This document shows positions 1 to 64,000 of a stretch of 64,000 nucleotides of DNA, piece after piece (position 1 is the first letter of the stretch; each line of letters starts with the position of its first letter). The translations under genes were made by a program, and so were the position numbers. The stretch is from Cyanobium sp. FGCU52 (GTDB taxonomy: Bacteria; Cyanobacteriota; Cyanobacteriia; PCC-6307; Cyanobiaceae): the NCBI GenBank assembly GCA_024958715.1, contig JANWUS010000018.1, positions 1-64,000 on the forward strand. Direction: 5' to 3'. The notes under the pieces were generated by a model. The model saw nothing but the letters and a program-made list of their open reading frames with translations, made no database searches and had not been told where the DNA came from.

Positions 1-432
1 TTCAGCAGGGGGGAAGTTCGCGGTGTGCCGTCCCGTCCCCTGAATGGGTACAGAAGCGGAATCACTTCTGCCATTCCTTCCGTACACATTAAGGGCTTCT
101 TTCATGATCAACAAAGCCTCATTCACGCCCAAGCCATGGCAATTACTTGGGCTAATCGACTTCAATCGACTCCACCTCACAATGAAAGGTCGATCTGATA
201 GCCGCGAGGAGCCAGCTCCAGGCTCAAGACAAATAAGAACATCAACTCCATAGGCATAAAGATGAAACTGGCCCTCAAACTCAATTCCAAAAGCCGGATT
301 CCCAACCTTGCCGCCCCAGAGATAGAAATCGCGCTCGGCATCGCGCGTCCAGTAACGGCCCGAGCCCTTTTCGAAGGGAAGCCCATAGCGGTCGATGTCC
401 TCATCGGACACGACTTCGTTGACGAAGGGCAT
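1..432 (-). CDS. Hypothetical protein, C-terminus beyond the window edge
   Basis: This reverse-strand reading frame is missing from the ORF track because it has no stop before base 1; it gives 144 open codons. It begins with ATG at 432 behind a strong GAGGAG ribosome site, and the frame is closed by a stop just upstream of that site. The protein starts MPFVNEVVSDEDIDRYGLPF and contains a WTRDAERDFYLWGG segment. It has no signal peptide or membrane helix in the part seen. Its distal half is clearly AT-richer than neighbouring genes, which hints at an accessory or transferred gene. I do not recognise the family; small cytosolic proteins of this style include immunity-type proteins, but nothing here proves that. 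Confidence 0.6.
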   Translation of the reverse strand, partial: MPFVNEVVSDEDIDRYGLPFEKGSGRYWTRDAERDFYLWGGKVGNPAFGIEFEGQFHLYAYGVDVLICLEPGAGSSRLSDRPFIVRWSRLKSISPSNCHGLGVNEALLIMKEALNVYGRNGRSDSASVPIQGTGRHTANFPPAE

Positions 433-648
433 GGGACTCTCCTCTTCTGCTCAGGGGCCGGACCGGACCATCGGCCGGCATGGGGGCTGAACGGGAGGGT
501 AGGGACGCTGAGGCCCGCGGCAAGGAGGACCCGCCGCACCGAAACGTGCATCGTTCATGACCATCGTGCTGAAAGGAGACAGGGGCAGATTCACGAATCC
601 ACCCGCGCTGCAGCATTCCCCGCAGCGGTCAGCGCCGCCTCGACGCCC

Positions 649-1335
649 TCACTCCCGTCGCGGGGCTCCGCGGCGGGCGGCCAGCACCTCCTGAACCCGG
701 CGCCACTCCACACCGTGGTGGGCGAGGGCCACCTGCAGGTGGAAGATCAGATCCGCCGCTTCGCCGGCGATCGCCTCGGCGTCATCGTCCTTGCAGGCCA
801 TCACGAACTCGGCGCTCTCCTCGCCGATCTTCTTGAGGATGCGGTTGTCGCCTCCCTCCAGCAGCCGGTTGGTGTAACTGCCCGGCTCCGGTCGCTCCCG
901 CCGTCCCACGATCACGCGGCTGAGTTCCGTGCAGACATCCGCCGGTGGCGGCGCGGCATCAGCCCCACCACCGCTGGGCTCGGGACCCTCGTCGTAGAAG
1001 CAGCTGCGCGCACCCGTATGGCAGGCCACATCGCCCCGCTGTTCCACCGTGAGCAGCAGGACATCGGCGTCGCAGTCGTAGCGGAATCCCCGCAGGGTCT
1101 GGATGTGACCGCTGGTGGCTCCCTTGTGCCACAGCTCGCTGCGCGAGCGACTCCAGTAGTGCACTTCCCCGGTGGCGAAGGTGCGCTCCAGCGCCTCGCG
1201 GTTCATCCACGCCACCATCAGAACGGCGCCGTCGAGCCAGTCCTGGGCCAGGGCCGGAATCAGACCCGACGCATCGAAACGCAGACCTTCCGGCACCGCG
1301 GCGGGATCGGGTCTGGCCTCCGTTGATGCGGACAC
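649..1335 (-). CDS. hisIE: Bifunctional phosphoribosyl-AMP cyclohydrolase / phosphoribosyl-ATP pyrophosphatase
   Basis: This is the histidine-pathway enzyme for steps two and three, acting in the cytosol. The N-terminal HisI half (about residues 15-115) carries the [14 protein letters not shown] segment, the [16 protein letters not shown] signature and the metal-binding cysteines near FRYDCDAD and [10 protein letters not shown]. The C-terminal HisE half (about 125-215) has [11 protein letters not shown] and [13 protein letters not shown] followed by the DLIFHL helix. Total length, 228 residues, is usual for the fused form. It is transcribed divergently from the PTPS-like gene. Another histidine gene, hisH, lies near 31 kb, so the pathway genes are scattered, as is usual in cyanobacteria. 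Confidence in the function is high. Confidence 0.96.
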
Positions 1336-1408
1336 GGGGAGCGAGAGCGTGAGGCGGCATCCATCATCCCCGCCCGGGGTTCCCGGCCAACCCGCCGGCC
1401 CCGGAACC

Positions 1409-1414
1409 TACGGT
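1409..1414 (+). promoter_or_regulatory. Putative -10 element for the PTPS-like gene
   Basis: TACGGT sits 51 bases upstream of the ATG at 1465 in the divergent spacer after hisIE. It fits the TAnnnT pattern seen before many genes in this window. No -35 match was found, which is common in cyanobacterial promoters. Inference only. Confidence 0.35.
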
Positions 1415-1464
1415 GGCAGCAGATTGCGTCGGCGCTCCGGCAGCCGCCGTCGAGCTGCCCCTTC

Positions 1465-2061
1465 ATGTCCCAGTCCGCAGCCTTCACCTGCAGCAAGCAG
1501 TTCAGCGGCTACCCCTGCTGCCACCGGCAGTGGCGCCACCCGGGGCACTGCCGCTTCGTGCACGGCTACAGCCGCAGCTTCACGGTGTGGTTCGGAGCCC
1601 GCGAGCTCGATCGCCATGGCTTCGTGGTGGATTTCTCCAGCCTCCGCGACCTGGAGGCCCGGCTTGCGGCTCAGTTCGACCACACCTTCCTCGCCAACGC
1701 CGACGACCCCCTGCTCGATCGCTGGCGCGCCCTCCACGACGAGGGCGCCCTCGACCTGCGGGTGATGGACAACGTGGGCATGGAGTCCAGCGCCGCCCTG
1801 GTGTGGGAGTGGGCGAACGAACTGCTGCTGGCCCGCGACGGCGGCCGCACCTGCTGCTGGCGGGTGGAGGCGCGCGAGAACGAGAAGAACGCCGCCTGCT
1901 ACACCGCCACCCCGGAGTGGTTCCACCCCGCCGCGGTCCTCACCGGCGACGAGGAGCTCTATCCGGAAGGCCCTCTGCCGGTTCCCTCCTACACCGATCC
2001 CGCCCAGGGCTACGGGGCCGACGAGTCTCCGGACGGCTCGGGACTGTGGGAAGCCCCCTGA
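1465..2061 (+). CDS. 6-pyruvoyl-tetrahydropterin synthase / QueD-like protein
   Basis: The family converts dihydroneopterin triphosphate to a tetrahydropterin, either for biopterin-type cofactors or for queuosine synthesis. Visible hallmarks are a Cys/His-rich N-terminus, CCHRQWRHPGHCRFVHGYSR, matching the zinc-binding region in which the family normally has HGHNY, then VVDFSSL, the FDHTFL motif that corresponds to the usual LDHxxLN, and a late glutamate in ARENEKNAACY. It has 198 residues, longer than QueD (about 120), with an extended C-terminal tail. The family is secure; queuosine versus pterin role is not. It lies immediately before a permease gene (22-base gap), so co-transcription with the metal block is possible. 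Confidence 0.8.
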   Translation: MSQSAAFTCSKQFSGYPCCHRQWRHPGHCRFVHGYSRSFTVWFGARELDRHGFVVDFSSLRDLEARLAAQFDHTFLANADDPLLDRWRALHDEGALDLRVMDNVGMESSAALVWEWANELLLARDGGRTCCWRVEARENEKNAACYTATPEWFHPAAVLTGDEELYPEGPLPVPSYTDPAQGYGADESPDGSGLWEAP

Positions 2062-2083
2062 GCGACACCCAGAGGAACAACCG

Positions 2084-3067
2084 TTGGGCCCTGCACGCCT
2101 GGCCACCATCTGGGCCCTGTTCCAGGGCCTGCTGCTGGAGGCCCTCCCCTTCCTGCTGATCGGGGTGCTGATCTCCGCCGCCGCCCGCTGGCTGGCCCCC
2201 GGCGGCCGCTGGCTGCAGCGTCTGCCGCGCCATCCCCTGCTCGGACCGCTCACCGGCGCCGCCCTGGGCTTTGCCCTGCCCGCCTGTGAATGCGGCAACG
2301 TGCCGGTGGCCCGCCAGCTGATGGTGGGCGGGGCCCCCATGGGCACGGCCCTGGGCTTCCTGTTCGCCGCCCCGGTGCTCAATCCGATCGTGCTGGCGGG
2401 CACCTGGGCCGCCTTCCCCGACCAGCCCTGGCTGCTGGTGGCCCGTCCCCTGGGGGCGGTGGCGGTGGCCGTGGGTCTGGCGCTGCTGCTGCCGCTGCTG
2501 CCGGAAGGCGAGCTGCTGCAGGCCGATCTGCTGGCCGAGCGGCGCCTCGTGCAACCCCTCAAGGAGGTGAGCCTGCTCGAACGCCGCGGCGGGCTGGTGG
2601 GTGGAGGACTGCAGGAAGCCCAGGCGCTGGCTCGCGCCGGCAGCGGGGCTTCGCCGCTTCGACCTCCCCTGGGGGAAGCCGTTCAGCATGCGGCACGGGA
2701 ATTTCTCGAGCTGGCCCTGCTGCTGGTGATGGGCTGTCTGATCGCCGCGTCGGTGCAGTCGCTGGTACCGCGCGCCTGGCTTCTGGCGGTGGGTGGGGCT
2801 CCCACCCTCTCGATCCTGGCCCTGATGCTGCTGGCGATGGTGGTGTCGGTGTGCTCCAGCGTCGACGCCTTCCTGGCCCTCGGCTTCGCCGCCCAGGTCA
2901 CCCCCGGCGCCCTGCTGGCCTTTCTGCTGCTGGGCCCGGTGATCGACCTCAAGCTCGTGGGTCTGCTGGGCCTGCTGTTCCGGCCCCGCGGCCTGATCCT
3001 CACCACCGCCGGCGCCTGCCTGTTCGTGCTGCTGATCGGCCAGTGGATCAACCTGTGGCGCCTGTGA
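2084..3067 (+). CDS. DUF318 / YraQ-type permease
   Basis: An inner-membrane protein with about eight hydrophobic helices in two bundles. Diagnostic sites are PACECGNVPVARQLM near residue 65, where the cysteines are conserved in this family, and the second-half CSSVDAFLALGFA segment. The start is TTG at 2084 preceded by AGAGGAAC; the track start is the only sensible one. The stop overlaps the ATG of the TIGR03943 gene, a pairing that recurs in many bacteria. Homologues have been linked to metal or metalloid export and to Zur control in some species. A Fur-family regulator 2.1 kb downstream supports a metal role, but the substrate is not shown by the sequence. Confidence 0.85.
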   Translation: MGPARLATIWALFQGLLLEALPFLLIGVLISAAARWLAPGGRWLQRLPRHPLLGPLTGAALGFALPACECGNVPVARQLMVGGAPMGTALGFLFAAPVLNPIVLAGTWAAFPDQPWLLVARPLGAVAVAVGLALLLPLLPEGELLQADLLAERRLVQPLKEVSLLERRGGLVGGGLQEAQALARAGSGASPLRPPLGEAVQHAAREFLELALLLVMGCLIAASVQSLVPRAWLLAVGGAPTLSILALMLLAMVVSVCSSVDAFLALGFAAQVTPGALLAFLLLGPVIDLKLVGLLGLLFRPRGLILTTAGACLFVLLIGQWINLWRL

Positions 3068-3783
3068 TGCCAACCGTTCCGCTGCTGAGGCGCGCCGCCA
3101 CCTGGCGCGCCGGTGCCCTGGCCCTCTGGGCCGCGGTGATGCTCCACAGCGCCTTCGACGGTCGCCTCCACCTGCTGCTGCGCGCGATGTATCACCCCCT
3201 GGTGCCGCTGACCGGGGTCCTGCTGGCGGCCCTGGCCCTGCTGCAGCTGCGCCAGGCCACCACGGCAGCCGAGCAGCGGCGGCCTGGCACCAAGCGGCAG
3301 GGCCTGGCCACGGCCGCCACCGCCCTGGTGGCCCTGCTGGTGCTGGCGATCCCTCCCGCTCCCTCGTTCGCGGATCTGGCGGGGCAGCGCCCCCCCGACG
3401 AGAGCGCCGACGACGGCCTGTCCTTCGTACTGCCCCCGCTCGAGCGCAGCCTCACCGACTGGGTGCGGCTGCTCGCCAGCCAGCCCGATCCCCACCTGTT
3501 CGCAGGCGATCCGGTGCGGATCAGCGGCTTCGTGCTCCCCGTCGAAGGGCAGTCACCCCAGATCGCCCGGCTGCGGGTGCGCTGCTGCCTGGCCGACGCC
3601 TCGCCGGTGGGCTTGCCGGTGCGCTGGCCCCGCGGCCCGGTGCCCGCCGCGGATCGCTGGCTGGCGATCGAGGGAACGATGGCGGTGGAACCCGACCCCG
3701 CTGCCAGCGGCAGGGAGCGTCTGGTGGTGGTGCCGCAGCGCATCCGCCCGATTCCCCGGCCGCGGCGGCCCCTCGAACCCTGA
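3067..3783 (+). CDS. TIGR03943-family putative permease subunit (DUF1980)
   Basis: A 238-residue partner of the DUF318 permease, starting at an ATG that shares a base with the upstream TGA. The N-terminal half holds two or three hydrophobic segments (LALWAAVMLHSAF and TGVLLAALALLQL). The C-terminal soluble domain has RISGFVLPVEG and the hallmark RVRCCLADASPVGLPV with adjacent cysteines. The ORF track shows only a longer frame starting at 2290, but its N-terminal part is a shadow of the permease gene. Translational coupling and co-conservation imply the two proteins form one complex. Biochemical function is unproven in the family. Confidence 0.82.
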   Translation: MPTVPLLRRAATWRAGALALWAAVMLHSAFDGRLHLLLRAMYHPLVPLTGVLLAALALLQLRQATTAAEQRRPGTKRQGLATAATALVALLVLAIPPAPSFADLAGQRPPDESADDGLSFVLPPLERSLTDWVRLLASQPDPHLFAGDPVRISGFVLPVEGQSPQIARLRVRCCLADASPVGLPVRWPRGPVPAADRWLAIEGTMAVEPDPAASGRERLVVVPQRIRPIPRPRRPLEP

Positions 3784-3797
3784 ACGGCGTCACCCCG

Positions 3798-5138
3798 ATG
3801 TCCCGTGTCCTGAGCGCCCTTGGCCTCCCCCTGCTGCTGGCCCTCGGCCAGCAGCAATGGCTGCGCTCCCGGCCGCCCCATCTCGAGAGGCTGGCGGGAG
3901 CGGTGGCCAGCGCCGGCCCCGCCAGCCTGGAGGCGCGCTTCAGCCGGCCGATGTCCGTGGCAGCGCTGGAGCAGGCCAGTCGGCTCGATCCGCCCCTGCG
4001 CCATCGCTGGCTGGGCCGCGGCGACACGGTGATGCTGGCCCTGGCGACGGGTCAGCGGGTGGAAGGTCCGCTTCACCTGCACCTGGCCGGCCGCGACCAT
4101 CGGGGACTCCCCCTCCCCTCCAGCGACTGGCGCTGGGATCCGCGCCCGCGGGTGGTGGCGGTGGTGCCCCTGCCCGGCGGCGGTGAGCAGCTGCGTCTGC
4201 AGGAGCACGACGGCCGCTGGCGGGCCCTCACACCCGCCCTCGGCCAGATCCCCCAGGTGGAGGCCCTGGGGGATGGCTCCGGCGTGGCGTTCACCAGCGT
4301 CGATGGCCAGGGCCGCCAGCAGGCCTGGCGCCTGGAGCTGCACCAGCGCAATCTGGCGCCACTCAGCTCTCCCCTGGCGCCGGTGCGGCCCGGCCGCCTG
4401 CAGCGCCTGGCCGGTGGCGCGAACGTGCTCTTCGCCCACCTCAGCGCCGACCGCCGCGGATCGCTGCTGGTGCAGAGCGGCGGCCTCACACCCGCCGACG
4501 GGAAGCTTGCGCTCTGGCCGCCGCGGGGCGGACCGGAGATCCTCACGCTCAAGGCCTCGGGCCCCGTGCGGCTGCTGCCGGAAGGCGGCGGCCTGGTGGT
4601 GCCGGAGAGCGAGGGGCTGAGCCTGCAGTCCCTGCCCCCGAGGCCGCCGCGGCGCGAGCTGCTGCCGGGCAGCCGCGATCTGGTGGGGTTCTGTCCCCGG
4701 GCCGGCCGGGCCCTGCTGGTGCGCCACTGGCCCGACTTCCGGCGCTCCCTCGAACTGGTGGAGCCGGGCCGCTCGCCGCGCCAGCTCTGGATCGGCCCCC
4801 AGGCGGTGGTGGCCGCCTCCTGCGGCGGCGGCGGCGAGCGGGTGTGGGCGCTGCTGGTGGAGGGCCTGGCCCAGCCCACCCTCACCCTGGTGGAGCTCGA
4901 TCCCCGGGGATCGCTGCGCAGGAGCCGCCGGCTGGAAGGCTGGGAACTGGAGCCCGGCGCCGGGCTGCACCATGACCCCACCGGCGACCGGCTGCTCACG
5001 GTCCTGCGGCCCCGCTCCTCCATCGGGACAGCGACCGCTCCGCCACCGCCGCAGGTGGTGCTGATCGACACCGCCGAGCTGGAGCCACGGCCGCTCGAAC
5101 GCACGGCGCGGCAGGCGGTGTGGCTGCCGCCGGGGTAG
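3798..5138 (+). CDS. Exported propeller-like hypothetical protein
   Basis: The 446-residue product starts with a hydrophobic stretch (VLSALGLPLLLALGQQQ) that looks like an uncleaved anchor or signal. Beyond residue 110 the sequence alternates short beta-rich blocks of roughly 40 residues with Gly-Gly turns, as expected of a beta-propeller of the TolB or WD type. There is an early Ig-like segment (LEARFSRPMSVAALEQA). It follows the permease pair by only 14 bases and precedes a Fur-family gene, so it probably belongs to the metal block. I do not recognise a named family. A periplasmic role is inferred only from the leader. Confidence 0.6.
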   Translation: MSRVLSALGLPLLLALGQQQWLRSRPPHLERLAGAVASAGPASLEARFSRPMSVAALEQASRLDPPLRHRWLGRGDTVMLALATGQRVEGPLHLHLAGRDHRGLPLPSSDWRWDPRPRVVAVVPLPGGGEQLRLQEHDGRWRALTPALGQIPQVEALGDGSGVAFTSVDGQGRQQAWRLELHQRNLAPLSSPLAPVRPGRLQRLAGGANVLFAHLSADRRGSLLVQSGGLTPADGKLALWPPRGGPEILTLKASGPVRLLPEGGGLVVPESEGLSLQSLPPRPPRRELLPGSRDLVGFCPRAGRALLVRHWPDFRRSLELVEPGRSPRQLWIGPQAVVAASCGGGGERVWALLVEGLAQPTLTLVELDPRGSLRRSRRLEGWELEPGAGLHHDPTGDRLLTVLRPRSSIGTATAPPPPQVVLIDTAELEPRPLERTARQAVWLPPG

Positions 5139-5166
5139 AACGAACCGTGCGCACGCAGGCGAAGCA

Positions 5167-5568
5167 GTGGTCAGCCACCCGAACGCACGGCAGGAACTGC
5201 TGCTGGCCGAACTGCGGAGCGCGGACTGCGAACTGAGCGGGCAGGACCTGCATGCCCGCCTGCGGGGCGGGCCGGCGGCGATGGGACTGGCCACGGTGTA
5301 CCGCCATCTGCGCCAGCTGCAGCAGCGGGCCCTGGTGCGCTGCCGCCATCTGCCCAGCGGCGAGGCCCTGTTCGCCCCCACCGAGCGGGACGAACACCAT
5401 CTCACCTGCGTGGACTGCGGCCACACCATGGCCCTGCCCCATTGCCCGGTGCACGATCTGCACCTGCCGGAGCAGGACCTGAACGGCTTCCAGCCCCTCT
5501 ATCACACCCTGGAATTCTTCGGGCTGTGCGGCCGGTGCCGGAACCGCGATGGGCACGGGGAGCGGTAG
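5167..5568 (+). CDS. Fur-family transcriptional regulator, probably Zur
   Basis: A 133-residue metal-dependent repressor. The winged-helix DNA-binding part spans about residues 1-75 with LATVYRHLRQLQQ as recognition helix. The regulatory domain has DEHHLTCVDCGHTM and a C-terminal GLCGRCRN, together forming the structural CxxC zinc site. The start is GTG at 5167 (MVSHPNARQ). The HH-C-CxxC arrangement and the location beside a DUF318/TIGR03943 pair and a His-rich CobW gene favour the zinc regulator Zur over Fur; a second, more Fur-like gene lies at 14236. Zur represses zinc-acquisition genes when zinc is bound. The family is certain; the metal is inferred from context. Confidence 0.8.
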   Translation: MVSHPNARQELLLAELRSADCELSGQDLHARLRGGPAAMGLATVYRHLRQLQQRALVRCRHLPSGEALFAPTERDEHHLTCVDCGHTMALPHCPVHDLHLPEQDLNGFQPLYHTLEFFGLCGRCRNRDGHGER

Positions 5569-5654
5569 CCAATGGCACCGCCAACCGCTGCATCCCGGCA
5601 CCCTGGCCCGGAGCGGATCCCTACGGTCGCGCGATCCAGACCCTGACCCCGCCC

Positions 5655-6683
5655 ATGATCCCGCCGGCGATCCGCCGTTCCCTCCCCCTGCTGGCCCTGG
5701 CGGGCGCCCTGCTGCTGCCGGCAGGCTGCAGCGCCAACCGCAACCGCGAGATCGGCGTCTACTCCGGACGCCACTACAACACCGACAAGGAGCTCTACGC
5801 CCGCTTCACCGAGCGCACCGGCATCCGCGTCCGGCTGCTGGAGGGCAAGGACGATGCCCTGATCGAGCGGCTGCGGAGCGAAGGCAAGACCAGCCCCGCC
5901 GACGTGCTGGTGCTGGTCGATGCGGCCCGCCTCGATCGGGCCGCGGGCATGGGCCTGTTCCGTCCCACGCGCTCCGCCGAACTGGAGCGGGACGTTCCCG
6001 CCCATCTGCGCGATCCCCAGGGGCGCTGGTTCGCCCTCACCCGTCGCGTGCGGGCTGTGGTGGTGAACCCGAAGCTGGTGCCGCCCGCCTCGATCCGCAC
6101 CTATGCCGATCTCGCCGGTCCGGCCCTGAAGGGCAAGCTCTGCCTGCGCAACAGCCGCAGCGTCTACAACCAGTCCCTGGTGGCCGATCAGCTGATCCAG
6201 CGCGGCGAGGCCGCCACCCGCCAGTGGGTGGAGGGCCTGGTGGCGAACACGCGCCAGCCGTTCTTCACCTCCGACATCCCCCTGGCCCGGGCCGTGGGCG
6301 ACGGCACCTGCGGCGCGGGCCTGGTGAACACCTACTACGTGGCCCGCATGCTGGCGGGAGGAAGCGGCGCGGCCGACCAGGCGGCGGCCCGCCAGCTGAG
6401 GGTGGTGTTTCCCGAGCCCGCCCACGTGAACATCAGCGGCGCGGGGGTGACGGCCGTCTCGCGCCATCCGCAGGAGGCCGCCCAGCTGATCGCCTTCCTG
6501 GCCTCGCCGGGGGGAGGACGGGGCTACGCGGAGGCCAACAACGAATATCCGCTCAAGGGGGCCGGCGGCAATCCGATCCTGCGGGACTTCGGGCCGTTCA
6601 CCGCCGACGGCGTCTCGGCCGCCCAGATGGGCGCGGCCAACCGCCAGGCGGTGAGCCTGATGCAGGCGGCCGGCTGGAACTGA
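5655..6683 (+). CDS. futA: Iron(III) ABC transporter substrate-binding protein, FutA/IdiA type
   Basis: A 342-residue periplasmic iron-binding protein. The leader ends in a lipobox-like LLLPAGCSANRN, so it may be lipid-anchored. The mature domain opens with the family pattern EIGVYSGRHYNTDKELY and later has NTYYVARM, whose paired tyrosines bind ferric iron. The start at ATG 5655 directly precedes the signal peptide; the track start at 5442 is an overextension into the regulator gene. A TACGGT -10-like box lies around 5622. The partner permease futB is 2.3 kb downstream, separated by cobW and hupE, and no ATPase gene is present in the window. Confidence 0.9.
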   Translation: MIPPAIRRSLPLLALAGALLLPAGCSANRNREIGVYSGRHYNTDKELYARFTERTGIRVRLLEGKDDALIERLRSEGKTSPADVLVLVDAARLDRAAGMGLFRPTRSAELERDVPAHLRDPQGRWFALTRRVRAVVVNPKLVPPASIRTYADLAGPALKGKLCLRNSRSVYNQSLVADQLIQRGEAATRQWVEGLVANTRQPFFTSDIPLARAVGDGTCGAGLVNTYYVARMLAGGSGAADQAAARQLRVVFPEPAHVNISGAGVTAVSRHPQEAAQLIAFLASPGGGRGYAEANNEYPLKGAGGNPILRDFGPFTADGVSAAQMGAANRQAVSLMQAAGWN

Positions 6684-6734
6684 TCGGTCCGGGCCGGGGC
6701 GGCAGGGCCCCGGTCAGAGCCGCCGGCCGCTGCC

Positions 6735-6740
6735 TAGGGT
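6735..6740 (+). promoter_or_regulatory. Putative -10 element for the CobW gene
   Basis: TAGGGT lies 47 bases before the ATG at 6787 but only 14 bases before the track GTG at 6754. If it is a real -10 box, transcription would begin almost on top of that GTG, which supports the ATG start. Inference from motif and spacing only. Confidence 0.4.
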
Positions 6741-6786
6741 CGAAGCAGGCCCCGTGCCGGCCTCCTTCCCCTGCGCCTCCGCCGCG

Positions 6787-7932
6787 ATGACCACCAGCCC
6801 CGCTGTCGCCGCCCCGGTGATGGATCCGGTGCCCACCAGCCTGCCGGTGACGATCCTCACCGGCTTCCTCGGCGCCGGCAAGACCACCCTGCTCAACCAC
6901 ATCCTCAGCAACCAGGAGGGTCTGAAGACCGCGGTGCTGGTGAACGAGTTCGGTGAGATCGGCATCGACAACGAGCTCGTGGTGGCCACCGGCGAGGACA
7001 TGGTGGAACTGAGCAACGGCTGCATCTGCTGCTCGATCAACGGCGAACTGCTGGACGCCGTGTACCGCATCCTCGACCGGCCCGAGCCGGTGGACTACCT
7101 GGTGGTGGAGACCACCGGGCTGGCGGATCCGCTGCCGGTGGCGATGACCTTCCTGGGCAGCGATCTGCGCGACCTCACTCGCCTCGACTCGATCATCACC
7201 CTGGTGGATGCCGAGAACTTCGGCGAGGAGATCCTGCAGGGCGAGGTGGCCCGGGCCCAGGTGATCTACAGCGACATGCTGCTGCTGAACAAGTGCGATC
7301 TGGTGGAGGAAAGCCGCCTGGAGCAGCTGGAGCAGGAGCTGCGGCAGATCAAGCCGGAAGCCCGCATCCTGCGCTCGGTGAAGGGGGAGGTGCCCCTGCC
7401 GCTGCTGCTGAGCGTGGGGCTGTTCGAGAGCGACCGGGTGGTGGCAGCCCAGGAGTCGCCGGCGCCGGTCGCCGCCGATGGCCACGACCACAGCGCCTGC
7501 GACCACGAGCACGGGCACTGCGAACACGACCACGACCACGCACATGACCACGGGCATGGCCATGCGCACGGCCACGACCACGGCCATCACCACCACGGCC
7601 ACGATCACCACCACGACCACCTGGCGATCGAGGGCTACACCTCTCTCTCCTTCACCAGTGACGGCCCGTTCTCGCTGCGCAAGTTCCAGAACTTCCTCGA
7701 CAACCAGCTGCCGGGGAACGTGTTCCGGGCCAAGGGCATCCTCTGGTTCAACGAGAGCGAACGGCGGCACGTGTTCCACCTGGCGGGCAAGCGGTTCTCG
7801 ATCGATGACAGCGACTGGACGGGTGAGCGCAGGAACCAGCTGGTGCTGATCGGCCGCGACCTCGACCACGACAGCCTGCGCCGTCAGCTGCAGGCCTGCG
7901 TGGCCCGCGATGCCGGGAGGGGCTTCGCCTGA
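6787..7932 (+). CDS. CobW/COG0523 GTPase metallochaperone with a 24-histidine loop
   Basis: A cytosolic G3E-family GTPase of 381 residues. The GTPase domain has Walker A GFLGAGKTTLLNHIL near residue 25, the metal-site motif SNGCICCSINGEL (CxCC) near 78, ETTGLADP, and LNKCDL for guanine binding. A 48-residue insert (about residues 231-278) contains 24 histidines. The C-terminal CobW domain follows, with FRAKGILWFNESERRHVFHLAG. COG0523 proteins deliver zinc, cobalt or related metals to client proteins or buffer them. I chose the ATG at 6787 over GTG 6754 on promoter spacing. Its neighbours (Zur-like regulator, HupE, iron transporter) fit a metal-allocation role; the particular metal is not determined. 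Confidence 0.9.
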   Translation: MTTSPAVAAPVMDPVPTSLPVTILTGFLGAGKTTLLNHILSNQEGLKTAVLVNEFGEIGIDNELVVATGEDMVELSNGCICCSINGELLDAVYRILDRPEPVDYLVVETTGLADPLPVAMTFLGSDLRDLTRLDSIITLVDAENFGEEILQGEVARAQVIYSDMLLLNKCDLVEESRLEQLEQELRQIKPEARILRSVKGEVPLPLLLSVGLFESDRVVAAQESPAPVAADGHDHSACDHEHGHCEHDHDHAHDHGHGHAHGHDHGHHHHGHDHHHDHLAIEGYTSLSFTSDGPFSLRKFQNFLDNQLPGNVFRAKGILWFNESERRHVFHLAGKRFSIDDSDWTGERRNQLVLIGRDLDHDSLRRQLQACVARDAGRGFA

Positions 7933-7992
7933 ACCACCGGCGCCCCGATCCGGTTTCATACTGAATCGGAACGACCCCCCTCCGGCGGCTGC

Positions 7993-8568
7993 ATGGCTCC
8001 CACCTCCCCACGCTCCCTCGCTCTCACCGCCGCGGCCGGCTTCGGTCTGAGCCTGCTCTCGGCCCTGCCCGCCGGCGCCCACGGGTTCTCCGGTGAAGGC
8101 CTGACCGCCGGACTCGCCCACCCGCTCACCGGACTCGACCACCTGCTGCTGCTGGTGGGCGCGGGTGGCGCCGCCGCCGCGATCGATTCGACCCTGCTGG
8201 GCTTCGCCCTTGGCGGCGCCGTTCTGGGCGCGGCCTTCGGTGCCTTCGGCGGCACCCTGCCGGCGGCGGAACTGCTGGCGGCGCTTGCCATCTCGGCCAT
8301 GGGGCTGCTGATGCTGCGCCGCGGACCTGCGGCTCAGCTGGCCCCCGCCGGCGCCCTGGTGGCCGCGGCCGTGGCCGTCCACGCCATGCTCCACGGACAG
8401 GAGGCCCCGGGCCAGGCGCTGTGGTGGCTGGGGGCCGCCCTGGGTTCGGGCGGTGTGCTTCTCGGCAGCTTCGCCCTGCTGCGCCGCCTCGGCGACGCCT
8501 GGACCGGTCGCCTGGCCCTGGCGCTCTGCCTGGCCGGGGGTGTGCTGGCCCTGATGCCCTCCGCCTGA
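7993..8568 (+). CDS. HupE/UreJ family membrane protein
   Basis: A 191-residue inner-membrane protein with a cleavable leader ending PAGAHG and about six helices. The family signature is AGLAHPLTGLDHLLLLVGAG, where the His and Asp residues are thought to bind nickel or cobalt; a second HAMLHGQEAPG motif follows in a later helix. HupE/UreJ proteins are secondary metal transporters associated with hydrogenase or urease in other bacteria, but neither enzyme is present here. The gene starts 60 bases after cobW and a CATACT -10-like box lies in the gap, so it may have its own promoter. Nickel or cobalt uptake is inferred from the family. Confidence 0.85.
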   Translation: MAPTSPRSLALTAAAGFGLSLLSALPAGAHGFSGEGLTAGLAHPLTGLDHLLLLVGAGGAAAAIDSTLLGFALGGAVLGAAFGAFGGTLPAAELLAALAISAMGLLMLRRGPAAQLAPAGALVAAAVAVHAMLHGQEAPGQALWWLGAALGSGGVLLGSFALLRRLGDAWTGRLALALCLAGGVLALMPSA

Positions 8569-8633
8569 GGCCTCCCTTCCCCGGGGTGAGGGGAACCGGC
8601 AGCAATGGATACGACGGATCCGCAGAACGGGGC

Positions 8634-8639
8634 TAGGGT
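8634..8639 (+). promoter_or_regulatory. Putative -10 element for the small membrane protein gene
   Basis: TAGGGT ends 21 bases before the ATG at 8661 and is identical to the box before cobW. This promoter candidate supports the reality of the short gene that follows. No -35 is visible. Confidence 0.4.
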
Positions 8640-8660
8640 GAGTCAACCCCATGCGGCCTC

Positions 8661-8798
8661 ATGACCGAGCTGTTCCTGCTGGTGGCCGTGTTCGGCCTTC
8701 TCGGTCTGGTGTTCTGGCTCAGCGTCGACTCCGACGATGACAACGGGGGTGGCGGCCTGATGCAGCCTGCCCTGGTTCCGGTGCGGGTTCGCCGCTGA
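8661..8798 (+). CDS. Small single-helix membrane protein (45 aa)
   Basis: Too short for the ORF track. The frame runs ATG to TGA and encodes MTELFLLVAVFGLLGLVFWL, a single hydrophobic helix, followed by an acidic SVDSDDDNGGGG linker and a basic VPVRVRR end. The charge pattern predicts one transmembrane span with the acidic part just outside it. It has its own TAGGGT box and is followed by a strong hairpin terminator, so it looks like a stand-alone unit inside the metal block. Function unknown; comparable tiny membrane proteins in cyanobacteria often associate with larger complexes. Confidence 0.6.
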   Translation: MTELFLLVAVFGLLGLVFWLSVDSDDDNGGGGLMQPALVPVRVRR

Positions 8799-8840
8799 GT
8801 TCCCGGTCCAACCCCTCCAATCACCTCAAATCCCCCCCCT

Positions 8841-8883
8841 GCGCCCTGATGTGACATTGCTCACATCAGGGCGCTTCTTTTGT
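8841..8883 (+). terminator. Perfect 14-bp hairpin terminator containing a CRP-type palindrome
   Basis: The arms GCGCCCTGATGTGA and TCACATCAGGGCGC are exact complements around a six-base loop (CATTGC) and are followed by TTCTTTTG, so this is a plausible intrinsic terminator for the small gene. The central part also reads TGTGA-N6-TCACA, the consensus of CRP/SyCRP1-type sites. It lies about 25 bases upstream of the -10 box of futB, so it could serve as both terminator and operator. Confidence 0.75.
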
Positions 8884-8907
8884 GCCGGGCGCCGGCATCA
8901 CGGTGCC

Positions 8908-8913
8908 TAGGTT
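8908..8913 (+). promoter_or_regulatory. Putative -10 element for futB
   Basis: TAGGTT lies 40 bases before the ATG at 8953 and downstream of the 8841-8874 palindrome. The palindrome centre is about 50 bases upstream of this box, within the range of class I/II activator sites. Inference from spacing. Confidence 0.4.
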
Positions 8914-8952
8914 CGGCTTTGCCTGGAGGCGCTCCCTCCCCTGCGTTCGCCG

Positions 8953-10518
8953 ATGCTCAGCCCCGGGAGCCCGTCCCGCCGTCCCAGCCGCAGGATGCTG
9001 GCGGTGCTGGTGCTGGTGCTCTGCGCCGCAGCCCTGCTTCCCCTGCTGGGCCTGCTGCTGTTCGCCCTCGCGGGCCGGGGCGGACTGACGCCCGGCCCCG
9101 GCGGCCTCGCTCCCCTGGCCCACACCCTCCTGCTGGTGGTGGGGGTGGGGGCGGGCGGGGCGGCCCTGGGCACCGCCAACGGCTGGCTCACCGCCTGCTG
9201 CGACTTTCCCGGCCGCCGGGGCCTGCGGATCGCCCAGCTGGTGCCGCTGGCCACGCCCGCCTACCTGCTGGCCGCCACCCTGATCGATCTCGGCAGCCGG
9301 CTGCGGCTCCGCATCCATGGCGATGCCTGGGCCCTGCTGGTGCTCACCCTGGCCACCTACAGCTACGTGTTCCTGCTCGCCACCGAGAGCTTCGCCCAGG
9401 GGGGCCGCCGGCAGCTGGAGGCCTGCCGCACCCTGGGCTGCGGGCCTTGGAGCGCCTTCCGGCGGGTGGCCCTGCCCATGGCCCTGCCGGCCATCGGGGC
9501 CGGCATCGCCCTAAGCGGCATGGAGGTGGTGAACGAGCTGGGGGCGGTGGAACTGCTCGGCGTCCCCACCCTCTCCGGCGGCATCCTGCAGCGCTGGCAG
9601 AACGACGGCGATCCCCAGGGGGCGGTGGGCCTGGCCCTGCTGGCCCTGGCGATCGTGAGCCTGCTGGTGGCAGCGGAGCGAGGCCTGCGGCGCCGCAGCC
9701 GGCGCTGGAGCATGGGCGGCGCCGGAGCGGGTGAACCGCTGTGGCAGCTCCGGGGGGTCCGGGCCTGGGGGGCCCAGCTGATCACCCTGCTGCCGCCATT
9801 GCTCACCCTCGGCCTGCCCCTGCTGTGGGGGCTGCTGAGCCTGGATCAGCTGGTGGGCGAGTCCCCCCTTGAACTGGCCAGCCTCAGCCTCCGGTCGTTG
9901 GGCCTCGGCCTGCTCGCCGCCGCCCTCACCCTGGCGGCCGGTCTGCTGCTGTCGATCGCACGCCGCTGGCTGCCGTCCCGCTGGCTGGAGCGCCTCGGCT
10001 TCGTGGCCGGCATGGGCTATGCGGTGCCCGGAGCGGTGCTTGCCCTGGCCCTGCTGCTGGTGGGGGGCCCCCTGCAGCTGGCGCCGCTGTTCCTGCTGGT
10101 ATGGGGCTATACCGATCGCTTCCTCGCCGTGAGCAAGCAGGGCCTCGACGCCGCCCTGGAGAGGATTCCGCCTTCGATCGATGAAGCGGCCACCGGGCTG
10201 GGCTGCAGCTGGACCGAGGTGCTGCGGCGGGTGCACCTGCCGCTGCTGCGCGGGCCCCTGCTGGTGGGAACCCTGCTGGTGTTCGTGGATGTGGTGAAGG
10301 AGCTGCCGCTCACCTTCGCCCTGCGCCCCTTCGACTTCGACACCCTCTCGGTTCGGGTGTACCAGTACGCCAGCGACGAACGGGTGGGAGCGGCGCTGAT
10401 CCCGGCCCTGCTGATCCTGCTGCTGGGGCTGGTGGCCTCCCTGGCGCTGGTGCCCCAGCTCGAGCGCAGCGGCGCTGGCGCAGTGGGCGACTCCCCGGGA
10501 CCCGGGGGCCTGCCCTGA
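8953..10518 (+). CDS. futB: Iron(III) ABC transporter permease, FutB/SfuB type
   Basis: A 521-residue inner-membrane permease formed of two fused permease repeats, the usual length for the FutB/HitB/SfuB group. Each half has about six helices and an EAA-type loop contacting the ATPase: EACRTLGCGPWSAFRRVALP near residue 155 and DEAATGLGCSWTEVLRRVHLP near 410. It should pair with FutA (5655) and an ATPase encoded elsewhere. It has its own putative promoter behind the 8841 hairpin, so it need not be transcribed with cobW and hupE. It converges on the small Cys-rich gene, with a 14-bp hairpin at the junction. Confidence 0.92.
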   Translation: MLSPGSPSRRPSRRMLAVLVLVLCAAALLPLLGLLLFALAGRGGLTPGPGGLAPLAHTLLLVVGVGAGGAALGTANGWLTACCDFPGRRGLRIAQLVPLATPAYLLAATLIDLGSRLRLRIHGDAWALLVLTLATYSYVFLLATESFAQGGRRQLEACRTLGCGPWSAFRRVALPMALPAIGAGIALSGMEVVNELGAVELLGVPTLSGGILQRWQNDGDPQGAVGLALLALAIVSLLVAAERGLRRRSRRWSMGGAGAGEPLWQLRGVRAWGAQLITLLPPLLTLGLPLLWGLLSLDQLVGESPLELASLSLRSLGLGLLAAALTLAAGLLLSIARRWLPSRWLERLGFVAGMGYAVPGAVLALALLLVGGPLQLAPLFLLVWGYTDRFLAVSKQGLDAALERIPPSIDEAATGLGCSWTEVLRRVHLPLLRGPLLVGTLLVFVDVVKELPLTFALRPFDFDTLSVRVYQYASDERVGAALIPALLILLLGLVASLALVPQLERSGAGAVGDSPGPGGLP

Positions 10519-10525
10519 CGGCCGG

Positions 10526-10561
10526 CCGCTGCGGCAAGGGAGTCAGTCCTTGCCGCAGCGG
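10526..10561. terminator. Perfect 14-bp hairpin at the futB / Cys-rich gene junction
   Basis: CCGCTGCGGCAAGG and CCTTGCCGCAGCGG are exact complements around an eight-base loop. The hairpin begins 8 bases after the futB stop and spans the last codons of the convergent small gene, whose stop lies in the loop. No U-rich tract follows on either strand, so it may act as a bidirectional terminator or an RNA-stabilising end. Confidence 0.6.
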
Positions 10562-10695
10562 CACTTGCCGCCCTTCCAGTTGGAGCACTTCTTCTGCTTG
10601 CAGCCCTTCTTCTTGGCGGCCGCCAGCGGAGCTCGGGCGGATCCGCCGTCGCCGGGGCGGAGGGACTCGCGTTCGTTGCCGAGGGGCTGGGCCAT
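10543..10695 (-). CDS. Small Lys/Cys-rich protein, possible metal-binding peptide (50 aa)
   Basis: Too short for the ORF track. The frame MAQPLGNERESLRPGDGG... ends in a compact basic, cysteine-rich tail, AAKKKGCKQKKCSNWKGGKCRCGKD. The last 20 residues hold four cysteines in C-x4-C-x6-C-x-C spacing, which could ligate one metal ion. The N-terminal half is low-complexity and probably disordered. A GGGGCG-rich stretch precedes the ATG and the upstream region carries two Fur/Zur-like palindromic elements. Position beside futB and shared control elements with fur suggest a metal-responsive peptide. Function unproven; alternatively a nucleic-acid-binding knuckle. Confidence 0.65.
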   Translation of the reverse strand: MAQPLGNERESLRPGDGGSARAPLAAAKKKGCKQKKCSNWKGGKCRCGKD

Positions 10696-10713
10696 GGGGC
10701 GAGGGGAGCTTGC

Positions 10714-10728
10714 TGCGAATGACTCGCA
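10714..10728. promoter_or_regulatory. Fur/Zur-like 7-1-7 palindrome upstream of the Cys-rich gene
   Basis: TGCGAAT-G-ACTCGCA is an inverted repeat with 6 of 7 positions complementary, the geometry of Fur-superfamily operators (7-1-7). It lies 19 bases upstream of the ATG at 10695, a repressor position. Assignment to Fur or Zur is inference. Confidence 0.4.
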
Positions 10729-10760
10729 ACCTAAACAACCCGCCGCCCTCTTTGCAAGCG

Positions 10761-10788
10761 ATTCTCAATAGCGAGAAATGTTGCGAGG
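10761..10788 (+). promoter_or_regulatory. Shared bipartite motif, copy 1
   Basis: ATTCTCAATAGCGAGAAATG followed by TTGCGAGG matches the region before fur (14716-14743) at 22 of 28 positions, including two perfect ten-base blocks at identical spacing (TTCTCAATAG and TGTTGCGAGG). ATTCTCAAT resembles a Fur half site. It lies between the debranching gene and the Cys-rich gene. Confidence 0.5.
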
Positions 10789-10792
10789 GCGC

Positions 10793-12925
10793 TCACTTGT
10801 AGATCACCACGTCCACGCCGGAGCTGCGGCGGCGCACCTCCACGCCGGTGTCGTGCTCGCCGCGATGCAGCTGCAGATCGATCTCCTCCTCCCCCAGGCG
10901 CAGACCGCTGATCTCCAGTCGGTCGATGCGGGCGGGCAGCACCGGGTTGCGGAACAGCACCCGCACCCGGCCGCTCTCGGGATCGCGGCCGATCCCCATC
11001 CCCGTGATCGCCTCCAGCAGGCCGAAGACCGTGCCGCTCGCCCAGGCCTGGGGGCTGCAGGCCACCGGGTAATGGGTGGGGCCTTCGTCGTCGCGGCGGG
11101 CAAAACCGCAGAACAGCTCCGGCAAGCGGTACATCGGCATCTCCTTGGCCGTGTCGAACATGCCCATCAGGATCCGCATGGCGCCGTCGGAGTGGCCGTA
11201 GCGCGCCAGGCCCAGACCGATCACGGCGTTGTCGTGCGGCCAGACGGAGCCGTTGTGGTAGCTCATCGGGTTGTAGCGGGCCTCCCGCTCATCGAGGGTG
11301 CGCACGCCCCAGCCGTTGAAGCTGGAGGGAGAGAGCAGCTGGCGCGCCACCGACGCCGCCGCCTCCGGCGGGGCGATGCCGGTCCAGAGGCAGTGGCCCG
11401 CATTCGAGCTGCGCACGGCGCAGGGCCTGCCTTCACCGTCGAGGGCGAGGGCATAGGAGCCGATGCGATCCACCCAGAAGGCCCGGTGGAAGCGATAGCG
11501 CAGGCCCTCCGCCTCCTGGCGCAGGTCCTCGGCCTGGCGGTCATGGCCGAAGCGCTCCAGGATCGCCGCCATCGCCCGCCGGGCCCCATAGGCGTAGGCC
11601 TGCACCTCGCACAGGGCGATCGAGCCCTCCGCCAGAGTTCCGTCGGCGTGGTGCACGGCGTCGTCGGAATCCTTCCAGCCCTGGTTGCGCAGTCCCCCCT
11701 GGGCGGCGCAGAGGTAACGCAGAAAGCCATCGGCACTGCGGGACTCGGCACTGCGGATCCAGGCCATGGCCGCATCGAGGGCGGGCAGCAACTCGCGCAG
11801 GAACGGCTCATCGGCGCTGCGGGCCAGGTAGTCGCCCGCCAGCATCAGGAACAGGGGCGTGGCATCCACCGAGCCGTAGTACCGGCGGAACGGCACCTCC
11901 CCCAGGGCCGCCATCTCCCCCAGCCGGGCCTCGTGCAGCACCTTGCCGGGCTCGGCATCGGAGGCGGGATCCACGTGATCCGCCTGGTGTTCCGCCAGGA
12001 AGCCCAGCACCCCCCGGGCCACCCGCGGCTCCACCAGCAGCATCTGGCGGGCGGTGATCAGGCCGTCGCGGCCGAAGGGACAGCTGAACCACGGCACGCC
12101 CGCATAGGGATAAAGGCCGTGGTCGTAGCGGGTGGAGAGCAGGTGAACGTCGGAGAACGAGCGGGCCACCCAGCTGTCGAAGGCCGGGTTATCGGTGCTG
12201 AGAGAGGCCGCCATCCGGCGCGCTTCCCGGAAGCGGCTGATCGTGGCGCCCTGGGCGGCATCGAACGCCTCCTCAGGCGTGCGGGTGAGGTCCGGCGCGG
12301 AGCTGAAATCGAGCTCCAGGCAGAGGCGGCGGGAGCAACGGGGTTCGAGGTGCAGGGTGAGGCTGAGATGGTTCTCGCCCACCTCCTCGATCGCTCCCCC
12401 GAGCCGCAGGATGGTGCGGCGGTCCTCGCCATCGAGACCCCGGTACACCCACATCAGGCCGTCGGGATCACAGCTCTGCACGCTGACGCCGCGCTCGGGC
12501 CGTCGCACGCCGCGCACCTCGAAGATGTCGCGGAAGTCGGCGTCGAAGCGCAGGGTCACCGGCATCGTGACCGGCGCCGCTTCGTAGCAGGTGAACTGAA
12601 GCTGCTGCAGGCACGACGTGGGCGTGAGCACGGTGGTGCGCTCCAGATGCACCGCTCCCGGGGGCGGCGCATCGCCACCGGCGTGGGGGGCCGGTGCGGT
12701 GCTGAGATGGCTCACGTGCAGGCCTGAATCCCCCCGTTCGGTGGCGTTCAGCACCGCCGGCGGGTTCTCCCACAGCAGCAGCTGCAGCCGGCTCACGTGG
12801 CGGGCGCCGCGGTGGAAGATGCCGGAATCCGGATGGGTCTCCGGGCGGATCTCCCCCCGCGGATCGAGCATCGCGAAGGTTTCCCCGTCCTTCAGAACGA
12901 AGGGGGGGAGCTGATCATGCGGCAT
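10793..12925 (-). CDS. Amylo-alpha-1,6-glucosidase / glycogen-debranching-type protein
   Basis: A 710-residue cytosolic protein of the family with an N-terminal GDE_N-like beta domain (about residues 10-210) and a C-terminal (alpha/alpha)6 barrel. Recognisable barrel motifs include PWFSCPFGRDGLITARQMLL, RRYYGSVDATPLFLML, LRNQGWKDSDD, and the late YNPMSYHNGSVWPHDNAVI. Catalytic acids are expected among the GRDGL and WKDSDD aspartates. The ATG at 12925 overlaps the end of the glycosyltransferase gene by 11 bases, so the two are translated as a pair; the longer track start at 13132 lies inside that gene. The pair suggests synthesis or trimming of a glucan or a sugar-based osmolyte. The substrate is not determined. 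Confidence 0.85.
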   Translation of the reverse strand: MPHDQLPPFVLKDGETFAMLDPRGEIRPETHPDSGIFHRGARHVSRLQLLLWENPPAVLNATERGDSGLHVSHLSTAPAPHAGGDAPPPGAVHLERTTVLTPTSCLQQLQFTCYEAAPVTMPVTLRFDADFRDIFEVRGVRRPERGVSVQSCDPDGLMWVYRGLDGEDRRTILRLGGAIEEVGENHLSLTLHLEPRCSRRLCLELDFSSAPDLTRTPEEAFDAAQGATISRFREARRMAASLSTDNPAFDSWVARSFSDVHLLSTRYDHGLYPYAGVPWFSCPFGRDGLITARQMLLVEPRVARGVLGFLAEHQADHVDPASDAEPGKVLHEARLGEMAALGEVPFRRYYGSVDATPLFLMLAGDYLARSADEPFLRELLPALDAAMAWIRSAESRSADGFLRYLCAAQGGLRNQGWKDSDDAVHHADGTLAEGSIALCEVQAYAYGARRAMAAILERFGHDRQAEDLRQEAEGLRYRFHRAFWVDRIGSYALALDGEGRPCAVRSSNAGHCLWTGIAPPEAAASVARQLLSPSSFNGWGVRTLDEREARYNPMSYHNGSVWPHDNAVIGLGLARYGHSDGAMRILMGMFDTAKEMPMYRLPELFCGFARRDDEGPTHYPVACSPQAWASGTVFGLLEAITGMGIGRDPESGRVRVLFRNPVLPARIDRLEISGLRLGEEEIDLQLHRGEHDTGVEVRRRSSGVDVVIYK

Positions 12926-14003
12926 GCAGCATCGGAACCACGGAACGACCGCCGGAGCGGTCGGCACCGCTGCGCCGGGCCTGGATGAGATGACGGTAGA
13001 GCTGCTCGTACTCCTCGGCCTGGCGGGCGCAGGAGAAACGGCTCTCGAAGTCGGCGCGCACGGCGGAGCGATCGAGCCGATCGATCCGCCGCACCGCCGC
13101 CACGGCCTCCTCGATCGAGCCCACCAGGGCACCGTTCACCCCTTCGCGGATCACCTCGGGGGTGGAGCCGTTGCGCCAGGCCACCACGGGGGTGGCGCAG
13201 GCGTTGGCCTCGATCATCACCAGGCCGAACGGCTCCGGCCAGTCGATCGGGAACAGCAGGGCCAGGGCGCCCCCCAGCAGCTCCTGCTTGCCCCGGTCGT
13301 CCACCTCGCCGATGAACTCCACCAGCGGGTTATCCCTCACCAGGGGTTCAATGGTCTGCTGCCAGTAGGCCTGATCGACCCGGTCGATCTTGGCGGCCAC
13401 CTTCAGGGGCAGGCCCACGGCGGTGGCGATGGCGATGGCGCGATCCAGCCGCTTCTCCGGCGACACCCGTCCCACGAAGGCGAGGTACTCCTGGGGTTCG
13501 GCGACGGCCCGGTAGAGATCGAGGGGCAGGCCGTGGTGCACGGTGCCCAGCCAGTTGGCCTCCGGCAGCGCCGCCCGCTGCGCCTCCGAGATCGACACCA
13601 GCGGCGCCTGGCGGAAATGGCCGTAGAGCCGGGCCTGATCCGGATGGTTCAGGGGGCCGTGCATGGTGTTCAGGAAGGGCACCGGCAGGCGACTGGCGGC
13701 CGGCAGGTGGAAGTGTCCGGTGTGGAAATGCAGGACGTCGAAGCGGTCCGCCTGCTCGATCACCCGATCGATCTGGATGATCTCGGGAATCGTGGGGTCA
13801 CCGCTGTGACCGCCCAGGCGCAGGGCCTCGGGCACGCAGGCGCTGAGTTCGGCGCTGGTGCGGGAGTCGCCGCTGGCGAACAGCACCACCTCGTGCCCGC
13901 GGCGGACCAGCTCTTCTGTGAGGTAGTGGACCACCCGTTCAGTACCTCCGTAACGGAGGGGAGGCACGCTTTCCCAGAGGGGGGAGATCTGAGCGATTCT
14001 CAT
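12915..14003 (-). CDS. GT4 family glycosyltransferase
   Basis: A 362-residue retaining GT-B glycosyltransferase. The N-terminal acceptor domain begins MRIAQISPLWESVPPLRYGG, typical of the family. The C-terminal donor domain carries FVGRVSPEKRLDRAI and the signature EPFGLVMIEANACATPVVAW, which holds the EX7E-type nucleotide-sugar site, followed by GSTPEVI. It has no leader or membrane segment. It overlaps the downstream debranching gene and probably shares its transcript. The pairing with a glucosidase of the debranching family is recurrent in cyanobacteria. Sugar specificity cannot be read from sequence alone. Confidence 0.88.
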   Translation of the reverse strand: MRIAQISPLWESVPPLRYGGTERVVHYLTEELVRRGHEVVLFASGDSRTSAELSACVPEALRLGGHSGDPTIPEIIQIDRVIEQADRFDVLHFHTGHFHLPAASRLPVPFLNTMHGPLNHPDQARLYGHFRQAPLVSISEAQRAALPEANWLGTVHHGLPLDLYRAVAEPQEYLAFVGRVSPEKRLDRAIAIATAVGLPLKVAAKIDRVDQAYWQQTIEPLVRDNPLVEFIGEVDDRGKQELLGGALALLFPIDWPEPFGLVMIEANACATPVVAWRNGSTPEVIREGVNGALVGSIEEAVAAVRRIDRLDRSAVRADFESRFSCARQAEEYEQLYRHLIQARRSGADRSGGRSVVPMLHAA

Positions 14004-14069
14004 CGGTTCGTCATCACGGTGTCATCGTCACGGGGGCGTCCTCACGGGAGTGGCGGCGACCGGGGCGGG

Positions 14070-14098
14070 GGGCGTGAGGCGCGGCGGGCGTGAGGCGC
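14070..14098. repeat. Tandem GGGCGTGAGGCGC repeat in a non-coding spacer
   Basis: Two exact copies of GGGCGTGAGGCGC start 16 bases apart (14070 and 14086) in the 232-base spacer between the glycosyltransferase and fur. A separate hairpin with arms GTCGAGGG and CCCTCGAC lies just after, at 14104-14131. No gene is visible in this spacer. Confidence 0.5.
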
Positions 14099-14235
14099 AG
14101 GGAGTCGAGGGAAAGCCTCTGGCCCCTCGACCATTCAGGAGATTCTGCTGAGGTTCTCCAGCCGGGGGTGGGGACCGATCCCCATGAGGTCAGGGTTCAC
14201 TGACAGCAACGCGCTCTGAGGCCGCCCCGGTGTCC

Positions 14236-14703
14236 TCAGGCCTGCTCGGCCGCCGCGCAGCCGGGGCAGAGCGCCCGCACGTTGAGCACGCACTCCAGCA
14301 GCCGGAAGCCGTGCTGGCCCGCCGCCGCCTCACCGGCGGAGAGCACAGCCCCGCTCTCGAACTCCTCGGTGCGACCGCAGCGCACACACACCAGGTGGTG
14401 GTGATCGGGATGGGCGTCGCTGGCCAGTTCGAAGCGGCGGCCCCCTTCAGGCAGTTCCAGCTCCTGCAGCAGGCCCATCGAGCTGAGCAGCCGCAGGGTG
14501 CGATACACGGTGGCCAGCGACACCCGCTCACGGGAGCGCAGCAGGCGCTGGTGCACCTCCTCGGCGCTGAGATGGCTGCCCTCGCCGATGCGTTCGAACA
14601 GGGCGAGCACCCGCTGGCGCTGGGGGGTCAGGCGCTGGCCGCGGTCGTGGAGGCTGGTGCGCAGGGCGCTGGGCTGGGAGCGGGGCGTTTGCAGCGGCAC
14701 CAT
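14236..14703 (-). CDS. fur: Ferric uptake regulator family protein, Fur-like
   Basis: A 155-residue Fur-superfamily repressor. The DNA-binding domain has LTPQRQRVLALFERIGEGSHLSAEEV and the recognition helix VSLATVYRTLRLLSSMG. The metal and dimerisation domain shows HPDHHHLVCVRCGRTEEF, with the HHH-CxxC arrangement typical of Fur, and a terminal CPGC completing the structural zinc site. I start it at ATG 14703, 29 bases after the upstream gene, with GGGAGGG as ribosome site; the 15081 track start is an overextension. The upstream shared motif suggests autoregulation. Fur versus a paralogue such as PerR cannot be excluded, but the neighbouring iron transporter favours Fur. Confidence 0.85.
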   Translation of the reverse strand: MVPLQTPRSQPSALRTSLHDRGQRLTPQRQRVLALFERIGEGSHLSAEEVHQRLLRSRERVSLATVYRTLRLLSSMGLLQELELPEGGRRFELASDAHPDHHHLVCVRCGRTEEFESGAVLSAGEAAAGQHGFRLLECVLNVRALCPGCAAAEQA

Positions 14704-14715
14704 GCCCTCCCGAAG

Positions 14716-14743
14716 CCTCGCAACACTAAGCCCTATTGAGAAC
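14716..14743 (-). promoter_or_regulatory. Shared bipartite motif, copy 2 (fur promoter region)
   Basis: Read on the reverse strand this is GTTCTCAATAGGGCTTAGTG followed by TTGCGAGG, ending 13 bases before the fur ATG. It overlaps the stop of the upstream UPF0104 gene. It matches copy 1 (10761-10788) in 22 of 28 positions. An autoregulatory Fur site is the simplest reading. Confidence 0.5.
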
Positions 14744-15851
14744 CGAAGCGGGCCTTCCCCCTGGTCAGCACCCAGGCATCCCCCTGCACCAGGGCAGCCC
14801 CCAGCAGGTCGGCCAGGGTGACCATCAGGCGGTAGCTCAGGGCCAACGCCAGCAGGGAGGCCTCCGGCAGCGTCCCCCCCAGCCGCAGCAGCAGCACCGC
14901 CTCGAACACCCCCAGCCCCCCGGGTGCTCCGGGGACCACGAGTCCGGCGGTCCAGGCCAGGGCGAAACCGGCCAGCCAGGTGGGCCAGTCGATCGCCAGC
15001 TGGAGGTCGAAGGCCCACACGCAGCAGGCGAAACCGGCGAAGCGGAGCAGCACGAAGCCCAGCTCCGCCAGCAGCGGCCACCAGGGAAAACCCGGCAGGG
15101 CCTGGGCTCCGGGCACGCCCGCCACCCGTTCGCCGGCCAGTTCGTCCACCAGCCCCAGCTCCCGTGCCTTGCGCCGCTCCTGGCGAGCCAGCAGCGGACC
15201 GAGCCAGCGGGGCTGGAGCAGCATCATCGGCAGCAGGGTCAGCACCCCCAGCCCCCCCTGCCAGCCCCCCAGGGTCACCAGGGCCAGGGCTGCCACCGCC
15301 GCCAGCAGCGGCTCCAGCAGCACCGTGAGCAGGGCCTGGGTGGTGCCGATCGGCGCCGGCAGGGGCGTCTCCTCGCCCCGCAGCGCCTGGACCCTGCCGG
15401 CCAGGTGCCAGAACCCGCCCGGCAGGAACTTGCGCAGGTTGGTGGCGATGAACAGGCTCACCGTCTCCTCCCAGCGGGGCCGCAGCCCCAGCCAGCGCAT
15501 CAGCACACCCCAGGCCGCGCCATTGACCACCAGGCTGAGCAGGCTCACGCCCACGCCCAGGGCCAGCCAGAGCCAGCCCTGCAGATCGATCCGGAACTGC
15601 AGCAGCTGGCGGCCATGCTGGAACAGGGCCGCCAGCACGAAGCCGAGGCTGGCCAGCGTGACCCAGGGGCGCAGACCGCCCGGCAACCGCAGCTGCAGCC
15701 GACGCAGTCCGGCGAGCCGGGGGGCAAGTTCCTGCCGCGCCCTGGCCATGGCACCGGGCAGCCAGACCCGGAATCCCCCGCGCAGGCGGGCGAGACGATC
15801 GGCCAGCCCGGTACGGCCCGGGACCGGGGGCCTGGATTCCGGCTCGCTCAT
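14733..15851 (-). CDS. UPF0104 / lysylphosphatidylglycerol synthase-like membrane protein
   Basis: A 372-residue polytopic protein with about eight helices, starting near residue 62 after a basic cytosolic N-terminus. Family features are NLRKFLPGGFWHLAGRV in a loop, and VVPGAPGGLGVFEAVLLL near residue 310, a conserved segment of the MprF/AglD flippase-like domain. Members without the soluble synthase domain are thought to move or modify lipids or lipid-linked glycans; no specific substrate can be assigned. Its ATG overlaps the LarC stop by four bases, placing it as the last member of a four-gene reverse-strand operon. Confidence 0.75.
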   Translation of the reverse strand: MSEPESRPPVPGRTGLADRLARLRGGFRVWLPGAMARARQELAPRLAGLRRLQLRLPGGLRPWVTLASLGFVLAALFQHGRQLLQFRIDLQGWLWLALGVGVSLLSLVVNGAAWGVLMRWLGLRPRWEETVSLFIATNLRKFLPGGFWHLAGRVQALRGEETPLPAPIGTTQALLTVLLEPLLAAVAALALVTLGGWQGGLGVLTLLPMMLLQPRWLGPLLARQERRKARELGLVDELAGERVAGVPGAQALPGFPWWPLLAELGFVLLRFAGFACCVWAFDLQLAIDWPTWLAGFALAWTAGLVVPGAPGGLGVFEAVLLLRLGGTLPEASLLALALSYRLMVTLADLLGAALVQGDAWVLTRGKARFGSQ

Positions 15852-17074
15852 GGGCTCGGCTCCCCCCGTTCCGCGTGGTTGATGGCCTGCATCACAAGGC
15901 TGCGCACCTGCTCCAGAGAGGAATCATGCCGCCGGGCCAGCGCCACCAGATCATCGTGCTCGGGTTTGGCGCGGCGACGGCCATCCGGCAGGAAGGCCCA
16001 CTTGATCCGCACCGGTCCGAGCGGGGTGTCCACGACCCCGCTCCGGCGCGGCAGGCACCAGCGGCGCTGCTCCTGCTCCCGCACCCCCAGGCTGGTGCCA
16101 TGCCGCCACCACACCCGCCGAAGGTCAGGCCCTGTGGCCGGCGGCGCCAGCACGGTGAGCAGCACCCCGGGCCGCCCCTTCTTCATCGCCACCGGCTGGC
16201 TGAACACCTCGAGGGCCCCAGCCCGGCGCAGTTCCTCGATCAGGAAGGCCAGATCCTCCGGGGTGGCGTCATCGATCTGGGCCTGCTGCTGGAGGACGGT
16301 CTCGGCCCAGGCAGCTTCGGCCTCCCCGCCCTCCGAACCGGCCAGCGGCCGGGCCAGCACCAGGCGCAGCAGGTTGGGCCGATCGAGCCGGCGGCTGCCC
16401 AGGCCCACCCCCACCCGCAGGGGAACCGCCGCCGGGGCCGGCCCGAAGCGTTGGGCCCACACCGCCGCCAGGGCAAGCCCGGTGGGGGTGGTGAGTTCAC
16501 CGGGAGGGAAGCCCTCGCTGGATCCGAGCGGCAGGCCGCGGCGGCGCGCGATCTCCAGCACCGCCGGAGCCGGCAGGGGCAACACGCCATGGGCGGTGGC
16601 CACCGTGCCGTGGCCGGCCGGGGGCACCCCCACAAGCAGATGCTCCACCCCCAGATGGGTCAACGCCGCGCAGACGCCCACGATGTCCACCAGGGCATCG
16701 ATCGCTCCCACCTCATGGAAGTGCACCTGCTCGGGGGCATGGCCGTGGACCGCCGCCTCCGCCTCCGCCAGCAGCGCGAACACCGCCAGAACCCGCTCCT
16801 GAAGCACGGGCTCCAGGACTCCGCTCGCCAGCAGCGGCCGCAGTTCTCCCCAGGGGCGGTGCCCGGGCTGCGGCTCGGTGGCCTCCACGGCCAGGTGCAG
16901 ACCGCGCAGGCCGCCGCTGCGCCGCTCCTCCAGCTGCAACCGGTAGCGCCCCTCCAGGCCCAGCCGGGCCAGGGGCCCGTGGATCACCGCCTCCGGCACG
17001 CCCAGATCGAGCAGCGCGGCCAGCAGCATGTTGCCGGCGATCCCGGTGGGGACGTCGAGCAGCGCCAGGCTCAT
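15848..17074 (-). CDS. larC: LarC-like nickel-insertion protein
   Basis: A 408-residue cytosolic protein of the LarC family (former DUF111), which inserts nickel into the pincer cofactor made by LarB and LarE. Hallmarks are the N-terminal LLDVPTGIAGNMLLAALLDLG, APEQVHFHEVGAIDALVDIVG, and GHGTVATAHGVLPLPAPAVLE. Length matches single-chain forms, with no sign of the frameshifted LarC1/LarC2 split. It overlaps genes on both sides by four bases. LarB, LarE and lactate racemase are not in the window, so whether the complete cofactor pathway exists here is unknown. The nickel link fits the HupE/UreJ gene 8 kb away, though that is only suggestive. Confidence 0.85.
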   Translation of the reverse strand: MSLALLDVPTGIAGNMLLAALLDLGVPEAVIHGPLARLGLEGRYRLQLEERRSGGLRGLHLAVEATEPQPGHRPWGELRPLLASGVLEPVLQERVLAVFALLAEAEAAVHGHAPEQVHFHEVGAIDALVDIVGVCAALTHLGVEHLLVGVPPAGHGTVATAHGVLPLPAPAVLEIARRRGLPLGSSEGFPPGELTTPTGLALAAVWAQRFGPAPAAVPLRVGVGLGSRRLDRPNLLRLVLARPLAGSEGGEAEAAWAETVLQQQAQIDDATPEDLAFLIEELRRAGALEVFSQPVAMKKGRPGVLLTVLAPPATGPDLRRVWWRHGTSLGVREQEQRRWCLPRRSGVVDTPLGPVRIKWAFLPDGRRRAKPEHDDLVALARRHDSSLEQVRSLVMQAINHAERGEPSP

Positions 17075-17742
17075 GCGGCCGGCGACACGACGGAGTCCGG
17101 GCCGGGCTCCTGGGCAGGCCTGCCCAGTCGGGGCGCAGCCCTCAGCAGGCGCTCGGCCTCGCTTTCCAGGTTGTGCCGCTGATCGCGGAGCAGCACGGTG
17201 ATCTCGCGGCGGGCCCTTCGCTGCTCGCGCTGCGCGGTCTCCACGTCGAAGCCCGAAAGGCCCCAGAGCCGGCCGAGCAGGGCCCGGTCATCGCTGCCGC
17301 CCGCGATGCTGCCGTAGATCAGTTCCTCGGCCACCATGCCGGCCTGGAGCACCCGGCTCCAGCGGCGCAGGTCTTCGGCGGCCATCTTGGCGTGCTCGGG
17401 CAGGGGGAACTCGGTGACACCGCCCGCCGCCCGCCCCGCCTGAAGGCAGGCGAGGCTGCCCACCAGCACCCGCTGCACCGGCAGGTTCTCCGCCGCCGCC
17501 ACCACGACATGGCCGGCTTCGTGGATGGCGATCCGCCGCAGCCGCCGCTCACCCCCCGGAAGGCTCTCAGCCAGCAGATGGCCGCCGCGGCCGCCGAGGC
17601 GGGCCGCATCCAGGGTGAGCAGGGCCAGCAGCAGGCCCGCCGCCAGGGCGATGGCGCCGGCCGGGAGGCCGAGCAGGGGCCCGAACACCGCCAGCAGCGT
17701 GACCGCCGCCACGAACACCCCGGCCCTCAGGGCATCGGGCAT
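17071..17742 (-). CDS. FtsH-type M41 metallopeptidase domain without the AAA+ ATPase
   Basis: A 223-residue protein with two or three N-terminal hydrophobic helices (VFVAAVTLLAVFGPLLGLPAG...) followed by a peptidase segment. The zinc-binding HEAGHVVVAAAENLP motif at about residue 73 matches FtsH, as do the GGVTEFPLPEH and MVAEELIYGSIAGGSDD stretches that supply the third ligand region. The ATPase domain is absent, and length rules out a full FtsH. Such short proteins occur in cyanobacteria and plastids and are usually listed as ATP-dependent Zn proteases by homology only. Whether it needs a partner ATPase is unknown. Coupled by overlap to LarC. Confidence 0.8.
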   Translation of the reverse strand: MPDALRAGVFVAAVTLLAVFGPLLGLPAGAIALAAGLLLALLTLDAARLGGRGGHLLAESLPGGERRLRRIAIHEAGHVVVAAAENLPVQRVLVGSLACLQAGRAAGGVTEFPLPEHAKMAAEDLRRWSRVLQAGMVAEELIYGSIAGGSDDRALLGRLWGLSGFDVETAQREQRRARREITVLLRDQRHNLESEAERLLRAAPRLGRPAQEPGPDSVVSPAA

Positions 17743-17743
17743 C

Positions 17744-18451
17744 TCAGCGCCCCGGGCGGCTCACCGCCTTGCCATGGCCCCGCGCCGGCCGCGGACGCTC
17801 CGGCCCGCCGGAGCGCTCGGAGGGCCGGTCTCCCGCAGGTCTGTCGCCGCCACCCCGGCGGCCCTTGCCGCCGCGGTTGCCGCGCTGGGCCAGGGGCCCC
17901 AGCACCTCGAACGATTCCAGCACCAGCTGCTGACCCTGGCGCCGCAGGTCGAGGGCGACGAAGTGGCGCAGATGCTCGAGGGGAATCGTGCCCTTGAGCT
18001 GGAGCTTGAAGGGCACGGGACGGGTGCCATCGGAGCGGGGCTGCTGGCGCACCTTGAGCACCAGGTCGCCGGTTTCGGGGCGGGTGAAGATCAGTTCGCC
18101 GCGCACCGAGAAGTAGTCGTCGCCCTCGGGCAGGGCATCCTCGGCGCCCTCGGGCTCGCCGGCGGAGAGGGTGCTCGGCTCCCACACGCCCACCATCTGC
18201 AGATGCAGGCGGTCCTGCTCGCGGCAGCGGGGGTACACGACCCAGAGATGGGGCTCGGACAGATCGAGATGGCGCCGCATCAGGGTGAGCAGACGGCCCA
18301 GCACCACGGCCTCGATCTCGTCGCCCTCGGCGGTGCGGATCAGGCCACGGGTGAGGGCCTCGGGCTCGGCCGGCACGTAGACGCCCCGCACGACGCCGAT
18401 GGCCCGGTACTGATTCGGTTCGGTGACCGGGGGAATGGGGTGCTGGCGCAT
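17744..18451 (-). CDS. Conserved hypothetical protein with basic RG-rich tail
   Basis: A 235-residue soluble protein I do not recognise. It begins MRQHPIPPVTEPNQYRAIGVVRG and has a compact acidic and beta-rich core (YFSVRGELIFTRPETGDLVLKV) suggesting an OB-like or small barrel fold. The last 40 residues are Gly/Arg-rich (GNRGGKGRRGGGDRP), typical of RNA-interacting tails. The start is taken at ATG 18451, because the track frame to 19306 runs into the opposite-strand TPR gene. It is one base from the M41-type gene and heads the four-gene operon. RNA binding is inference from the tail. Confidence 0.65.
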   Translation of the reverse strand: MRQHPIPPVTEPNQYRAIGVVRGVYVPAEPEALTRGLIRTAEGDEIEAVVLGRLLTLMRRHLDLSEPHLWVVYPRCREQDRLHLQMVGVWEPSTLSAGEPEGAEDALPEGDDYFSVRGELIFTRPETGDLVLKVRQQPRSDGTRPVPFKLQLKGTIPLEHLRHFVALDLRRQGQQLVLESFEVLGPLAQRGNRGGKGRRGGGDRPAGDRPSERSGGPERPRPARGHGKAVSRPGR

Positions 18452-18574
18452 GGGGGGGGAGAAAGTTCCCGCCGGAACCGAAGGGACCGGCCGGGCCAAT
18501 GTAACCAGCCCCGGCGGTAGCCTCCGGCGACGGCGTTGTGATCCCCACCAACCGTTCCGCCGCCCTTCCACCGG

Positions 18575-19423
18575 ATGCCGACGCCGAAGCGAAGCCTCGC
18601 GGGCCTGTGGTGGCTGCCGGCCCTGATCGTGTCCCTGGTGCTGGCCCTCGCAGGCGGCTGGTGGCTGGGGCGGCGTCAGGCCTCCGTGCCCTCGCCCACC
18701 GACCCCCGACGCAGCGAACTGACCAGGGAGGTTGATCGCCTCAGGGGCCAGCTGGCCCGCGGGGTGGCGGGGGATGCGGAGCGGCAACGGCTGCTGGAGC
18801 TGCTGGTGGGTCTGGAGCGCAAGCAGGAAGCGATCGCGCTGCTGGAGCCCATGGCCGACCGCGAACCCGATCGCTGGTCGTTGCGGCTGATGCTGGCGGA
18901 ACTGCGCCGCGATGGCGGCGATCGGCGTGGGGCGGAGCGGGAGCTGCGGCAGATCCTCCCCCGCCATCCCTTCCAGGAGGAGACGCTGCAGCTGCTCAGC
19001 CTGCTGCTGCTTGAGACCGGTCGCGGCAGCCAGGCCGAGGCGAAGGTGAAAAGCGCCTACGAGAGCGCCACCCGCCAGCAGATCCGTCCCGAAGCTCTCG
19101 GGCTGGGCTTGCTGCTGGCGGAACTGCAGCAGCGGCGCCACCAGCTTGCCGCCGCCGAGGCCACCCTCAGCCGCGTCGCCCAGCAGTTCCCGAACGACCA
19201 GCGCCCGCTGCTGGCGCTGGCGCTGCTGCGGCATGAACGCGGTGATGGCAAGGGGGCCCAGGAGGCCCTGGCTCAGGCCCGCCTGCGCAACCCGGAGCCG
19301 GACCAACGCGATCGCACCCTCGATCGGCTGGCCGCCGGCTGGGGACTGGCGCCGCTCAGGGACCCTTCACGGTCGAAGCCGGGCTCGCCGGCGCCGGCGC
19401 CGTCTGGGCCTCGAAATCCCTGA
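18575..19423 (+). CDS. Membrane-anchored tetratricopeptide-repeat protein
   Basis: The 282-residue product has one N-terminal transmembrane helix (GLWWLPALIVSLVLALAGGWWLG) and a helical repeat domain. TPR-like helices occupy about residues 65-250, with alternating small and bulky residues in VGLERKQEAIALLEPMADREP and later LAAAEATLSRVAQQFPN. The tail is Pro/Ser-rich. TPR proteins act as scaffolds; no partner is identified. The start ATG 18575 is divergent from the basic-tailed gene. Its 3' end overlaps the convergent reverse-strand gene at 19356 by 68 bases, which is unusually long for this compact genome. Confidence 0.7.
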   Translation: MPTPKRSLAGLWWLPALIVSLVLALAGGWWLGRRQASVPSPTDPRRSELTREVDRLRGQLARGVAGDAERQRLLELLVGLERKQEAIALLEPMADREPDRWSLRLMLAELRRDGGDRRGAERELRQILPRHPFQEETLQLLSLLLLETGRGSQAEAKVKSAYESATRQQIRPEALGLGLLLAELQQRRHQLAAAEATLSRVAQQFPNDQRPLLALALLRHERGDGKGAQEALAQARLRNPEPDQRDRTLDRLAAGWGLAPLRDPSRSKPGSPAPAPSGPRNP

Positions 19424-19709
19424 GGGCCTGATCCACCGCCGAGCCGGGCGGGGTGGCATCGTCCATGGCGCTGGCACGACGCAGCTTGTTCATCAGATCG
19501 ATCGGGTTGGTGGATTCGAGGATCGTTCCCCCCCGGCCGTTGGGGTTGGTGCCGCCGTCGAGCAACTGGCGCTGCTGCTGTTCCGTGCCGAGCGTCTGGC
19601 CGTAGCCGGCCTGCTGGGCACCGGCAGGGGAAGCGGCGACCGGCCCGAGGGCCAGCAGAAGCACCAGCGGGGCAGGAGCGTGAAGCAGGTGGGAGAGGTG
19701 GCGGCCCAT
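19356..19709 (-). CDS. Small exported hypothetical protein
   Basis: A 117-residue protein with a clear Sec leader, LLHAPAPLVLLLALGPVAASPAGAQQA, cleaved after AGA. The mature part is polar with an NGRGGTILESTNPIDLMNKLRRASAMDDATPPGSAVDQAL central block and a Pro/Ala-rich end. ATG 19709 gives the leader; longer frames reach into xth on the other strand. It overlaps the TPR gene end by 68 bases. No known domain is visible, and the periplasmic location is inferred from the leader. Confidence 0.6.
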   Translation of the reverse strand: MGRHLSHLLHAPAPLVLLLALGPVAASPAGAQQAGYGQTLGTEQQQRQLLDGGTNPNGRGGTILESTNPIDLMNKLRRASAMDDATPPGSAVDQALRDFEAQTAPAPASPASTVKGP

Positions 19710-19763
19710 AGGGACTTCCGGAGCCGGCGCTACGGCCGGCGGTTCACGATGGTGGACCCAATC

Positions 19764-19769
19764 TAGGAG
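19764..19769 (+). promoter_or_regulatory. Putative -10 element for xth
   Basis: TAGGAG lies 24 bases before the ATG at 19788 in the spacer divergent from the small exported gene. Fits the recurring TAnnnT-like boxes of the window but lacks the final T. Weak. Confidence 0.25.
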
Positions 19770-19787
19770 CCTCCTCCAGGACCCACG

Positions 19788-20618
19788 ATGCGAATCGCCA
19801 GCTGGAACGTGAACTCGGTGCGCACCCGCCTCGAGCAGGTGCGGCAGTGGCTGGCCGCCGAACAGCCCGAGGTGCTGTGCCTGCAGGAGACCAAGGTGGC
19901 CGACGAGCTGTTTCCCCACGACGCCTTCCGGGATCTGGGCTACAGCGCCGCGATCAGCGGTCAGAAGGCGTACAACGGCGTGGCGATCCTCAGCCGGGTT
20001 CCGGTGGAGGACGTGCAGGTGGGGTTCTCGGCCCTGCTGCCGGGCGACGCCGAAGCGATCGAACTGGAGGATCAGAAGCGGGTGATCAGCGCCCGGATCG
20101 AGGGGCTGCGGGTGCTCGACCTCTACGTGCCGAACGGCTCGTCGCTGAAGTCGGAGAAGTACGCCTACAAGCTGGCCTGGCTGGCCTGCCTGCGCCGCTA
20201 CCTGACGGCCCAGGAGCGGCAGGGGGAACCGCTGGTGATGGTGGGCGACTTCAACATCGCCCCGGAGGCCCGCGACCTCCATGATCCGGAGCGGCTCACC
20301 GGCGGGATCATGGCCAGCGACGCCGAGCGCCAGGCCCTGGCCGGGGTGCTGGGGGAGCGGCTGATCGATGCCTTCCGCCTGTTCGAGAGCGAGGCGGGCC
20401 ACTGGAGCTGGTGGGACTACCGCACCGGCGCCTGGGAGCGGGATCGGGGCTGGCGGATCGACCACGTCTATCTGGATCACGACCTGCAGGCCTGCGCCAC
20501 GGGCTGCGTGATCCACAGGGCCGTGCGGGGCAACGAGCAGCCCAGCGACCATGCGCCGGTGGTGGTGCACCTCGACTGGCCCCCTGCCGACGACGAGGAG
20601 GAAGGGGAGGAGTTCTGA
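19788..20618 (+). CDS. xth: Exodeoxyribonuclease III
   Basis: A 276-residue AP endonuclease/3'-5' exonuclease of the ExoIII/APE1 family, acting in base-excision repair. Sequence landmarks are MRIASWNVNSVRTRLEQV, the metal-binding glutamate in EVLCLQETKV, DLYVPNGSSLKSEKYAYKL, the GDFNIAPEARDLHDP block, and WRIDHVYLDHDL plus the terminal PSDHAPVVVHLDW with the catalytic Asp-His pair. All catalytic motifs are intact and length is normal. It converges on the lycopene cyclase gene, 34 bases away. Confidence 0.96.
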   Translation: MRIASWNVNSVRTRLEQVRQWLAAEQPEVLCLQETKVADELFPHDAFRDLGYSAAISGQKAYNGVAILSRVPVEDVQVGFSALLPGDAEAIELEDQKRVISARIEGLRVLDLYVPNGSSLKSEKYAYKLAWLACLRRYLTAQERQGEPLVMVGDFNIAPEARDLHDPERLTGGIMASDAERQALAGVLGERLIDAFRLFESEAGHWSWWDYRTGAWERDRGWRIDHVYLDHDLQACATGCVIHRAVRGNEQPSDHAPVVVHLDWPPADDEEEGEEF

Positions 20619-20652
20619 GCAGGTTGACGGGCGGCGGCAGGCGGTGAGGGAG

Positions 20653-22020
20653 TCAGCCCCCGGCCAGCATGCGGGCCAGCAGCGCCGGTTCCCTGCCCTG
20701 CAGGCCCATCAGTCCCCAGCGCACGTCCCAGGGGGCCAGCCCGTAGAGCCGCACCATCGCCGCCAGCAGCTGCCGGGGCGTGAGGGTGTTGGTGAGGAAG
20801 CCGTACCACTGCTCCGGAGGCAGGGAGAAGAAGGTGGCGAAGTGATGGCGGAGCCTGGCCTCGTCGAAGCGCATCAGCTTCTCCAGACCGAAGCGGAAGA
20901 AGGCATGGTTCCAGCGCCGCTCCGCCGGCCAGAGGCCCTGCCAGGCCGCCCGGGCCAGGGCCTCGCCGCTGAGGCCCGCCGCCAGGCCTGAGCCGACGGC
21001 GGCGGCCAGATCCGGAGCCCGCCGCAGCAGCCCTCCCACCAGGTAGCCCGAGGCCGGATGCACCATGGAGGCGGCGCCACCGAAGCCCACCACCCGCTGG
21101 CTGAGATCGGGCAGCGGCGGATTCATCGGGAACAGACAGAACTCCTCGTGCTGCACCTCCAGCACCGGCGCTCCACGGTGCGCCAGTCGGCGATGCAGTC
21201 GGTCCTTGAGCACGGGGAACGGGACGGGCGGCGCCAGGGCGAGGGAGGTTTCCTCCACGAAGAACAGGCCATCGCCGAGATCCATCGCATAGAGAAAGGT
21301 GGGAGGTTGGCTGCGGCGCTCCTCCTCCTCGAGGTGATCGGCCCGGAAGTCCATGAACACGAACTGCCCGGGCGCGATCGGCGGTGCAGCGAAGCGGCCG
21401 ACGATGCCGTAGGCCGCCTGACCGGCGATGGGGCCGTCGGCGGGGCGCCGAACGAACACCGGTTCATGGCCTGTGGCATCGATCACCAGCTTCGCCTTGA
21501 TCGCCTCGCCATCCCTGGTGGTCACGGTCGATTCCGTGGGGTTGTGACCGAGATGCGCCGCTGTTCCCCGCCGCCAGCGCAGACCCGCCGCGGTGCAGGT
21601 CTCCAGGCCATAGCGCTGCAGGGCCACCTTGTCGAACAGCCCGTAGTCGCGGCCATGGAGGGTGGGTTCGGAGCCCTGCTCACCGCCAGCGCCGAAGTAA
21701 CTCACCGTGTCGCTCCAGCGGTGGGCCAGCAGATGCGCGAGGCCCAGGGCATCCACCTCCTCCCCCCAGATGCCGTAGGTGTTGACCCAGGGCGCCTCAG
21801 GCTCGGTGGCGCTGAGCGCCTCCACCGAAACGCCCCGCCGGCCCAGTTCGGTGGCGATGGCGAGGGCGGCGGGGCCGGCTCCGATCACGAGCACGTCGGG
21901 GGTGGTCAGAGCAGGGAATGCAGGAGTCGTCCCAATCGTTCCATGCCGAGGCGGGATCCGGGGGCAGATTTCGCCGTGACCAACGTCAACCCTGCCCCTC
22001 CAGCACATGCACCAGGACAA
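20653..22020 (-). CDS. crtL: Lycopene cyclase (CrtL type)
   Basis: A FAD/NAD-dependent cyclase that closes the ring ends of lycopene in carotenoid synthesis. The dinucleotide-binding motif DVLVIGAGPAALAIATELGRRG is followed by APWVNTYGIWGEEV, VVIDATG-like KLVIDATGHEPVF, VFMDFRADH, FLYAMDLGDGLFFVEETSLA and VGFGGAASMVHPASGYLVGG, all characteristic of the CrtL family. The true start is unclear: ATG 22020 gives about 40 residues before the FAD motif that look unnatural (MSWCMCWRGRVDVGHG), and no other ATG lies near, so a GTG at the DVLVIG motif is possible. Beta versus epsilon specificity is not resolved. Confidence 0.9.
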   Translation of the reverse strand: MSWCMCWRGRVDVGHGEICPRIPPRHGTIGTTPAFPALTTPDVLVIGAGPAALAIATELGRRGVSVEALSATEPEAPWVNTYGIWGEEVDALGLAHLLAHRWSDTVSYFGAGGEQGSEPTLHGRDYGLFDKVALQRYGLETCTAAGLRWRRGTAAHLGHNPTESTVTTRDGEAIKAKLVIDATGHEPVFVRRPADGPIAGQAAYGIVGRFAAPPIAPGQFVFMDFRADHLEEEERRSQPPTFLYAMDLGDGLFFVEETSLALAPPVPFPVLKDRLHRRLAHRGAPVLEVQHEEFCLFPMNPPLPDLSQRVVGFGGAASMVHPASGYLVGGLLRRAPDLAAAVGSGLAAGLSGEALARAAWQGLWPAERRWNHAFFRFGLEKLMRFDEARLRHHFATFFSLPPEQWYGFLTNTLTPRQLLAAMVRLYGLAPWDVRWGLMGLQGREPALLARMLAGG

Positions 22021-22108
22021 CGCTCAGGAAGGCAGGGCTGATCAAGCGGCCGACTTCCGCTCCTTCTGCTGCCGCCTGGTCGGCTGGCGGTGGCTTGGGG
22101 GCGGACCA

Positions 22109-23350
22109 TCACAGCCGGCGAAGCAGATCGGCTTTCTTGGCCGCGAATTCCTCCTCGGTGAGGATGCCCTTGTCCCTCAGCGCACCCAGGCGGGCCAGGG
22201 CGTCGAGCACGTCGCCCTCCCCGGCGTCACGGTCGGGTTCGGCCGCCGGTGGCTCGGGCGCCGCCGCCGCGGGCCGCACCTCCGGCAGAGTGGTAAGGGC
22301 AACGCTGCCGCTGCCGGTGGTGAACCGCACCCCTTCAGCGCCGCTGTCCTGGGAGCAGCCGGAGATCTGCAGGTCGCCGGTGTCGTGCAGGCTCAGCGTT
22401 CCGTTGACCTCCACGGCCAGCCGGCGAGACGCCGGGAAGAAGGCATAGCGCAACTCGTTCTGGGCACCGGTGGAACTGGGGCTGCCCAGGTCCTTCGGCC
22501 ACCAAGGCTCCGCCGAGCCCATCGGCTGGAACGTCATCGGTGCCATCGCCCCCATTCCGCCAATCGGTGGCAGGCCGGCCATGGGTGCCATCAAACCCAG
22601 GCCTGCCCCAGGCGTCACGCCGGTGCTCACCTGCTGCTGCTGGCTGCCCCCACCGGAACTCTGGGCCTGCTGGAAGGTGCCGCTGCCGGTGCTGGCCAGA
22701 CTCGCCAGGCTCACACTCCCACCGGGAGTGCTGAACACCACGGCACCGCCGGGTCCCTGCTGCTGGGAGAGGCCGGCGATCTGATGCTCGCCGGTGTCGT
22801 ACACACTCACCCGCCCGTTCGCCTCCACGGCGAGGCGGCCGGTCGCCGGGAAGAAGGCGTAGCGCACATCGTTCTGGGCCCCCATGGCACTGGGGCTACC
22901 CAGCTCCTTCGGCCACCAGGTGTCACGCGGATCCGGCGTGAACAGGCTGCCGCCCCCGGCACCCATCGGCGGCAGGGGCGCCATCCCCCCCACCTGCATC
23001 TGCTGGCTGCCGCCACCCACCTGCATCTGCTGGCCGCCGCCGCTCTGGCTCTGGGCCTGGAAGCTGCTGGTCGGGAACAGCTCCGGCTGGCTGGCGAGCT
23101 GAGCGGCAATCGCCTGGCAGAGGCCGTCGACCCTTGCCTTGAGGGCATGGTTGAACATGTCGCCCAGCATCAGCATGCCGCCCCGCATCCACTGCCCGGA
23201 ACCGGCGAACTCCGGATGGTTGAACTGGGCCATGCCGCCCCGTCCGTGGAGCATGGCAACCATCATGTGGAATACGGCCTCCTGGCTGAAGCCGTAGCGC
23301 TGGGACAGCTCGGTGACAACCCTGAGGCCCTCGGGGGTCAGTTGTTCCAT
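22109..23350 (-). CDS. SHOCT-domain protein with internal duplication
   Basis: A 413-residue soluble protein. An alpha-helical N-terminus (residues 1-95) is followed by Gln/Gly-rich linkers with duplicated GGxQQMQVGG units. Two copies of a roughly 70-residue domain follow: WWPKELGSPSAMGAQNDVRY at 145 and WWPKDLGSPSSTGAQNELRY at 283, each continuing into a beta-rich AVExNGxxSxxDTGxxQIxG stretch. A short SHOCT helix-turn-helix (DVLDALARLGALRDKGILTE) closes the chain. SHOCT domains are oligomerisation modules at protein ends. Start ATG 23350 is chosen because upstream track sequence overlaps the gyrA end. Function unknown; low-complexity linkers suggest a multimeric or scaffolding role. Confidence 0.7.
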   Translation of the reverse strand: MEQLTPEGLRVVTELSQRYGFSQEAVFHMMVAMLHGRGGMAQFNHPEFAGSGQWMRGGMLMLGDMFNHALKARVDGLCQAIAAQLASQPELFPTSSFQAQSQSGGGQQMQVGGGSQQMQVGGMAPLPPMGAGGGSLFTPDPRDTWWPKELGSPSAMGAQNDVRYAFFPATGRLAVEANGRVSVYDTGEHQIAGLSQQQGPGGAVVFSTPGGSVSLASLASTGSGTFQQAQSSGGGSQQQQVSTGVTPGAGLGLMAPMAGLPPIGGMGAMAPMTFQPMGSAEPWWPKDLGSPSSTGAQNELRYAFFPASRRLAVEVNGTLSLHDTGDLQISGCSQDSGAEGVRFTTGSGSVALTTLPEVRPAAAAPEPPAAEPDRDAGEGDVLDALARLGALRDKGILTEEEFAAKKADLLRRL

Positions 23351-23468
23351 CACTGCTGCTCGGACGTTCCTTGAACCGTACGCACAGCCCTTGCGCTTTC
23401 GCATGAGATGTGGCAAGGCGCACATCGAACGGTCCCCCCGGGCCGGGCCTGGTGGCCGGATCAGGGGC

Positions 23469-26126
23469 TCAGGGCGCAGCGCGGTCGTCGGCCGGCTCGT
23501 CCCTGGAAGCCAGCTCTTCCCCTTCGCCCAGCGCGGATTCAGCCGAGGCGGGATCAGTGATCTCCTCCCCCTCGGCGGCCGGCGGCACCAGCACCAGCTC
23601 CGCCAGGCGATCGCCGGCATCGAGACGCTGCAGGCGCACGCCGGTGGCTGCCCGCGACTGCTGGGGCACGGCATCGGCCTGCATGCGCACGATCACGCCC
23701 CGCTCGCTCACCAGCAGCAGCTCCTCCCCGGCCCCCAGCACCTTGAGGCCCACCAGCACATCGCCGTCGCGGCGGAACTTGATCGCCCGCAGGCCCATGC
23801 CGGCCCGCTTCTGCAGCCGGAACTGATCCACCGGCACCCGCTTGCCCAGGCCGCCGGCGGTGGCCACCAGCACCCAGGGCCCCTCGCTCACGGCCACCTC
23901 TTCCGCCTCGGCCTCGTCGTCGAAGGCGGCGCTGGTCGCCACGCGATCGGCGAGCTCGGCCGGAAGCACATCCATGCTCACGAGGCGATCGCCATCCCGC
24001 AGGGTCATGGCGCGCACGCCGCGGGCGGTGCGGCCAAGGGGCCGCAGTTCCTCGTCGCTGAGGCGGAAGTGGATCGTCATCCCCTTGAGCGAGCCGATCA
24101 GCACGCTGTCGCCGGGGAGCGCCAGGCGCACCCAGCGCAGGGCATCTCCCTCCTCGAGCGAGATGGCGATCAGCCCGTTGGAGCGGATGTTGGCGAAGGC
24201 CGACAGGCGGGTGCGCTTCACGTAGCCACCGCTGGTGAGCATCACCAGCACGGCGTCGTCGTCGAAGGCGCTCACCGCCAGCAGGGAGGTGAGCGCCTCC
24301 TCGCGGGGGATCGGCAGCAGCTGAACCACCGGCGTGCCCTTGGCGGTGCGGCTGCTGATCGGCACCCGGTAGGCCGGCAGCGAGTACACCACGCCGCGAT
24401 CGCTGAACAGCAGCAGGCTGTCGTGGTCGTTGCAGCTGATGAACAGCTTCACCGCCTCCTCGCCCTGGCTGCGGGTGCCGGCCTTGCCGCGGGTGCCGCG
24501 GCTGGTGGCCTCGAACTCGCTCACCGGCATGCGCTTGAGGTAGCCGTTCTCGGTGAGCAGCACCACCGAGCGCTCGTTGGCGATCAGGTCGATGTCCTCC
24601 AGGCCGCCCTCGAGATCGAGGATCTCGGTGCGACGGGGGGAGTCGTAGCGGGTGCGGATCGCCTGGAGCTCCTCGATGATCAGCCCGAACACCCTCTCCC
24701 GTCGCGCCAGGATGTCCTTGTAGTCGGTGATCTTGGCGAGCAGATCCTCGTGCTCGAGCCGGATCTTGTCGGCCTCCAGGGCCGTGAGCCGCCGCAGCTG
24801 CATCTGCAGGATGGCGTCGGCCTGAGCCTCGCTGAGGCCAAACTGCTCCATCAGCTCCTTGCGGGCGGTGGCCGTGTCGGCGGCCGCGCGGATCAGGGCG
24901 ATGATCGCGTCGAGGTTGTCGAGGGCGATCAGCAGACCGAGCAGGATGTGATCGCGCTCCTCGGCTTTGCGCAGCAGATAGCGGGTGCGCCGCTCGATGG
25001 TCTCGACCCGGAAGTCGAGGAACACCTGCAGCATGCGGCGCAGGGTGAGCAGGATCGGCTCACCACCCACCAGCGCCAGCATGTAGGCGTTGAAGTTGCT
25101 CTGCAGGGGGGTGAGCTTGAACAGGTTGTTCAGCACCACCTGCGGATAGGCGTCACGGCGCAGTTCGATCACGATGCGCATGCCGTCGCGATCGCTCTCG
25201 TCGCGGATGTCGGCGATGCCGTCGAGCTTCTTGTCGTTGACCAGCTCGGCGATCCGCTCGATCAGCGCCGCCTTGTTGGTTTGATAGGGGAGCTCGGTGA
25301 TGATCACCGCATCGCGATCGGGCCGACCCTTGGCCTCGATCGTTTCGATGTTGGCCACCCCGCGCATGGTCACCGAACCGCGGCCGGTGGTGTAGGTCTC
25401 CCGGATGCCGCGGCGCCCGAGGATCTGGCCGCCGGTGGGGAAGTCGGGCCCGGGGATGATCGCCATCAGTTCGCGATCGCTCAGCTCCGGGTTGGCGATC
25501 AGGGCCAGCAGGCCATCGATCAGCTCGGTGAGGTTGTGGGGCGGGATGTTGGTGGCCATCCCCACGGCGATGCCGGTGGAGCCGTTGAGCAGGAGCTGGG
25601 GGATGCGCGCGGGCATCACCGTGGGCTCCTGCTGGGAGCCGTCGAAGTTGTCGACGAAGTCGACCGTCTCGCTCTCGATGTCCTCGAGCAGGCTGTCGGT
25701 GGTGAGGGCCTGGAGGCGCGATTCGGTGTAGCGCATCGCGGCAGGCGGGTCGTTGTCGACCGAGCCGAAGTTGCCGTGCCCGTCGACGAGGGGCATGCGC
25801 ATGGAGAAATCCTGCGCCATGCGCACCAGGGCGTCGTACACCGCGGTGTCGCCGTGGGGGTGGTACTTACCGAGCACCTCGCCCACCACACGGGCGCACT
25901 TGCGGTAGGGCCGATCGCTGGTGAGCCCGAGTTCGTACATCGCATAGAGGATGCGACGATGCACGGGCTTGAGGCCATCGCGGGCATCGGGCAGGGCCCG
26001 GCCCACGATCACGCTCATCGCATACTCCAGATAGGAGCGCGACATCTCGTTGCGGAGGTCGGTCTGGATGATCCGTCCGTCGGAATCGCCGGGATTGGTT
26101 CCGCCGGGTCCGGTGGGATCCGCCAT
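23469..26126 (-). CDS. gyrA: DNA gyrase / topoisomerase IV subunit A
   Basis: An 885-residue type IIA topoisomerase subunit. It has the breakage-reunion domain with [35 protein letters not shown] and the catalytic tyrosine in [10 protein letters not shown]. The C-terminal six-bladed propeller begins around residue 530, with repeats of the [13 protein letters not shown] type. The GyrA box, QRRGGKG in classical gyrases, reads SRGTRGKAG here, so the wrapping loop is divergent. Cyanobacteria carry two such subunits, and this one could be the ParC-like paralogue. Several HIP1-like GCGATCGC octamers occur in the gene. Translation starts at ATG 26126 after a short acidic leader. Confidence 0.93.
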
Positions 26127-26210
26127 GCATGACCGCCTGGTGCAGGCATCAGTCTACCGCCGGGTGCACCCCCGACCCGCCCGCGCCGCCAGAGGCCACC
26201 AGGAGGCGCC

Positions 26211-27377
26211 ATGAGCCCGGTTGACGACCTCGCGCCCCGGAAGGAGGCCGAACTCCAGCTGCGGCAGCACCAGGGACGCCTGCGGGTGCGCACTGCCGCC
26301 GACTTCCGCGCCCTGGCGGCCGGCGCCGGCCTGGCGGCGGCCTACGCCGACACCGACGTGGTGGTGGCCGCCTCGGCCGAGTTCACCGACCAGGCCAGCC
26401 TGCTTCTGGGCCTGGGCCCCACCGACCCGCCGATCCGCCTGCGCGATCCGGTGCTGGGGGGAGTGGCGGCGATGGCCGGTGGCGCCGGCGGCGATCTGGT
26501 GCTGCCGATCGGCGGCGGCCTGGCCGAAGGCCAGCGCCGCGGCGGCGCGCAGGTGCTCGGCGATCTGCTCCACGGCCGCCGGGTGGAGCTGGGGGGCATG
26601 GGTGAGGTGACGCCCCTGCAGCCCCGCCGCGACCTCCACACCCAGCTGGATCTCGAGCGTCTCGGCAGCGCCCGGCTGGTGCTCCATCGAGGGATCGTGG
26701 AGAACGGCGTGGTGGCGGTGAGCAGCGCCGAAGGGGTTCTGCGCAGCGCCTACGGCCCCCTGCTCGGCCCCTTCCACAACGCGCTCCACACCTGCGGCGG
26801 TGCCGACAGCATCGGCATGGCGATGCCGGCCCTGGCGCTGCTCGGCCCCGGATCCCCCGTTCTGGTGGCGGGGGCCGTGGGCTGGGTGGTGGGCGCTGGT
26901 CACGGTCACCAGCCCAGGCCGAAACGCCAGGCCAGCGGCCATGCCCGCACCCCCGGCGCGGTGGCGGCGGTGAGCGTGGAGCTGCACGGCCTGAACCCGG
27001 ACTGGATCCGGCCCTGCTTCTTCGAGGGCCACGGCAGCGCCCTGCTGGTGGCCGTCGCCGCGCCGATTCCTCTTCTGGATGGGGAGACGGCACGCCGGGC
27101 CGCCGTGCCCAACGAGGCCCTCGAGGCCCCGGTGCTCGACGTGGCCATCCCCCGCCGGATCAAGCCGAGCTTCGGCGGCGTCTCCTATGCCGAGCTGCGG
27201 GCGGGTGCGATCCGGTTGGAAGGGCGCCGCGTGGCGGCGGCGCCGGCCCACAGCCCCCGGCTGGCCGCATCGATCGCCGCCGAACTCGTGGCCCAGCTGA
27301 CGGACGGACGCTTCCCCCTCCGCCTGCCGCTTCTGCCCCTGGGGGAGCGGTCCGGTCTCGTTCCCCTGGAGGCCTGA
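26211..27377 (+). CDS. Homocysteine biosynthesis protein, DUF39 family
   Basis: A 388-residue soluble protein of the family first linked to homocysteine formation from aspartate semialdehyde in archaea and found across cyanobacteria. Diagnostic regions are TDVVVAASAEFTDQASLLL, GLAEGQRRGGAQVLGDLLHG, HTCGGADSIGMAMPALALLG, and the C-terminal FGGVSYAELRAGAIRLEG, RVAAAPAHSPRLAASIAAEL, DGRFPLRLPLLPL. The start ATG 26211 is divergent from gyrA. The biochemical role in cyanobacteria is not established, since a conventional methionine pathway is also expected; homoserine dehydrogenase lies 15 kb away. Confidence 0.75.
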   Translation: MSPVDDLAPRKEAELQLRQHQGRLRVRTAADFRALAAGAGLAAAYADTDVVVAASAEFTDQASLLLGLGPTDPPIRLRDPVLGGVAAMAGGAGGDLVLPIGGGLAEGQRRGGAQVLGDLLHGRRVELGGMGEVTPLQPRRDLHTQLDLERLGSARLVLHRGIVENGVVAVSSAEGVLRSAYGPLLGPFHNALHTCGGADSIGMAMPALALLGPGSPVLVAGAVGWVVGAGHGHQPRPKRQASGHARTPGAVAAVSVELHGLNPDWIRPCFFEGHGSALLVAVAAPIPLLDGETARRAAVPNEALEAPVLDVAIPRRIKPSFGGVSYAELRAGAIRLEGRRVAAAPAHSPRLAASIAAELVAQLTDGRFPLRLPLLPLGERSGLVPLEA

Positions 27378-27441
27378 GCGGGCCTCCAGCGGCCGGTGAG
27401 GGGAAACCGCCGTAAGCTCCCGCCATCACCACGCCAGAGGC

Positions 27442-28137
27442 ATGGCCGACGTCCCCGAGAACCCCGTCTCCCCCAACCCCCTCGAGGCCGCGGAAGCGCA
27501 GGATCCCTCCCCCGTGACACCGGCCGACGAACCCGAGGTGGCCGCCGCGGCCGTGGAACCGGCAGTCGAACCGCCGGTAGTGACGGAAACGGACGTGGAG
27601 ATGACGGAAGCCGTGGCCCCTTCGGAGGAGCCCGAGCCGGCCGCCTGGACCGCCCCCGTGGCCGAGGAGCCCACCACCACCGTGCCGGATCCCGTGGCCG
27701 CGCCCCCGGAACCGGAACCGGAACCGGCTCCCGCCGCGCCAGCCCCGGCCGCCCCCTCGATCGCCGCCACCCTGGAAGCGCCCCCCCTCTCCGCTGCAGG
27801 CGGCGGGGGCGGCGCTGAAGAGGGCGGGGAATGGGACCTGCTGATGAGCAAACTGCGCGACTTTCTCGACGGAGGCAGCCTCCAGGCCTGGTGGGAGCGG
27901 CTCGGCGGGCCGCTGCGCGGCGCCGGCCTTCTGATCGGCCTGGTGCTGGTGCTGCGCCTCTACGGCGCCCTGCTCGACACCCTCGATGACCTGCCCCTGG
28001 TGCCCCGCCTGCTGCAGCTGGCCGGACTGATCACCCTGGTGCGCTTCGCCCTCACCCGGCTGGTGCGCACCGAGGAGCGCCAGGCCGTGCTGAACGACTG
28101 GAAGGGTCGCTGGCAGCGCTTCCGGGGCTCGCCCTGA
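27442..28137 (+). CDS. CAAD/CURT1-domain membrane protein with long acidic linker
   Basis: A 231-residue protein. Residues 1-130 are an acidic Pro/Ala/Glu-rich linker. The C-terminal 90 residues form a CAAD-like domain: an amphipathic helix (LMSKLRDFLDGGSLQAWWERLGG), two hydrophobic helices (GAGLLIGLVLVLRLYGALLDTL and LLQLAGLITLVRFALT) and a final amphipathic helix with RTEERQAVLNDWKGRWQRF. This layout is that of cyanobacterial CURT1 and aminoacyl-tRNA-synthetase-appended domains, which sit in and curve thylakoid membranes. A thylakoid location is inferred from family knowledge. GTAAGCT near 27412 may be its promoter. Confidence 0.65.
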   Translation: MADVPENPVSPNPLEAAEAQDPSPVTPADEPEVAAAAVEPAVEPPVVTETDVEMTEAVAPSEEPEPAAWTAPVAEEPTTTVPDPVAAPPEPEPEPAPAAPAPAAPSIAATLEAPPLSAAGGGGGAEEGGEWDLLMSKLRDFLDGGSLQAWWERLGGPLRGAGLLIGLVLVLRLYGALLDTLDDLPLVPRLLQLAGLITLVRFALTRLVRTEERQAVLNDWKGRWQRFRGSP

Positions 28138-28203
28138 CGGCAGGTCAGCAGCGGGGCGCCTGTCGGGCCGGTTGATAACTTGGCCCGATTGCGCAGCATT
28201 CCG

Positions 28204-29367
28204 GTGAACATCCAGCTCGGTCGCAACCGCGTCGTCCGCCGCGCCTACGGCATCGACGAGATCGCCCTGGTGCCCGGCGGTCGCACGGTGGACCCGGCGG
28301 TCACCGACAGCAGCTGGACCCTGGCGGGCATCACCCGGGTGATCCCGATCATCGCCAGCGCCATGGATGGTGTGGTGGATGTGGCGATGTGTGCCGAGCT
28401 CACCCGGCTGGGCGCTCTCGGAGTGCTGAACCTCGAGGGCGTGCAGTGCCGCTACGACGACCCGAACCCCGTGCTCGATCGGATCGCGGCGGTGGGCAGG
28501 GAGGAGTTCGTGCCGCTGATGCAGGAGCTCTACAGCCAGCCGGTGCGCGAAGACCTGATCCGCCGCCGCATCGCCGAGATCAAGGAGAAGGGCGGGATCG
28601 CCGCGGTGAGCGCCACCCCGGTGGCGGCCCTGCGGTTCGGGAAGGCCATCGCCGAGGCCGGCGCCGACCTGTTCTTCGTCCAGGCCACCGTGGTGAGCAC
28701 GCAGCACATCGGCCCTGAGGGGCAGGAAACGCTCGACCTCGAGGCGCTCTGCCGCGACATGGGGGTGCCCGTGGTGATCGGTAACTGCGTCACCTACGAG
28801 GTGGCCCTCCAGTTGATGCGTGCCGGCGCCGCCGGCGTGATGGTGGGCATCGGCCCGGGTGCCGCCTGCACCTCGCGGGGGGTGCTGGGCATCGGCATCC
28901 CCCAGGCCACCTCCGTGGCCGACTGCGCCGCCGCGCGCGACGACCACTTCGCCGAGACCGGCTTGTATGTGCCGATCGTGGCCGACGGCGGCATCGTCAC
29001 CGGCGGTGACATCTGCAAATGCCTGGCCTGCGGCGCCGATGCCGTGATGATCGGTTCGCCGATCGCCCGGGCCGCCGAAGCGCCCGGCCGCGGCTTCCAC
29101 TGGGGCATGGCCACCCCCAGCCCGGTGCTGCCCCGCGGCACCCGCATCAAGGTGGGCACCACCGGCAGCCTGGAGAAGATCCTGCGCGGGCCGGCCGGTC
29201 TCGACGACGGCACCCAGAACCTGCTGGGCTGCATCCGCACCTCGATGGGAACCCTCGGCGCCCGCACCCTCAAGGAGATGCAGCAGGTGGAGGTGGTGGT
29301 CGCCCCCTCGCTGCTCACCGAGGGCAAGGTGTACCAGAAGGCCCAGCAGCTGGGCATGGGCAAGTAA
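28204..29367 (+). CDS. guaB3: GuaB3-type IMP dehydrogenase-related protein
   Basis: A 387-residue TIM-barrel protein of the GuaB3 group, which acts on purine nucleotides; work on a cyanobacterial member supports GMP reductase activity. Landmarks are RRAYGIDEIALVPGG, IIASAMDGVVD, GVMVGIGPGAACTSRG with the active-site cysteine, PIVADGGIVTGGDICKCLACGADAVMIG and LLGCIRTSMGTLGA. No CBS domains are present. I place the start at GTG 28204 because it begins at the family N-terminus (NIQLGRNRV) and gives the usual length; the track TTG at 28180 adds eight unlikely residues. A good hairpin terminator follows. Confidence 0.92.
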   Translation: MNIQLGRNRVVRRAYGIDEIALVPGGRTVDPAVTDSSWTLAGITRVIPIIASAMDGVVDVAMCAELTRLGALGVLNLEGVQCRYDDPNPVLDRIAAVGREEFVPLMQELYSQPVREDLIRRRIAEIKEKGGIAAVSATPVAALRFGKAIAEAGADLFFVQATVVSTQHIGPEGQETLDLEALCRDMGVPVVIGNCVTYEVALQLMRAGAAGVMVGIGPGAACTSRGVLGIGIPQATSVADCAAARDDHFAETGLYVPIVADGGIVTGGDICKCLACGADAVMIGSPIARAAEAPGRGFHWGMATPSPVLPRGTRIKVGTTGSLEKILRGPAGLDDGTQNLLGCIRTSMGTLGARTLKEMQQVEVVVAPSLLTEGKVYQKAQQLGMGK

Positions 29368-29453
29368 CCGGCAGGCCGCCCTGGGTACCGTCCCGGCACG
29401 GGGGCTAACCTCCGGATGTGGGGGCTACGGCTCGCACACTCCTCACACCCACC

Positions 29454-29481
29454 GGCCCGGGGTTCCCGGGCCTTTCGTCTT
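29454..29481 (+). terminator. Intrinsic terminator after guaB3
   Basis: GGCCCGGG and CCCGGGCC form a perfect eight-base stem with GTT in the loop, followed by TTTCGTCTT. It lies about 87 bases after the guaB3 stop and before the trxA promoter, separating the two genes. Confidence 0.65.
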
Positions 29482-29560
29482 CCGGTCCTCCGCGCGGCGC
29501 GCCACGCAACGGCCTGCAACGTTGAGGGCCGCCGCGGAGAGCCGAACCCCGCGCAGTTGC

Positions 29561-29566
29561 TAGATT
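29561..29566 (+). promoter_or_regulatory. Putative -10 element for trxA
   Basis: TAGATT lies 31 bases upstream of the ATG at 29592, preceded by TTGC (extended-type context). It is downstream of the guaB3 terminator, so thioredoxin likely has its own transcript. Confidence 0.45.
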
Positions 29567-29591
29567 CCCGGGATTCCGATCCCTGCCAAGG

Positions 29592-29915
29592 ATGTCCAGC
29601 GCCGCCGCTGTCACCGACGCCTCCTTCGAGCAAGACGTGCTCAAGAGCGATGTGCCCGTGCTGGTCGACTTCTGGGCTCCCTGGTGCGGTCCCTGCCGCA
29701 TGGTCGCTCCGATCGTCGACGAAATCGCCAAGGACTACGAAGGCAAGATCAAGGTGTTCAAGCTCAACACCGACGAGAACCCCAACGTTGCCAGTCAGTA
29801 CGGCATCCGCAGCATCCCCACCCTGATGATCTTCAAGGGTGGCCAGAAGGTTGACACCGTGGTCGGCGCCGTTCCCAAGACCACCCTCTCCGGCACCATC
29901 TCGAAATACCTCTGA
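29592..29915 (+). CDS. trxA: Thioredoxin
   Basis: A 107-residue cytosolic thioredoxin, m-type in character, which reduces disulfides in photosynthetic and biosynthetic enzymes. The active site is [16 protein letters not shown], and the conserved cis-proline lies in [11 protein letters not shown]. Length and motifs are canonical. It is preceded by its own -10-like box and a terminator for guaB3. Its stop overlaps an in-frame CTG that may begin the next gene. Confidence 0.97.
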
Positions 29916-30043
29916 CTTCCGCGACTCCGTCCGCCGGCCTCTCAAGAACCGGCGGCAAAAGCCCCCTCGAAGCTCTGGCCGAGCAGCTGCAGGGCCATCC
30001 GCAGCGCCGCCTGATCGAGCGCGCGGTCATTTCCCTGCTGGAG

Positions 30044-30982
30044 GTGGCGCGCAACGAAAACGAGATCGACGAATGGCGGCTGATCAGTGGCTGTCTCGCC
30101 GACATCAGCGAGGCGATGGAGGTGTTCCGTCCCCGCAGAACGGCGCGCAAGATCACCGTGTTCGGTTCGGCCCGCACCCTCCAGGACGACCCCAGCTATC
30201 ACCTGGCCGAGGCCATCGCCCAGAAGGCCGTGGAGGCAGGGTTCGAGGTGATGACCGGGGCCGGCGGCGGCGTGATGGAGGGGGCCAACAGCGGGGCCGG
30301 CTGTGAGCACAGCATCGGCCTGAATGTCGACCTGCCGTTCGAGCAGCATCCCAATGCCTATGTGAGCGAGTGCGAAGGCAGGCTGCTCTACTTCCGCTAT
30401 TTCTTCACCCGCAAACTCTTCTTCCTGCGGGAGAGCGATGCCCTGGTGGTGATGCCCGGCGGCTTCGGCACCCTCGATGAGCTGTTCGAGGCGCTTACCC
30501 TGATCCAGACCGGCCGCACACCGCCGATTCCGTTGGTGCTGCTGGCACCGGAGGGCGATGACTTCTGGAAGCTGTGGCAGGGCTACGTGAGCCAGGAGCT
30601 GGCCGGCCGCGGCCTCATCTCGCCCGAGGACGTCGACCTGGTGGTGGAAGCCACCTGCGCCAGTGCGGCGGTGGAGCGCATCGCCCGCTTCTACCGCGTG
30701 TTCCACAGCGCCCTGCTGGGGGGAGAGCGGATCGAGCTGCTGCTCAACGCCCCGATCCCCCGCGAACAGCTGCCCGAACTCAACCGCACCTTCGCCGACA
30801 TGATCGAGGAAGGGGCGATCCAGGCGGGCGAGAACGTCGACGACCGTGGCATCCTGCGGCCCTGCCTGCGCTTCCGCTTCGACCGTCGGCGGGTGGGGCG
30901 GTTGTATCAGTTCATCGACCATCTCAACGGCATGGACCTCGACGACGGCGACGCGCTCCAGCACCCAGCCGAGAGGCTCTGA
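30044..30982 (+). CDS. LOG-family (TIGR00730-like) protein
   Basis: A Rossmann-fold nucleotide hydrolase-like protein of the LOG group; relatives release cytokinin-like bases by phosphoribohydrolase activity. Signatures are KITVFGSARTLQDDP, VMTGAGGGVMEGANSGA, FVTRK-like YFFTRKLFFLRESDA and the catalytic-loop GGFGTLDELFEALTLIQTG. The track start GTG 30044 yields 312 residues. However, the same frame is open upstream to about 29855 and encodes an in-register helical extension (PLEALAEQLQGHPQRRLIER), with no ATG, GTG or TTG in it. The real start may be a CTG at 29912 overlapping the trxA stop (356 residues). The stop overlaps the hisH ATG. Confidence 0.85.
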   Translation: MARNENEIDEWRLISGCLADISEAMEVFRPRRTARKITVFGSARTLQDDPSYHLAEAIAQKAVEAGFEVMTGAGGGVMEGANSGAGCEHSIGLNVDLPFEQHPNAYVSECEGRLLYFRYFFTRKLFFLRESDALVVMPGGFGTLDELFEALTLIQTGRTPPIPLVLLAPEGDDFWKLWQGYVSQELAGRGLISPEDVDLVVEATCASAAVERIARFYRVFHSALLGGERIELLLNAPIPREQLPELNRTFADMIEEGAIQAGENVDDRGILRPCLRFRFDRRRVGRLYQFIDHLNGMDLDDGDALQHPAERL

Positions 30983-31611
30983 TGCACCCGCGCCGCCTCG
31001 GTCTGATCGACTACGGCATGGGCAATCTGCATTCGGTGCAGCAGGCCTTCCAGCGGCTCGGGGCCACGGTGGAAGCGGTGCACGGCCCTGAGCTGGCCAG
31101 CGATCTCGATGCCCTGGTGCTGCCCGGCGTGGGAGCCTTCGATCCGGCGATGGAGCGGCTGGCGGACGCGGGGCTGATCCCTGCGCTGAGGGCCTGGTGC
31201 GCCGACGACCGCCCGCTGCTGGGCATCTGCCTGGGGTTGCAGCTGCTGTTCGAGGCCAGCGACGAGGGCAGCCGCGAGGGCCTGGGTCTGCTGAAGGGGC
31301 GCGTGCGGGCGCTGCCGCGGCGGCCTGGCCATCCCCTGCCCCACATGGGCTGGGCCCCCCTGATCCCCGCCACCGCCAGCCCCCTGCTGCCGCCGGGAAC
31401 GCCGGAGGCCTGGGTGTACTTCGTGCATTCCTTCGCCGCCGACCCTGCCGATCCGGCCTTCACCATCGCACGGGTGGACTACGCCGGCACGCCGGTCACC
31501 GCCGCGGTGGGCCAGGGGCCGATCGCCGCCTGCCAGTTCCATCCGGAGAAGTCGGGTGCGGTGGGGGAGGCGATGCTGCGGCGCTGGCTGGGGCAGCTGC
31601 CGCCACGATGA
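30982..31611 (+). CDS. hisH: Imidazole glycerol phosphate synthase glutaminase subunit
   Basis: A 209-residue class I glutamine amidotransferase that supplies ammonia to HisF in histidine synthesis. Hallmarks are LIDYGMGNLHSVQQAFQRLG, the PGVGAFDPAMERL oxyanion strand, the nucleophile elbow LLGICLGLQLLFEAS, and the CQFHPEKSG catalytic His-Glu pair. ATG 30982 shares bases with the LOG gene stop (TGATG), and its own stop overlaps the rsmD ATG, so three genes are translationally coupled. HisF is not in the window. Confidence 0.96.
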   Translation: MHPRRLGLIDYGMGNLHSVQQAFQRLGATVEAVHGPELASDLDALVLPGVGAFDPAMERLADAGLIPALRAWCADDRPLLGICLGLQLLFEASDEGSREGLGLLKGRVRALPRRPGHPLPHMGWAPLIPATASPLLPPGTPEAWVYFVHSFAADPADPAFTIARVDYAGTPVTAAVGQGPIAACQFHPEKSGAVGEAMLRRWLGQLPPR

Positions 31612-32180
31612 GTCTGCGGGTGAGCGGGGGGCGGCGACTGCGCAGCCCGAAGGGGGACCTGGCCCGCCCCACCAGCTCGCGGGTGCGGCTGGCGGTGATC
31701 AACCTGCTGGGGCCCCGGCTGGCAGGGGCCCGCTGGCTGGATCTGTGCTGCGGCAGCGGCGCGATGGCCTGCGAAGCGTTGCAGCACGGCGTGGCCGAGG
31801 TGGTGGCGGTGGAGCGCGACCGCCGCATCGCCGCCGTGGCGCGGGCCAACCTAGAGGCGGTGCGGGGGGGCCGCGCCGGCGAGGGAGAAGGCGAAGGTCC
31901 CTCTGTGCGGGTGGACGTCGAGGAGGTGCTCCGCTGGCTGGGCCGCCCCTGCACCACCCCCTTCGACCTGATCTACGCCGACCCGCCCTATGCCGCGGGG
32001 CTGTACACCCCGATCGCAGCGGCGGTGCGGCGGGGAGGGTGGCTGGCCCCCGGAGGAGTCCTGGTGTGGGAATGCGCCAGCGATGCGGTGCCGGAGCTGC
32101 CGCCGGGATGGCACGGCCGCGACCAACGCCGCTACGGGGGAAGCACGGTGGTGCTGCTGGAGGCCTTGTTTAGGCAATAG
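31608..32180 (+). CDS. rsmD: 16S rRNA (guanine966-N2)-methyltransferase
   Basis: A 190-residue SAM-dependent methyltransferase. The start MSLRVSGGRRLRSPKG matches the family's N-terminal RNA-binding segment, with RPTSSRVRLAVINLL, the SAM motif WLDLCCGSGAMACEAL, and the catalytic YADPPYAAG (NPPY-type) motif. The ATG at 31608 overlaps the hisH stop by four bases, whereas the track frame begins upstream in a shadow. It targets assembled small-subunit rRNA. Length is typical. Confidence 0.92.
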   Translation: MSLRVSGGRRLRSPKGDLARPTSSRVRLAVINLLGPRLAGARWLDLCCGSGAMACEALQHGVAEVVAVERDRRIAAVARANLEAVRGGRAGEGEGEGPSVRVDVEEVLRWLGRPCTTPFDLIYADPPYAAGLYTPIAAAVRRGGWLAPGGVLVWECASDAVPELPPGWHGRDQRRYGGSTVVLLEALFRQ

Positions 32181-32272
32181 AACGTTACCTTCCCAGCCCG
32201 CACTTGGCCGGGTCCGTCGACCTGTCGAGACTAGACATCGGAAAGTCGAACAGCTCTCATCAACGCTACATC

Positions 32273-32298
32273 CATCTGCAGCACATCCACTGCAGATG
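32273..32298. repeat. Nine-base perfect inverted repeat in an AT-rich spacer
   Basis: CATCTGCAG and CTGCAGATG are exact complements around CACATCCA. The element lies 79 bases before the ATG of the EVPGPLP-tailed gene, where base composition shifts abruptly to AT-rich. It could be an operator or an RNA hairpin; there is no T-tract. Confidence 0.45.
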
Positions 32299-32376
32299 TC
32301 GAGTCAACATGCCGACCAGCATTATTCACCACGAATTTCGATGTATCCAGGTAGGGCCCATTAAGGCACTTGAACC

Positions 32377-33099
32377 ATGCCGTCCCTCCATCCCCTCCAC
32401 TCCAGACCATCCCCTCCCAACCACTTCAGCGCGAAGCGCTTGCTGACGCGGGCCCTGATGGCAGTTGCTCTGATTGGCGGAGGATCCTCCCTACTTTCGG
32501 CAGGCAGCGCACAAGCCGTTGCTGTTTCCTGTAACACCGACTTGTCATGGGAGGTGGGAGATAAGCGAATCTCCAATATCCTGTGCAGTGATTTTGAGGC
32601 CAACCTCAGGTTCGCTCAAGGTGGCTTAACGTATGACTTTGGAGCTCTATTCGATCCACTTCCGACAGCACCTGAAGAGGGGTGGATATACTACACACTA
32701 GAAGTCATTAATCCAGACCCGCTTGTGAATTTCACAAAAGTCGAATTAGACAGCGATTGCGATGATATCAGCGGAGGCGCTTGCAATGTAGTCAAAGACA
32801 TCTTTTACACGGCACTGGACGTTTCAGACACCACAACGATCTTTGCCAATAGAAGCACAGGCGACGAGTCCCTATCATCTCCGAACGGCGAACAAGTCTT
32901 TGGATCAATCACAGGCAGAACCATCTACGTTCTCGATTCCTGGGCCCCAGCTGCTCCGGCTGCACTTTCTGGGATTGAAAATGTTTACACCCAAACCTCC
33001 GAAGTCCCCGGCCCCCTGCCCGTCCTCGGAGCCGGCATGGCCTTCGGCTTCAGCCGCAAGCTGCGCCGTCGCATTCAGGGTCAGCGCGTCACAGCCTGA
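32377..33099 (+). CDS. Secreted protein with EVPGPLP-type C-terminal sorting tail
   Basis: A 240-residue exported protein. The N-terminus has a basic region and a Sec leader (ALMAVALIGGGSSLLSAGSAQA) cut after AQA. The body (about 48-205) is an AT-rich, beta-rich, Asp/Ser/Thr domain with paired cysteines (SCNTDLSW...NILCSDF). The last 32 residues, EVPGPLPVLGAGMAFGFSRK plus LRRRIQ, form a motif, a short hydrophobic span and a basic end, resembling PEP-CTERM-type sorting signals. The tail is GC-rich like the host, while the body is AT-rich. A relative with almost the same tail lies at 42968. An HpsJ-like gene follows. Surface anchoring by an exosortase-like enzyme is inferred. Confidence 0.7.
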   Translation: MPSLHPLHSRPSPPNHFSAKRLLTRALMAVALIGGGSSLLSAGSAQAVAVSCNTDLSWEVGDKRISNILCSDFEANLRFAQGGLTYDFGALFDPLPTAPEEGWIYYTLEVINPDPLVNFTKVELDSDCDDISGGACNVVKDIFYTALDVSDTTTIFANRSTGDESLSSPNGEQVFGSITGRTIYVLDSWAPAAPAALSGIENVYTQTSEVPGPLPVLGAGMAFGFSRKLRRRIQGQRVTA

Positions 33100-33123
33100 C
33101 GATCGCTGCTGAGAACCCGATCG

Positions 33124-33151
33124 GGCCCCGCCTTCCGGTAGGGCCTTTTTT
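33124..33151 (+). terminator. Intrinsic terminator after the EVPGPLP-tailed gene
   Basis: GGCCC and GGGCC pair across a 12-base loop that can itself form a CC/GG pairing, followed by six T residues. It lies 25 bases after the stop and separates this gene from the HpsJ-like gene. Confidence 0.65.
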
Positions 33152-33202
33152 CTGTCGTCCCACCGGCATTCCCTCTCCCAGCTTTCTCCTCGCGGATCCG
33201 CC

Positions 33203-34081
33203 ATGACTGTCTCCCCAAGGCATTTCGATCAACGCTCAGAGACATCCCGACAGATCGCCTCCCAGTTCGGGCTTCTGGCCATCTGCCTGCTGATGCTTTA
33301 CGCGCTGGTGGTGCTGGCCGCCATCCTGCCGTTGCGGCTGCTGGATCCCGGTTGGCAGCTGAGGTTCACGCAGGCGCTGATCAACAACGGCTTCCTTGCC
33401 CTCCTCGGTCTGGCGCTGGTCCATCTGGCCGCCTATCTCGCCCCCTCCAATCCGGATCTGATCCGCCGCCGCAACGGCTTTGCCACCCTGGCTCTGGTGC
33501 CGGTGCTGGGCTTTCTGCTGCTGATCCCCCTGCAGGGCTATGCGGTGTGGCGCGGCATCAGCAACGCCAACAGCAGACAGAGCAGCCAGCTCCGCGAGGT
33601 GACAGGCAGGATCGCGGCCGTGCGGGAGGCAGTCAACAGATCCTCCAGCACCAACGACCTGCAACAGCGTCTGCGGAATCTGAGAGTGACACCCCTGGGT
33701 TCCGCAGAACTGGCCCAGCCCCTGCATGTGCTGCGCAAGACCATGTTGGAGACACTGGAACGAACGGAGATCCGCGCCGCAGACCAACTCAAGGGACTTC
33801 CAGCCTGGGGCCTGTGGCAGATCATCCAGGGGAGCATCCGTGCCGCCCTGTCGGCGGTTGTGCTGGCCGTCGGCTTCGCGGCGTTCTCCAGAAGCCGGGG
33901 GTCGATGACCCTGCTTCACAGCTGGCAGGCCTGGTTCCAACGGGGCAGGGGACACTCCCGAAGAGGCTGGCTGGGTCTTCCGAGCAGACCCAGCCGCAGC
34001 AAGACGCCTGCGTTCCTGAAAAACCTCACGTTCAGACAGGCCAGGACCGCAGTGTCGTCGCCGTCCAGAAGGGAAAGCTGA
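33203..34081 (+). CDS. HpsJ-like membrane protein
   Basis: A 292-residue membrane protein with four helices: IASQFGLLAICLLMLYALVVLAAILP, the FLALLGLALVHLAAYLA pair, LALVPVLGFLLLIPLQGYAVW, and a late AALSAVVLAVGFAAFS. Between helices 3 and 4 lies a polar coiled-coil region of about 90 residues (QLREVTGRIAAVREAVNRSS...). The layout matches cyanobacterial HpsJ-like proteins, described in hormogonium polysaccharide and cyanoexosortase-associated contexts. It directly follows an EVPGPLP-tailed protein, which supports that link. The basic tail after residue 245 is low-complexity. Family placement is from pattern memory, not a search. Confidence 0.5.
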   Translation: MTVSPRHFDQRSETSRQIASQFGLLAICLLMLYALVVLAAILPLRLLDPGWQLRFTQALINNGFLALLGLALVHLAAYLAPSNPDLIRRRNGFATLALVPVLGFLLLIPLQGYAVWRGISNANSRQSSQLREVTGRIAAVREAVNRSSSTNDLQQRLRNLRVTPLGSAELAQPLHVLRKTMLETLERTEIRAADQLKGLPAWGLWQIIQGSIRAALSAVVLAVGFAAFSRSRGSMTLLHSWQAWFQRGRGHSRRGWLGLPSRPSRSKTPAFLKNLTFRQARTAVSSPSRRES

Positions 34082-34127
34082 GGTTCAGAATCCGAGGGCT
34101 GGCCTCTCCGGAGCAGGCGAGAGGCGC

Positions 34128-34241
34128 TCAGCCGCCGAGGGCGCTGCCGCGGTTGTACTGGTTCCAGGCGGCCACGAACAGGCCCACCAGCGTCACGGGG
34201 ATCAGACCGAGCACGATGCCGCAGAGCAGGGGTTCGATCAT
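34128..34241 (-). CDS. petG: Cytochrome b6-f complex subunit PetG
   Basis: A 37-residue single-helix subunit of the cytochrome b6-f complex. The sequence [20 protein letters not shown], then [17 protein letters not shown], is essentially the family consensus. Too short for its own ORF-track entry; it sits at the end of a longer reverse frame. It is divergent from the cytochrome cM-like gene, with 72 bases between the starts. PetG stabilises the dimeric complex in the thylakoid membrane. Confidence 0.96.
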
Positions 34242-34313
34242 GGAGGGGCCTGGGTGTTCGTTGCACAATTCTTCCATGAGCGGTGCCGCCCCGGTGACCC
34301 TCCGTCCCAGACC

Positions 34314-34733
34314 GTGACAGGAACGCCCCCCACCCCCGACCTGAGCCCCGATGTGGCCGCCCTCCCCTCCCAGGCGGCCGGGAGGGGAGGTGCCTTCGCG
34401 GCCCTGCTGCTGGTGGTGCTGGCGGCCTCGCTGCTGATGGGGGCGGTGCTGGGGCTGCCCTCCCTGCGCAGCGATCCCTACACCCGCACCACTCTGGCCC
34501 TGAGCGGATCGGTGGAGAACGGCGGGCGGCTGTTCCGGCTCAACTGCGCCGGCTGCCACGGCCTGGCGGCCCAGGGCCTGGTGGGGCCTAACCTGCACGG
34601 CGTCGACCGGCGCAAGAATGACCGCCAGCTGATCCAGCAGGTGGTGAGCGGCCGCACGCCACCGATGCCCCGCTTCCAGCCCGAGCCCCAGGCGATGGCC
34701 GATCTGCTGGCGTTCCTGCACAGCCTTCCCTGA
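34314..34733 (+). CDS. cytM: Membrane-anchored c-type cytochrome, cytochrome cM type
   Basis: A 139-residue protein with one N-terminal helix ([21 protein letters not shown]) and a single-haem c domain. The haem site is [14 protein letters not shown] (CxxCH), and the distal methionine lies in [12 protein letters not shown]. Both small size and tandem location next to petG fit cytochrome cM, a low-abundance cytochrome implicated in regulating electron flow. GTG 34314 is preferred, because the track GTG at 34254 would add 20 residues with no homology appearance. Identity as cM rather than another small c-type cytochrome is probable, not certain. Confidence 0.75.
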
Positions 34734-34755
34734 ACCGCCGCGGCAGGATCGGGCC

Positions 34756-35535
34756 ATGACCCTCCATCTGGTGCTGGTGGAGCCGGCCGGCCCCCTCAAC
34801 GTGGGCAGCGTTGCCCGCCTGTGCGCGAACTACGGGCTGGCGGACCTGCGGCTGGTGGCCCCCCGCTGCGATCCCCTCGGCGAGGAGGCCCGGCGGATGG
34901 CGGTGCACGGCCTGCACGTGCTGGAAGCCGCCCGCACCTACCCCACCCTGGCGGCGGCCCTGGCCGACTGCCGGCGGGTGGTGGCCACCAGTGGCCGGGG
35001 CGAGGGGGAACCGCTGCCCCTCGATCCCCCGGACCGAGCCCTGGAGTGGCTGGGGGCCGGACCGGCGAATGAGGCGTCGGCGCTGGTGTTCGGGCGGGAG
35101 GACCGGGGCCTGGGCAACGACGAACTGCGCCAGGCGGGACGGCTGCTCCACATCCCGACCGGCACCGGCTACGGCTCCCTCAACCTCTCCCACGCCGTGG
35201 CGGTGGTGCTGCACGAATGGCAGAGGCTGCGGCAGGGGAGCATCGGGGCCGCCACCGGAGCCCGGCCACCGGAACCGGCCCCCAGGGCGGCGCTGGAAGC
35301 GACCCTGACGGATGCGGAGGCTCTGCTGCTGGAGGTGGGCTTCCTCCATCCCCACACCGCCCGGGCCCGGATGGCGAAGCTGCGCACGCTGCTGCAGCGG
35401 GCCCAGCCCGGCAGCAACGAGGTGGCCCTGCTGCGGGGGATGGTGGCCCAGTTGCGCTGGGCCAGCCGCCGCAGCCTGCCCATTGACGCCACCACTAGCG
35501 TCGGGACCTTCCCACCGCCCCTTCCTCCACCGTGA
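34756..35535 (+). CDS. TrmJ/TrmH family RNA methyltransferase
   Basis: A 259-residue SPOUT-class enzyme (RNA methyltransferase group 1, TrmJ-like), methylating the 2'-OH of tRNA or rRNA. Motif 1 is [24 protein letters not shown]; motif 2 is [16 protein letters not shown] and motif 3 is [23 protein letters not shown], which forms the trefoil knot that holds SAM. The C-terminal helical region is typical of TrmJ. Starts at ATG 34756; the stop overlaps the next gene's GTG. The exact target base is not determinable. Confidence 0.88.
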
Positions 35536-36656
35536 ACAGCGGCCGATCACCCCGCACGCGCAGCAGCAACCCCGTGGTACGCCCGCTGCTGCTGGTGCTG
35601 CGCCTGGCCGTGATGGGCGCCGGGCTCGGGGTTCTGGTGGGCACCGGCCTGAAGCTGCTGGCGCCGCGTCTGGCCCAGGGGGCGGTGGGCAAGCCCCAGG
35701 TGGATGCCGCCCCCCGCATCGCCGCCGGCGGCGGCATGGCCCTGGGCCGCTTCGATCCCCGCCGCGAACTCACCGAGCTCAGCCGCCAGTGGACCCAGCT
35801 GGCGGCGGCCCAGAAGGGGCTCACCGCCACCGGCTTCCTGCTGGTGCTCGATGACGGCCGCTACGCCCAGATGGCGGCCGACAAGCCGATGCCCGCCGCC
35901 AGTTCGATCAAGACACCGATCCTGCTGGCGGGGCTCGAGGAGCTCGACCGCGGCAGGCTGCGCTGGAACGAACCCCTGCCGCTCACGAAGGAGGTGCAGG
36001 GCGGCGGCGCCGGCTGGATGGGCAACAAGCCCCTCGGCACCCGCTTCCCCTTCTTCGAGGCCGCCACCGAGATGATCCGGGTGAGCGACAACAGCGCCAC
36101 CAACCTGCTGATCAAACGGCTCGGCGGCCGTCAGGCCCTCAACGCCCGCTTCCAGTCCCTGGGTCTGCCAGCCACGGTGATCAACAACTGGCTGCCTGAT
36201 CTGAACGGCACCAACACCACCAGCGCCCGCGATCTGGCCAAGTCGATCGCGATGGTGGACACCGGCGAGAAACTCAGCCCCCGGGCCCGGGATCTGTTCC
36301 GCGAGATCATGGGCACCTCCGGCACCAACACCCTGATCCCGGCGGGCCTGCTCAAGGGCCTGGGCAAGGAGTCGTCCGATCCCGACGGGGAGCTGCTGCC
36401 CTACGGCGTCACGGCCTACAACAAAACGGGCGACATCGGCATCGCCTACTCCGATGCAGCCCTGATCCAGCTCCCCAGCGGCCAGCGGGCGGTGGCGGCC
36501 TTCATGGTGAAAGGTCCGTTCAACGACCCCCGCTCGGGCGAGCTGATCCGCTCCCTGGCGGCCACGGTGTCCCGCTCGCTGGTGGGCAAGGGCGCCGTGT
36601 CGAGCGCCGACCTTCCCAATCAGGGGGAGCCCCCCGCCCGACGGCCCCAGCCATGA
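35532..36656 (+). CDS. Class A beta-lactamase-like serine hydrolase
   Basis: A 374-residue exported protein with an N-terminal membrane anchor (LLLVLRLAVMGAGLGVLVGTGLKLLAP). It holds the three penicillin-recognising motifs in order: SSIK (nucleophile serine, residue about 125), SDNSA, and KTGD. Length and motif spacing match the beta-lactamase2 family common in cyanobacteria, which may act in cell-wall metabolism rather than drug resistance. Starts at GTG 35532, overlapping the methyltransferase stop by four bases, and its stop overlaps the DUF3370 ATG. No resistance claim can be made from sequence. Confidence 0.82.
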   Translation: MNSGRSPRTRSSNPVVRPLLLVLRLAVMGAGLGVLVGTGLKLLAPRLAQGAVGKPQVDAAPRIAAGGGMALGRFDPRRELTELSRQWTQLAAAQKGLTATGFLLVLDDGRYAQMAADKPMPAASSIKTPILLAGLEELDRGRLRWNEPLPLTKEVQGGGAGWMGNKPLGTRFPFFEAATEMIRVSDNSATNLLIKRLGGRQALNARFQSLGLPATVINNWLPDLNGTNTTSARDLAKSIAMVDTGEKLSPRARDLFREIMGTSGTNTLIPAGLLKGLGKESSDPDGELLPYGVTAYNKTGDIGIAYSDAALIQLPSGQRAVAAFMVKGPFNDPRSGELIRSLAATVSRSLVGKGAVSSADLPNQGEPPARRPQP

Positions 36657-38095
36657 GAACGATCGCTGCGCTGCTCCTTGCCCTGCCGCTCGCCGTTCCG
36701 TCGGCGGTGGCCCTCGCCAATGGCGCTCCGCCATCGGCTCCGGCTCCGACCTCCGTGCTGAGGCCCCGCACCGTCGCCCCGCTGCCGGGGGGGCTGGATG
36801 AGGTGCCGATGGTCAACGACAACAATCCGGAGCTGATCCGCTCCCCCGGGATCCTGCTCTCCACCTTCGCCGGCAGCGGACAGGGCGATGCCGCTGCCCA
36901 CCTCGACCATCCCCTGAACGGGCGCTTCGACCTGTTCAGCCACCACGTCTACGCCGGCCGCCCGGAAACGCTCGACTCCACGATGTGGCTGGCGCTGGTG
37001 GGGCGGCCCCGGGGCGATCGGCCGGTGCGGCTCCAGCTGCTGGCCGGATCGACGGCCCTCTCCCAGTCCCCCGACGGCCGCGAACCGGCCGCGCCTTTCC
37101 TGCCCCTGCCCACCCTGATGCCCCAGGGAGCGAGCACCACCCCCGCCTGGTCGGGCCCGGGCAGCCGGGTGGCCACCGAACTGCTGCAGCGCCAGCGGGG
37201 CGCAGGGATGCCGTCGGGTTGGACCCTGGAGCCTGGCCGCACCACCACCCTGCTGGAACTGCCCCTGCCGGTTCGCGGCCTCGATCCCCTGCTCAACGGC
37301 CGCAACCTCCAGCTCCAGCTGCAGAGCGACGGCCCCCTCGACCTCGCCCTGCTGGCGGCCCCGGCCGATGGCGACCGCCCGCCGGCGCCGGCGGTCTGGC
37401 GCCAGCTGCTCAAGGGCGGCCTGAGCCCGAAGGAGCATGCCCCCACCCCGAAGGGAGCCCCCGGCGGCATGGTGTACTCCCGCGTCAGCGCCGTGCAGAC
37501 GGGCAGCAGCTGGAGGGGCCGGCTGGCGGCGCCGGGCAGCAGCGAGCTGCCGGTGAGCCGGGCGCCGATCTCCTGGCCGATCGCCTCGCTGGAGCGGGGC
37601 AGCCTGGGCACGGGCCAGGTCCAGACCGCCCCGCTGACGGCCTTCTACCCCGGCACCGCCTGGGCGGCCCACGGCAACTACGGCGTCACCTACGACCTGC
37701 TCCTGCCGCTGGTGAACGACACCGGCCGGCCGGCGGCCCTGGCGCTCGCCTTTGAATCGCCCCTCAAGCACGACCGGCCGCTGGGGGGCCTGCGCTTCGC
37801 CGTGGCCCCCAGCCGCGCCGTAACCTTCCGGGGCACGGTGGAGGTGAGCGGCCTCGACGGCCCCCAGGGCCGCCCCCTCGGCAGGCAGGCGTTCCATCTG
37901 GTGCTGCGGGCCGGGGAAGAGGGACCGCCGCTGGGCCAGGTGCGCCTGGCCCCCGGGGAACGGCGCTCCCTGCGGGTGCGCCTGATCTACCCCGCCGATG
38001 CCACACCGCCCCAGGTGCTGTCGCTGCTGCCGCTGGCCCCGGCGGCCGGCGGGGCTGTGAAACAATCCGGGGCACCGCCGTCCGCCGCCCCGTGA
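36653..38095 (+). CDS. Exported DUF3370-family protein
   Basis: A 480-residue protein with a Sec leader, ALLLALPLAVPSAVALANG. The mature chain is Pro-rich at first and then beta-rich, with DEVPMVNDNNPELIRSPGIL near residue 50, FDLFSHHVYAGRPETLDSTMWLALV, and WAAHGNYGVTYDLLLPLVND late in the chain. These blocks are those of DUF3370, a cyanobacteria-restricted secreted family of unknown function. It is four-base coupled to the serine hydrolase upstream and to chlI downstream, yet those functions do not suggest a common role. No lipobox or anchor is seen. Confidence 0.75.
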   Translation: MRTIAALLLALPLAVPSAVALANGAPPSAPAPTSVLRPRTVAPLPGGLDEVPMVNDNNPELIRSPGILLSTFAGSGQGDAAAHLDHPLNGRFDLFSHHVYAGRPETLDSTMWLALVGRPRGDRPVRLQLLAGSTALSQSPDGREPAAPFLPLPTLMPQGASTTPAWSGPGSRVATELLQRQRGAGMPSGWTLEPGRTTTLLELPLPVRGLDPLLNGRNLQLQLQSDGPLDLALLAAPADGDRPPAPAVWRQLLKGGLSPKEHAPTPKGAPGGMVYSRVSAVQTGSSWRGRLAAPGSSELPVSRAPISWPIASLERGSLGTGQVQTAPLTAFYPGTAWAAHGNYGVTYDLLLPLVNDTGRPAALALAFESPLKHDRPLGGLRFAVAPSRAVTFRGTVEVSGLDGPQGRPLGRQAFHLVLRAGEEGPPLGQVRLAPGERRSLRVRLIYPADATPPQVLSLLPLAPAAGGAVKQSGAPPSAAP

Positions 38096-39180
38096 GCCAG
38101 ACCAGGAAGCGCAGGGTCTTCCCCTTCACCGCGATCGTGGGTCAGGAGGAGATGAAGCTGGCCCTGCTGCTCAACGTGATCGACCCGCGCATCGGCGGCG
38201 TGATGATCATGGGCGACCGGGGCACGGGCAAGAGCACCACGATCCGTGCCCTGGCGGATCTGCTGCCGGCGATCGACGTGGTGGCCGGCGACCTCTACAA
38301 CAGCTCGCCGAACGATCCGGATCTGCAGAGCGCCGAGGTGCGCCAGCGGCTCGAGCATGGTGAGCAGGTGCCGGTGGAGCAGCGCCAGGTGCCGATGGTG
38401 GATCTGCCCCTGGGCGCCACCGAAGACCGCCTCTGCGGCACGATCGACATCGAGAAGGCCCTCAGCGAGGGCGTGCGGGCGTTCGAGCCGGGCCTGCTGG
38501 CCAAGGCCAACCGCGGCCTGCTCTACGTGGATGAGGTGAACCTGCTCGACGACCACCTGGTGGACGTGCTGCTGGATTCGGCGGCGTCGGGCTGGAACAC
38601 GGTGGAGCGCGAGGGCGTGAGCGTGCGCCACCCGGCCCGATTCGTGCTGATCGGTTCCGGCAACCCGGAGGAGGGCGAACTGCGGCCCCAGCTGCTGGAT
38701 CGCTTCGGCATGAGCGTGGAGGTGCGCACCGTGCGCGATCCGGAACTGCGGGTGCAGGTGGTGGACCAGCGCACCACCTTCGACAATGACCCCGACGGCT
38801 TCAACGACGCCGTGCAGTCGCACCAGGACGCGCTGCAGGCGCGGGTGGTGGAGGCCCAGCAGCGGCTGCCGCACGTGAGCATCGACGACGACCTGCGCAT
38901 CCGCATCTCGGCGGTGTGCGGCGAACTGGATGTGGACGGCCTGCGGGGCGACATCGTGACCAACCGGGCCGCCCGTGCCCTGGCCGCCTTCGAGGGCCGC
39001 ACCGAGGTGGGCGACGACGACGTGGCCCGGGTGGTGGCCTGCTGCCTGCGCCACCGCCTGCGCAAGGACCCGCTCGAGCAGATCGACTCCGGCGATCGGG
39101 TGGTGAAGGTGTTCTGCAAGGTGTTCGAGCGCCCCGAACCCAGCGACCGCAGCGCCTTCCAGCTGGCCCTGGCGGGCTGA
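38092..39180 (+). CDS. chlI: Magnesium chelatase ATPase subunit I
   Basis: A 362-residue AAA+ ATPase of the Mg-chelatase complex (ChlI/ChlD/ChlH), which inserts magnesium into protoporphyrin IX for chlorophyll. Landmarks are [19 protein letters not shown], Walker [37 protein letters not shown], Walker [16 protein letters not shown], and the Arg-finger region [16 protein letters not shown]. Starts at GTG 38092, overlapping the DUF3370 stop by four bases. All catalytic motifs are intact. Confidence 0.97.
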
Positions 39181-39184
39181 GCCC

Positions 39185-39652
39185 TTGCGCATCCTCGGCA
39201 TCGATCCCGGTCTGGCCCGCGTGGGCTACGGCGTGATCGAGGTGGCGGCCGGCGGGCAGCAGCGGCTGCTCGACTGCGGCATGATCCGCACCGATCCCGG
39301 CCGCAGCGACGGCGAGCGGATGGTGGAGATCGCCGCCGATCTGCGCCAGCTGATCCGCCGCTGGCGGCCCGATCTGGCGGCGGTGGAGAAGTTCTTCTTC
39401 TACCGCTCCAGCACCACGATCTCGGTGGTGCAGGCCCGCGGCGTGCTGGTGATGACCCTGGCGCGCTTCGCGATCCCGGTGGTGGAGTTTCCGCCGATGC
39501 AGATCAAGCTGGTGCTGGCCGGCCATGGGCACGCCGAGAAGGGCGAGGTGCTGGCCGCCGTGATGCGGGAGCTGGCGCTGGAGTCGCCCCCCCGGCCCGA
39601 TGACGCCGCCGATGCGCTGGCGGTGGCCCTGACGGCCTGGTTCCAGCGATGA
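39185..39652 (+). CDS. ruvC: Holliday junction resolvase RuvC
   Basis: A 155-residue endonuclease that resolves recombination intermediates with RuvAB. Acidic catalytic residues are in [29 protein letters not shown], and [11 protein letters not shown], with the [10 protein letters not shown] segment between. The start is TTG at 39185, four bases after the chlI stop, which gives the expected N-terminus directly at the first catalytic strand. Its stop overlaps the next ATG by four bases. Confidence 0.94.
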
Positions 39653-40269
39653 GCGACCCAGCCGCCAAGGCGGCCCTGCGGCGCCACTTCCGGAGGCTGC
39701 GCCGGGACAGCCTGCCTGCTGCGCTGACGGCGCTGCAGGCGGCCGCCTGCCGGGAGCTGCCGGCCCTGGTGCCCCCCGGGCGGCGGCTGGGTCTGTACTG
39801 GCCGGTGGGCAGCGAACCCGACCTGCGCCCGCTGGCGGCCCTGCTGCCCGATCGGCTGGCGCTGCCGGCGATCCGGCCCTGGAGCGGCGGCCCCGCCGCC
39901 GGCGTGAACGGGGAGCAGCGGCTGGTGTACCTGCCCTGGAGCCCGGGCCAGGCGCTGGCGAGCGACGGCTGCGGCATCCCGGCTCCGCTGGAGGGAGCTC
40001 CTCTGGAGCCGGGGGAGCTGGGGCTGCTGCTGGTGCCGGCCCTGGCGATGGATGGCGCCGGCCTGCGGCTGGGCTCCGGGGGCGGCTGGTACGACCGCCT
40101 GCGGGGCGATGCGGCCTGGGGAGCCGTGCCGGCCCTGGCGGTGCTGCCGGCGGCCTGCGTGACCGCCACCCTGCCCCGGGATGGGTGGGATGTGCCCTTC
40201 GATGGCTGGCTCGACGAGGTCGGCCTGCACCGCCTGGCCCGGGAGGGAGGGAACGTTGCAAGCTCCTAA
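39649..40269 (+). CDS. 5-formyltetrahydrofolate cyclo-ligase
   Basis: A 206-residue folate-salvage enzyme converting 5-formyl-THF to 5,10-methenyl-THF with ATP. The N-terminal [15 protein letters not shown] helix holds basic ATP contacts, and the signature [13 protein letters not shown] (GxGGGYYDR type) lies near residue 145. Length is usual. It overlaps ruvC by four bases, forming a coupled chlI-ruvC-ligase set. No anomalies seen. Confidence 0.9.
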
Positions 40270-40275
40270 GTCAGG

Positions 40276-40590
40276 GTGCCCACGCACGCACAGGCGAAGG
40301 AGGTTTGCGAAGATCACGGCAGCGATGCCGCCCCCTTGGACCTGACGCCCCTGGATCGCACCACCCGTCAGCTGGCGGCGACCGACACCTCCCAGGGCGT
40401 ACGCCCCCGCTCCCTGTCCGCGGCTGCGCTGGCGGCCTCGGCCAGCGGTCCCACCGCTGCGGAGCGGATCCTGGCCGCCGAGATGGCGGGCCGGGCCGAA
40501 GGCAGCGATGCCCTCTCGATGATGGTGGGCTCGATCGCCCGGATGGTGCAGGCGGGCAAGACGCGCGACAGTCGGTGGAAAGCTTCCTGA
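40276..40590 (+). CDS. Small hypothetical protein
   Basis: A possible 104-residue protein from GTG 40276, six bases after the ligase stop. The C-terminal half (AERILAAEMAGRAEGSDALSMMVGSIARMV) is helical and compact; the N-terminal half is low-complexity. No hydrophobic leader. GC3 bias is similar to genuine genes, and the position fits an operon, but no family is recognised. A TTG at GCCCCCTTGGACCTG would give a shorter form. Treated as tentative. Confidence 0.4.
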   Translation: MPTHAQAKEVCEDHGSDAAPLDLTPLDRTTRQLAATDTSQGVRPRSLSAAALAASASGPTAAERILAAEMAGRAEGSDALSMMVGSIARMVQAGKTRDSRWKAS

Positions 40591-40606
40591 TCACGCCTCA
40601 ACTCCG

Positions 40607-41107
40607 ATGACGTTCCGCTCTCTCCCCTGGCTGCTGGCCGGCGGCGTGCTGCTGATGGCCGGCGGCGGCGCCCATGCCCACGGCATCGAGTCGAGCCTTG
40701 AGCGCCTGGGCCCCCTCACCAACGAGAAAGCCTTCGAGCGACCCCGCAATTCCGGTACTTCCCTGCAGCTGGAAAGCCGGTTCTCCTCCGGTGTGCCCGC
40801 CATCGACGCCGCGGTGCGCCTCGTTCCCCCCGCTGGCGGCACCCCGATCGAGCTGGGCCGCACCGACGCCGAAGGCCGGCTCACCTTCGCCCTGCCCCGG
40901 GGCGCCCGGCCCGACTGGGAGGTGCAGGTGGATGCCGGGCCCGGCCACCGCGATTACCTGGAACTGCCCACCGCCCCCGGAGCCAGCCATGCCCGCAGGA
41001 GCAATGGCGTTCAGCTGCCACGGCTCGCTGCCCTGGAACCGGGCGTGATTGCCCTCGGCCTGCTGAGTGTCCTCGGCGCCCTGCCGCTGCTGCGCCGGCG
41101 CCGCTGA
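40607..41107 (+). CDS. Exported protein with C-terminal hydrophobic/RRRR anchor
   Basis: A 166-residue protein. Sec leader LPWLLAGGVLLMAGGGAHAHG precedes a small beta-sandwich-like domain with LQLESRFSSGVPAIDAAVRL and GRTDAEGRLTFALP, the pattern of carboxypeptidase-regulatory or Ig-like domains. The chain ends with a hydrophobic segment and an arginine cluster, ALGLLSVLGALPLLRRRR, the layout of C-terminal sorting signals, although the EVPGPLP motif is absent. It starts at ATG 40607 and is three bases from sufE. Extracytoplasmic location inferred; function unknown. Confidence 0.6.
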   Translation: MTFRSLPWLLAGGVLLMAGGGAHAHGIESSLERLGPLTNEKAFERPRNSGTSLQLESRFSSGVPAIDAAVRLVPPAGGTPIELGRTDAEGRLTFALPRGARPDWEVQVDAGPGHRDYLELPTAPGASHARRSNGVQLPRLAALEPGVIALGLLSVLGALPLLRRRR

Positions 41108-41110
41108 CCG

Positions 41111-41554
41111 ATGGGCACCGGCAGTCCCGCCCTGGATCGGATCGTGGAGAGGCTCGGCAGCACCGCCGACCCCAAGCGCCGCTACGAGTACGTGCTGTGG
41201 CTGGCCAAGAAGCTGCCGCCGCTGCCGGAGGACTACCGCCAGGACGTGTTCAAGGTGCGGGGCTGCGTGTCGCAGGTGTATGTGGTGGGGCAGCTGCAGG
41301 AGGGCCGCCTCCACTGGCAGGGCGATTCGGATGCGGCGATCACCAAGGGCCTGCTGGCGCTGCTGATCGAGGGGCTTGAAGGCCTCACCCCCGCCCAGGT
41401 GGAAGCCCTCGATCCCGCCTTCCTGGCCGACACCGGCCTGCAGGCGAGCCTGACGCCCTCGCGCGCGAACGGCTTTCTGAACATCTTCCGCATGATGCAG
41501 GCCCAGGCCCGCTCCCTCGGGGCTACGGAGCCCGGGACGCCGGCGGATTTCTAG
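41111..41554 (+). CDS. sufE: SufE family sulfur-acceptor protein
   Basis: A 147-residue cytosolic protein that takes persulfide sulfur from the cysteine desulfurase SufS for Fe-S cluster assembly. The catalytic cysteine is in FKVRGCVSQVYV at about residue 52, with the conserved DSDAAITKGLLALLIEGLEG and NIFRMMQAQARSLG segments following. No fused domains. It starts three bases after the exported gene, but its role is unrelated. The sufBCDS genes are not in the window. Confidence 0.93.
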   Translation: MGTGSPALDRIVERLGSTADPKRRYEYVLWLAKKLPPLPEDYRQDVFKVRGCVSQVYVVGQLQEGRLHWQGDSDAAITKGLLALLIEGLEGLTPAQVEALDPAFLADTGLQASLTPSRANGFLNIFRMMQAQARSLGATEPGTPADF

Positions 41555-41557
41555 GAT
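41552..41557 (+). promoter_or_regulatory. Putative -10 element for hom
   Basis: TAGGAT overlaps the sufE stop codon and lies 24 bases upstream of the hom ATG at 41582. Fits the recurring TAGGxT pattern. Weak evidence. Confidence 0.3.
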
Positions 41558-41581
41558 CTGAGGTTTGCGGGACTGCGGCCC

Positions 41582-42889
41582 ATGACGATCGGCGTCGGCT
41601 TGCTCGGACTGGGCACGGTGGGGGCCGGCGTCGCCGCGATCCTGACCAGCCCGGAGGGGCGCCACCCCCTGGTGGGAGCTCTGAAGCTGAAGAAGGTGGC
41701 GGTGCGGGATCCCGGCCGGGCCCGGCCGGTGAGCCTGCCCGCCGATGTGGTCACCACCGATCCGGAAGCGGTGGTGGACGATCCGGCGGTGGAGATCGTG
41801 GTGGAGGTGATGGGCGGCCTGGAGCCGGCCCGCAGCCTGATCCTGCGGGCGATCGCCGCCGGCAAGCCGGTGGTGACCGCCAACAAGGCCGTGATCGCCC
41901 GCCACGGCGAGGAGATCGCCGCCGCCGCCGCCGAGCGCGGCGTGTACGTGCTGATTGAAGCGGCCGTGGGCGGCGGCATCCCGATCATCGAGCCGCTGAA
42001 GCAGTCGCTCGGCGGCAACCGCATCCAGCGGGTGAGCGGCATCATCAACGGCACCACCAACTACATCCTCAGCCGCATGGCCGATGAGGGTGCGGCCTAT
42101 GAAGCCGTGCTGGCCGACGCCCAGCGGCTGGGTTACGCGGAGGCCGATCCCGCCGCCGATGTGGAGGGCCACGACGCGGCGGACAAGATCGCGATCCTGG
42201 CGGGCCTGGCCTACGGCGGGCCAGTGCCCCGCGCGTCCATCCCTACGGAGGGCATCGACCGGCTGGAGGCCCGCGATGTGGCCTATGCCGCCCAGCTGGG
42301 GTTCGTGGTGAAGCTGCTGGCGGTGGCCCAGCGCATCGGCGATCCCGATGTCGCCGGGGTGCAGTCGCTTGATGTGCGCGTGCATCCCACCCTGCTGCCC
42401 GTGGATCACCCCCTGGCCGGAGTGAACGGGGTGAACAACGCGATCCTGGTGGAAGGCGATCCGGTGGGTCGGGTGATGTTCTACGGGCCCGGGGCCGGGG
42501 CGGGGCCGACGGCCTCGGCGGTGGTGGCCGACATCCTCAACATCGCCGGCATCCGCCAGGTGGGGGGCCCGCAGGCCGGGCTCGATCCGCTGCTGGCCGC
42601 CAGCAGCTGGCGGCGCTGCGCGCTGGCGGAAGGCGCCCTCACCAGCCATCGCAACTATGTGCGTTTCCGCACCCACGACCAGCCCGGCGTGATCGGCCAG
42701 ATCGGCACCGCCTTCGGCAACGCCGGCGTGTCGATCCAGTCGATCGTGCAGCTCGAGAGCGACGGCGGTGCCGCCGAGATCGTGGTGATCACCCACGAGG
42801 TGCAGGAGGCCCGTTTCCGCGAGGCCCTGGCGGCGATCGAGGCCCATCCGGAAGTGCTCACGGTGGCGGCCTGCCTGCGCACGCTGTAA
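41582..42889 (+). CDS. hom: Homoserine dehydrogenase
   Basis: A 435-residue NAD(P)-dependent enzyme reducing aspartate semialdehyde to homoserine for threonine and methionine. The Rossmann motif is IGVGLLGLGTVGAGVAAIL, the catalytic region includes EAAVGGGIPIIEPLKQSLGGN and GIINGTTNYILSRM, and the C-terminal ACT domain reads HDQPGVIGQIGTAFGNAGVS, implying feedback control by an amino acid. Length is usual. It stands downstream of sufE with its own -10-like box. Confidence 0.96.
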   Translation: MTIGVGLLGLGTVGAGVAAILTSPEGRHPLVGALKLKKVAVRDPGRARPVSLPADVVTTDPEAVVDDPAVEIVVEVMGGLEPARSLILRAIAAGKPVVTANKAVIARHGEEIAAAAAERGVYVLIEAAVGGGIPIIEPLKQSLGGNRIQRVSGIINGTTNYILSRMADEGAAYEAVLADAQRLGYAEADPAADVEGHDAADKIAILAGLAYGGPVPRASIPTEGIDRLEARDVAYAAQLGFVVKLLAVAQRIGDPDVAGVQSLDVRVHPTLLPVDHPLAGVNGVNNAILVEGDPVGRVMFYGPGAGAGPTASAVVADILNIAGIRQVGGPQAGLDPLLAASSWRRCALAEGALTSHRNYVRFRTHDQPGVIGQIGTAFGNAGVSIQSIVQLESDGGAAEIVVITHEVQEARFREALAAIEAHPEVLTVAACLRTL

Positions 42890-42901
42890 CCGGAGGCCAT
42901 G

Positions 42902-42930
42902 AAAAAGCCCCTGCCCGGCGGGCAGGGGCC
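42902..42930 (-). terminator. Intrinsic terminator for the second EVPGPLP-tailed gene
   Basis: On the reverse strand GCCCCTGCCC and GGGCAGGGGC form a perfect ten-base stem with a three-base loop, followed by TTTTTC. It lies 38 bases after the stop of the 42968 gene and close to the convergent hom end. Confidence 0.8.
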
Positions 42931-42967
42931 TGGCAAGTTGCCGTGAAGCACGCCACTGATCCCGCTC

Positions 42968-43747
42968 TCAGGCCAGTCGAGAGCCCTTGATGCGGCTGCG
43001 CAGCCGACGGCTGAAGCCGAAGGCGGTACCGGCACCAAGAAGGGGGAGGGGGCCGGGAACTTCCTCCGGCGGACCTGCCACCAGCACCTGGGTATAGGTG
43101 TTCTTGAAGCTATCGATGGTGGACAAATCGCCAACGAACCATTTGTCCGTCACGTAGATGCTGGTGAGCTGCTCCAGCCCTGCGGACTCCTGGGGGTCGA
43201 GTCGGTCGGACACCAGGGAAACAAAGGGAGTGATATCAGATCGATCGCGCCGAACCTGCTTGGTGACCGACGACTTGAGGTCCGCGCTGTTCGACTGATT
43301 GATGTCACTGTCCAACTGCACCGTATCGAGGGCATATCTTGGGTCGGTCACCTCAAGCAAGTAGCTGAAGCCAATGGAAGAGGAAGTCAGTCGTGAGGGG
43401 GAGAAATTGAAGTCGAGGCTGAAGAAGTCATTCTCGAAACCGGAGGGCGGAAATGCATTCCATTCAATCTCAAGAGTACCCCTACCGTCATCACCCAACT
43501 TAAGCTGGGAAGGATCACCGATGGTGATTTTCTTATCCTGACACTGGAAGGTGTCACCCTCGACCAGCTTTGAGAAAAGGATTGAGAAGGGATTGAGGGA
43601 TGGGGGCGTGCCACTGCCACAAGCGTTGTAGGCGGAAGGAGTGGCAGCCTGAGCGGAACCGGAGAAAAGCACGGAGCCCGGCACACCAAACAGGCTGATT
43701 CCCAGCAACAACTTTGGCAGGAATCCGGCATGCGGAAGCACTTTCAT
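42968..43747 (-). CDS. Secreted protein with EVPGPLP-type C-terminal sorting tail
   Basis: A 259-residue exported protein, with leader LLLGISLFGVPGSVLFSGSAQAATPSA cut after AQA. The body is AT-rich and beta-rich, with few cysteines (NACGSG and FQCQDK), and bears no close similarity to the 32377 protein outside the ends. The last 31 residues, EVPGPLPLLGAGTAFGFSRR plus LRSRIKG, match that protein's tail almost exactly. Start ATG 43747 has AAGAAAGAGG upstream; the track TTG at 43765 is unlikely. A strong hairpin terminator follows. Both proteins are likely substrates of one exosortase-like enzyme; no such transpeptidase was found in the window. Confidence 0.7.
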   Translation of the reverse strand: MKVLPHAGFLPKLLLGISLFGVPGSVLFSGSAQAATPSAYNACGSGTPPSLNPFSILFSKLVEGDTFQCQDKKITIGDPSQLKLGDDGRGTLEIEWNAFPPSGFENDFFSLDFNFSPSRLTSSSIGFSYLLEVTDPRYALDTVQLDSDINQSNSADLKSSVTKQVRRDRSDITPFVSLVSDRLDPQESAGLEQLTSIYVTDKWFVGDLSTIDSFKNTYTQVLVAGPPEEVPGPLPLLGAGTAFGFSRRLRSRIKGSRLA

Positions 43748-44173
43748 GGATGCCTCTTTCTTCAATATTTCAGCAGCAGTCTAATCAGCCAAGAGCCAAG
43801 GATAAGAGAATAAGTGCATCATCCATTGGGCAGCAACGATGCAGATCCGTAGCAAAGGCATCAACAGCGACAGATTCAGCCCGCCACCGGTTGATTCCAC
43901 GGACAATCCCCACTGGACCAGCGACAGACCAGAAGCACAAAACACGGAACATCTGCACATTCATTCTTCCTTGCTCATCAGGGTTGAAAGCCTGTGATTC
44001 AGAGCTCTGTGCTCCTCCCGCTCCTCGCTGCTCGACCGCGCATGCGTAGGGATCCCCTGACAACGCCGGGATCGGTCGCCGGTTCGGTAGCGGCCGGTAC
44101 GCCGCCCCGCGATCCGGTAGAAATGATGAAGAAGAACGCGTTTCCCAGGGCTCCCTCCGGGGGGCCGCACCCC
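43748..44173. other. Gene-poor AT-richer spacer
   Basis: This 426-base stretch upstream of the second EVPGPLP-tailed gene has lower GC than the surroundings in its first 290 bases. Small frames on both strands (43714-44049 and 43785-44063) lack ribosome sites, leader features or plausible domains. It probably carries the promoter of the reverse-strand gene and otherwise holds no feature that I can support. Confidence 0.5.
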
Positions 44174-44434
44174 ATGACCCTCCATCAAGGCGACTGCATC
44201 CGCCTCCCCGCCGTCGAGCCCAGCCTGGCGCTGCCCCTCGACCCGGCGGTCGAGGCCTCCGGCGACCAGCTCTATCAGGTGGTGAGCGTCGACGCTCCAG
44301 GTGATCGCTGCTGGCTCCGCCGCTGGCCCCTGGCCCGCCATGGCTCGCCGGTGTTCGAGCTCTCGCTGCTCCAGCTCCAGGGCCGCCAGCCCCACCGTCA
44401 GCCGCACCGCGCCCCTGTCCACGGCCGTTCCTGA
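44174..44434 (+). CDS. Small hypothetical protein
   Basis: An 86-residue reading frame from ATG 44174 (MTLHQGDCIRLPAVEPSLAL). A beta-rich beginning resembling small SH3-like proteins, then VVSVDAPGDRCWLRRWPLAR and a Gln/His/Arg-rich end. The longer track start at 43994 adds non-conserved residues over an AT-rich spacer; in-frame ATGs at 44123 and 44126 are alternatives. The GDxIRL...YQVVSVD pattern is reminiscent of short cyanobacterial regulatory SH3-like proteins such as SipA, but similarity is only at pattern level. Confidence 0.45.
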   Translation: MTLHQGDCIRLPAVEPSLALPLDPAVEASGDQLYQVVSVDAPGDRCWLRRWPLARHGSPVFELSLLQLQGRQPHRQPHRAPVHGRS

Positions 44435-44529
44435 ACCGGCCCCCCGGCCCTGGAACTCAGCGGCCCCGCGTCTTGAATGGCGCGATCCGAAGCACTGGCT
44501 TGGCCGCACCCGCAGGTCCCGACACCGGA

Positions 44530-46110
44530 ATGCCATCGGCCCGCCAGGCCTGCCGGCTGCTGGCCCTGGCCCTGCTGGTGGCCGCCCTCACCGCCTGCCA
44601 GCCCCAGCGGCCCGCCGGCAGCGTGATCGTGGCCACCAAGAACCGCATCGACTCCCTCGATCCCGCCAAGGCCTCGCGGGTGGGGGTGATGCAGGTGCTC
44701 AGCGCGCTGGGCGATCCCCTCTATGCCATCGCCGCCGACGGGCGCATCGAACCCCGCCTGGCGACGGCCCTGCCGCGCCTCAGCGCCGACGGCCTGCGCG
44801 CCCGCATCCCCCTGCGACGGGGCGTCGTCTTCCACGACGGCACCCCCTTCGATGCCGCCGCGATGGTCTTCTCGCTGGAGCGGTTCCGGAAGATCGGCAC
44901 CCTCGGCTACCAGCTCAGCGACCGGGTGGCTGCCGTGCGGGCCACCGGCTCCCATGAGATCGAGCTGGAACTGAAGCAGCCCTTCAGCCCCCTGCCCCGG
45001 CTGCTGAGCGCCATCTTCCTCACGCCGGTGTCGCCCACCGCCTACCGGGCCCACCGCGACGCCCCCCTGGCCAGCCGCTTCGTGGGCACCGGGCCCTACC
45101 GGCTGGCCTCCTGGAGCCCCCAGCAGCAGCGGCTGGTGCCCTGGGAGCGCTACTGGGGCCGGCGGCCCGCCAACGGCGGCCTCGCCCTGGTCACCCTGGG
45201 CAACTCCACCGCCCTCTACGGCGCCCTGCGCAGCGGCGAGGTCGACGTGCTGCTCAACAGCGGCCTGGAGATCGACCACCAGCAGGCCCTGCACCGGGAG
45301 GCGGCCGCCGGCCGGCTGCGCGAAACGGTGGGGCCGGCGATGGAGATCGGCCTCCTCTCCCTGCTCACCGACCAGCCGCCCCTGGCCGATCCGGTGGTGC
45401 GCGAAGCGATCGCCCACAGCCTCGACCGCAGCCTGCTCAGCCGGCGCGTGAGCCTGGACATCCGCCCGCCCCTGCGCCAGCTGATCCCCCCCAGCCTGCC
45501 GGGATCCGACCCTGCGGCCTGGCCGGACTACGACCCGGCCCGCGCCCGCGGCCTGTTCCGCCAGGCGGGCTACTGCCGGGGTCGCCGCCTGGAGCTGCCG
45601 CTCACCTTCCGCTCCGACATTCCCAGCGACCGCCTGTTCGCCCTCACCTGGCAGGCTCAGCTGCGGCGCGACCTCGACGACTGCGTGGCCCTCGAGGTGA
45701 CCGGCATGGAATCCACCACCGCCTACGACCAGCTGGGCAAAGGCTCGCTGGCGCTGTTCTTCTACGACTGGATCGGCGACTACCCCGATGCCGAGAACTT
45801 CCTGGTGCCGCTCCTGGGCTGCAGCAAGGCCAGGGGCGACCGCTGCCTCGAGGGCAACAGCGCCCTGAGCGGCAGCTTCTGGACCAGCCCCGGCCTGGAG
45901 GAGGAGCTTCAGCGCAGCAGCCGGATCGACGGGCCGCAGCGGATCGGTCTGCTGCAGGCGATCCAGCGCCGCACGTCCCGCGCCAACCCCTACCTGCCGG
46001 TGTGGCTGATGGCGCCGGTGGCCTGGGCCCGGCCGGAGCTGAGCCCGCCCCGCTACGACGGATCGGGCCGTGTGCAGCTGGGTGAGCTGCGGCGGGAGGC
46101 GGGCCGATGA
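44530..46110 (+). CDS. Family 5 ABC transporter substrate-binding lipoprotein (peptide/nickel type)
   Basis: A 526-residue lipoprotein. Signal LLALALLVAALTACQPQ ends in a lipobox cysteine. The mature protein has the family opening GSVIVATKNRIDSLDPAKAS, RIPLRRGVVFHDGTPFDAAAMVFSLERF and PYRLASWSPQQQRLV, and a late DWIGDYPDAENFLVPLLG typical of family 5 binding proteins for peptides, nickel chelates or sugars. I start at ATG 44530, giving a correct leader, and not at the TTG 44473 in the track. Its stop overlaps the permease ATG by four bases. No ATPase or second permease follows. The substrate is unknown. Confidence 0.85.
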   Translation: MPSARQACRLLALALLVAALTACQPQRPAGSVIVATKNRIDSLDPAKASRVGVMQVLSALGDPLYAIAADGRIEPRLATALPRLSADGLRARIPLRRGVVFHDGTPFDAAAMVFSLERFRKIGTLGYQLSDRVAAVRATGSHEIELELKQPFSPLPRLLSAIFLTPVSPTAYRAHRDAPLASRFVGTGPYRLASWSPQQQRLVPWERYWGRRPANGGLALVTLGNSTALYGALRSGEVDVLLNSGLEIDHQQALHREAAAGRLRETVGPAMEIGLLSLLTDQPPLADPVVREAIAHSLDRSLLSRRVSLDIRPPLRQLIPPSLPGSDPAAWPDYDPARARGLFRQAGYCRGRRLELPLTFRSDIPSDRLFALTWQAQLRRDLDDCVALEVTGMESTTAYDQLGKGSLALFFYDWIGDYPDAENFLVPLLGCSKARGDRCLEGNSALSGSFWTSPGLEEELQRSSRIDGPQRIGLLQAIQRRTSRANPYLPVWLMAPVAWARPELSPPRYDGSGRVQLGELRREAGR

Positions 46111-47126
46111 GCCGGCGCCGCGAACTGGCCCGCTACGTCGCCGCCCGGCTGGCCCTGGCGCCGGTGATGCTCTGGCTGCTGGCCAGCCTGGTGTTCCTGC
46201 TGCTGAGGGTGGCGCCGGGGGATCCGATCGATGCCCTGCTGGGACCGAAGGCCCCAGCGGCCGCCAGGGCCGCCCTGCGCCAGCAGCTTGGCCTCGACCG
46301 GCCCCTGCTGGAGCAGTACGGCCACTTCCTGGGCCAGCTGCTCCGCGGCGATCTGGGCACCTCCCAGGCGGCCCAGGAACCGGTGACCGCGATCGTGCGC
46401 GACACGCTGCCCGCCAGCCTGGAACTGGGACTGGTGGCTCTGATCCTCGCGGCGGCGGTTGGCCTGGCGGTGGGCTTCAGCGGCATCGCCCGCCCCGAGG
46501 GGAAGGTGGATCTGGCGGGCCGCCTGTTCGGCATCGGCACCTATGCCCTGCCCCCCTTCTGGGCGGCGATGGTGGTGCAGCTGGTGTTCGCCGTCTGGCT
46601 GGGCTGGCTGCCGGTGGGCGGACGGTTCCCGGCCACCCTGGTACCGCCGAGCGGCAGCGGCTTCTACCTGCTCGACAGCCTGCGGGCCGGCAACCTCCCC
46701 CAGCTGCTCGGCAGCCTGCGCCATCTGGCCCTGCCGGCCGCCACCCTGGCCGTGCTGCTCAGCGGCATCTTCACCAATGCCCTGCGGCTCAACCTGCGGC
46801 GGGCCCTCGGCTCCGACTACGTGGAGGCGGCCCGCAGCCGGGGCCTGAGCGAGCGGCGGGTGGTGCTCCATCACGCCCTGCCCAATGCCCTGCTGCCGGT
46901 GCTCACGATCACCGGCATCACCGTGGCCTCCCTGATCGGCGGCGCCCTGCTGATCGAGGTGACCTTCTCCTGGCCGGGCATCGCCGCGCGGCTGCAGGAG
47001 GCGATCGCCCAGCGCGACTACCCCCTGGTGCAGGGCATCGTGGTGGTGGTGGCGGCCCTGGTGGTGCTGGTCACCGTGGCGGTCGACCTGCTGGTGGCGC
47101 TGCTCGATCCGCGCATCCGCTTCTGA
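46107..47126 (+). CDS. ABC transporter permease, DppB/OppB type
   Basis: A 339-residue inner-membrane permease with about six helices. Family signatures are LLLRVAPGDPIDALLGPKAP and QLGLDRPLLEQYGHFLGQLLRGDLGTS near the N-terminus and the EAA motif DYVEAARSRGLSERRVVLHHALPNALLPVLT. It is coupled to the substrate-binding gene. Typical transporters of the family need a second permease (DppC type) and ATPases, none of which follow; the next gene is on the other strand. A partner encoded elsewhere or a homodimeric permease is required. Confidence 0.9.
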   Translation: MSRRRELARYVAARLALAPVMLWLLASLVFLLLRVAPGDPIDALLGPKAPAAARAALRQQLGLDRPLLEQYGHFLGQLLRGDLGTSQAAQEPVTAIVRDTLPASLELGLVALILAAAVGLAVGFSGIARPEGKVDLAGRLFGIGTYALPPFWAAMVVQLVFAVWLGWLPVGGRFPATLVPPSGSGFYLLDSLRAGNLPQLLGSLRHLALPAATLAVLLSGIFTNALRLNLRRALGSDYVEAARSRGLSERRVVLHHALPNALLPVLTITGITVASLIGGALLIEVTFSWPGIAARLQEAIAQRDYPLVQGIVVVVAALVVLVTVAVDLLVALLDPRIRF

Positions 47127-47133
47127 GCGCCCG

Positions 47134-48780
47134 CTAGTCGACGCCGGCGTGGATCGCCCGCTCCCAGCGGCGGGCGGTGGAGGGGTCGAGCAGCCAGGCG
47201 CTCACGCCCTGGCGCCGCCGCACCTGCGGCGCCAGGGGTGGGGGCGTCTCCAGGCTGGCGAGGAAGTCGCCGGTGAGGGCAAGCAGCAGGCCCTGCACCA
47301 CCGCGGGATCCTCCCCCACCAGGTCGCTGCCGAGCCGGAACAGCACCTCCTCCTGCCCGGAGACCCGCACCGGCGAGAAGTGGCTGCCGCCGTCCACCAG
47401 CACCAGCCGGCTGCGGCGATGACCGGCGGGCAGGAACAGGGAAAGCTGCTCATCGATCGGCGGGGTGACCAGATCAAGGCCGCCGCCCACCAGCAGCACC
47501 GGCAGCGGCAGGGGGCGCAGGCCCTGATGGGGCCAGAGCAGGCTGCCGAAGGCGTTGTAGGCCACCACGCCCTTCAGTTCGGGGGGGCGGCGGCGGGGAG
47601 CGGGCAGGCTGCCGGCCGGCAGCTGGCACTGGAGCAGGCGCGAGGGGTTGGCGATCGGCAGGCGGCGCAGGGCCCGCTGGCAGCGGGCATCCAGGCCGGG
47701 CTCGGGCACCATCCCCGCCGCCAGCAGCGCGGTGAGGCCCCCCAGCGAGTGCCCCACCAGCACCACGCCGTCGCCTGGCACCTCCAGTCCACCGCTGCGC
47801 CGGGCTTCCAGCACCGCTTCCACGTCGTCGAGGCGGATCGCCAGGGTTTCGGCACCGGGCGGCGGACGCTGTCCCTCCAGGGCGGCCCGCACGGCCTGCG
47901 CATCGCTGCCCGGGTGCTCCATCGCCACCACCGCCCAGCCCCGGGCGGCCAGGTCGGCCGCCAGCCAGCCCAGCTGATCGGTGGTGCCGCCCAGGCCCGG
48001 CATCAGCAGCAGCCACGGACGGGACGCCGCGGGGGCGGCAGGGGAGGGCAGCCAGATCTCCAGGGGCAGGGGCTCGCGGCGATGACTCACCGTCAGGAAA
48101 CTGAGGCGTGGGGCGATGGCGATCGGCGGCGGCTTCGCCTCGTCGGCGGTGGGGGGACCGGCCACCAGCGGCCCCGGCCCCGCGGGCAGGGAGAGGGCGG
48201 CCGGCGAACCCTCCGGCAGGGAGAGGCGCCGCAGGCTGCGCAGGGCCTCCCCCTGGCGTTGCAGCTGGCCGCGCCAGCCATCCGCCAGGGACAGCAGCCC
48301 GTCGAGATCGAGCACCAGCTGGCGGGGTGGCAGCGCCCGCAGCAGTTCGATCGCCGTCACCTCCTGGCGCCGGGCCAGCAGTTCCCGCAGCGTCACGGGC
48401 AGCAGCGCCGTGGTGCTGGAGCCATCGGCGCTGGTGAGCAGTTCGCCGAGGGTGGCGAGCATCTGGCTGCCGGCCCAGCTGTCGAGCACCTGGCGGCCAA
48501 AGCTCTGGTCGCGCAGCAGCGGCGCCTTCAGCAAGGCGCGCAGGTCCTCGCGGCTGCCCGCCTCCAGCAGGCCCAGCCACACCTCCAGGTCGGCGGCGGG
48601 CTCGCGCGCGCCCCGGCTCCAGGCCTCCAGCTGGTCGAGGCGGATGGGAATCGCCAGCCCGTCGAGCCGCAGCTCCAGCAGCTCGGCGGCGCCCGCCCTG
48701 CCTCCCCAGGCCAGCGGCAGGGCCACCAGCAGACTGGCGGCCACGGAACCCAGGCGGCGAAGACGGCTTGAAACAGGCAC
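47134..48780 (-). CDS. Exported alpha/beta hydrolase with N-terminal DUF1400 domain
   Basis: A 548-residue protein with leader VAASLLVALPLAWGGRAGA. Residues about 28-190 form a helical DUF1400 domain, a cyanobacterial family, with LLTSADGSSTTALLPVTLRELLA. The hydrolase domain begins around 220 with oxyanion PWLLLMPGLGGTTDQL, and the nucleophile elbow is VVLVGHSLGGLTALLAAG. A late GGSHFSPV supplies the likely catalytic histidine. Family members are predicted lipases or platelet-activating-factor acetylhydrolase relatives. The start lies close to the divergent MFS start and overlaps the longest frame of that gene by 13 bases. Confidence 0.8.
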   Translation of the reverse strand: MPVSSRLRRLGSVAASLLVALPLAWGGRAGAAELLELRLDGLAIPIRLDQLEAWSRGAREPAADLEVWLGLLEAGSREDLRALLKAPLLRDQSFGRQVLDSWAGSQMLATLGELLTSADGSSTTALLPVTLRELLARRQEVTAIELLRALPPRQLVLDLDGLLSLADGWRGQLQRQGEALRSLRRLSLPEGSPAALSLPAGPGPLVAGPPTADEAKPPPIAIAPRLSFLTVSHRREPLPLEIWLPSPAAPAASRPWLLLMPGLGGTTDQLGWLAADLAARGWAVVAMEHPGSDAQAVRAALEGQRPPPGAETLAIRLDDVEAVLEARRSGGLEVPGDGVVLVGHSLGGLTALLAAGMVPEPGLDARCQRALRRLPIANPSRLLQCQLPAGSLPAPRRRPPELKGVVAYNAFGSLLWPHQGLRPLPLPVLLVGGGLDLVTPPIDEQLSLFLPAGHRRSRLVLVDGGSHFSPVRVSGQEEVLFRLGSDLVGEDPAVVQGLLLALTGDFLASLETPPPLAPQVRRRQGVSAWLLDPSTARRWERAIHAGVD

Positions 48781-48785
48781 AGCGG

Positions 48786-50087
48786 GTGTCCAGGGCGGGG
48801 TCCTGGTTCCACCAGTTTCCCGCGCCGTTGCAGGAACTGGCAGGGGTGCGGCTGCTGGCCGCCCTGGGAGCCGGCGGCGTGATCTATCTCACGCCGATGG
48901 TGTTCCACCTGGAGGCCTTCAGCGCCCGCAGCGTCACCCAGGGGCTGGCGGCCGCGGCCGTGGCGGGCACCGCCGGCCGGCTGGTCAGCGGTCTGCTGCT
49001 GGATCGGGGGCTGGCGGTCTCGGCTCCGGTTCTGCTGGCCGTGGCGATGGGGTTCCTGGGCGATGTGGTGCTGCTCGGCGCCCAGGGCTTCGGTGGCTAC
49101 CTGATCGGCCAGGTGCTGATGGGCATCGCGGTGGGGCTCTACTGGCCGGCGATCGAGCTGGCGGTGCCCCTGGCCTGTCCGCCCCTGCCCTCCGCCCGGG
49201 CCTTCGCCCTGGTGCGCACCGCCGACGCGGCCGGCATCGCCGCCGGCGCCCTGCTCGGGGCGGCCCTGGCGGCCGCCGGCAGGCTGCGGGGGATCTACGT
49301 GGTGGACATGGGGGCCCTGACCATCCTGGCCCTGGTGCTGCTGCGGCGCCCCCTGCCCACGGCCCCGCCCCGCCGGCACAAGGTGCGGGGCGGCGGGGCG
49401 GGCTGGCTGTTGCCGCTGTTACCGGTGCTGGTGGTGACGGTGCTGGCCACCGGCATGCAGGCCCTGATGCAGAGCGCCCTGCCCCTGGATCTGGTGCGGG
49501 GCGCGCCGATGCGGCCCGCCCTGCCCGAAAGCCTCGGAGCCCTCACGATCGGGCTGCAGCTCAGCCTGCTGCTGGCGCTCCAGTGGCCGGTGGGGCAAGC
49601 CCTGGCCCGCCGGCCCGTGCGCGACGGCCTCGGCCTCGGTCTCGGCGCCTTCGCCCTCGGCAGCCTGCTGCTGGCGCTTTCCGCCCTGCTGCCCTTCGGA
49701 GCGGCCGTGATGATCGCCGCCCAGCTGCCGCTGGCCCTGGCGGAGGCCGCCTTCCTGCCCACCGCCACCGAAGCGATCGTCGAACTCACCCACCCGTCAC
49801 ACCGGGGGCTGGCGTTGGCGCTGTTCTCCCAGTGCTTCGCCCTGAGCGCCTTCGGGGCCCCCCTGCTGGCCGGCTGGCTGCTTGATCTGCAGGGCCATGC
49901 GATCGGCCTGTGGCTGGCCATGGCGGCCCTGCTGCTGCTGAGCCTGGTGCCGGTGGCACGCCTGGAGGGGCTGCAGCGCCGCAACCTGCTGGCGGTCCTC
50001 AGCGGCGAAGGAGAAGGGGGCGATCTTGAGATCCTCTACCGCCTCCCCCTCAAGAACGACACGGACGAAGCGAAACCCCGGGGTTGA
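48786..50087 (+). CDS. Major facilitator superfamily transporter
   Basis: A 433-residue inner-membrane transporter with about twelve helices. Motif-A-like loops follow helix 2 (VSGLLLDRGLAVSAP) and helix 8. A VGLYWPAIELAVPLA segment with a conserved proline lies in helix 4. GTG 48786 is favoured because the track TTG 48768 overlaps the divergent hydrolase gene; the residues from MSRAGSWFHQFP onward look natural. Substrate is unknown; the sequence offers no diagnostic site. Drug or metabolite export are both possible. Confidence 0.78.
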   Translation: MSRAGSWFHQFPAPLQELAGVRLLAALGAGGVIYLTPMVFHLEAFSARSVTQGLAAAAVAGTAGRLVSGLLLDRGLAVSAPVLLAVAMGFLGDVVLLGAQGFGGYLIGQVLMGIAVGLYWPAIELAVPLACPPLPSARAFALVRTADAAGIAAGALLGAALAAAGRLRGIYVVDMGALTILALVLLRRPLPTAPPRRHKVRGGGAGWLLPLLPVLVVTVLATGMQALMQSALPLDLVRGAPMRPALPESLGALTIGLQLSLLLALQWPVGQALARRPVRDGLGLGLGAFALGSLLLALSALLPFGAAVMIAAQLPLALAEAAFLPTATEAIVELTHPSHRGLALALFSQCFALSAFGAPLLAGWLLDLQGHAIGLWLAMAALLLLSLVPVARLEGLQRRNLLAVLSGEGEGGDLEILYRLPLKNDTDEAKPRG

Positions 50088-50105
50088 GCGATCGGTTCCC
50101 GCCCC

Positions 50106-50318
50106 TCAGCCCGCTGCGCGCCGGGCCGGATCGAAACCCTGCCCGCCCTTGCGCACCCAGGCCTCGTGGGGCAATGGCTCGGTGCCGTACTCCCAGTCGT
50201 CGTAGTCGGGATCGTTGCGGATGCTGCGGTGGACCTCCTTCTGCACCTCGAAGTTGTGGGGCTGGGCCTGGGCACCGTCGATCGGAGCCGGAGAGGCGGC
50301 ATCGGAGGACGGGCTCAT
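50106..50318 (-). CDS. Small conserved-looking acidic hypothetical protein
   Basis: A 70-residue protein starting ATG 50318, with an N-terminal Ser/Pro/Ala-rich region and a compact core NFEVQKEVHRSIRNDPDYDD, then WEYGTEPLPHEAWVRKGGQG. The core has features of a conserved domain (aromatic and charged positions), not of a shadow. The track frame from 50459 extends into a spacer without a plausible protein. No family recognised. Located convergent with the MFS gene, 18 bases away. Confidence 0.6.
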   Translation of the reverse strand: MSPSSDAASPAPIDGAQAQPHNFEVQKEVHRSIRNDPDYDDWEYGTEPLPHEAWVRKGGQGFDPARRAAG

Positions 50319-50415
50319 GGCGCGGGCGGGAACGCTGGGGCCATTCTCCCCGATCGGCCGACGGGCGGCGTGCCCCGGAACGCAACGTGATGGGGCCGGC
50401 GCCACGTGTGCGCCC

Positions 50416-51300
50416 TCACGAACGGGCGAACCAGCGGGCCAGGGCCGAGACGTCCTCACCGCCGAACCCCCTCGCGATCAGGTCCTCCTCGATCGCCGCC
50501 ACCCGCTCACACACCGGCAGTTCCAGGCCCACCGACGCCGCCTCCTGGAGGGCGATGGCCAGGTCCTTGCGGTGGAGCACCAGCTGGAACCCCAGCGGAT
50601 AGGAGTCGGTGAGCATGTTGGTGGCGCGATGCTCCAGGGCCCAGGAGCCTGCCGCTCCATCCATCAGGGCCCGTCGCACCTGCTCCATCGGAAGGCCCAG
50701 CCGAAGCCCCAAGGCCATCGCCTCCGCCACGGCGGCGTAGCTGCCGGCCACCAGCACCTGGTTCAGCGCCTTCACCCGCTGGCCGGAACCCACGGGGCCG
50801 AAATGGTGGAGGGAGCGCCCCACCAACTCCAGCAGCGGCCGGGCCCGCTCAAGATCCTGCGCGCTGCCCCCCACCAGCACGGAGAGGGTGCCGGCCTCTG
50901 CCCCCTCGGTGCCGCCAGTGACCGGTGCATCGAGATAGGCCACCCCCCGCTCCGCGAGGGCTGCTGCAAGGGACTCGGCGGTGGCGGGGGCAATCGTGGA
51001 GAAGTCCACCACAAGCGAGCCGGGCGCCAGGCAGGCGATCGCCGGATCGGACGCACCTCCCTCCCCCAGCAGCACCGTGCGCACCACCTTGTCGTCGCTC
51101 AGGCAGAGGCAGAGGATCTCGGCGCCGGCCGCCACCGCAGCCGGCGTGGCAGCCCGACGGGCCCCGGCCGCTGCCACCGGCTCCTCACGGGAGCGGTTGC
51201 GGTTGTGCACGGTGAGCGGGACGCCGCCGCGCACCAGCCGCAGGGCCATCGGCGTACCGAGGGCACCGAGACCGAGGAAGGCGGTGGGGGGCAGGGCCAT
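50416..51300 (-). CDS. 3-hydroxyisobutyrate dehydrogenase-like NAD(P)-dependent oxidoreductase
   Basis: A 294-residue beta-hydroxyacid dehydrogenase. The Rossmann motif is TAFLGLGALGTPMALRLVRGG, followed by NRNRS, DFSTIAPATAESLA, the substrate-site YLDAPVTGGTEGAEAGTLSVLVGG, and the catalytic-lysine helix GSGQRVKALNQVLVAGSYAA. Members include glyoxylate/succinic semialdehyde reductases and tartronate semialdehyde reductase; the exact substrate is not known. Length is usual. Reverse strand, alone between two spacers. Confidence 0.88.
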   Translation of the reverse strand: MALPPTAFLGLGALGTPMALRLVRGGVPLTVHNRNRSREEPVAAAGARRAATPAAVAAGAEILCLCLSDDKVVRTVLLGEGGASDPAIACLAPGSLVVDFSTIAPATAESLAAALAERGVAYLDAPVTGGTEGAEAGTLSVLVGGSAQDLERARPLLELVGRSLHHFGPVGSGQRVKALNQVLVAGSYAAVAEAMALGLRLGLPMEQVRRALMDGAAGSWALEHRATNMLTDSYPLGFQLVLHRKDLAIALQEAASVGLELPVCERVAAIEEDLIARGFGGEDVSALARWFARS

Positions 51301-51323
51301 CGGTGAGACGATTACGGGAAACC

Positions 51324-52052
51324 CTAGTGACCCATTTTCTGAGAGACGGCCTCACACGGCAGGACGTGGGCGCGGGGATCCTTGTCGTTCCAGGCCAGGT
51401 AGGCCGTGCCGGGTTCGGGGCGGCGCAGCGGCAGGGCCGGCTCAACGCTCGGGTTGGCGGGATAAGTGCGGCCGTCGAAGGGCAGCTCGGCGTAGTACCC
51501 GTGGCCGGCATCCACCCGCACGCGGGTGATCAGCTCCTTCCAGCCGTTGCGGGTCCGCTCGGTCACGATCAGCGGGTCCTTGAACAGGCTCATCTGCGTC
51601 ACCAGCTGCAGCCTGCCGGGGCTGGGTTCGCGGAAGATCAGCAGTGGGCAGCCGCCGGTGCCGCAGACCATCGGCCCCAGCACCTGCGCCACCAATTCGG
51701 GCTTGCCGTCGCCATTGAGATCCACCCGGCTCCAGGTGTAGCGATGGGCCGGCAGACGCCCGCATTCGGCCTTGATCCGATGGCGCTTCGCCATCTCCGC
51801 CTCCGCACTGCCGGGATCGGGGCCGTGGCCCTGGCCGTCGTCGATCCGCACCGGGAAGAGGGCCTGGCGCAGGGACGCCTCCAGCGCCCTGCTGGGCTTC
51901 GGCTCCGGAGGCACCGAACGCACCACCGTGGGGCTGGCGCTGGTGAGCGGCTGGGCCCAAGCCGGGAGCAGCGCCAGCGAAAGGAGGACTGCAGCCGGAA
52001 GTGGCCGTGCGATCCGCAAAGGCAAGGGGGCGCGGCGGCGAGAGCGGTCCAT
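51324..52052 (-). CDS. Exported hypothetical protein with EF-hand-like DLNGDGKPEL loop
   Basis: A 242-residue protein with leader LPAAVLLSLALLPAWAQP. A single calcium-loop-like sequence, VDLNGDGKPELVAQVLGPM, occurs at about residue 112 and is typical of FG-GAP or VCBS-like units rather than true EF-hand pairs. Two cysteines (MVCGTGGCPLL) could pair. The chain ends without an anchor. It is secreted or periplasmic by leader. No family recognised. Start ATG 52052 gives the leader. Confidence 0.65.
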   Translation of the reverse strand: MDRSRRRAPLPLRIARPLPAAVLLSLALLPAWAQPLTSASPTVVRSVPPEPKPSRALEASLRQALFPVRIDDGQGHGPDPGSAEAEMAKRHRIKAECGRLPAHRYTWSRVDLNGDGKPELVAQVLGPMVCGTGGCPLLIFREPSPGRLQLVTQMSLFKDPLIVTERTRNGWKELITRVRVDAGHGYYAELPFDGRTYPANPSVEPALPLRRPEPGTAYLAWNDKDPRAHVLPCEAVSQKMGH

Positions 52053-52203
52053 CCGGGTGAAGGGAAAGAGAACCTCTTCCTACCGCCTCAGCTGGGGGCC
52101 GGCGATCGACGGATCACCGAAGAGCGGTGAAGGCCTGCGACGGCTGGGCCGGGCCCACGATCGCTTCGCACCCCCTAAGAGGGCTCCTGCGGAGACATGA
52201 CGG

Positions 52204-52794
52204 TCAGCGGTTGTCCGTCTTCACGCTGAGGAACTTGCCGTTGGGGCTGAACTTGCAGTGGAACACCTGCACATCGTTGGCCGGGGTGATGTATTGCCCG
52301 AACACGCGATACCTGCCGTCCGACTCCTTGAGCGCCTTGTTGGTGGTCACACGACCAGGCTTGACATCAAAGGCCTCGGCTGCCTTGCCCTTGCAGAATC
52401 TGGGCATCTCGTTAACGGTGACCCCATCGACCTCTTGAGCAGCGGGCTCGCTCTCCCGCTTGTCTGAGGTCATGATCACTTTGTCAAACTCTCTGTGGCG
52501 ATTGAATTCGCAGTAGAAGAAGAGTGCCTTGCTGCCCTCGGCCGGTGACTGGCCGTAAACGCGGAAATTGCTCCCCTCGCGCTCCACGGGCAGGGTGCTA
52601 ATTTCGCGGGGGCTGATGCTGAATTTCGACGCCGCCTCTCCACGACAGAAGGCCGGCATGTCCGATTCCGGGATGTCGGGGCGACTCTCCTTCCCCTGGA
52701 CGGATCCTGGGGCGATGCAGATGACTCCAGCGAACAGGCAGGCAGCGGAGAGGCCAGGAAAAGAACGGGAAGCCAAGGGAATAGGCAGCATCAT
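52204..52794 (-). CDS. Exported two-repeat cysteine protein
   Basis: A 196-residue protein with Sec leader ASRSFPGLSAACLFAGVICIAPGSVQG. The mature part is two copies of a roughly 70-residue unit: ESDMPAFCRGEAASKFSISPRE and VNEMPRFCKGKAAEAFDVKP start each copy, and both end with an FYCEF or FHCKF strand. Each unit holds one MPxFCxGxAA cysteine and one strand cysteine, probably disulfide-bonded. The gene is AT-richer than its neighbours. ATG 52794 is preferred over 52812. Function unknown; the layout suggests a small periplasmic binding or stress domain. Confidence 0.6.
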   Translation of the reverse strand: MMLPIPLASRSFPGLSAACLFAGVICIAPGSVQGKESRPDIPESDMPAFCRGEAASKFSISPREISTLPVEREGSNFRVYGQSPAEGSKALFFYCEFNRHREFDKVIMTSDKRESEPAAQEVDGVTVNEMPRFCKGKAAEAFDVKPGRVTTNKALKESDGRYRVFGQYITPANDVQVFHCKFSPNGKFLSVKTDNR

Positions 52795-52808
52795 TGAGCA
52801 GAATGATA

Positions 52809-53288
52809 TCACCGGATGAATCTAACATGAAGGCCGCATCCTTGCCCAAGTGTGTGTGCATCAGGTGATGTCCTGCTTGGCAGCAAGCACGTTGTACCTA
52901 CATAGACCTCTGCGAAGAAGCTCATCATGCAACGAAACGAAATCGATGGCCTGGATGTTCTGCGTCCAGCCCCTACCTTCCGCGAGGACAGTCTTCGCAT
53001 AGCCAGCCCTGCCGCCTGAGTGGCCATCGGGGGCAGGAGGGCGTTGAGGCTGGAGCGGTTGGCGTCGGAGGGATCGATCTGGAATCGGGCGGAGAGCAGA
53101 GCTGCGCTGCTAAGCAGAGCAAGTCCCTGCCTCTGGCGTTCAGCTGCCTGAGCCTGGCGTTCTCTTGCTTAAAATGCTCGATTTCTCTCTCGATCTGCTC
53201 GCTTTCGTTCCTGATCCTCTCGAACGGACTCGCTCCTGAGCTCGATCGTTCGCCGCTCGATCTCGCGCTCGGGTCGCCAGTTGAACAT
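52809..53288 (-). pseudogene. Interrupted coiled-coil protein (one in-frame TAA)
   Basis: Reading the reverse strand from ATG 53288 gives MFNWRPEREIERRTIELRSE and a highly charged coiled coil up to codon 39, where TAA (53169-53171) stops it. The same frame then continues open for 119 codons with ARERQAQAAERQRQGLALLS, a helical extension of the same style, to the next stop at 52809. A single point mutation could have split one gene. The 52973-53437 track frame is offset and less convincing, although it also contains a hydrophobic segment. A sequencing error is the main alternative. Confidence 0.35.
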
Positions 53289-53467
53289 CGATAAATAAAG
53301 CCCGCAAAGGAGATAAGGATGAGACCGATGCCCTGGTGGTCACGCCCCAGAAACCGCCGCAGAGGCGGAACGGCTCCCAGGAGATCAGACGAAGGAATCG
53401 CCAAAGCCTGAAAGCCCCATCCCTGGCGAGAGGGCATGGCACGTCTGTCCTGGTCATCGAGCAGGTC

Positions 53468-53722
53468 TCAGGGCTTCGTGGGGTCTTTGAAGCGCGCGGG
53501 AACCATGCGGAACCAGGCCGGTTGCGGCTCAAATCCATACAGCGGCTGGGCCGGCGCTGCCGTGCTCGCCGCCCCCGGCAGGGCGATCATCCGGTGATCG
53601 AGGATCCGCAGTTCGGGGTCGGCACACACGAGCTGACCGCTGGCATAAGTGGGCCTGGCACAGTCCGCCGCACCCTGCTCCGGCGTCGGGGGCACGGCCG
53701 CGGCAGCGAGGCACCAGCCCAA
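53468..53722 (-). CDS. Small exported protein with LprI/DUF1311-like cysteine motif
   Basis: The frame shows DCARPTYASGQLVCADPELRILDHRMIAL, the two-cysteine pattern of the DUF1311/LprI group, in which a cysteine and CxxPxLxxLD follow each other. The remainder is Pro-rich and short (84 residues). The track start is a TTG in the middle of a probable leader: upstream codons PQALLPAALATVLLGWCLAAAA extend the hydrophobic region back to about 53760, but no ATG or GTG is there. The start is therefore unresolved, and the gene may be truncated at its 5' end. Lysozyme-inhibitor-type function is only a family hint. Confidence 0.45.
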   Translation of the reverse strand: MGWCLAAAAVPPTPEQGAADCARPTYASGQLVCADPELRILDHRMIALPGAASTAAPAQPLYGFEPQPAWFRMVPARFKDPTKP

Positions 53723-53786
53723 GAGAACCGTCGCAAGCGCGGCAGGCAGCAGCGCCTGCGGAAGTGCAGAGGAGGCCCCGATGGAC

Positions 53787-54878
53787 CTAAACGTTGAACA
53801 GGAACTCCATCACATCCCCCTCGGCCACCACGTACTCCTTGCCCTCGCTGCGCAGCCAGCCCTTGTTGCGCGCCTCGGCCAGGGAGCCGGCCTCCAGCAG
53901 CTGCTGCCAGCCGATCGTCTGCGCCCGGATGAAGCCGCGCTCGAAATCGGTGTGGATCACGCCGGCGGCCTGGGGGGCGGTCATGCCTGCGTGGATCGTC
54001 CAGGCCCGGGTCTCCTTCTCGCCGGTGGTGAAGTAGGTGCGCAGCCCGAGCAGGGCATAGGTGGCGCGGATCAGGCTCTGCAGCCCGCCCTCCTCCACGC
54101 CGAGGTCGGCCAGGAACTCGCCACGCTCGTCCTCCGGCAGCTCGATCAGCTCCGCTTCCACCTGGGCCGAGATCTTCACCGCGGCGGCTCCCTCCCTGGC
54201 CGCCAGCTCCACCACCTTGGTCACGTACTCGTTGCCGCCGGCCAGGTCGTCCTCGCTCACGTTGGTGGCGTAGATGATCGGCTTGGCGGTGAGCAGCCCC
54301 AGGGGCCTGATCATGGCCGCCTCCTCCGCTCCGAGATCCACCGAGCGGGCGGCGCCGCCCTGCTCCAGCACCGCCTGGATCCGCTCGAGCGCCGCATCCT
54401 CCAGCTGGGCCTCCTTGCTGGTGCGCACCTGCTTCTTGAGCCGCTCACGCCGCTTCTCCACCTGGGCCAGATCCGCCAGCCCCAGCTCGAGGTTGATCAC
54501 CTCGGCATCGCGCACCGGATCCACCGAGCCCGACACGTGGATCACGTCGTCGTCCTCGAAGCAGCGCACCACGTGCACGATGGCGTCGACCTCGCGGATG
54601 TTGGCCAGGAACTTGTTGCCCAGCCCCTCCCCCTGGCTGGCGCCCTTCACCAGCCCGGCGATGTCCACGAACTCCACCCGGGTGGGGATGATCTCCCTGC
54701 TGCCGCTCAGATCCGAGAGCTGCTGCAGCCGGGGGTCGGGCACGGCCACCACCCCGGTGTTGGGCTCGATCGTGCAGAAGGGGAAATTGGCGGCCTGGGC
54801 CTGGGCGTTGGCCACCAGGGCGTTGAAGAGGGTGGATTTGCCCACGTTGGGCAGACCCACGATTCCGGCTTTGAGCAT
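53787..54878 (-). CDS. ychF: YchF/OLA1 family ribosome-binding ATPase
   Basis: A 363-residue Obg-family P-loop protein that prefers ATP and binds ribosomes. G1 is [17 protein letters not shown], the effector region includes [14 protein letters not shown]3 is [19 protein letters not shown], and the C-terminal TGS-like domain contains [21 protein letters not shown] and ends in VMEFLFNV. All motifs are intact. A TAGATT box lies only 7 bases from the ATG on the reverse strand, so the transcript could be leaderless. Confidence 0.96.
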
Positions 54879-54983
54879 CGGGGGAATCTAGGCGCCGCCC
54901 CGCCAGGGCCCGTCCTGCCGCGGGGATCCGCACCACGGCAGGAGCCGCGACCCGCAAGACTGTGATGAATCGTGTTCAGGCCG

Positions 54984-56183
54984 ATGCACGCCCCCACCCC
55001 CCTGCGTCCGGCCTCCCCGCCGCCGAAGGTGGTGCCACCTCCTCCCACGCACGCGCCTACCCCACTCGTCCGCCGCCGCCGCCCCCTGCCGGGCGGCCCC
55101 CTGGGCGTGGGGCTGGCGCTGGGGCTGGCGGTCCTGGCGGGCACGGGCGTCTGGTACCAGCAGCGCCGCACCGCCCAGCGCGACGTCACCCCCTTCACGG
55201 CGGTGGCCCGCAGCGGCAGCCTGCCGGGCATCGTCACCGCCACCGGCGAACTGGATGCGGTGAAGCGGGTGAACGTGAGCCCGCGCCGCCAGGGGCTGCT
55301 CCAGAAGCTGTACGTGGATGAGGGCGACACCGTGCGCGCCGGCCAACCCCTGGCCCTGATGGACGCCGGTGATCTGATGGACCGCCAGCAGGAGCTGATG
55401 GCCAACCTGCGCTCGGCGCAGGCGGAACTGGCCCGCAGCGCCAGTGAACTGGCCCGCAACGAGCCGCTCTACCGCCAGGGCGCCATCAGCCTCGACGAAC
55501 TCAACCGCTACCGCACCGACTACCAGGTGAAGCGGATGGGGGTGGCCGCCGCCCGCCAGCGGGTGGAGCAGCGCGCGGTGGAAGGCGAGGAACTGATCGT
55601 GCGGGCCCCCTTCGACGGGGTGATCAGCCAGCGCTACGCCGATCCCGGTTCGTTCGTGACCCCCACCACCACCGCCTCGGCCACCGCCGGCGCCACCAGC
55701 TCCTCGATCGTGGAGCTGGCCCAGGGACTGGAGGTGCTGGCCAAGGTGCCCGAAAGCGATCTCGGCCGCCTGCGGGTGGGCCTGCCGGCCTCGGTGCGCT
55801 TCGACGCCTTCCCCGACCGCCGCTTCGCCGCCCGCATCCGCCAGATCGCGCCGCGGGCGGTGAAGACGAACAACGTCACCTCGTTCGAGGTGAAGCTGGC
55901 CCTGCTCGATCCCAGTCCCGATCTGCGCATCGGCATGAACGCCGACGTCGACTTCCAGACCGGTCGCCTGCAGGCCGACACCCTGGTGCCCACGGTGGCC
56001 GTGGTCACCGAGAAGGGTCGACCGGGGGTGCTGCTGGTGGGCAAGGACCGTCAGCCCACCTTCCAGCCGGTGGAACTGGGGCTGAGCAGCGGCCGCGACA
56101 CTCAGATCCTCAGTGGCGTGAAGGCCGGCACCCCGGTGTTCATCGACCTGCCGCCATGGGCGAAGAAGCGGGAGCGGAGCTGA
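54984..56183 (+). CDS. HlyD/MacA-type periplasmic adaptor protein
   Basis: A 399-residue membrane-fusion protein. A Pro-rich cytosolic start is followed by one helix (PLGVGLALGLAVLAGTGVWY). The lipoyl half-motif GIVTATGELDAVKRVNVSPRRQGLLQ, the helical hairpin (residues about 135-190), the second lipoyl piece IVRAPFDGVISQRYADPGSF and a beta-barrel with VFARI-like RFAARIRQIAPRAV follow in order. Pairs with an ABC or RND exporter not present here. ATG 54984 is chosen; GTG 54972 adds four residues. The 3' end overlaps wecB by 44 bases on the other strand. Confidence 0.85.
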   Translation: MHAPTPLRPASPPPKVVPPPPTHAPTPLVRRRRPLPGGPLGVGLALGLAVLAGTGVWYQQRRTAQRDVTPFTAVARSGSLPGIVTATGELDAVKRVNVSPRRQGLLQKLYVDEGDTVRAGQPLALMDAGDLMDRQQELMANLRSAQAELARSASELARNEPLYRQGAISLDELNRYRTDYQVKRMGVAAARQRVEQRAVEGEELIVRAPFDGVISQRYADPGSFVTPTTTASATAGATSSSIVELAQGLEVLAKVPESDLGRLRVGLPASVRFDAFPDRRFAARIRQIAPRAVKTNNVTSFEVKLALLDPSPDLRIGMNADVDFQTGRLQADTLVPTVAVVTEKGRPGVLLVGKDRQPTFQPVELGLSSGRDTQILSGVKAGTPVFIDLPPWAKKRERS

Positions 56184-57315
56184 GGGCGCGCTCCCCCAGG
56201 AAGCGGCGGGCGGCCGCCAGGATCCGCCCACTGGCGTAGCCGTCGCCGAAGGGGTTGTGGGCGCGGGCCATGGCGTCGTAGGCGGCCGGTTTCTCCAGCA
56301 GCTCCGACGCCTCGGCCACGATCGTCTCGCTGTCGGTGCCGATCAGCCGGGCCGTGCCGGCCTCCACCGCCTCCGGCCGCTCGGTGGTGCGGCGCAGCAC
56401 CAGCACCGGCTTGCCCAGGGCCGGTGCCTCCTCCTGCAGCCCGCCGGAATCGGTGAGCAGCAGGGTGGCGCCGCGCATGGCCGCCACCAGGGCGTCGTAG
56501 TCGAGGGGCTCGGTGAGGAAGGCGCGCGGATGGTTGCCCAGCAGGGCCTGCAGCGGTTCCCGCACGGTGGGGTTGCGGTGCAGCGGCAGCAGCAGGGCCG
56601 TGTCCGGAAAGCGCTCCAGCAGCTCGAGGAAGCCGCGGCCGATGTCGTGGAGCCGCGGTCCCCAGTTCTCGCGGCGATGCACCGTGGCCAGCAGCACCCG
56701 CTGCGTCTCCCAGTTGAGGCCGGGCAATTCGAGCGGGGGAGCCGTCTCGGCCATCTGCAGCAGGGCGTCGATCACCGTGTTGCCGGTGGTGAGGATCTCG
56801 CCCACCACCCCGGAGGCGCGCAGGTTGGCCGCGGAGCGTTCGGTGGGGGCGAAGTGCAGCAGCGCCAGCTGGGAGATCAGGCGGCGGTTGGCCTCCTCCG
56901 GGAAGGGATCGAACAGGGTGTCGGTGCGCAGGCCCGCCTCCACGTGCCCCACCGGAATCTGCTCGTAGAACGCCGCCAGGGCGCTGGCGAAGGCGGTGGT
57001 GGTGTCGCCCTGCACCAGCACCAGATCGGGCGGGTGGGCGGCGAACTCCTCCCGCAGCCCCTGCAGGGCGCCGCAGGTGACGTGGGTGAGGGTCTGGTTC
57101 GGGGCCATCAGCGCCAGGTCGTGGTCGGCCGCCAGGCCGAACAGCGTCATCACCTGGGTGACCATCTCGCGGTGCTGCCCCGTGAGCACCACGCGGGTGC
57201 GCAGGTCGTCGGCCTCGCGGAAGGCCCGGATCACCGGAGCCAGCTTGATCGCCTCGGGGCGGGTGCCCAGAACGATGGTGACGAGGGCAGGCTGGGCGCC
57301 GGGAGAGTCGGACAA
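56140..57315 (-). CDS. wecB: UDP-N-acetylglucosamine 2-epimerase, non-hydrolysing
   Basis: A 391-residue GT-B-like epimerase producing UDP-ManNAc for surface polysaccharide. Signatures: VTIVLGTRPEAIKLAPVIRAF, VLTGQHREMV, VQGDTTTAFASALAAFYEQI, VGHVEAGLRTDTLFDPFPEE, and late LTDSGGLQEEAPALGKPVLVLR with the catalytic glutamate and UDP contacts. Length normal. A TAGGAT box sits 22 bases before the ATG. Tail-to-tail overlap with the adaptor gene is 44 bases. Glycan target unknown. Confidence 0.94.
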   Translation of the reverse strand: MSDSPGAQPALVTIVLGTRPEAIKLAPVIRAFREADDLRTRVVLTGQHREMVTQVMTLFGLAADHDLALMAPNQTLTHVTCGALQGLREEFAAHPPDLVLVQGDTTTAFASALAAFYEQIPVGHVEAGLRTDTLFDPFPEEANRRLISQLALLHFAPTERSAANLRASGVVGEILTTGNTVIDALLQMAETAPPLELPGLNWETQRVLLATVHRRENWGPRLHDIGRGFLELLERFPDTALLLPLHRNPTVREPLQALLGNHPRAFLTEPLDYDALVAAMRGATLLLTDSGGLQEEAPALGKPVLVLRRTTERPEAVEAGTARLIGTDSETIVAEASELLEKPAAYDAMARAHNPFGDGYASGRILAAARRFLGERALSSAPASSPMAAGR

Positions 57316-57336
57316 GGCCGGGGGGCGGACGACTCG

Positions 57337-57342
57337 ATCCTA
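57337..57342 (-). promoter_or_regulatory. Putative -10 element for wecB
   Basis: TAGGAT on the reverse strand ends 21 bases before the wecB ATG at 57315, in the divergent spacer with pilT. Consistent with the recurring box family of the window. Confidence 0.35.
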
Positions 57343-57425
57343 GGGAGCCCGCGGCTGGGGACTGACAAGGGAGGCCGGCCACGCCAAGCTCAGGACAGAT
57401 CCCCGCAGGGCGACCCAGCCTCGCC

Positions 57426-58604
57426 ATGACCGAAGCCCCTTTCGCCACCGGCAGCATGCCGGCTCCGCCGCCGCCCCCTGGGCTTTATGTGGACCAACGG
57501 CCGGCCAGCGCCATGCCCCGGGGGGCAGGGGACCTCGGGCCGCTGCCGGCCACCCTGGAGGCGATCGTTCAGATCGCCCACACCAACAACTATTCCGACG
57601 TGCATATCGGCGTGGGCGAGGAGCCGCGCTACCGCCACCGCGGCGACATGATCCACACGGGCTGGGCGATCACCGACACCACGCTGTTCCGCGACTGGCT
57701 GCGGGAGATGCTCAGCCCCGCCCAGATCGATGCCTTCCTGCGGGACAAGGAGTTCGACGGCTCCTACGCCTTCCCCTTCGTGCGGGTGCGCATCAACCTG
57801 CTCGACACCCTGCGCGGTCCGGGCATGGTGCTGCGCCTGATTCCCCAGACCATCCCCACGATCGAAGAGCTGCATCTGCCGGAGGTGCTCAAAAGCCTGG
57901 CGGAGCGCCCCAAGGGAATGCTGCTGGTGACCGGGCCCACCGGGTCGGGCAAGAGCACCACCCTGGCCGCGATCATCGACCACATCAATCGCACGATGAA
58001 GCGCCACATCCTCACCATCGAGGATCCGATCGAATTCGTGCATCAAAGCCGCGATTCCCTGATCCGCCAGCGGGAGGTGGGCGCCCACACCAAGCTGTTC
58101 AAGGCAGCGCTGCGCGCAGCCCTGCGGGAGGATCCCGATGTGATCCTGATCGGCGAGATCCGCGACCAGGAAACGCTCGCCACCGCGATCGAGGCTTCCC
58201 AGACCGGCCACCTGGTGTTCGGCACCCTGCACACCAACTCGGCCGTGCGCACGGTGGAGCGGGTGCTCGGCATGTACCCCCCCCAGGAGCAGGAGAGCAT
58301 CCGCCGGGCCGTGTCCGAATCGCTGCTGGCGGTGATCGCCCAGGGGCTGATCAGGACCACCGACGGCAAGCGGGCGGGCTACTTCGATCTGCTGATCAAC
58401 ACCGACGCCTGCCGCGACTACATCATGCGCGGTGAACTGGATGAGATCGAGGACATCATGGGCCGCAGCGCCTTTGATGGCATGCTCACCGCCAACCAGT
58501 CGCTGGCCGACCTGGTGCAGAAAGGGCGCGTGCAGCCCGAGGACGCGATCGCCCTGAGCCTCAGGCCGGCCGAACTGTCTCAGGTGCTGCGGGGCCGCAC
58601 CTGA
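57426..58604 (+). CDS. pilT: Type IV pilus retraction ATPase PilT
   Basis: A 392-residue hexameric ATPase that disassembles type IV pili for twitching motility or DNA uptake. N-terminal domain SDVHIGVGEEPRYRHRGDM; Walker A LVTGPTGSGKSTTLAAIIDH; Asp box LTIEDPIEFVH; Walker B and retraction-associated ALREDPDVILIGEIRDQETLATAIEASQTGHLVFGTLHTN. A Pro-rich N-terminal extension of about 35 residues is longer than in E. coli-type PilT. Present alone; other pilus genes are not in the window. Confidence 0.93.
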   Translation: MTEAPFATGSMPAPPPPPGLYVDQRPASAMPRGAGDLGPLPATLEAIVQIAHTNNYSDVHIGVGEEPRYRHRGDMIHTGWAITDTTLFRDWLREMLSPAQIDAFLRDKEFDGSYAFPFVRVRINLLDTLRGPGMVLRLIPQTIPTIEELHLPEVLKSLAERPKGMLLVTGPTGSGKSTTLAAIIDHINRTMKRHILTIEDPIEFVHQSRDSLIRQREVGAHTKLFKAALRAALREDPDVILIGEIRDQETLATAIEASQTGHLVFGTLHTNSAVRTVERVLGMYPPQEQESIRRAVSESLLAVIAQGLIRTTDGKRAGYFDLLINTDACRDYIMRGELDEIEDIMGRSAFDGMLTANQSLADLVQKGRVQPEDAIALSLRPAELSQVLRGRT

Positions 58605-58625
58605 GACAGGCTCCAGGACCTTGGC

Positions 58626-58856
58626 TCAGCCCTGGCTGCCGGCGACGATCCGAACCAGCAGCAGCACCGTGAGACCCACCGAGAGGCCGAGCATGGCCAG
58701 CCGGCCATTCCAGATCTCGGCCTGGGGAGTGAAGCCGCGGCGCCAGGCGTTCAGTTCCTGCTGGGACACCGGTTCGGGGCCGGGAGCCGGCTCACCCTGC
58801 GCCTGCAGGGAGGGATGACCGGACTCGATAGCGGAGAGGGGCTGGGCCGGGGCCAT
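58626..58856 (-). CDS. High-light-inducible protein (Hlip)
   Basis: A 76-residue single-helix chlorophyll-binding protein. The defining motif EIWNGRLAMLGLSVGLTVLL (ExxNGRxAMxG) forms the chlorophyll-binding helix. The N-terminal 40 residues are Pro/Gln-rich, with ELNAWRRGFTPQ just before the helix. Hlips dissipate excess energy and protect assembling photosystems under light stress. Convergent with pilT, 21 bases away. Expression control is not evident from the sequence. Confidence 0.93.
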   Translation of the reverse strand: MAPAQPLSAIESGHPSLQAQGEPAPGPEPVSQQELNAWRRGFTPQAEIWNGRLAMLGLSVGLTVLLLVRIVAGSQG

Positions 58857-58892
58857 GGGCCTTGCCGATGACGATCCCTCACTTTAGGAGGA

Positions 58893-59948
58893 TTAAAAGC
58901 ACGGCTGTGTTTCGTAAAGCCTCGCCGCCTCCTCGAGCGGCAGTCGGGCCGCCACACCCAGCTCCAGGGGGCTGCGGCAGCCCTGCGCCAGCCGGGCCGC
59001 CGCAGCCACGCCGATCATCGCGGCGTTATCCGTGCAGTAGGCCAGCGGCGCCACCCGCCACTGGAGTCCCTGGGCCGCTGCCGCCTCGGCCAGCCGCTGC
59101 CGCAGGCGGCGATTGGCTGCCACACCGCCCACCAGCACCAGGGTGTCCAGCCCCTCGTCGCGGGCGCAGCGGCAGCTGCGTTCCACCAGCACATCGGCCA
59201 CCACCTGCTCGAAGCTCGCGGCCAGGTCGGCCAGGGGAAGGGGCTCGCCGCCGGCGCGCAGCTCCTCCACCCTCCGCAGCACCGCGGTCTTGAGGCCACT
59301 GAAGCTGAAGTCGTACGGCAGAAAGCCGCCCCCGGGCTTCGACACCCGTCCCTTGGGCAGGGCGAAGCGGTGGGGATCGCCGCCTTCCGCAGCCCCCTGG
59401 ATCGCCGGCCCCCCCGGATACCCCAGCCCCAGCAGGCGGGCCACCTTGTCGAAGCATTCGCCGGCGGCATCGTCGTGGCTGCAGCCGAGGCGGCGATAGA
59501 CCCCCGGCGCCTCCACCCGCACCAATTCGGTGTGGCCGCCGCTCACCAGCAGCACCAGATAGGGCCCCGGCGGCATCGCCTCACCGAGCAGCACCGAGCA
59601 GAGGTGTCCCTCCAGGTGGTGCACCCCCAGGAAGGGAAGGCCGTGCAGGCGGGCCAGGGTGCGGGCGGTGACGGAGCCGGCGAGCAGGGCGCCGACCAGC
59701 CCCGGGGCGACGGTGGCAGCGACGGCGTCGAGATCCCGGATCGCCAGGCCACTCTCAAGGCACACCCGCTCGATCAGGGGAGGCAGGGCCTCAAGGTGGC
59801 GCCGGGAGGCGATCTCAGGCACCACGCCCCCCCAGCGCGCATGCTCCTCGATCTGGGAGGCGACGGCCGAGGCGAGCACCTCCCGATCCCTCACGATCGC
59901 GGCCGCCGACTCGTCACAACTTGTTTCGAGGGCCAGAACCGTGGGCAT
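58893..59948 (-). CDS. tsaD: tRNA N6-adenosine threonylcarbamoyltransferase
   Basis: A 351-residue enzyme of the t6A pathway, modifying adenosine 37 in ANN-decoding tRNAs with TsaB and TsaE. Landmarks: [28 protein letters not shown] with iron ligands, [25 protein letters not shown] and the C-terminal [19 protein letters not shown]. Motifs and length are canonical. Divergent from psaF, with a TACTGT box for psaF in the 73-base spacer. Confidence 0.96.
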
Positions 59949-59967
59949 GGGCCTGGAACGACTCCCC

Positions 59968-59973
59968 TACTGT
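59968..59973 (+). promoter_or_regulatory. Putative -10 element for psaF-psaJ
   Basis: TACTGT lies 49 bases before the ATG at 60022 in the tsaD/psaF spacer. TAnnnT match; no -35 seen. Leader of about 40 bases would result. Confidence 0.4.
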
Positions 59974-60021
59974 CCGCGAGTGACATCCTGCCCCGCGGCA
60001 GGTCCTTCCGCGCCCCTCCTC

Positions 60022-60516
60022 ATGCGCCGATTCTTCTCCGGCCGTCTGCTGGCTGTCCTCCTCTCCGCCTTCCTGCTGATCGGCTTCGCGCCGGTGGCCA
60101 ACGCCGACATCGGCGGCCTCACCCCCTGCGGCGAGAACGCCCGCTTCCAGCAGCGGGCAGCCGCCGCCACCACCGCCCAGGCCAAGGCCCGCTTCGAGCG
60201 CTACAGCCAGGCCCTCTGCGGCGCCGACGGCCTGCCCCACCTGATCGTGGATGGCCGCTTCAGCCACGCCGGCGACTTCACCATCCCCGGCATCGCCTTC
60301 CTGTACATCGCCGGCTGCATCGGCTGGGCCGGTCGCGCCTACCTGCAGGCCGTGCGCTCCCGCAAGGACGCCACCATGCACGAGATCCAGATCGACGTGC
60401 CCCTGGCCCTCAAGAGCACCATCGCCGCCGCCACCTGGCCCCTGGCCGCCTTCGGCGAGCTGACCAGCGGCAAGCTGACCGAAGCCGACAGCAAGGTCAC
60501 CGTCTCCCCCCGCTGA
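60022..60516 (+). CDS. psaF: Photosystem I reaction centre subunit III (PsaF)
   Basis: A 164-residue thylakoid subunit of photosystem I. Leader [24 protein letters not shown] is cut after ANA; the mature chain opens [20 protein letters not shown] with the first of two conserved cysteines and has [20 protein letters not shown], then a transmembrane helix [23 protein letters not shown] and a stromal tail. ATG 60022 matches the leader; the track start at 59659 extends across the opposite gene. Forms an operon with psaJ, 45 bases later. Confidence 0.97.
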
Positions 60517-60561
60517 TCGCCCTGCGCGTTCGCTTCCCTTCCGCTCTCCGGTACTGCCGCC

Positions 60562-60678
60562 ATGAAGAAGTTCCTCACCACCGCCCCCGTGTTCGCGGCG
60601 ATCTGGTTCACCCTCACCGCCGGGATCATGATCGAGTTCAACCGGTTCTATCCCGATCTGCTTTTCCACCCCCTCTGA
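60562..60678 (+). CDS. psaJ: Photosystem I reaction centre subunit IX (PsaJ)
   Basis: A 38-residue single-helix photosystem I subunit, too short for the ORF track. The sequence [20 protein letters not shown] then [18 protein letters not shown] is the family pattern, with the conserved glutamate in the helix and the FYPDLLF chlorophyll-proximal end. It follows psaF and is ended by a strong terminator. Stabilises PsaF. Confidence 0.96.
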
Positions 60679-60718
60679 ATCGGATCGGCATCGCGCCGGC
60701 CCCTCAGAACCCACCCAA

Positions 60719-60740
60719 GGCGGCCCATGGCCGCCTTTTT
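60719..60740 (+). terminator. Intrinsic terminator after psaJ
   Basis: GGCGGCC and GGCCGCC make a perfect seven-base stem with a CAT loop, followed by TTTTT. It lies 40 bases after the psaJ stop and also separates the convergent gmk. Confidence 0.8.
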
Positions 60741-60769
60741 CATGGCCGGGCGGCCACAGCCCCGGGCCC

Positions 60770-61336
60770 TCAGGCCAGGCCCATCTGCCGCTCGAGTTCG
60801 CCGAGTGCCGTCTCCAGATCGCCGTTCACCACCACCGCATCGAACTCCTCGGCGGCCGCCAGCTCCACCCGGGCCCGCGCCAGCCGGCGGCTGATCGCCT
60901 CCTCGCTGTCGGTGCCGCGGCCGCGGATGCGCCGCTCCAGTTCCTCGAATCCCGGCGGGGCCAGGAACAGCTGGCGGGCCGAGGGGAAGCTGCGACGCAC
61001 CTGCCGCGCCCCCTCCAGTTCGATCTCCAGCAGCACCGGCCGGCCCTCCGCCAGATGGGCCTCCACCGGCGGCCGGGGAGTGCCGTAGAGATGGCCGGCG
61101 AACTCGGCCCACTCCAGGAATCCCCCCTCGGCCACCTGCCGCTCAAAGGCCGGCCGCTGGAGGAAGAAGTAGTGCTCCCCGTCCACCTCGCCCGCGCGCG
61201 GCTGGCGGGTGGTGGCCGACACCGACAGCCAGATCTGCGGATGCCGCTGGCGCAGCAGCGCCACCAGGGTTCCCTTGCCCACGCCGCTGGGCCCGGTGAT
61301 CACGGTGAGACGGCCCGGGGTCACGGAGGCGGTCAC
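60770..61336 (-). CDS. gmk: Guanylate kinase
   Basis: A 188-residue kinase phosphorylating GMP to GDP. P-loop [37 protein letters not shown]-like [19 protein letters not shown] and [25 protein letters not shown] (nucleotide-binding and lid regions) are complete. Start is GTG 61336, with another GTG a few codons later as alternative. Divergent from the NFACT gene. Length is typical. Confidence 0.95.
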
Positions 61337-61425
61337 GGGAAGGGAAGCGACTGGGCAGCAGAGTAGGGGCCATGCCCGATCGCCCCGAACGAGCCCCCGC
61401 CGCCACCGGCCGGCCGCTGCCGGCG

Positions 61426-63183
61426 ATGGACCTCACCAGCCTGCGGGCGGTGCTGGCGGAACTGCGGCCGCAGCTGGTGCCCAGCCGCTTCGAGAAGGCC
61501 CAGCAGGCCGACGGCCAGGGGATCCAGCTGGCCCTGCGCCACCTCGAGGGGGTGCAGTGGCTGGAGCTGAGCTGGCAGGCGGAGGCCCCCCGGCTGCTGG
61601 CGATCCCGCCGCCGCCCCGCCGCGGCGAGGGCAGCACCCTGGCCCAGCAGCTGCAGCACGGCCTGCGGGGCCTGGCGCTGGTGTCCCTCAGCTCGCCGAG
61701 CTGGGAGCGGGTGGTGGAGATGGGCTTCGCCCGGCGGCCGGGGGAGGAGCCCCGCCGCTGGCTGGTGGCCGAACTGATGGGGCGCCACAGCAACCTCTTC
61801 CTGCTCGACCAGGACCGCCGCGTGATCAGCCTGGCCCGCCAGGTGCGCGCCGATCAGTCGCGCCTGCGGCCGATCGCCACCGGCGACACCTACACCCCTC
61901 CGCCACCGGCCGCGGGCGAACCGCCCCGGCGCTCGGAAACCGAGTCCTCCTGGCGCCGCCGGCTGAGCCTGCTGCCCCTGCCTCTGGGGGAAGCGCTGCG
62001 GCGCACCTACCAGGGGATCGGGCCCGCCCTGGCGCGCCAGCTGGTGGAGGGCCCCGGCGCCGTGGAGGCCGGAGCCGACTCCACGGCGGCCGATCTGCTC
62101 AGGCGGCCGGTGGCCAGCCTGGAGGAGCCGCACTGGCAGCAGCTCTGGCAGCACTGGCAGGCCTGGCTCGAGGCCCTGGAGGAGCAGCGCTTCTCTCTGC
62201 GCTGGCAGGGACCCGATCGCTGGTGCTGCTGGGCCGCCGATACACCACAGGCCGATGCACCGCAAGCTGATGCACCGCCGGCGGAAGGCCCGCTGCCGAT
62301 CAACCGCAGCCTGGCGGCCTATTACGGCGCCCGCCTGGGGGAGCGCCGGCTGGAGCAGCGTCGCCAGGCCCTGGCCCAGCGTCTGGCGGCGGCCCTGGCG
62401 CGGGAGGAGCGGGACGCCTCACTGCAGCAGGAGCGGCTGGCGGCCGCCGCCGGCAGCGAGGAGCTGCAGCGCCAGGCCGATGCCCTGCTGGCCCAGGTCG
62501 CACCCGACCGGGACGCCATCACCCGGGCCCAGAAGCTCTACCAGCGGGCCCGCAAGCTGCGGCGCTCGGTGGCGGCGATCACGCCCCTGCTGGAGAACCA
62601 CCGCCAGCGGCAGGCCTGGCTGGAGGCGAGCCTGGGCTACCTGGAGGATGCGGGCAGCGAGGAGCAGCTGCTGGAGCTGGAGCAGGAGCTGGAGGAGTGG
62701 GCCGGGCGGCGCTCCCGGCGAGGACCTGCCGCCAGGGAGGGCAGGCGAAGCGGGCGGGCGACCTCCCGCGAACCCATGGCCGGGCCCCGGCCGCTGGAGC
62801 TGCGCAGCCCCGCCGGCCTGCGCCTGCAGGTGGGCCGCAACCACCGCCAGAACGAGTGGATCAGCCTCAGGCAGGCCCGCCGCGGCGATCTCTGGTTCCA
62901 TGCCCAGGAGATCCCCGGCAGCCACGTGGTGCTCAAGGCCTCGGAGGGGATGGCGGGGGAGGCCGACCTGGCGGCCGCCGCCGACCTGGCGGCCCACTTC
63001 AGCCGGGGCCGGGGCAGCGGGCGGGTGCCGGTGCTGATGGTGCCCACCGAGACGCTGCAGCGGATCCCCGGCGCCGGCCCCGGCACGGTGCGCCACCGCG
63101 GCGGCGAGATCCTCTGGGGGGAACCGGCACGGGCCCTCGCCGTGCTGGAGGCCCCTAACGTCGGCCAGGACGGACGGCCATGA
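61426..63183 (+). CDS. NFACT-family ribosome quality-control-like protein (RqcH/Rqc2 type)
   Basis: A 585-residue protein with an N-terminal NFACT-N domain beginning [20 protein letters not shown], a long middle coiled coil (residues about 300-430), and the C-terminal NFACT-R RNA-binding domain with [20 protein letters not shown]. Relatives act on stalled 60S/50S subunits and add alanine tails in bacteria. I start at ATG 61426 because the TAGGGG box at 61363 would put transcription initiation on top of the track ATG 61372. The stop overlaps the tatC ATG. Alanine tailing is inferred from the family. Confidence 0.88.
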
Positions 63184-63938
63184 ACGACATCCCCTCCCAC
63201 CCCGACGACGACTTCCCGGCCGAGGTGGAGATGAGCCTGGTCGACCACCTGGAGGAGCTGCGCCGTCGCCTGCTGCGCAGCCTGCTGGCGGTGGTGGTGG
63301 CGGCGGCGGCCTGCCTCGCCCTGGTGCGGCCGCTGGTGCGCCTGCTCGAGGTGCCGGCCCAGGGCATCCGCTTCCTGCAGCTGGCGCCGGGCGAGTTCCT
63401 GTTCGTGTCGCTCAAGGTGGCCGGCTATGCGGGTCTGACCCTGGCCCTGCCCTGGATCCTGTTCGAGGTGCTGGGCTTCGTGCTCCCTGGCCTCACCCGG
63501 CGGGAACGGCGCCTGGTGGCGCCGGCGGTGGCCGGCTCCACCGTGCTGTTCGCCGCCGGCCTGGCCTTCGCCTGGTGGGCCCTGGTGCCCGCCGCCCTGC
63601 GCTTCCTGGTGAGCTATGGCGCCGATGTGGTCGAGCCGCTCTGGTCGATCGAGCGCTACCTCGATTTCGTGCTGCTGCTGATGGTCACCACCGCCCTGGC
63701 CTTCCAGCTGCCCGTGCTGCAGCTGCTGCTCGGGGCCCTGGGGCTGATCGACTCCCGCCGCATGCTGTCGGCCTGGCGCTGGGTAGTGCTCGCCAGCGCC
63801 CTGGCCGGGGCCGTGCTCACCCCCTCCACCGACCCGGTGACGATGCTGCTCCTGGGAGGTGCGATCACCGCCCTCTACCTGGTGGGGGTGGGGCTGGTGC
63901 GGCTGAGCGAGCAGGTGCGGCGGCCCCTGGAGGCCTGA
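63180..63938 (+). CDS. tatC: Sec-independent protein translocase TatC
   Basis: A 252-residue inner or thylakoid membrane protein with six helices, core of the twin-arginine translocase. Family marks: MSLVDHLEELRRRLLRSLLAV near the start, FLFVSLKVAGYAGLTLALPWILFEVLGFVLPGLTRRERR, and FQLPVLQLLLGALGLID. ATG 63180 overlaps the NFACT stop by four bases. TatC is needed for export of folded proteins such as the Rieske subunit. Confidence 0.95.
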   Translation: MNDIPSHPDDDFPAEVEMSLVDHLEELRRRLLRSLLAVVVAAAACLALVRPLVRLLEVPAQGIRFLQLAPGEFLFVSLKVAGYAGLTLALPWILFEVLGFVLPGLTRRERRLVAPAVAGSTVLFAAGLAFAWWALVPAALRFLVSYGADVVEPLWSIERYLDFVLLLMVTTALAFQLPVLQLLLGALGLIDSRRMLSAWRWVVLASALAGAVLTPSTDPVTMLLLGGAITALYLVGVGLVRLSEQVRRPLEA

Positions 63939-64000
63939 TCAGAGCAGGAATTCGCTGGCCCTGGCGCCGGGCACGTCCAGCGGCAGGGAGAGGGCCTTGC
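63939..64000 (-). CDS. Partial reverse-strand gene, C-terminal end only
   Basis: Directly after the tatC stop a reverse-strand TGA (63939-63941) closes an open frame reading KALSLPLDVPGARASEFLL. Only about 20 codons are inside the window, so no product can be named. It could be the tail of a convergent gene. Confidence 0.4.
   Translation of the reverse strand, partial: KALSLPLDVPGARASEFLL

Follow-up and report, generated by a model that had tools for sequence, protein, structure and literature searches.

Pro-Gly-Pro variants of the PEP-CTERM sorting tail in Cyanobium sp. FGCU52 and their pairing with HpsJ-like genes around a single exosortase

Two secreted proteins with nearly identical C-terminal ends, encoded on opposite strands of one cyanobacterial contig, raise the question of whether they are handled by a common sorting system and which other genes take part in it. 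The window considered here is a stretch of 64,000 nucleotides from Cyanobium sp. FGCU52 (assembly GCA_024958715.1, contig JANWUS010000018.1, positions 1 to 64,000). Its relevant features are collected in Table 1, together with the exosortase that is encoded elsewhere in the genome.

Table 1. Features of the window, and the exosortase encoded outside it.
Feature	Position	Strand	Remarks
Tailed secreted protein 1, 240 aa	32377..33099	+	Stop at 33099; Sec-type leader ending LLSAGSAQA by reading
PEP-CTERM-like sorting tail EVPGPLPVLGAGMAFGFSRKLRRRIQGQR	33001..33087	+	Profile E = 6e-19; TIGR04155 19.4 bits, cut-off 21.6
Intrinsic-terminator-like hairpin and T-run	33124..33151	+	Between tailed gene 1 and the HpsJ-related gene
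Membrane protein of 292 aa related to HpsJ; tailed protein 1 is its probable partner	33203..34081	+	NF050013 and NF038305 matches
PEP-CTERM-like sorting tail EVPGPLPLLGAGTAFGFSRRLRSRIKGSR	42977..43063	-	Profile E = 4e-18; TIGR04155 19.4 bits
Tailed secreted protein 2, body homologous to protein 1	42968..43747	-	HpsJ-like gene not found nearby
Exosortase, the only one in the genome	G000:C17:1432-2352	-	Outside the window; PF09721 96.4 bits (cut-off 25.7)

The first protein ends in ...EVPGPLPVLGAGMAFGFSRKLRRRIQGQRVTA and the second, which most likely starts with the ATG at 43747 rather than with the TTG at 43765, in ...EVPGPLPLLGAGTAFGFSRRLRSRIKGSRLA. The nearly identical sorting tails reported by the earlier note are thus present as it described them, and these two are the only PGPLP-containing frames of the window with such an ending near the stop. 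Read by eye, both proteins appear to begin with a hydrophobic leader ending in SAQA. The AT-richness ascribed to the two genes was borne out as well, with 54.6% and 56.7% GC versus 71.0% in the window. Neither protein has a match in Pfam, and the predicted structure of the first (mean pLDDT of 33.5) was unusable.

The bodies of the two proteins, which had been taken to be unrelated and devoid of clear similarity, are in fact diverged homologues. The whole proteins align with E = 2e-21 and, once the tails are removed, the bodies still align with E = 4e-6 and 26% identity over 138 columns, sharing the motifs LEV..DP..V.LDSD and IYV.D.W...N.YTQ. A search with a two-row body profile recovered relatives in 16 of the 42 genomes of the genus, most of the inspected ones bearing the same tail. 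Such homology would suit a simple recent duplication, in which case a common tail would be uninformative on sorting, but the tails are far more alike than the bodies. Moreover, this reading is refuted by ten further tailed proteins of the same genome, most with other bodies and one of them a GDSL-type hydrolase (PF00657), so that we give it virtually no credence.

These additional proteins were retrieved with a profile built from six tails, which identified 12 tails in the genome with E-values from 2e-19 to 3e-6, the next match reaching only E = 0.9. All 12 copies are located at C-termini, which together with their scores rules out chance. The proposed tripartite plan of a motif, a short hydrophobic span and a basic end at the extreme C-terminus was seen in all of them, and nine positions (P3, G4, P5, L6, G10, S18, R19, R22, and R24) are invariant throughout. 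For most of the 12 tails the best curated match is TIGR04155 (cyano_PEP), although a single sister tail exceeds its cut-off (23.5 bits) and the window tails remain below it. Similarly, the window tails score below the 16-bit cut-off of TIGR02595 (14.2 for one of them) and two sister tails barely above (16.1 and 17.8). The literal Pro-Glu-Pro is absent from the 12 tails, all of which carry Pro-Gly-Pro; for this reason, and given the TIGR02595 score under the cut-off, we call the tail a variant and not a plain PEP-CTERM member. The tails are lineage-specific PEP-CTERM-like signals of the cyanobacterial type, in a VPGPLP variant.

Four other TIGR04155 matches of the genome (C10, C6:143049, C18:92994, and C53) were excluded from the tail count after inspection. 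The match at 1501 of the C53 locus (L009, G000:C53:178414-181479) belongs to a protein ending in VPEPLSAAGTVAAVTVSARLRRLRRRIRERDGSC with a literal VPEP motif, which may be a further substrate.

The tails and the bodies to which they are attached also differ in composition. Over the 12 genes, third-position GC is of 40-82% (mean 60) in the 150 codons that precede the tail and of 57-84% (mean 72) in the tail itself (Wilcoxon p = 0.012), compared to 89-94% in four neighbouring housekeeping-type genes. Given this lower third-position GC, the bodies seem to be of more foreign origin, or quicker to evolve, than the tails. In both window genes and in the other ten, the low GC of the bodies is as if these had been acquired, or had evolved apart from the tails.

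A sorting tail calls for an enzyme, and an exosortase-like gene was found both in this genome, in a single copy, and in nearly all genomes carrying the tail. The enzyme exceeds the cut-off of TIGR04178 (50.6 versus 23 bits), and its best score among all exosortase models is with TIGR03763, cyanoexosortase A, at 118 bits and below the cut-off of 150, which suggests that it is related to this subfamily. Cys201, Arg247, and His270 are invariant in all 55 relatives. The gene lies on another contig than the window, within an exopolysaccharide-type cluster that includes a CapD-like dehydratase and, by reading, glycosyltransferases as well as WecA-like, asparagine-synthase-like and polymerase-like genes. 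Directly behind it, a protein of 242 aa without match to any Pfam or NCBIfam model is encoded (L001:707-1435, minus strand), in the position that an EpsI-type accessory occupies elsewhere.

In a survey of 300 family genomes, 43 have both the tail and an exosortase, 2 the tail alone (85% and 88% complete), 11 the exosortase alone, and 244 neither (Fisher 4e-39, and 8e-19 when the genus itself is removed, kinship of the genomes being ignored in both). Among 390 genomes of the class, the strict tail, counted at E <= 1e-5 and apart from any looser relatives, was detected in seven, all belonging to this family. The midpoint-rooted exosortase tree separates 15 sequences behind a long, fully supported branch (clade II) from the rest (clade I). 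The tail is present in 37/38 genomes with a clade I exosortase versus 2/12 of those with clade II only, and thus goes with one kind of exosortase. The second, deeply separate clade, accompanied by its own group of HpsJ genes, is found in tail-less genomes (loci L049, L055, L060, L062, L064, L065, L067, L072, L074, and L075).

These distributions also bear on the idea that the tail stays uncleaved and serves as a membrane anchor, without any involvement of an exosortase, as a motif followed by a hydrophobic span and a basic end would likewise hold a protein in the membrane. However, an anchor has no need for nine invariant positions, Pro-Gly-Pro included, and the presence of the tail tracks one exosortase clade, which makes this explanation improbable. 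We consider it probable that the tailed proteins are sorted by the exosortase of the genome. As for the dedicated surface-anchoring pathway suggested by the earlier note, sorting with several substrates and an exosortase is supported, but it is of the known PEP-CTERM/cyanoexosortase kind, in a variant form, and not a separate pathway.

The most informative feature of the locus is a gene that the earlier note overlooked, which follows tailed gene 1 at a distance of 103 bases. Its product matches NF050013 (HpsJ_like_A), named at NCBI 'HpsJ-like protein, cyanoexosortase A-associated', with E = 1e-19 and 71 bits, under the equivalog cut-off of 140, and NF038305 (HpsJ_fam) with E = 4e-11 and 43.4 bits, under the cut-off of 60; it is therefore called HpsJ-related only. 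Pfam gave no match for this protein, whose predicted structure is all helical with a low pLDDT of 67.7. Profiles were used for the HpsJ-like proteins since pairwise BLAST among them is weak. In the HpsJ tree, the window copy groups, with support, with counterparts in four other genomes (G292, G208, G235, and G148), each of which is still located behind a related tailed gene, so that the pair is kept in five species. Identity to these counterparts is of 67-73% for the HpsJ-related protein and of 46-47% for the substrate.

The window pair is one of many. Twelve HpsJ-related matches were found in the genome (E <= 1e-4), and eight of its 12 tailed genes are followed on their own strand, at no more than 1 kb, by an HpsJ-like gene; the second tailed gene of the window is among the four without such a partner. 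Over nine genomes, an HpsJ gene lies less than 1 kb downstream of 35/118 tails versus 0.17 expected, and for 16 more tails an HpsJ gene is arranged differently at up to 2.5 kb. The three of these nine genomes that come from other genera account for 2/12, 0/17, and 0/8 tails, indicating that such pairing belongs mainly to the genus Cyanobium. The surroundings of the exosortase, out to about 4 kb, contain an HpsJ-like gene at 27/32 loci of other genera versus 2/23 in Cyanobium (Fisher 1.5e-8, kinship ignored). Outside the family, a VPEP-type tailed gene stands directly upstream of HpsJ in two of 20 chosen loci (L159 and L164), the exosortase being absent within the stretch examined, which suggests that substrate-HpsJ pairing extends beyond Cyanobium.

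Between the tailed gene and its partner, a stem-loop followed by a T-run (-13.0 to -23.1 kcal/mol) occurs in seven of the eight pairs of this genome and in all four orthologous pairs. In the window it precedes the partner start by about 50 bases, and a pattern scan of this stretch alone does not rise above its shuffles. We read the hairpin as an attenuator through which, with some read-through, the partner would be made in smaller amount than the substrate. It is possible that the tailed gene and its partner are instead two separate transcription units.

Tail-paired copies fall in one supported group of the HpsJ tree (39 rows, 97/91) along with most neighbours of clade I exosortases, two of which (G032 and G074) are placed apart, whereas a separate group (15 rows, 100/100) unites the copies found next to clade II exosortases; the HpsJ groups therefore largely coincide with the type of tail and the clade of the exosortase. 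Runs of a tail, an HpsJ and an exosortase gene are found in related genera (G067, G102, G032, and G074), and some HpsJ-like genes are solitary, including in genomes without exosortase. Both facts agree with a scenario that starts from an ancestral substrate-HpsJ-exosortase cluster, later duplicated and split, the HpsJ-like neighbours being relics of gene order that now serve exopolysaccharide synthesis without acting on the proteins encoded beside them. Nevertheless, many parallel pairs have stayed together while diverging deeply, and that of the window is retained in five species despite the divergence of its substrate, which leaves this scenario doubtful, though a serious contender. G067, with a genome of 1.7 Mb and 25% GC at the locus, holds the sole tail and the sole exosortase found in it within one three-gene run. 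In this AT-rich, streamlined genome, the tail, the single HpsJ-related gene and the exosortase lie inside a polysaccharide cluster (G067:C2, L068:4012-6092) and represent a minimal system.

Our best reading is that of a known exosortase sorting around which cassettes of a substrate and its private HpsJ-like partner were multiplied in this lineage, with one shared enzyme. Both tailed proteins would be exported by Sec, after which the tail, made of the Pro-Gly-Pro motif, a short hydrophobic stretch and basic terminal residues, would retain them at the inner membrane. The single exosortase would then cut them at the motif, and the cut proteins would be released or handed to the cell surface or to exopolysaccharide. 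This sequence of export, retention, cleavage and surface or polysaccharide delivery is assumed because the known system works so (PMC1569441; PMC12188702), and it has to be weighed against window tails (19.4 of 21.6 bits) and an enzyme (118 of 150) that score below the cut-offs of the closest named subfamilies. The private HpsJ-like partner may be a substrate-linked accessory of the exosortase, acting as adaptor or handover factor and produced in smaller amount than the substrate owing to the terminator-like hairpin between the genes; judged from gene pairing, this role falls just short of an even call. More tentatively, and rather below even, HpsJ-like proteins could be substrate-specific accessory exosortase subunits, with sorting in Cyanobium turned modular, so that portable cassettes of a tailed protein, a terminator-like attenuator and a private HpsJ-like partner feed one enzyme.

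The main interest lies in this substrate-HpsJ cassette. These pairs bear on how exosortases choose their substrates and on what neighbouring membrane proteins contribute, and the many parallel pairs located away from the enzyme are natural replicates for partner specificity. The tails further predict surface proteins in a widespread group of picocyanobacteria. In a literature search that covered few subscription papers, HpsJ was nowhere named together with an exosortase, nor Cyanobium with PEP-CTERM, and no description of a substrate-HpsJ cassette was found.

Compared to the PEP-CTERM/EpsH system (Haft et al. 2006, PMC1569441; TIGR02595, TIGR02602, PF09721), the present one likewise has several exported proteins that end in a tripartite signal and one Cys/Arg/His enzyme integral to the membrane, along with an exopolysaccharide gene context and co-occurrence over genomes. 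It departs from it by Pro-Gly-Pro in place of Pro-Glu-Pro, by window tails under the TIGR02595 cut-off and by a strict tail found only in this cyanobacterial family. Among curated models, most tails match the cyano_PEP family (TIGR04155) best, with 1/12 above its cut-off, but the window tails fall just below. In Nostoc punctiforme, deletion of cyanoexosortase B depleted PEP-CTERM proteins from the exoproteome and impaired motility and biofilm formation (PMC12188702); this is likewise a cyanobacterial exosortase, but of another enzyme subfamily and in a filamentous organism, and that study mentions neither HpsJ nor cyanoexosortase A. Finally, cyanoexosortase A (TIGR03763) and HpsJ_like_A (NF050013) are the best matches of the enzyme and the partner, and the two genes are neighbours in other genera. 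Here, however, both proteins score under the equivalog cut-offs, and in Cyanobium the HpsJ-like genes have multiplied, most of them lying apart from the enzyme and next to substrates.
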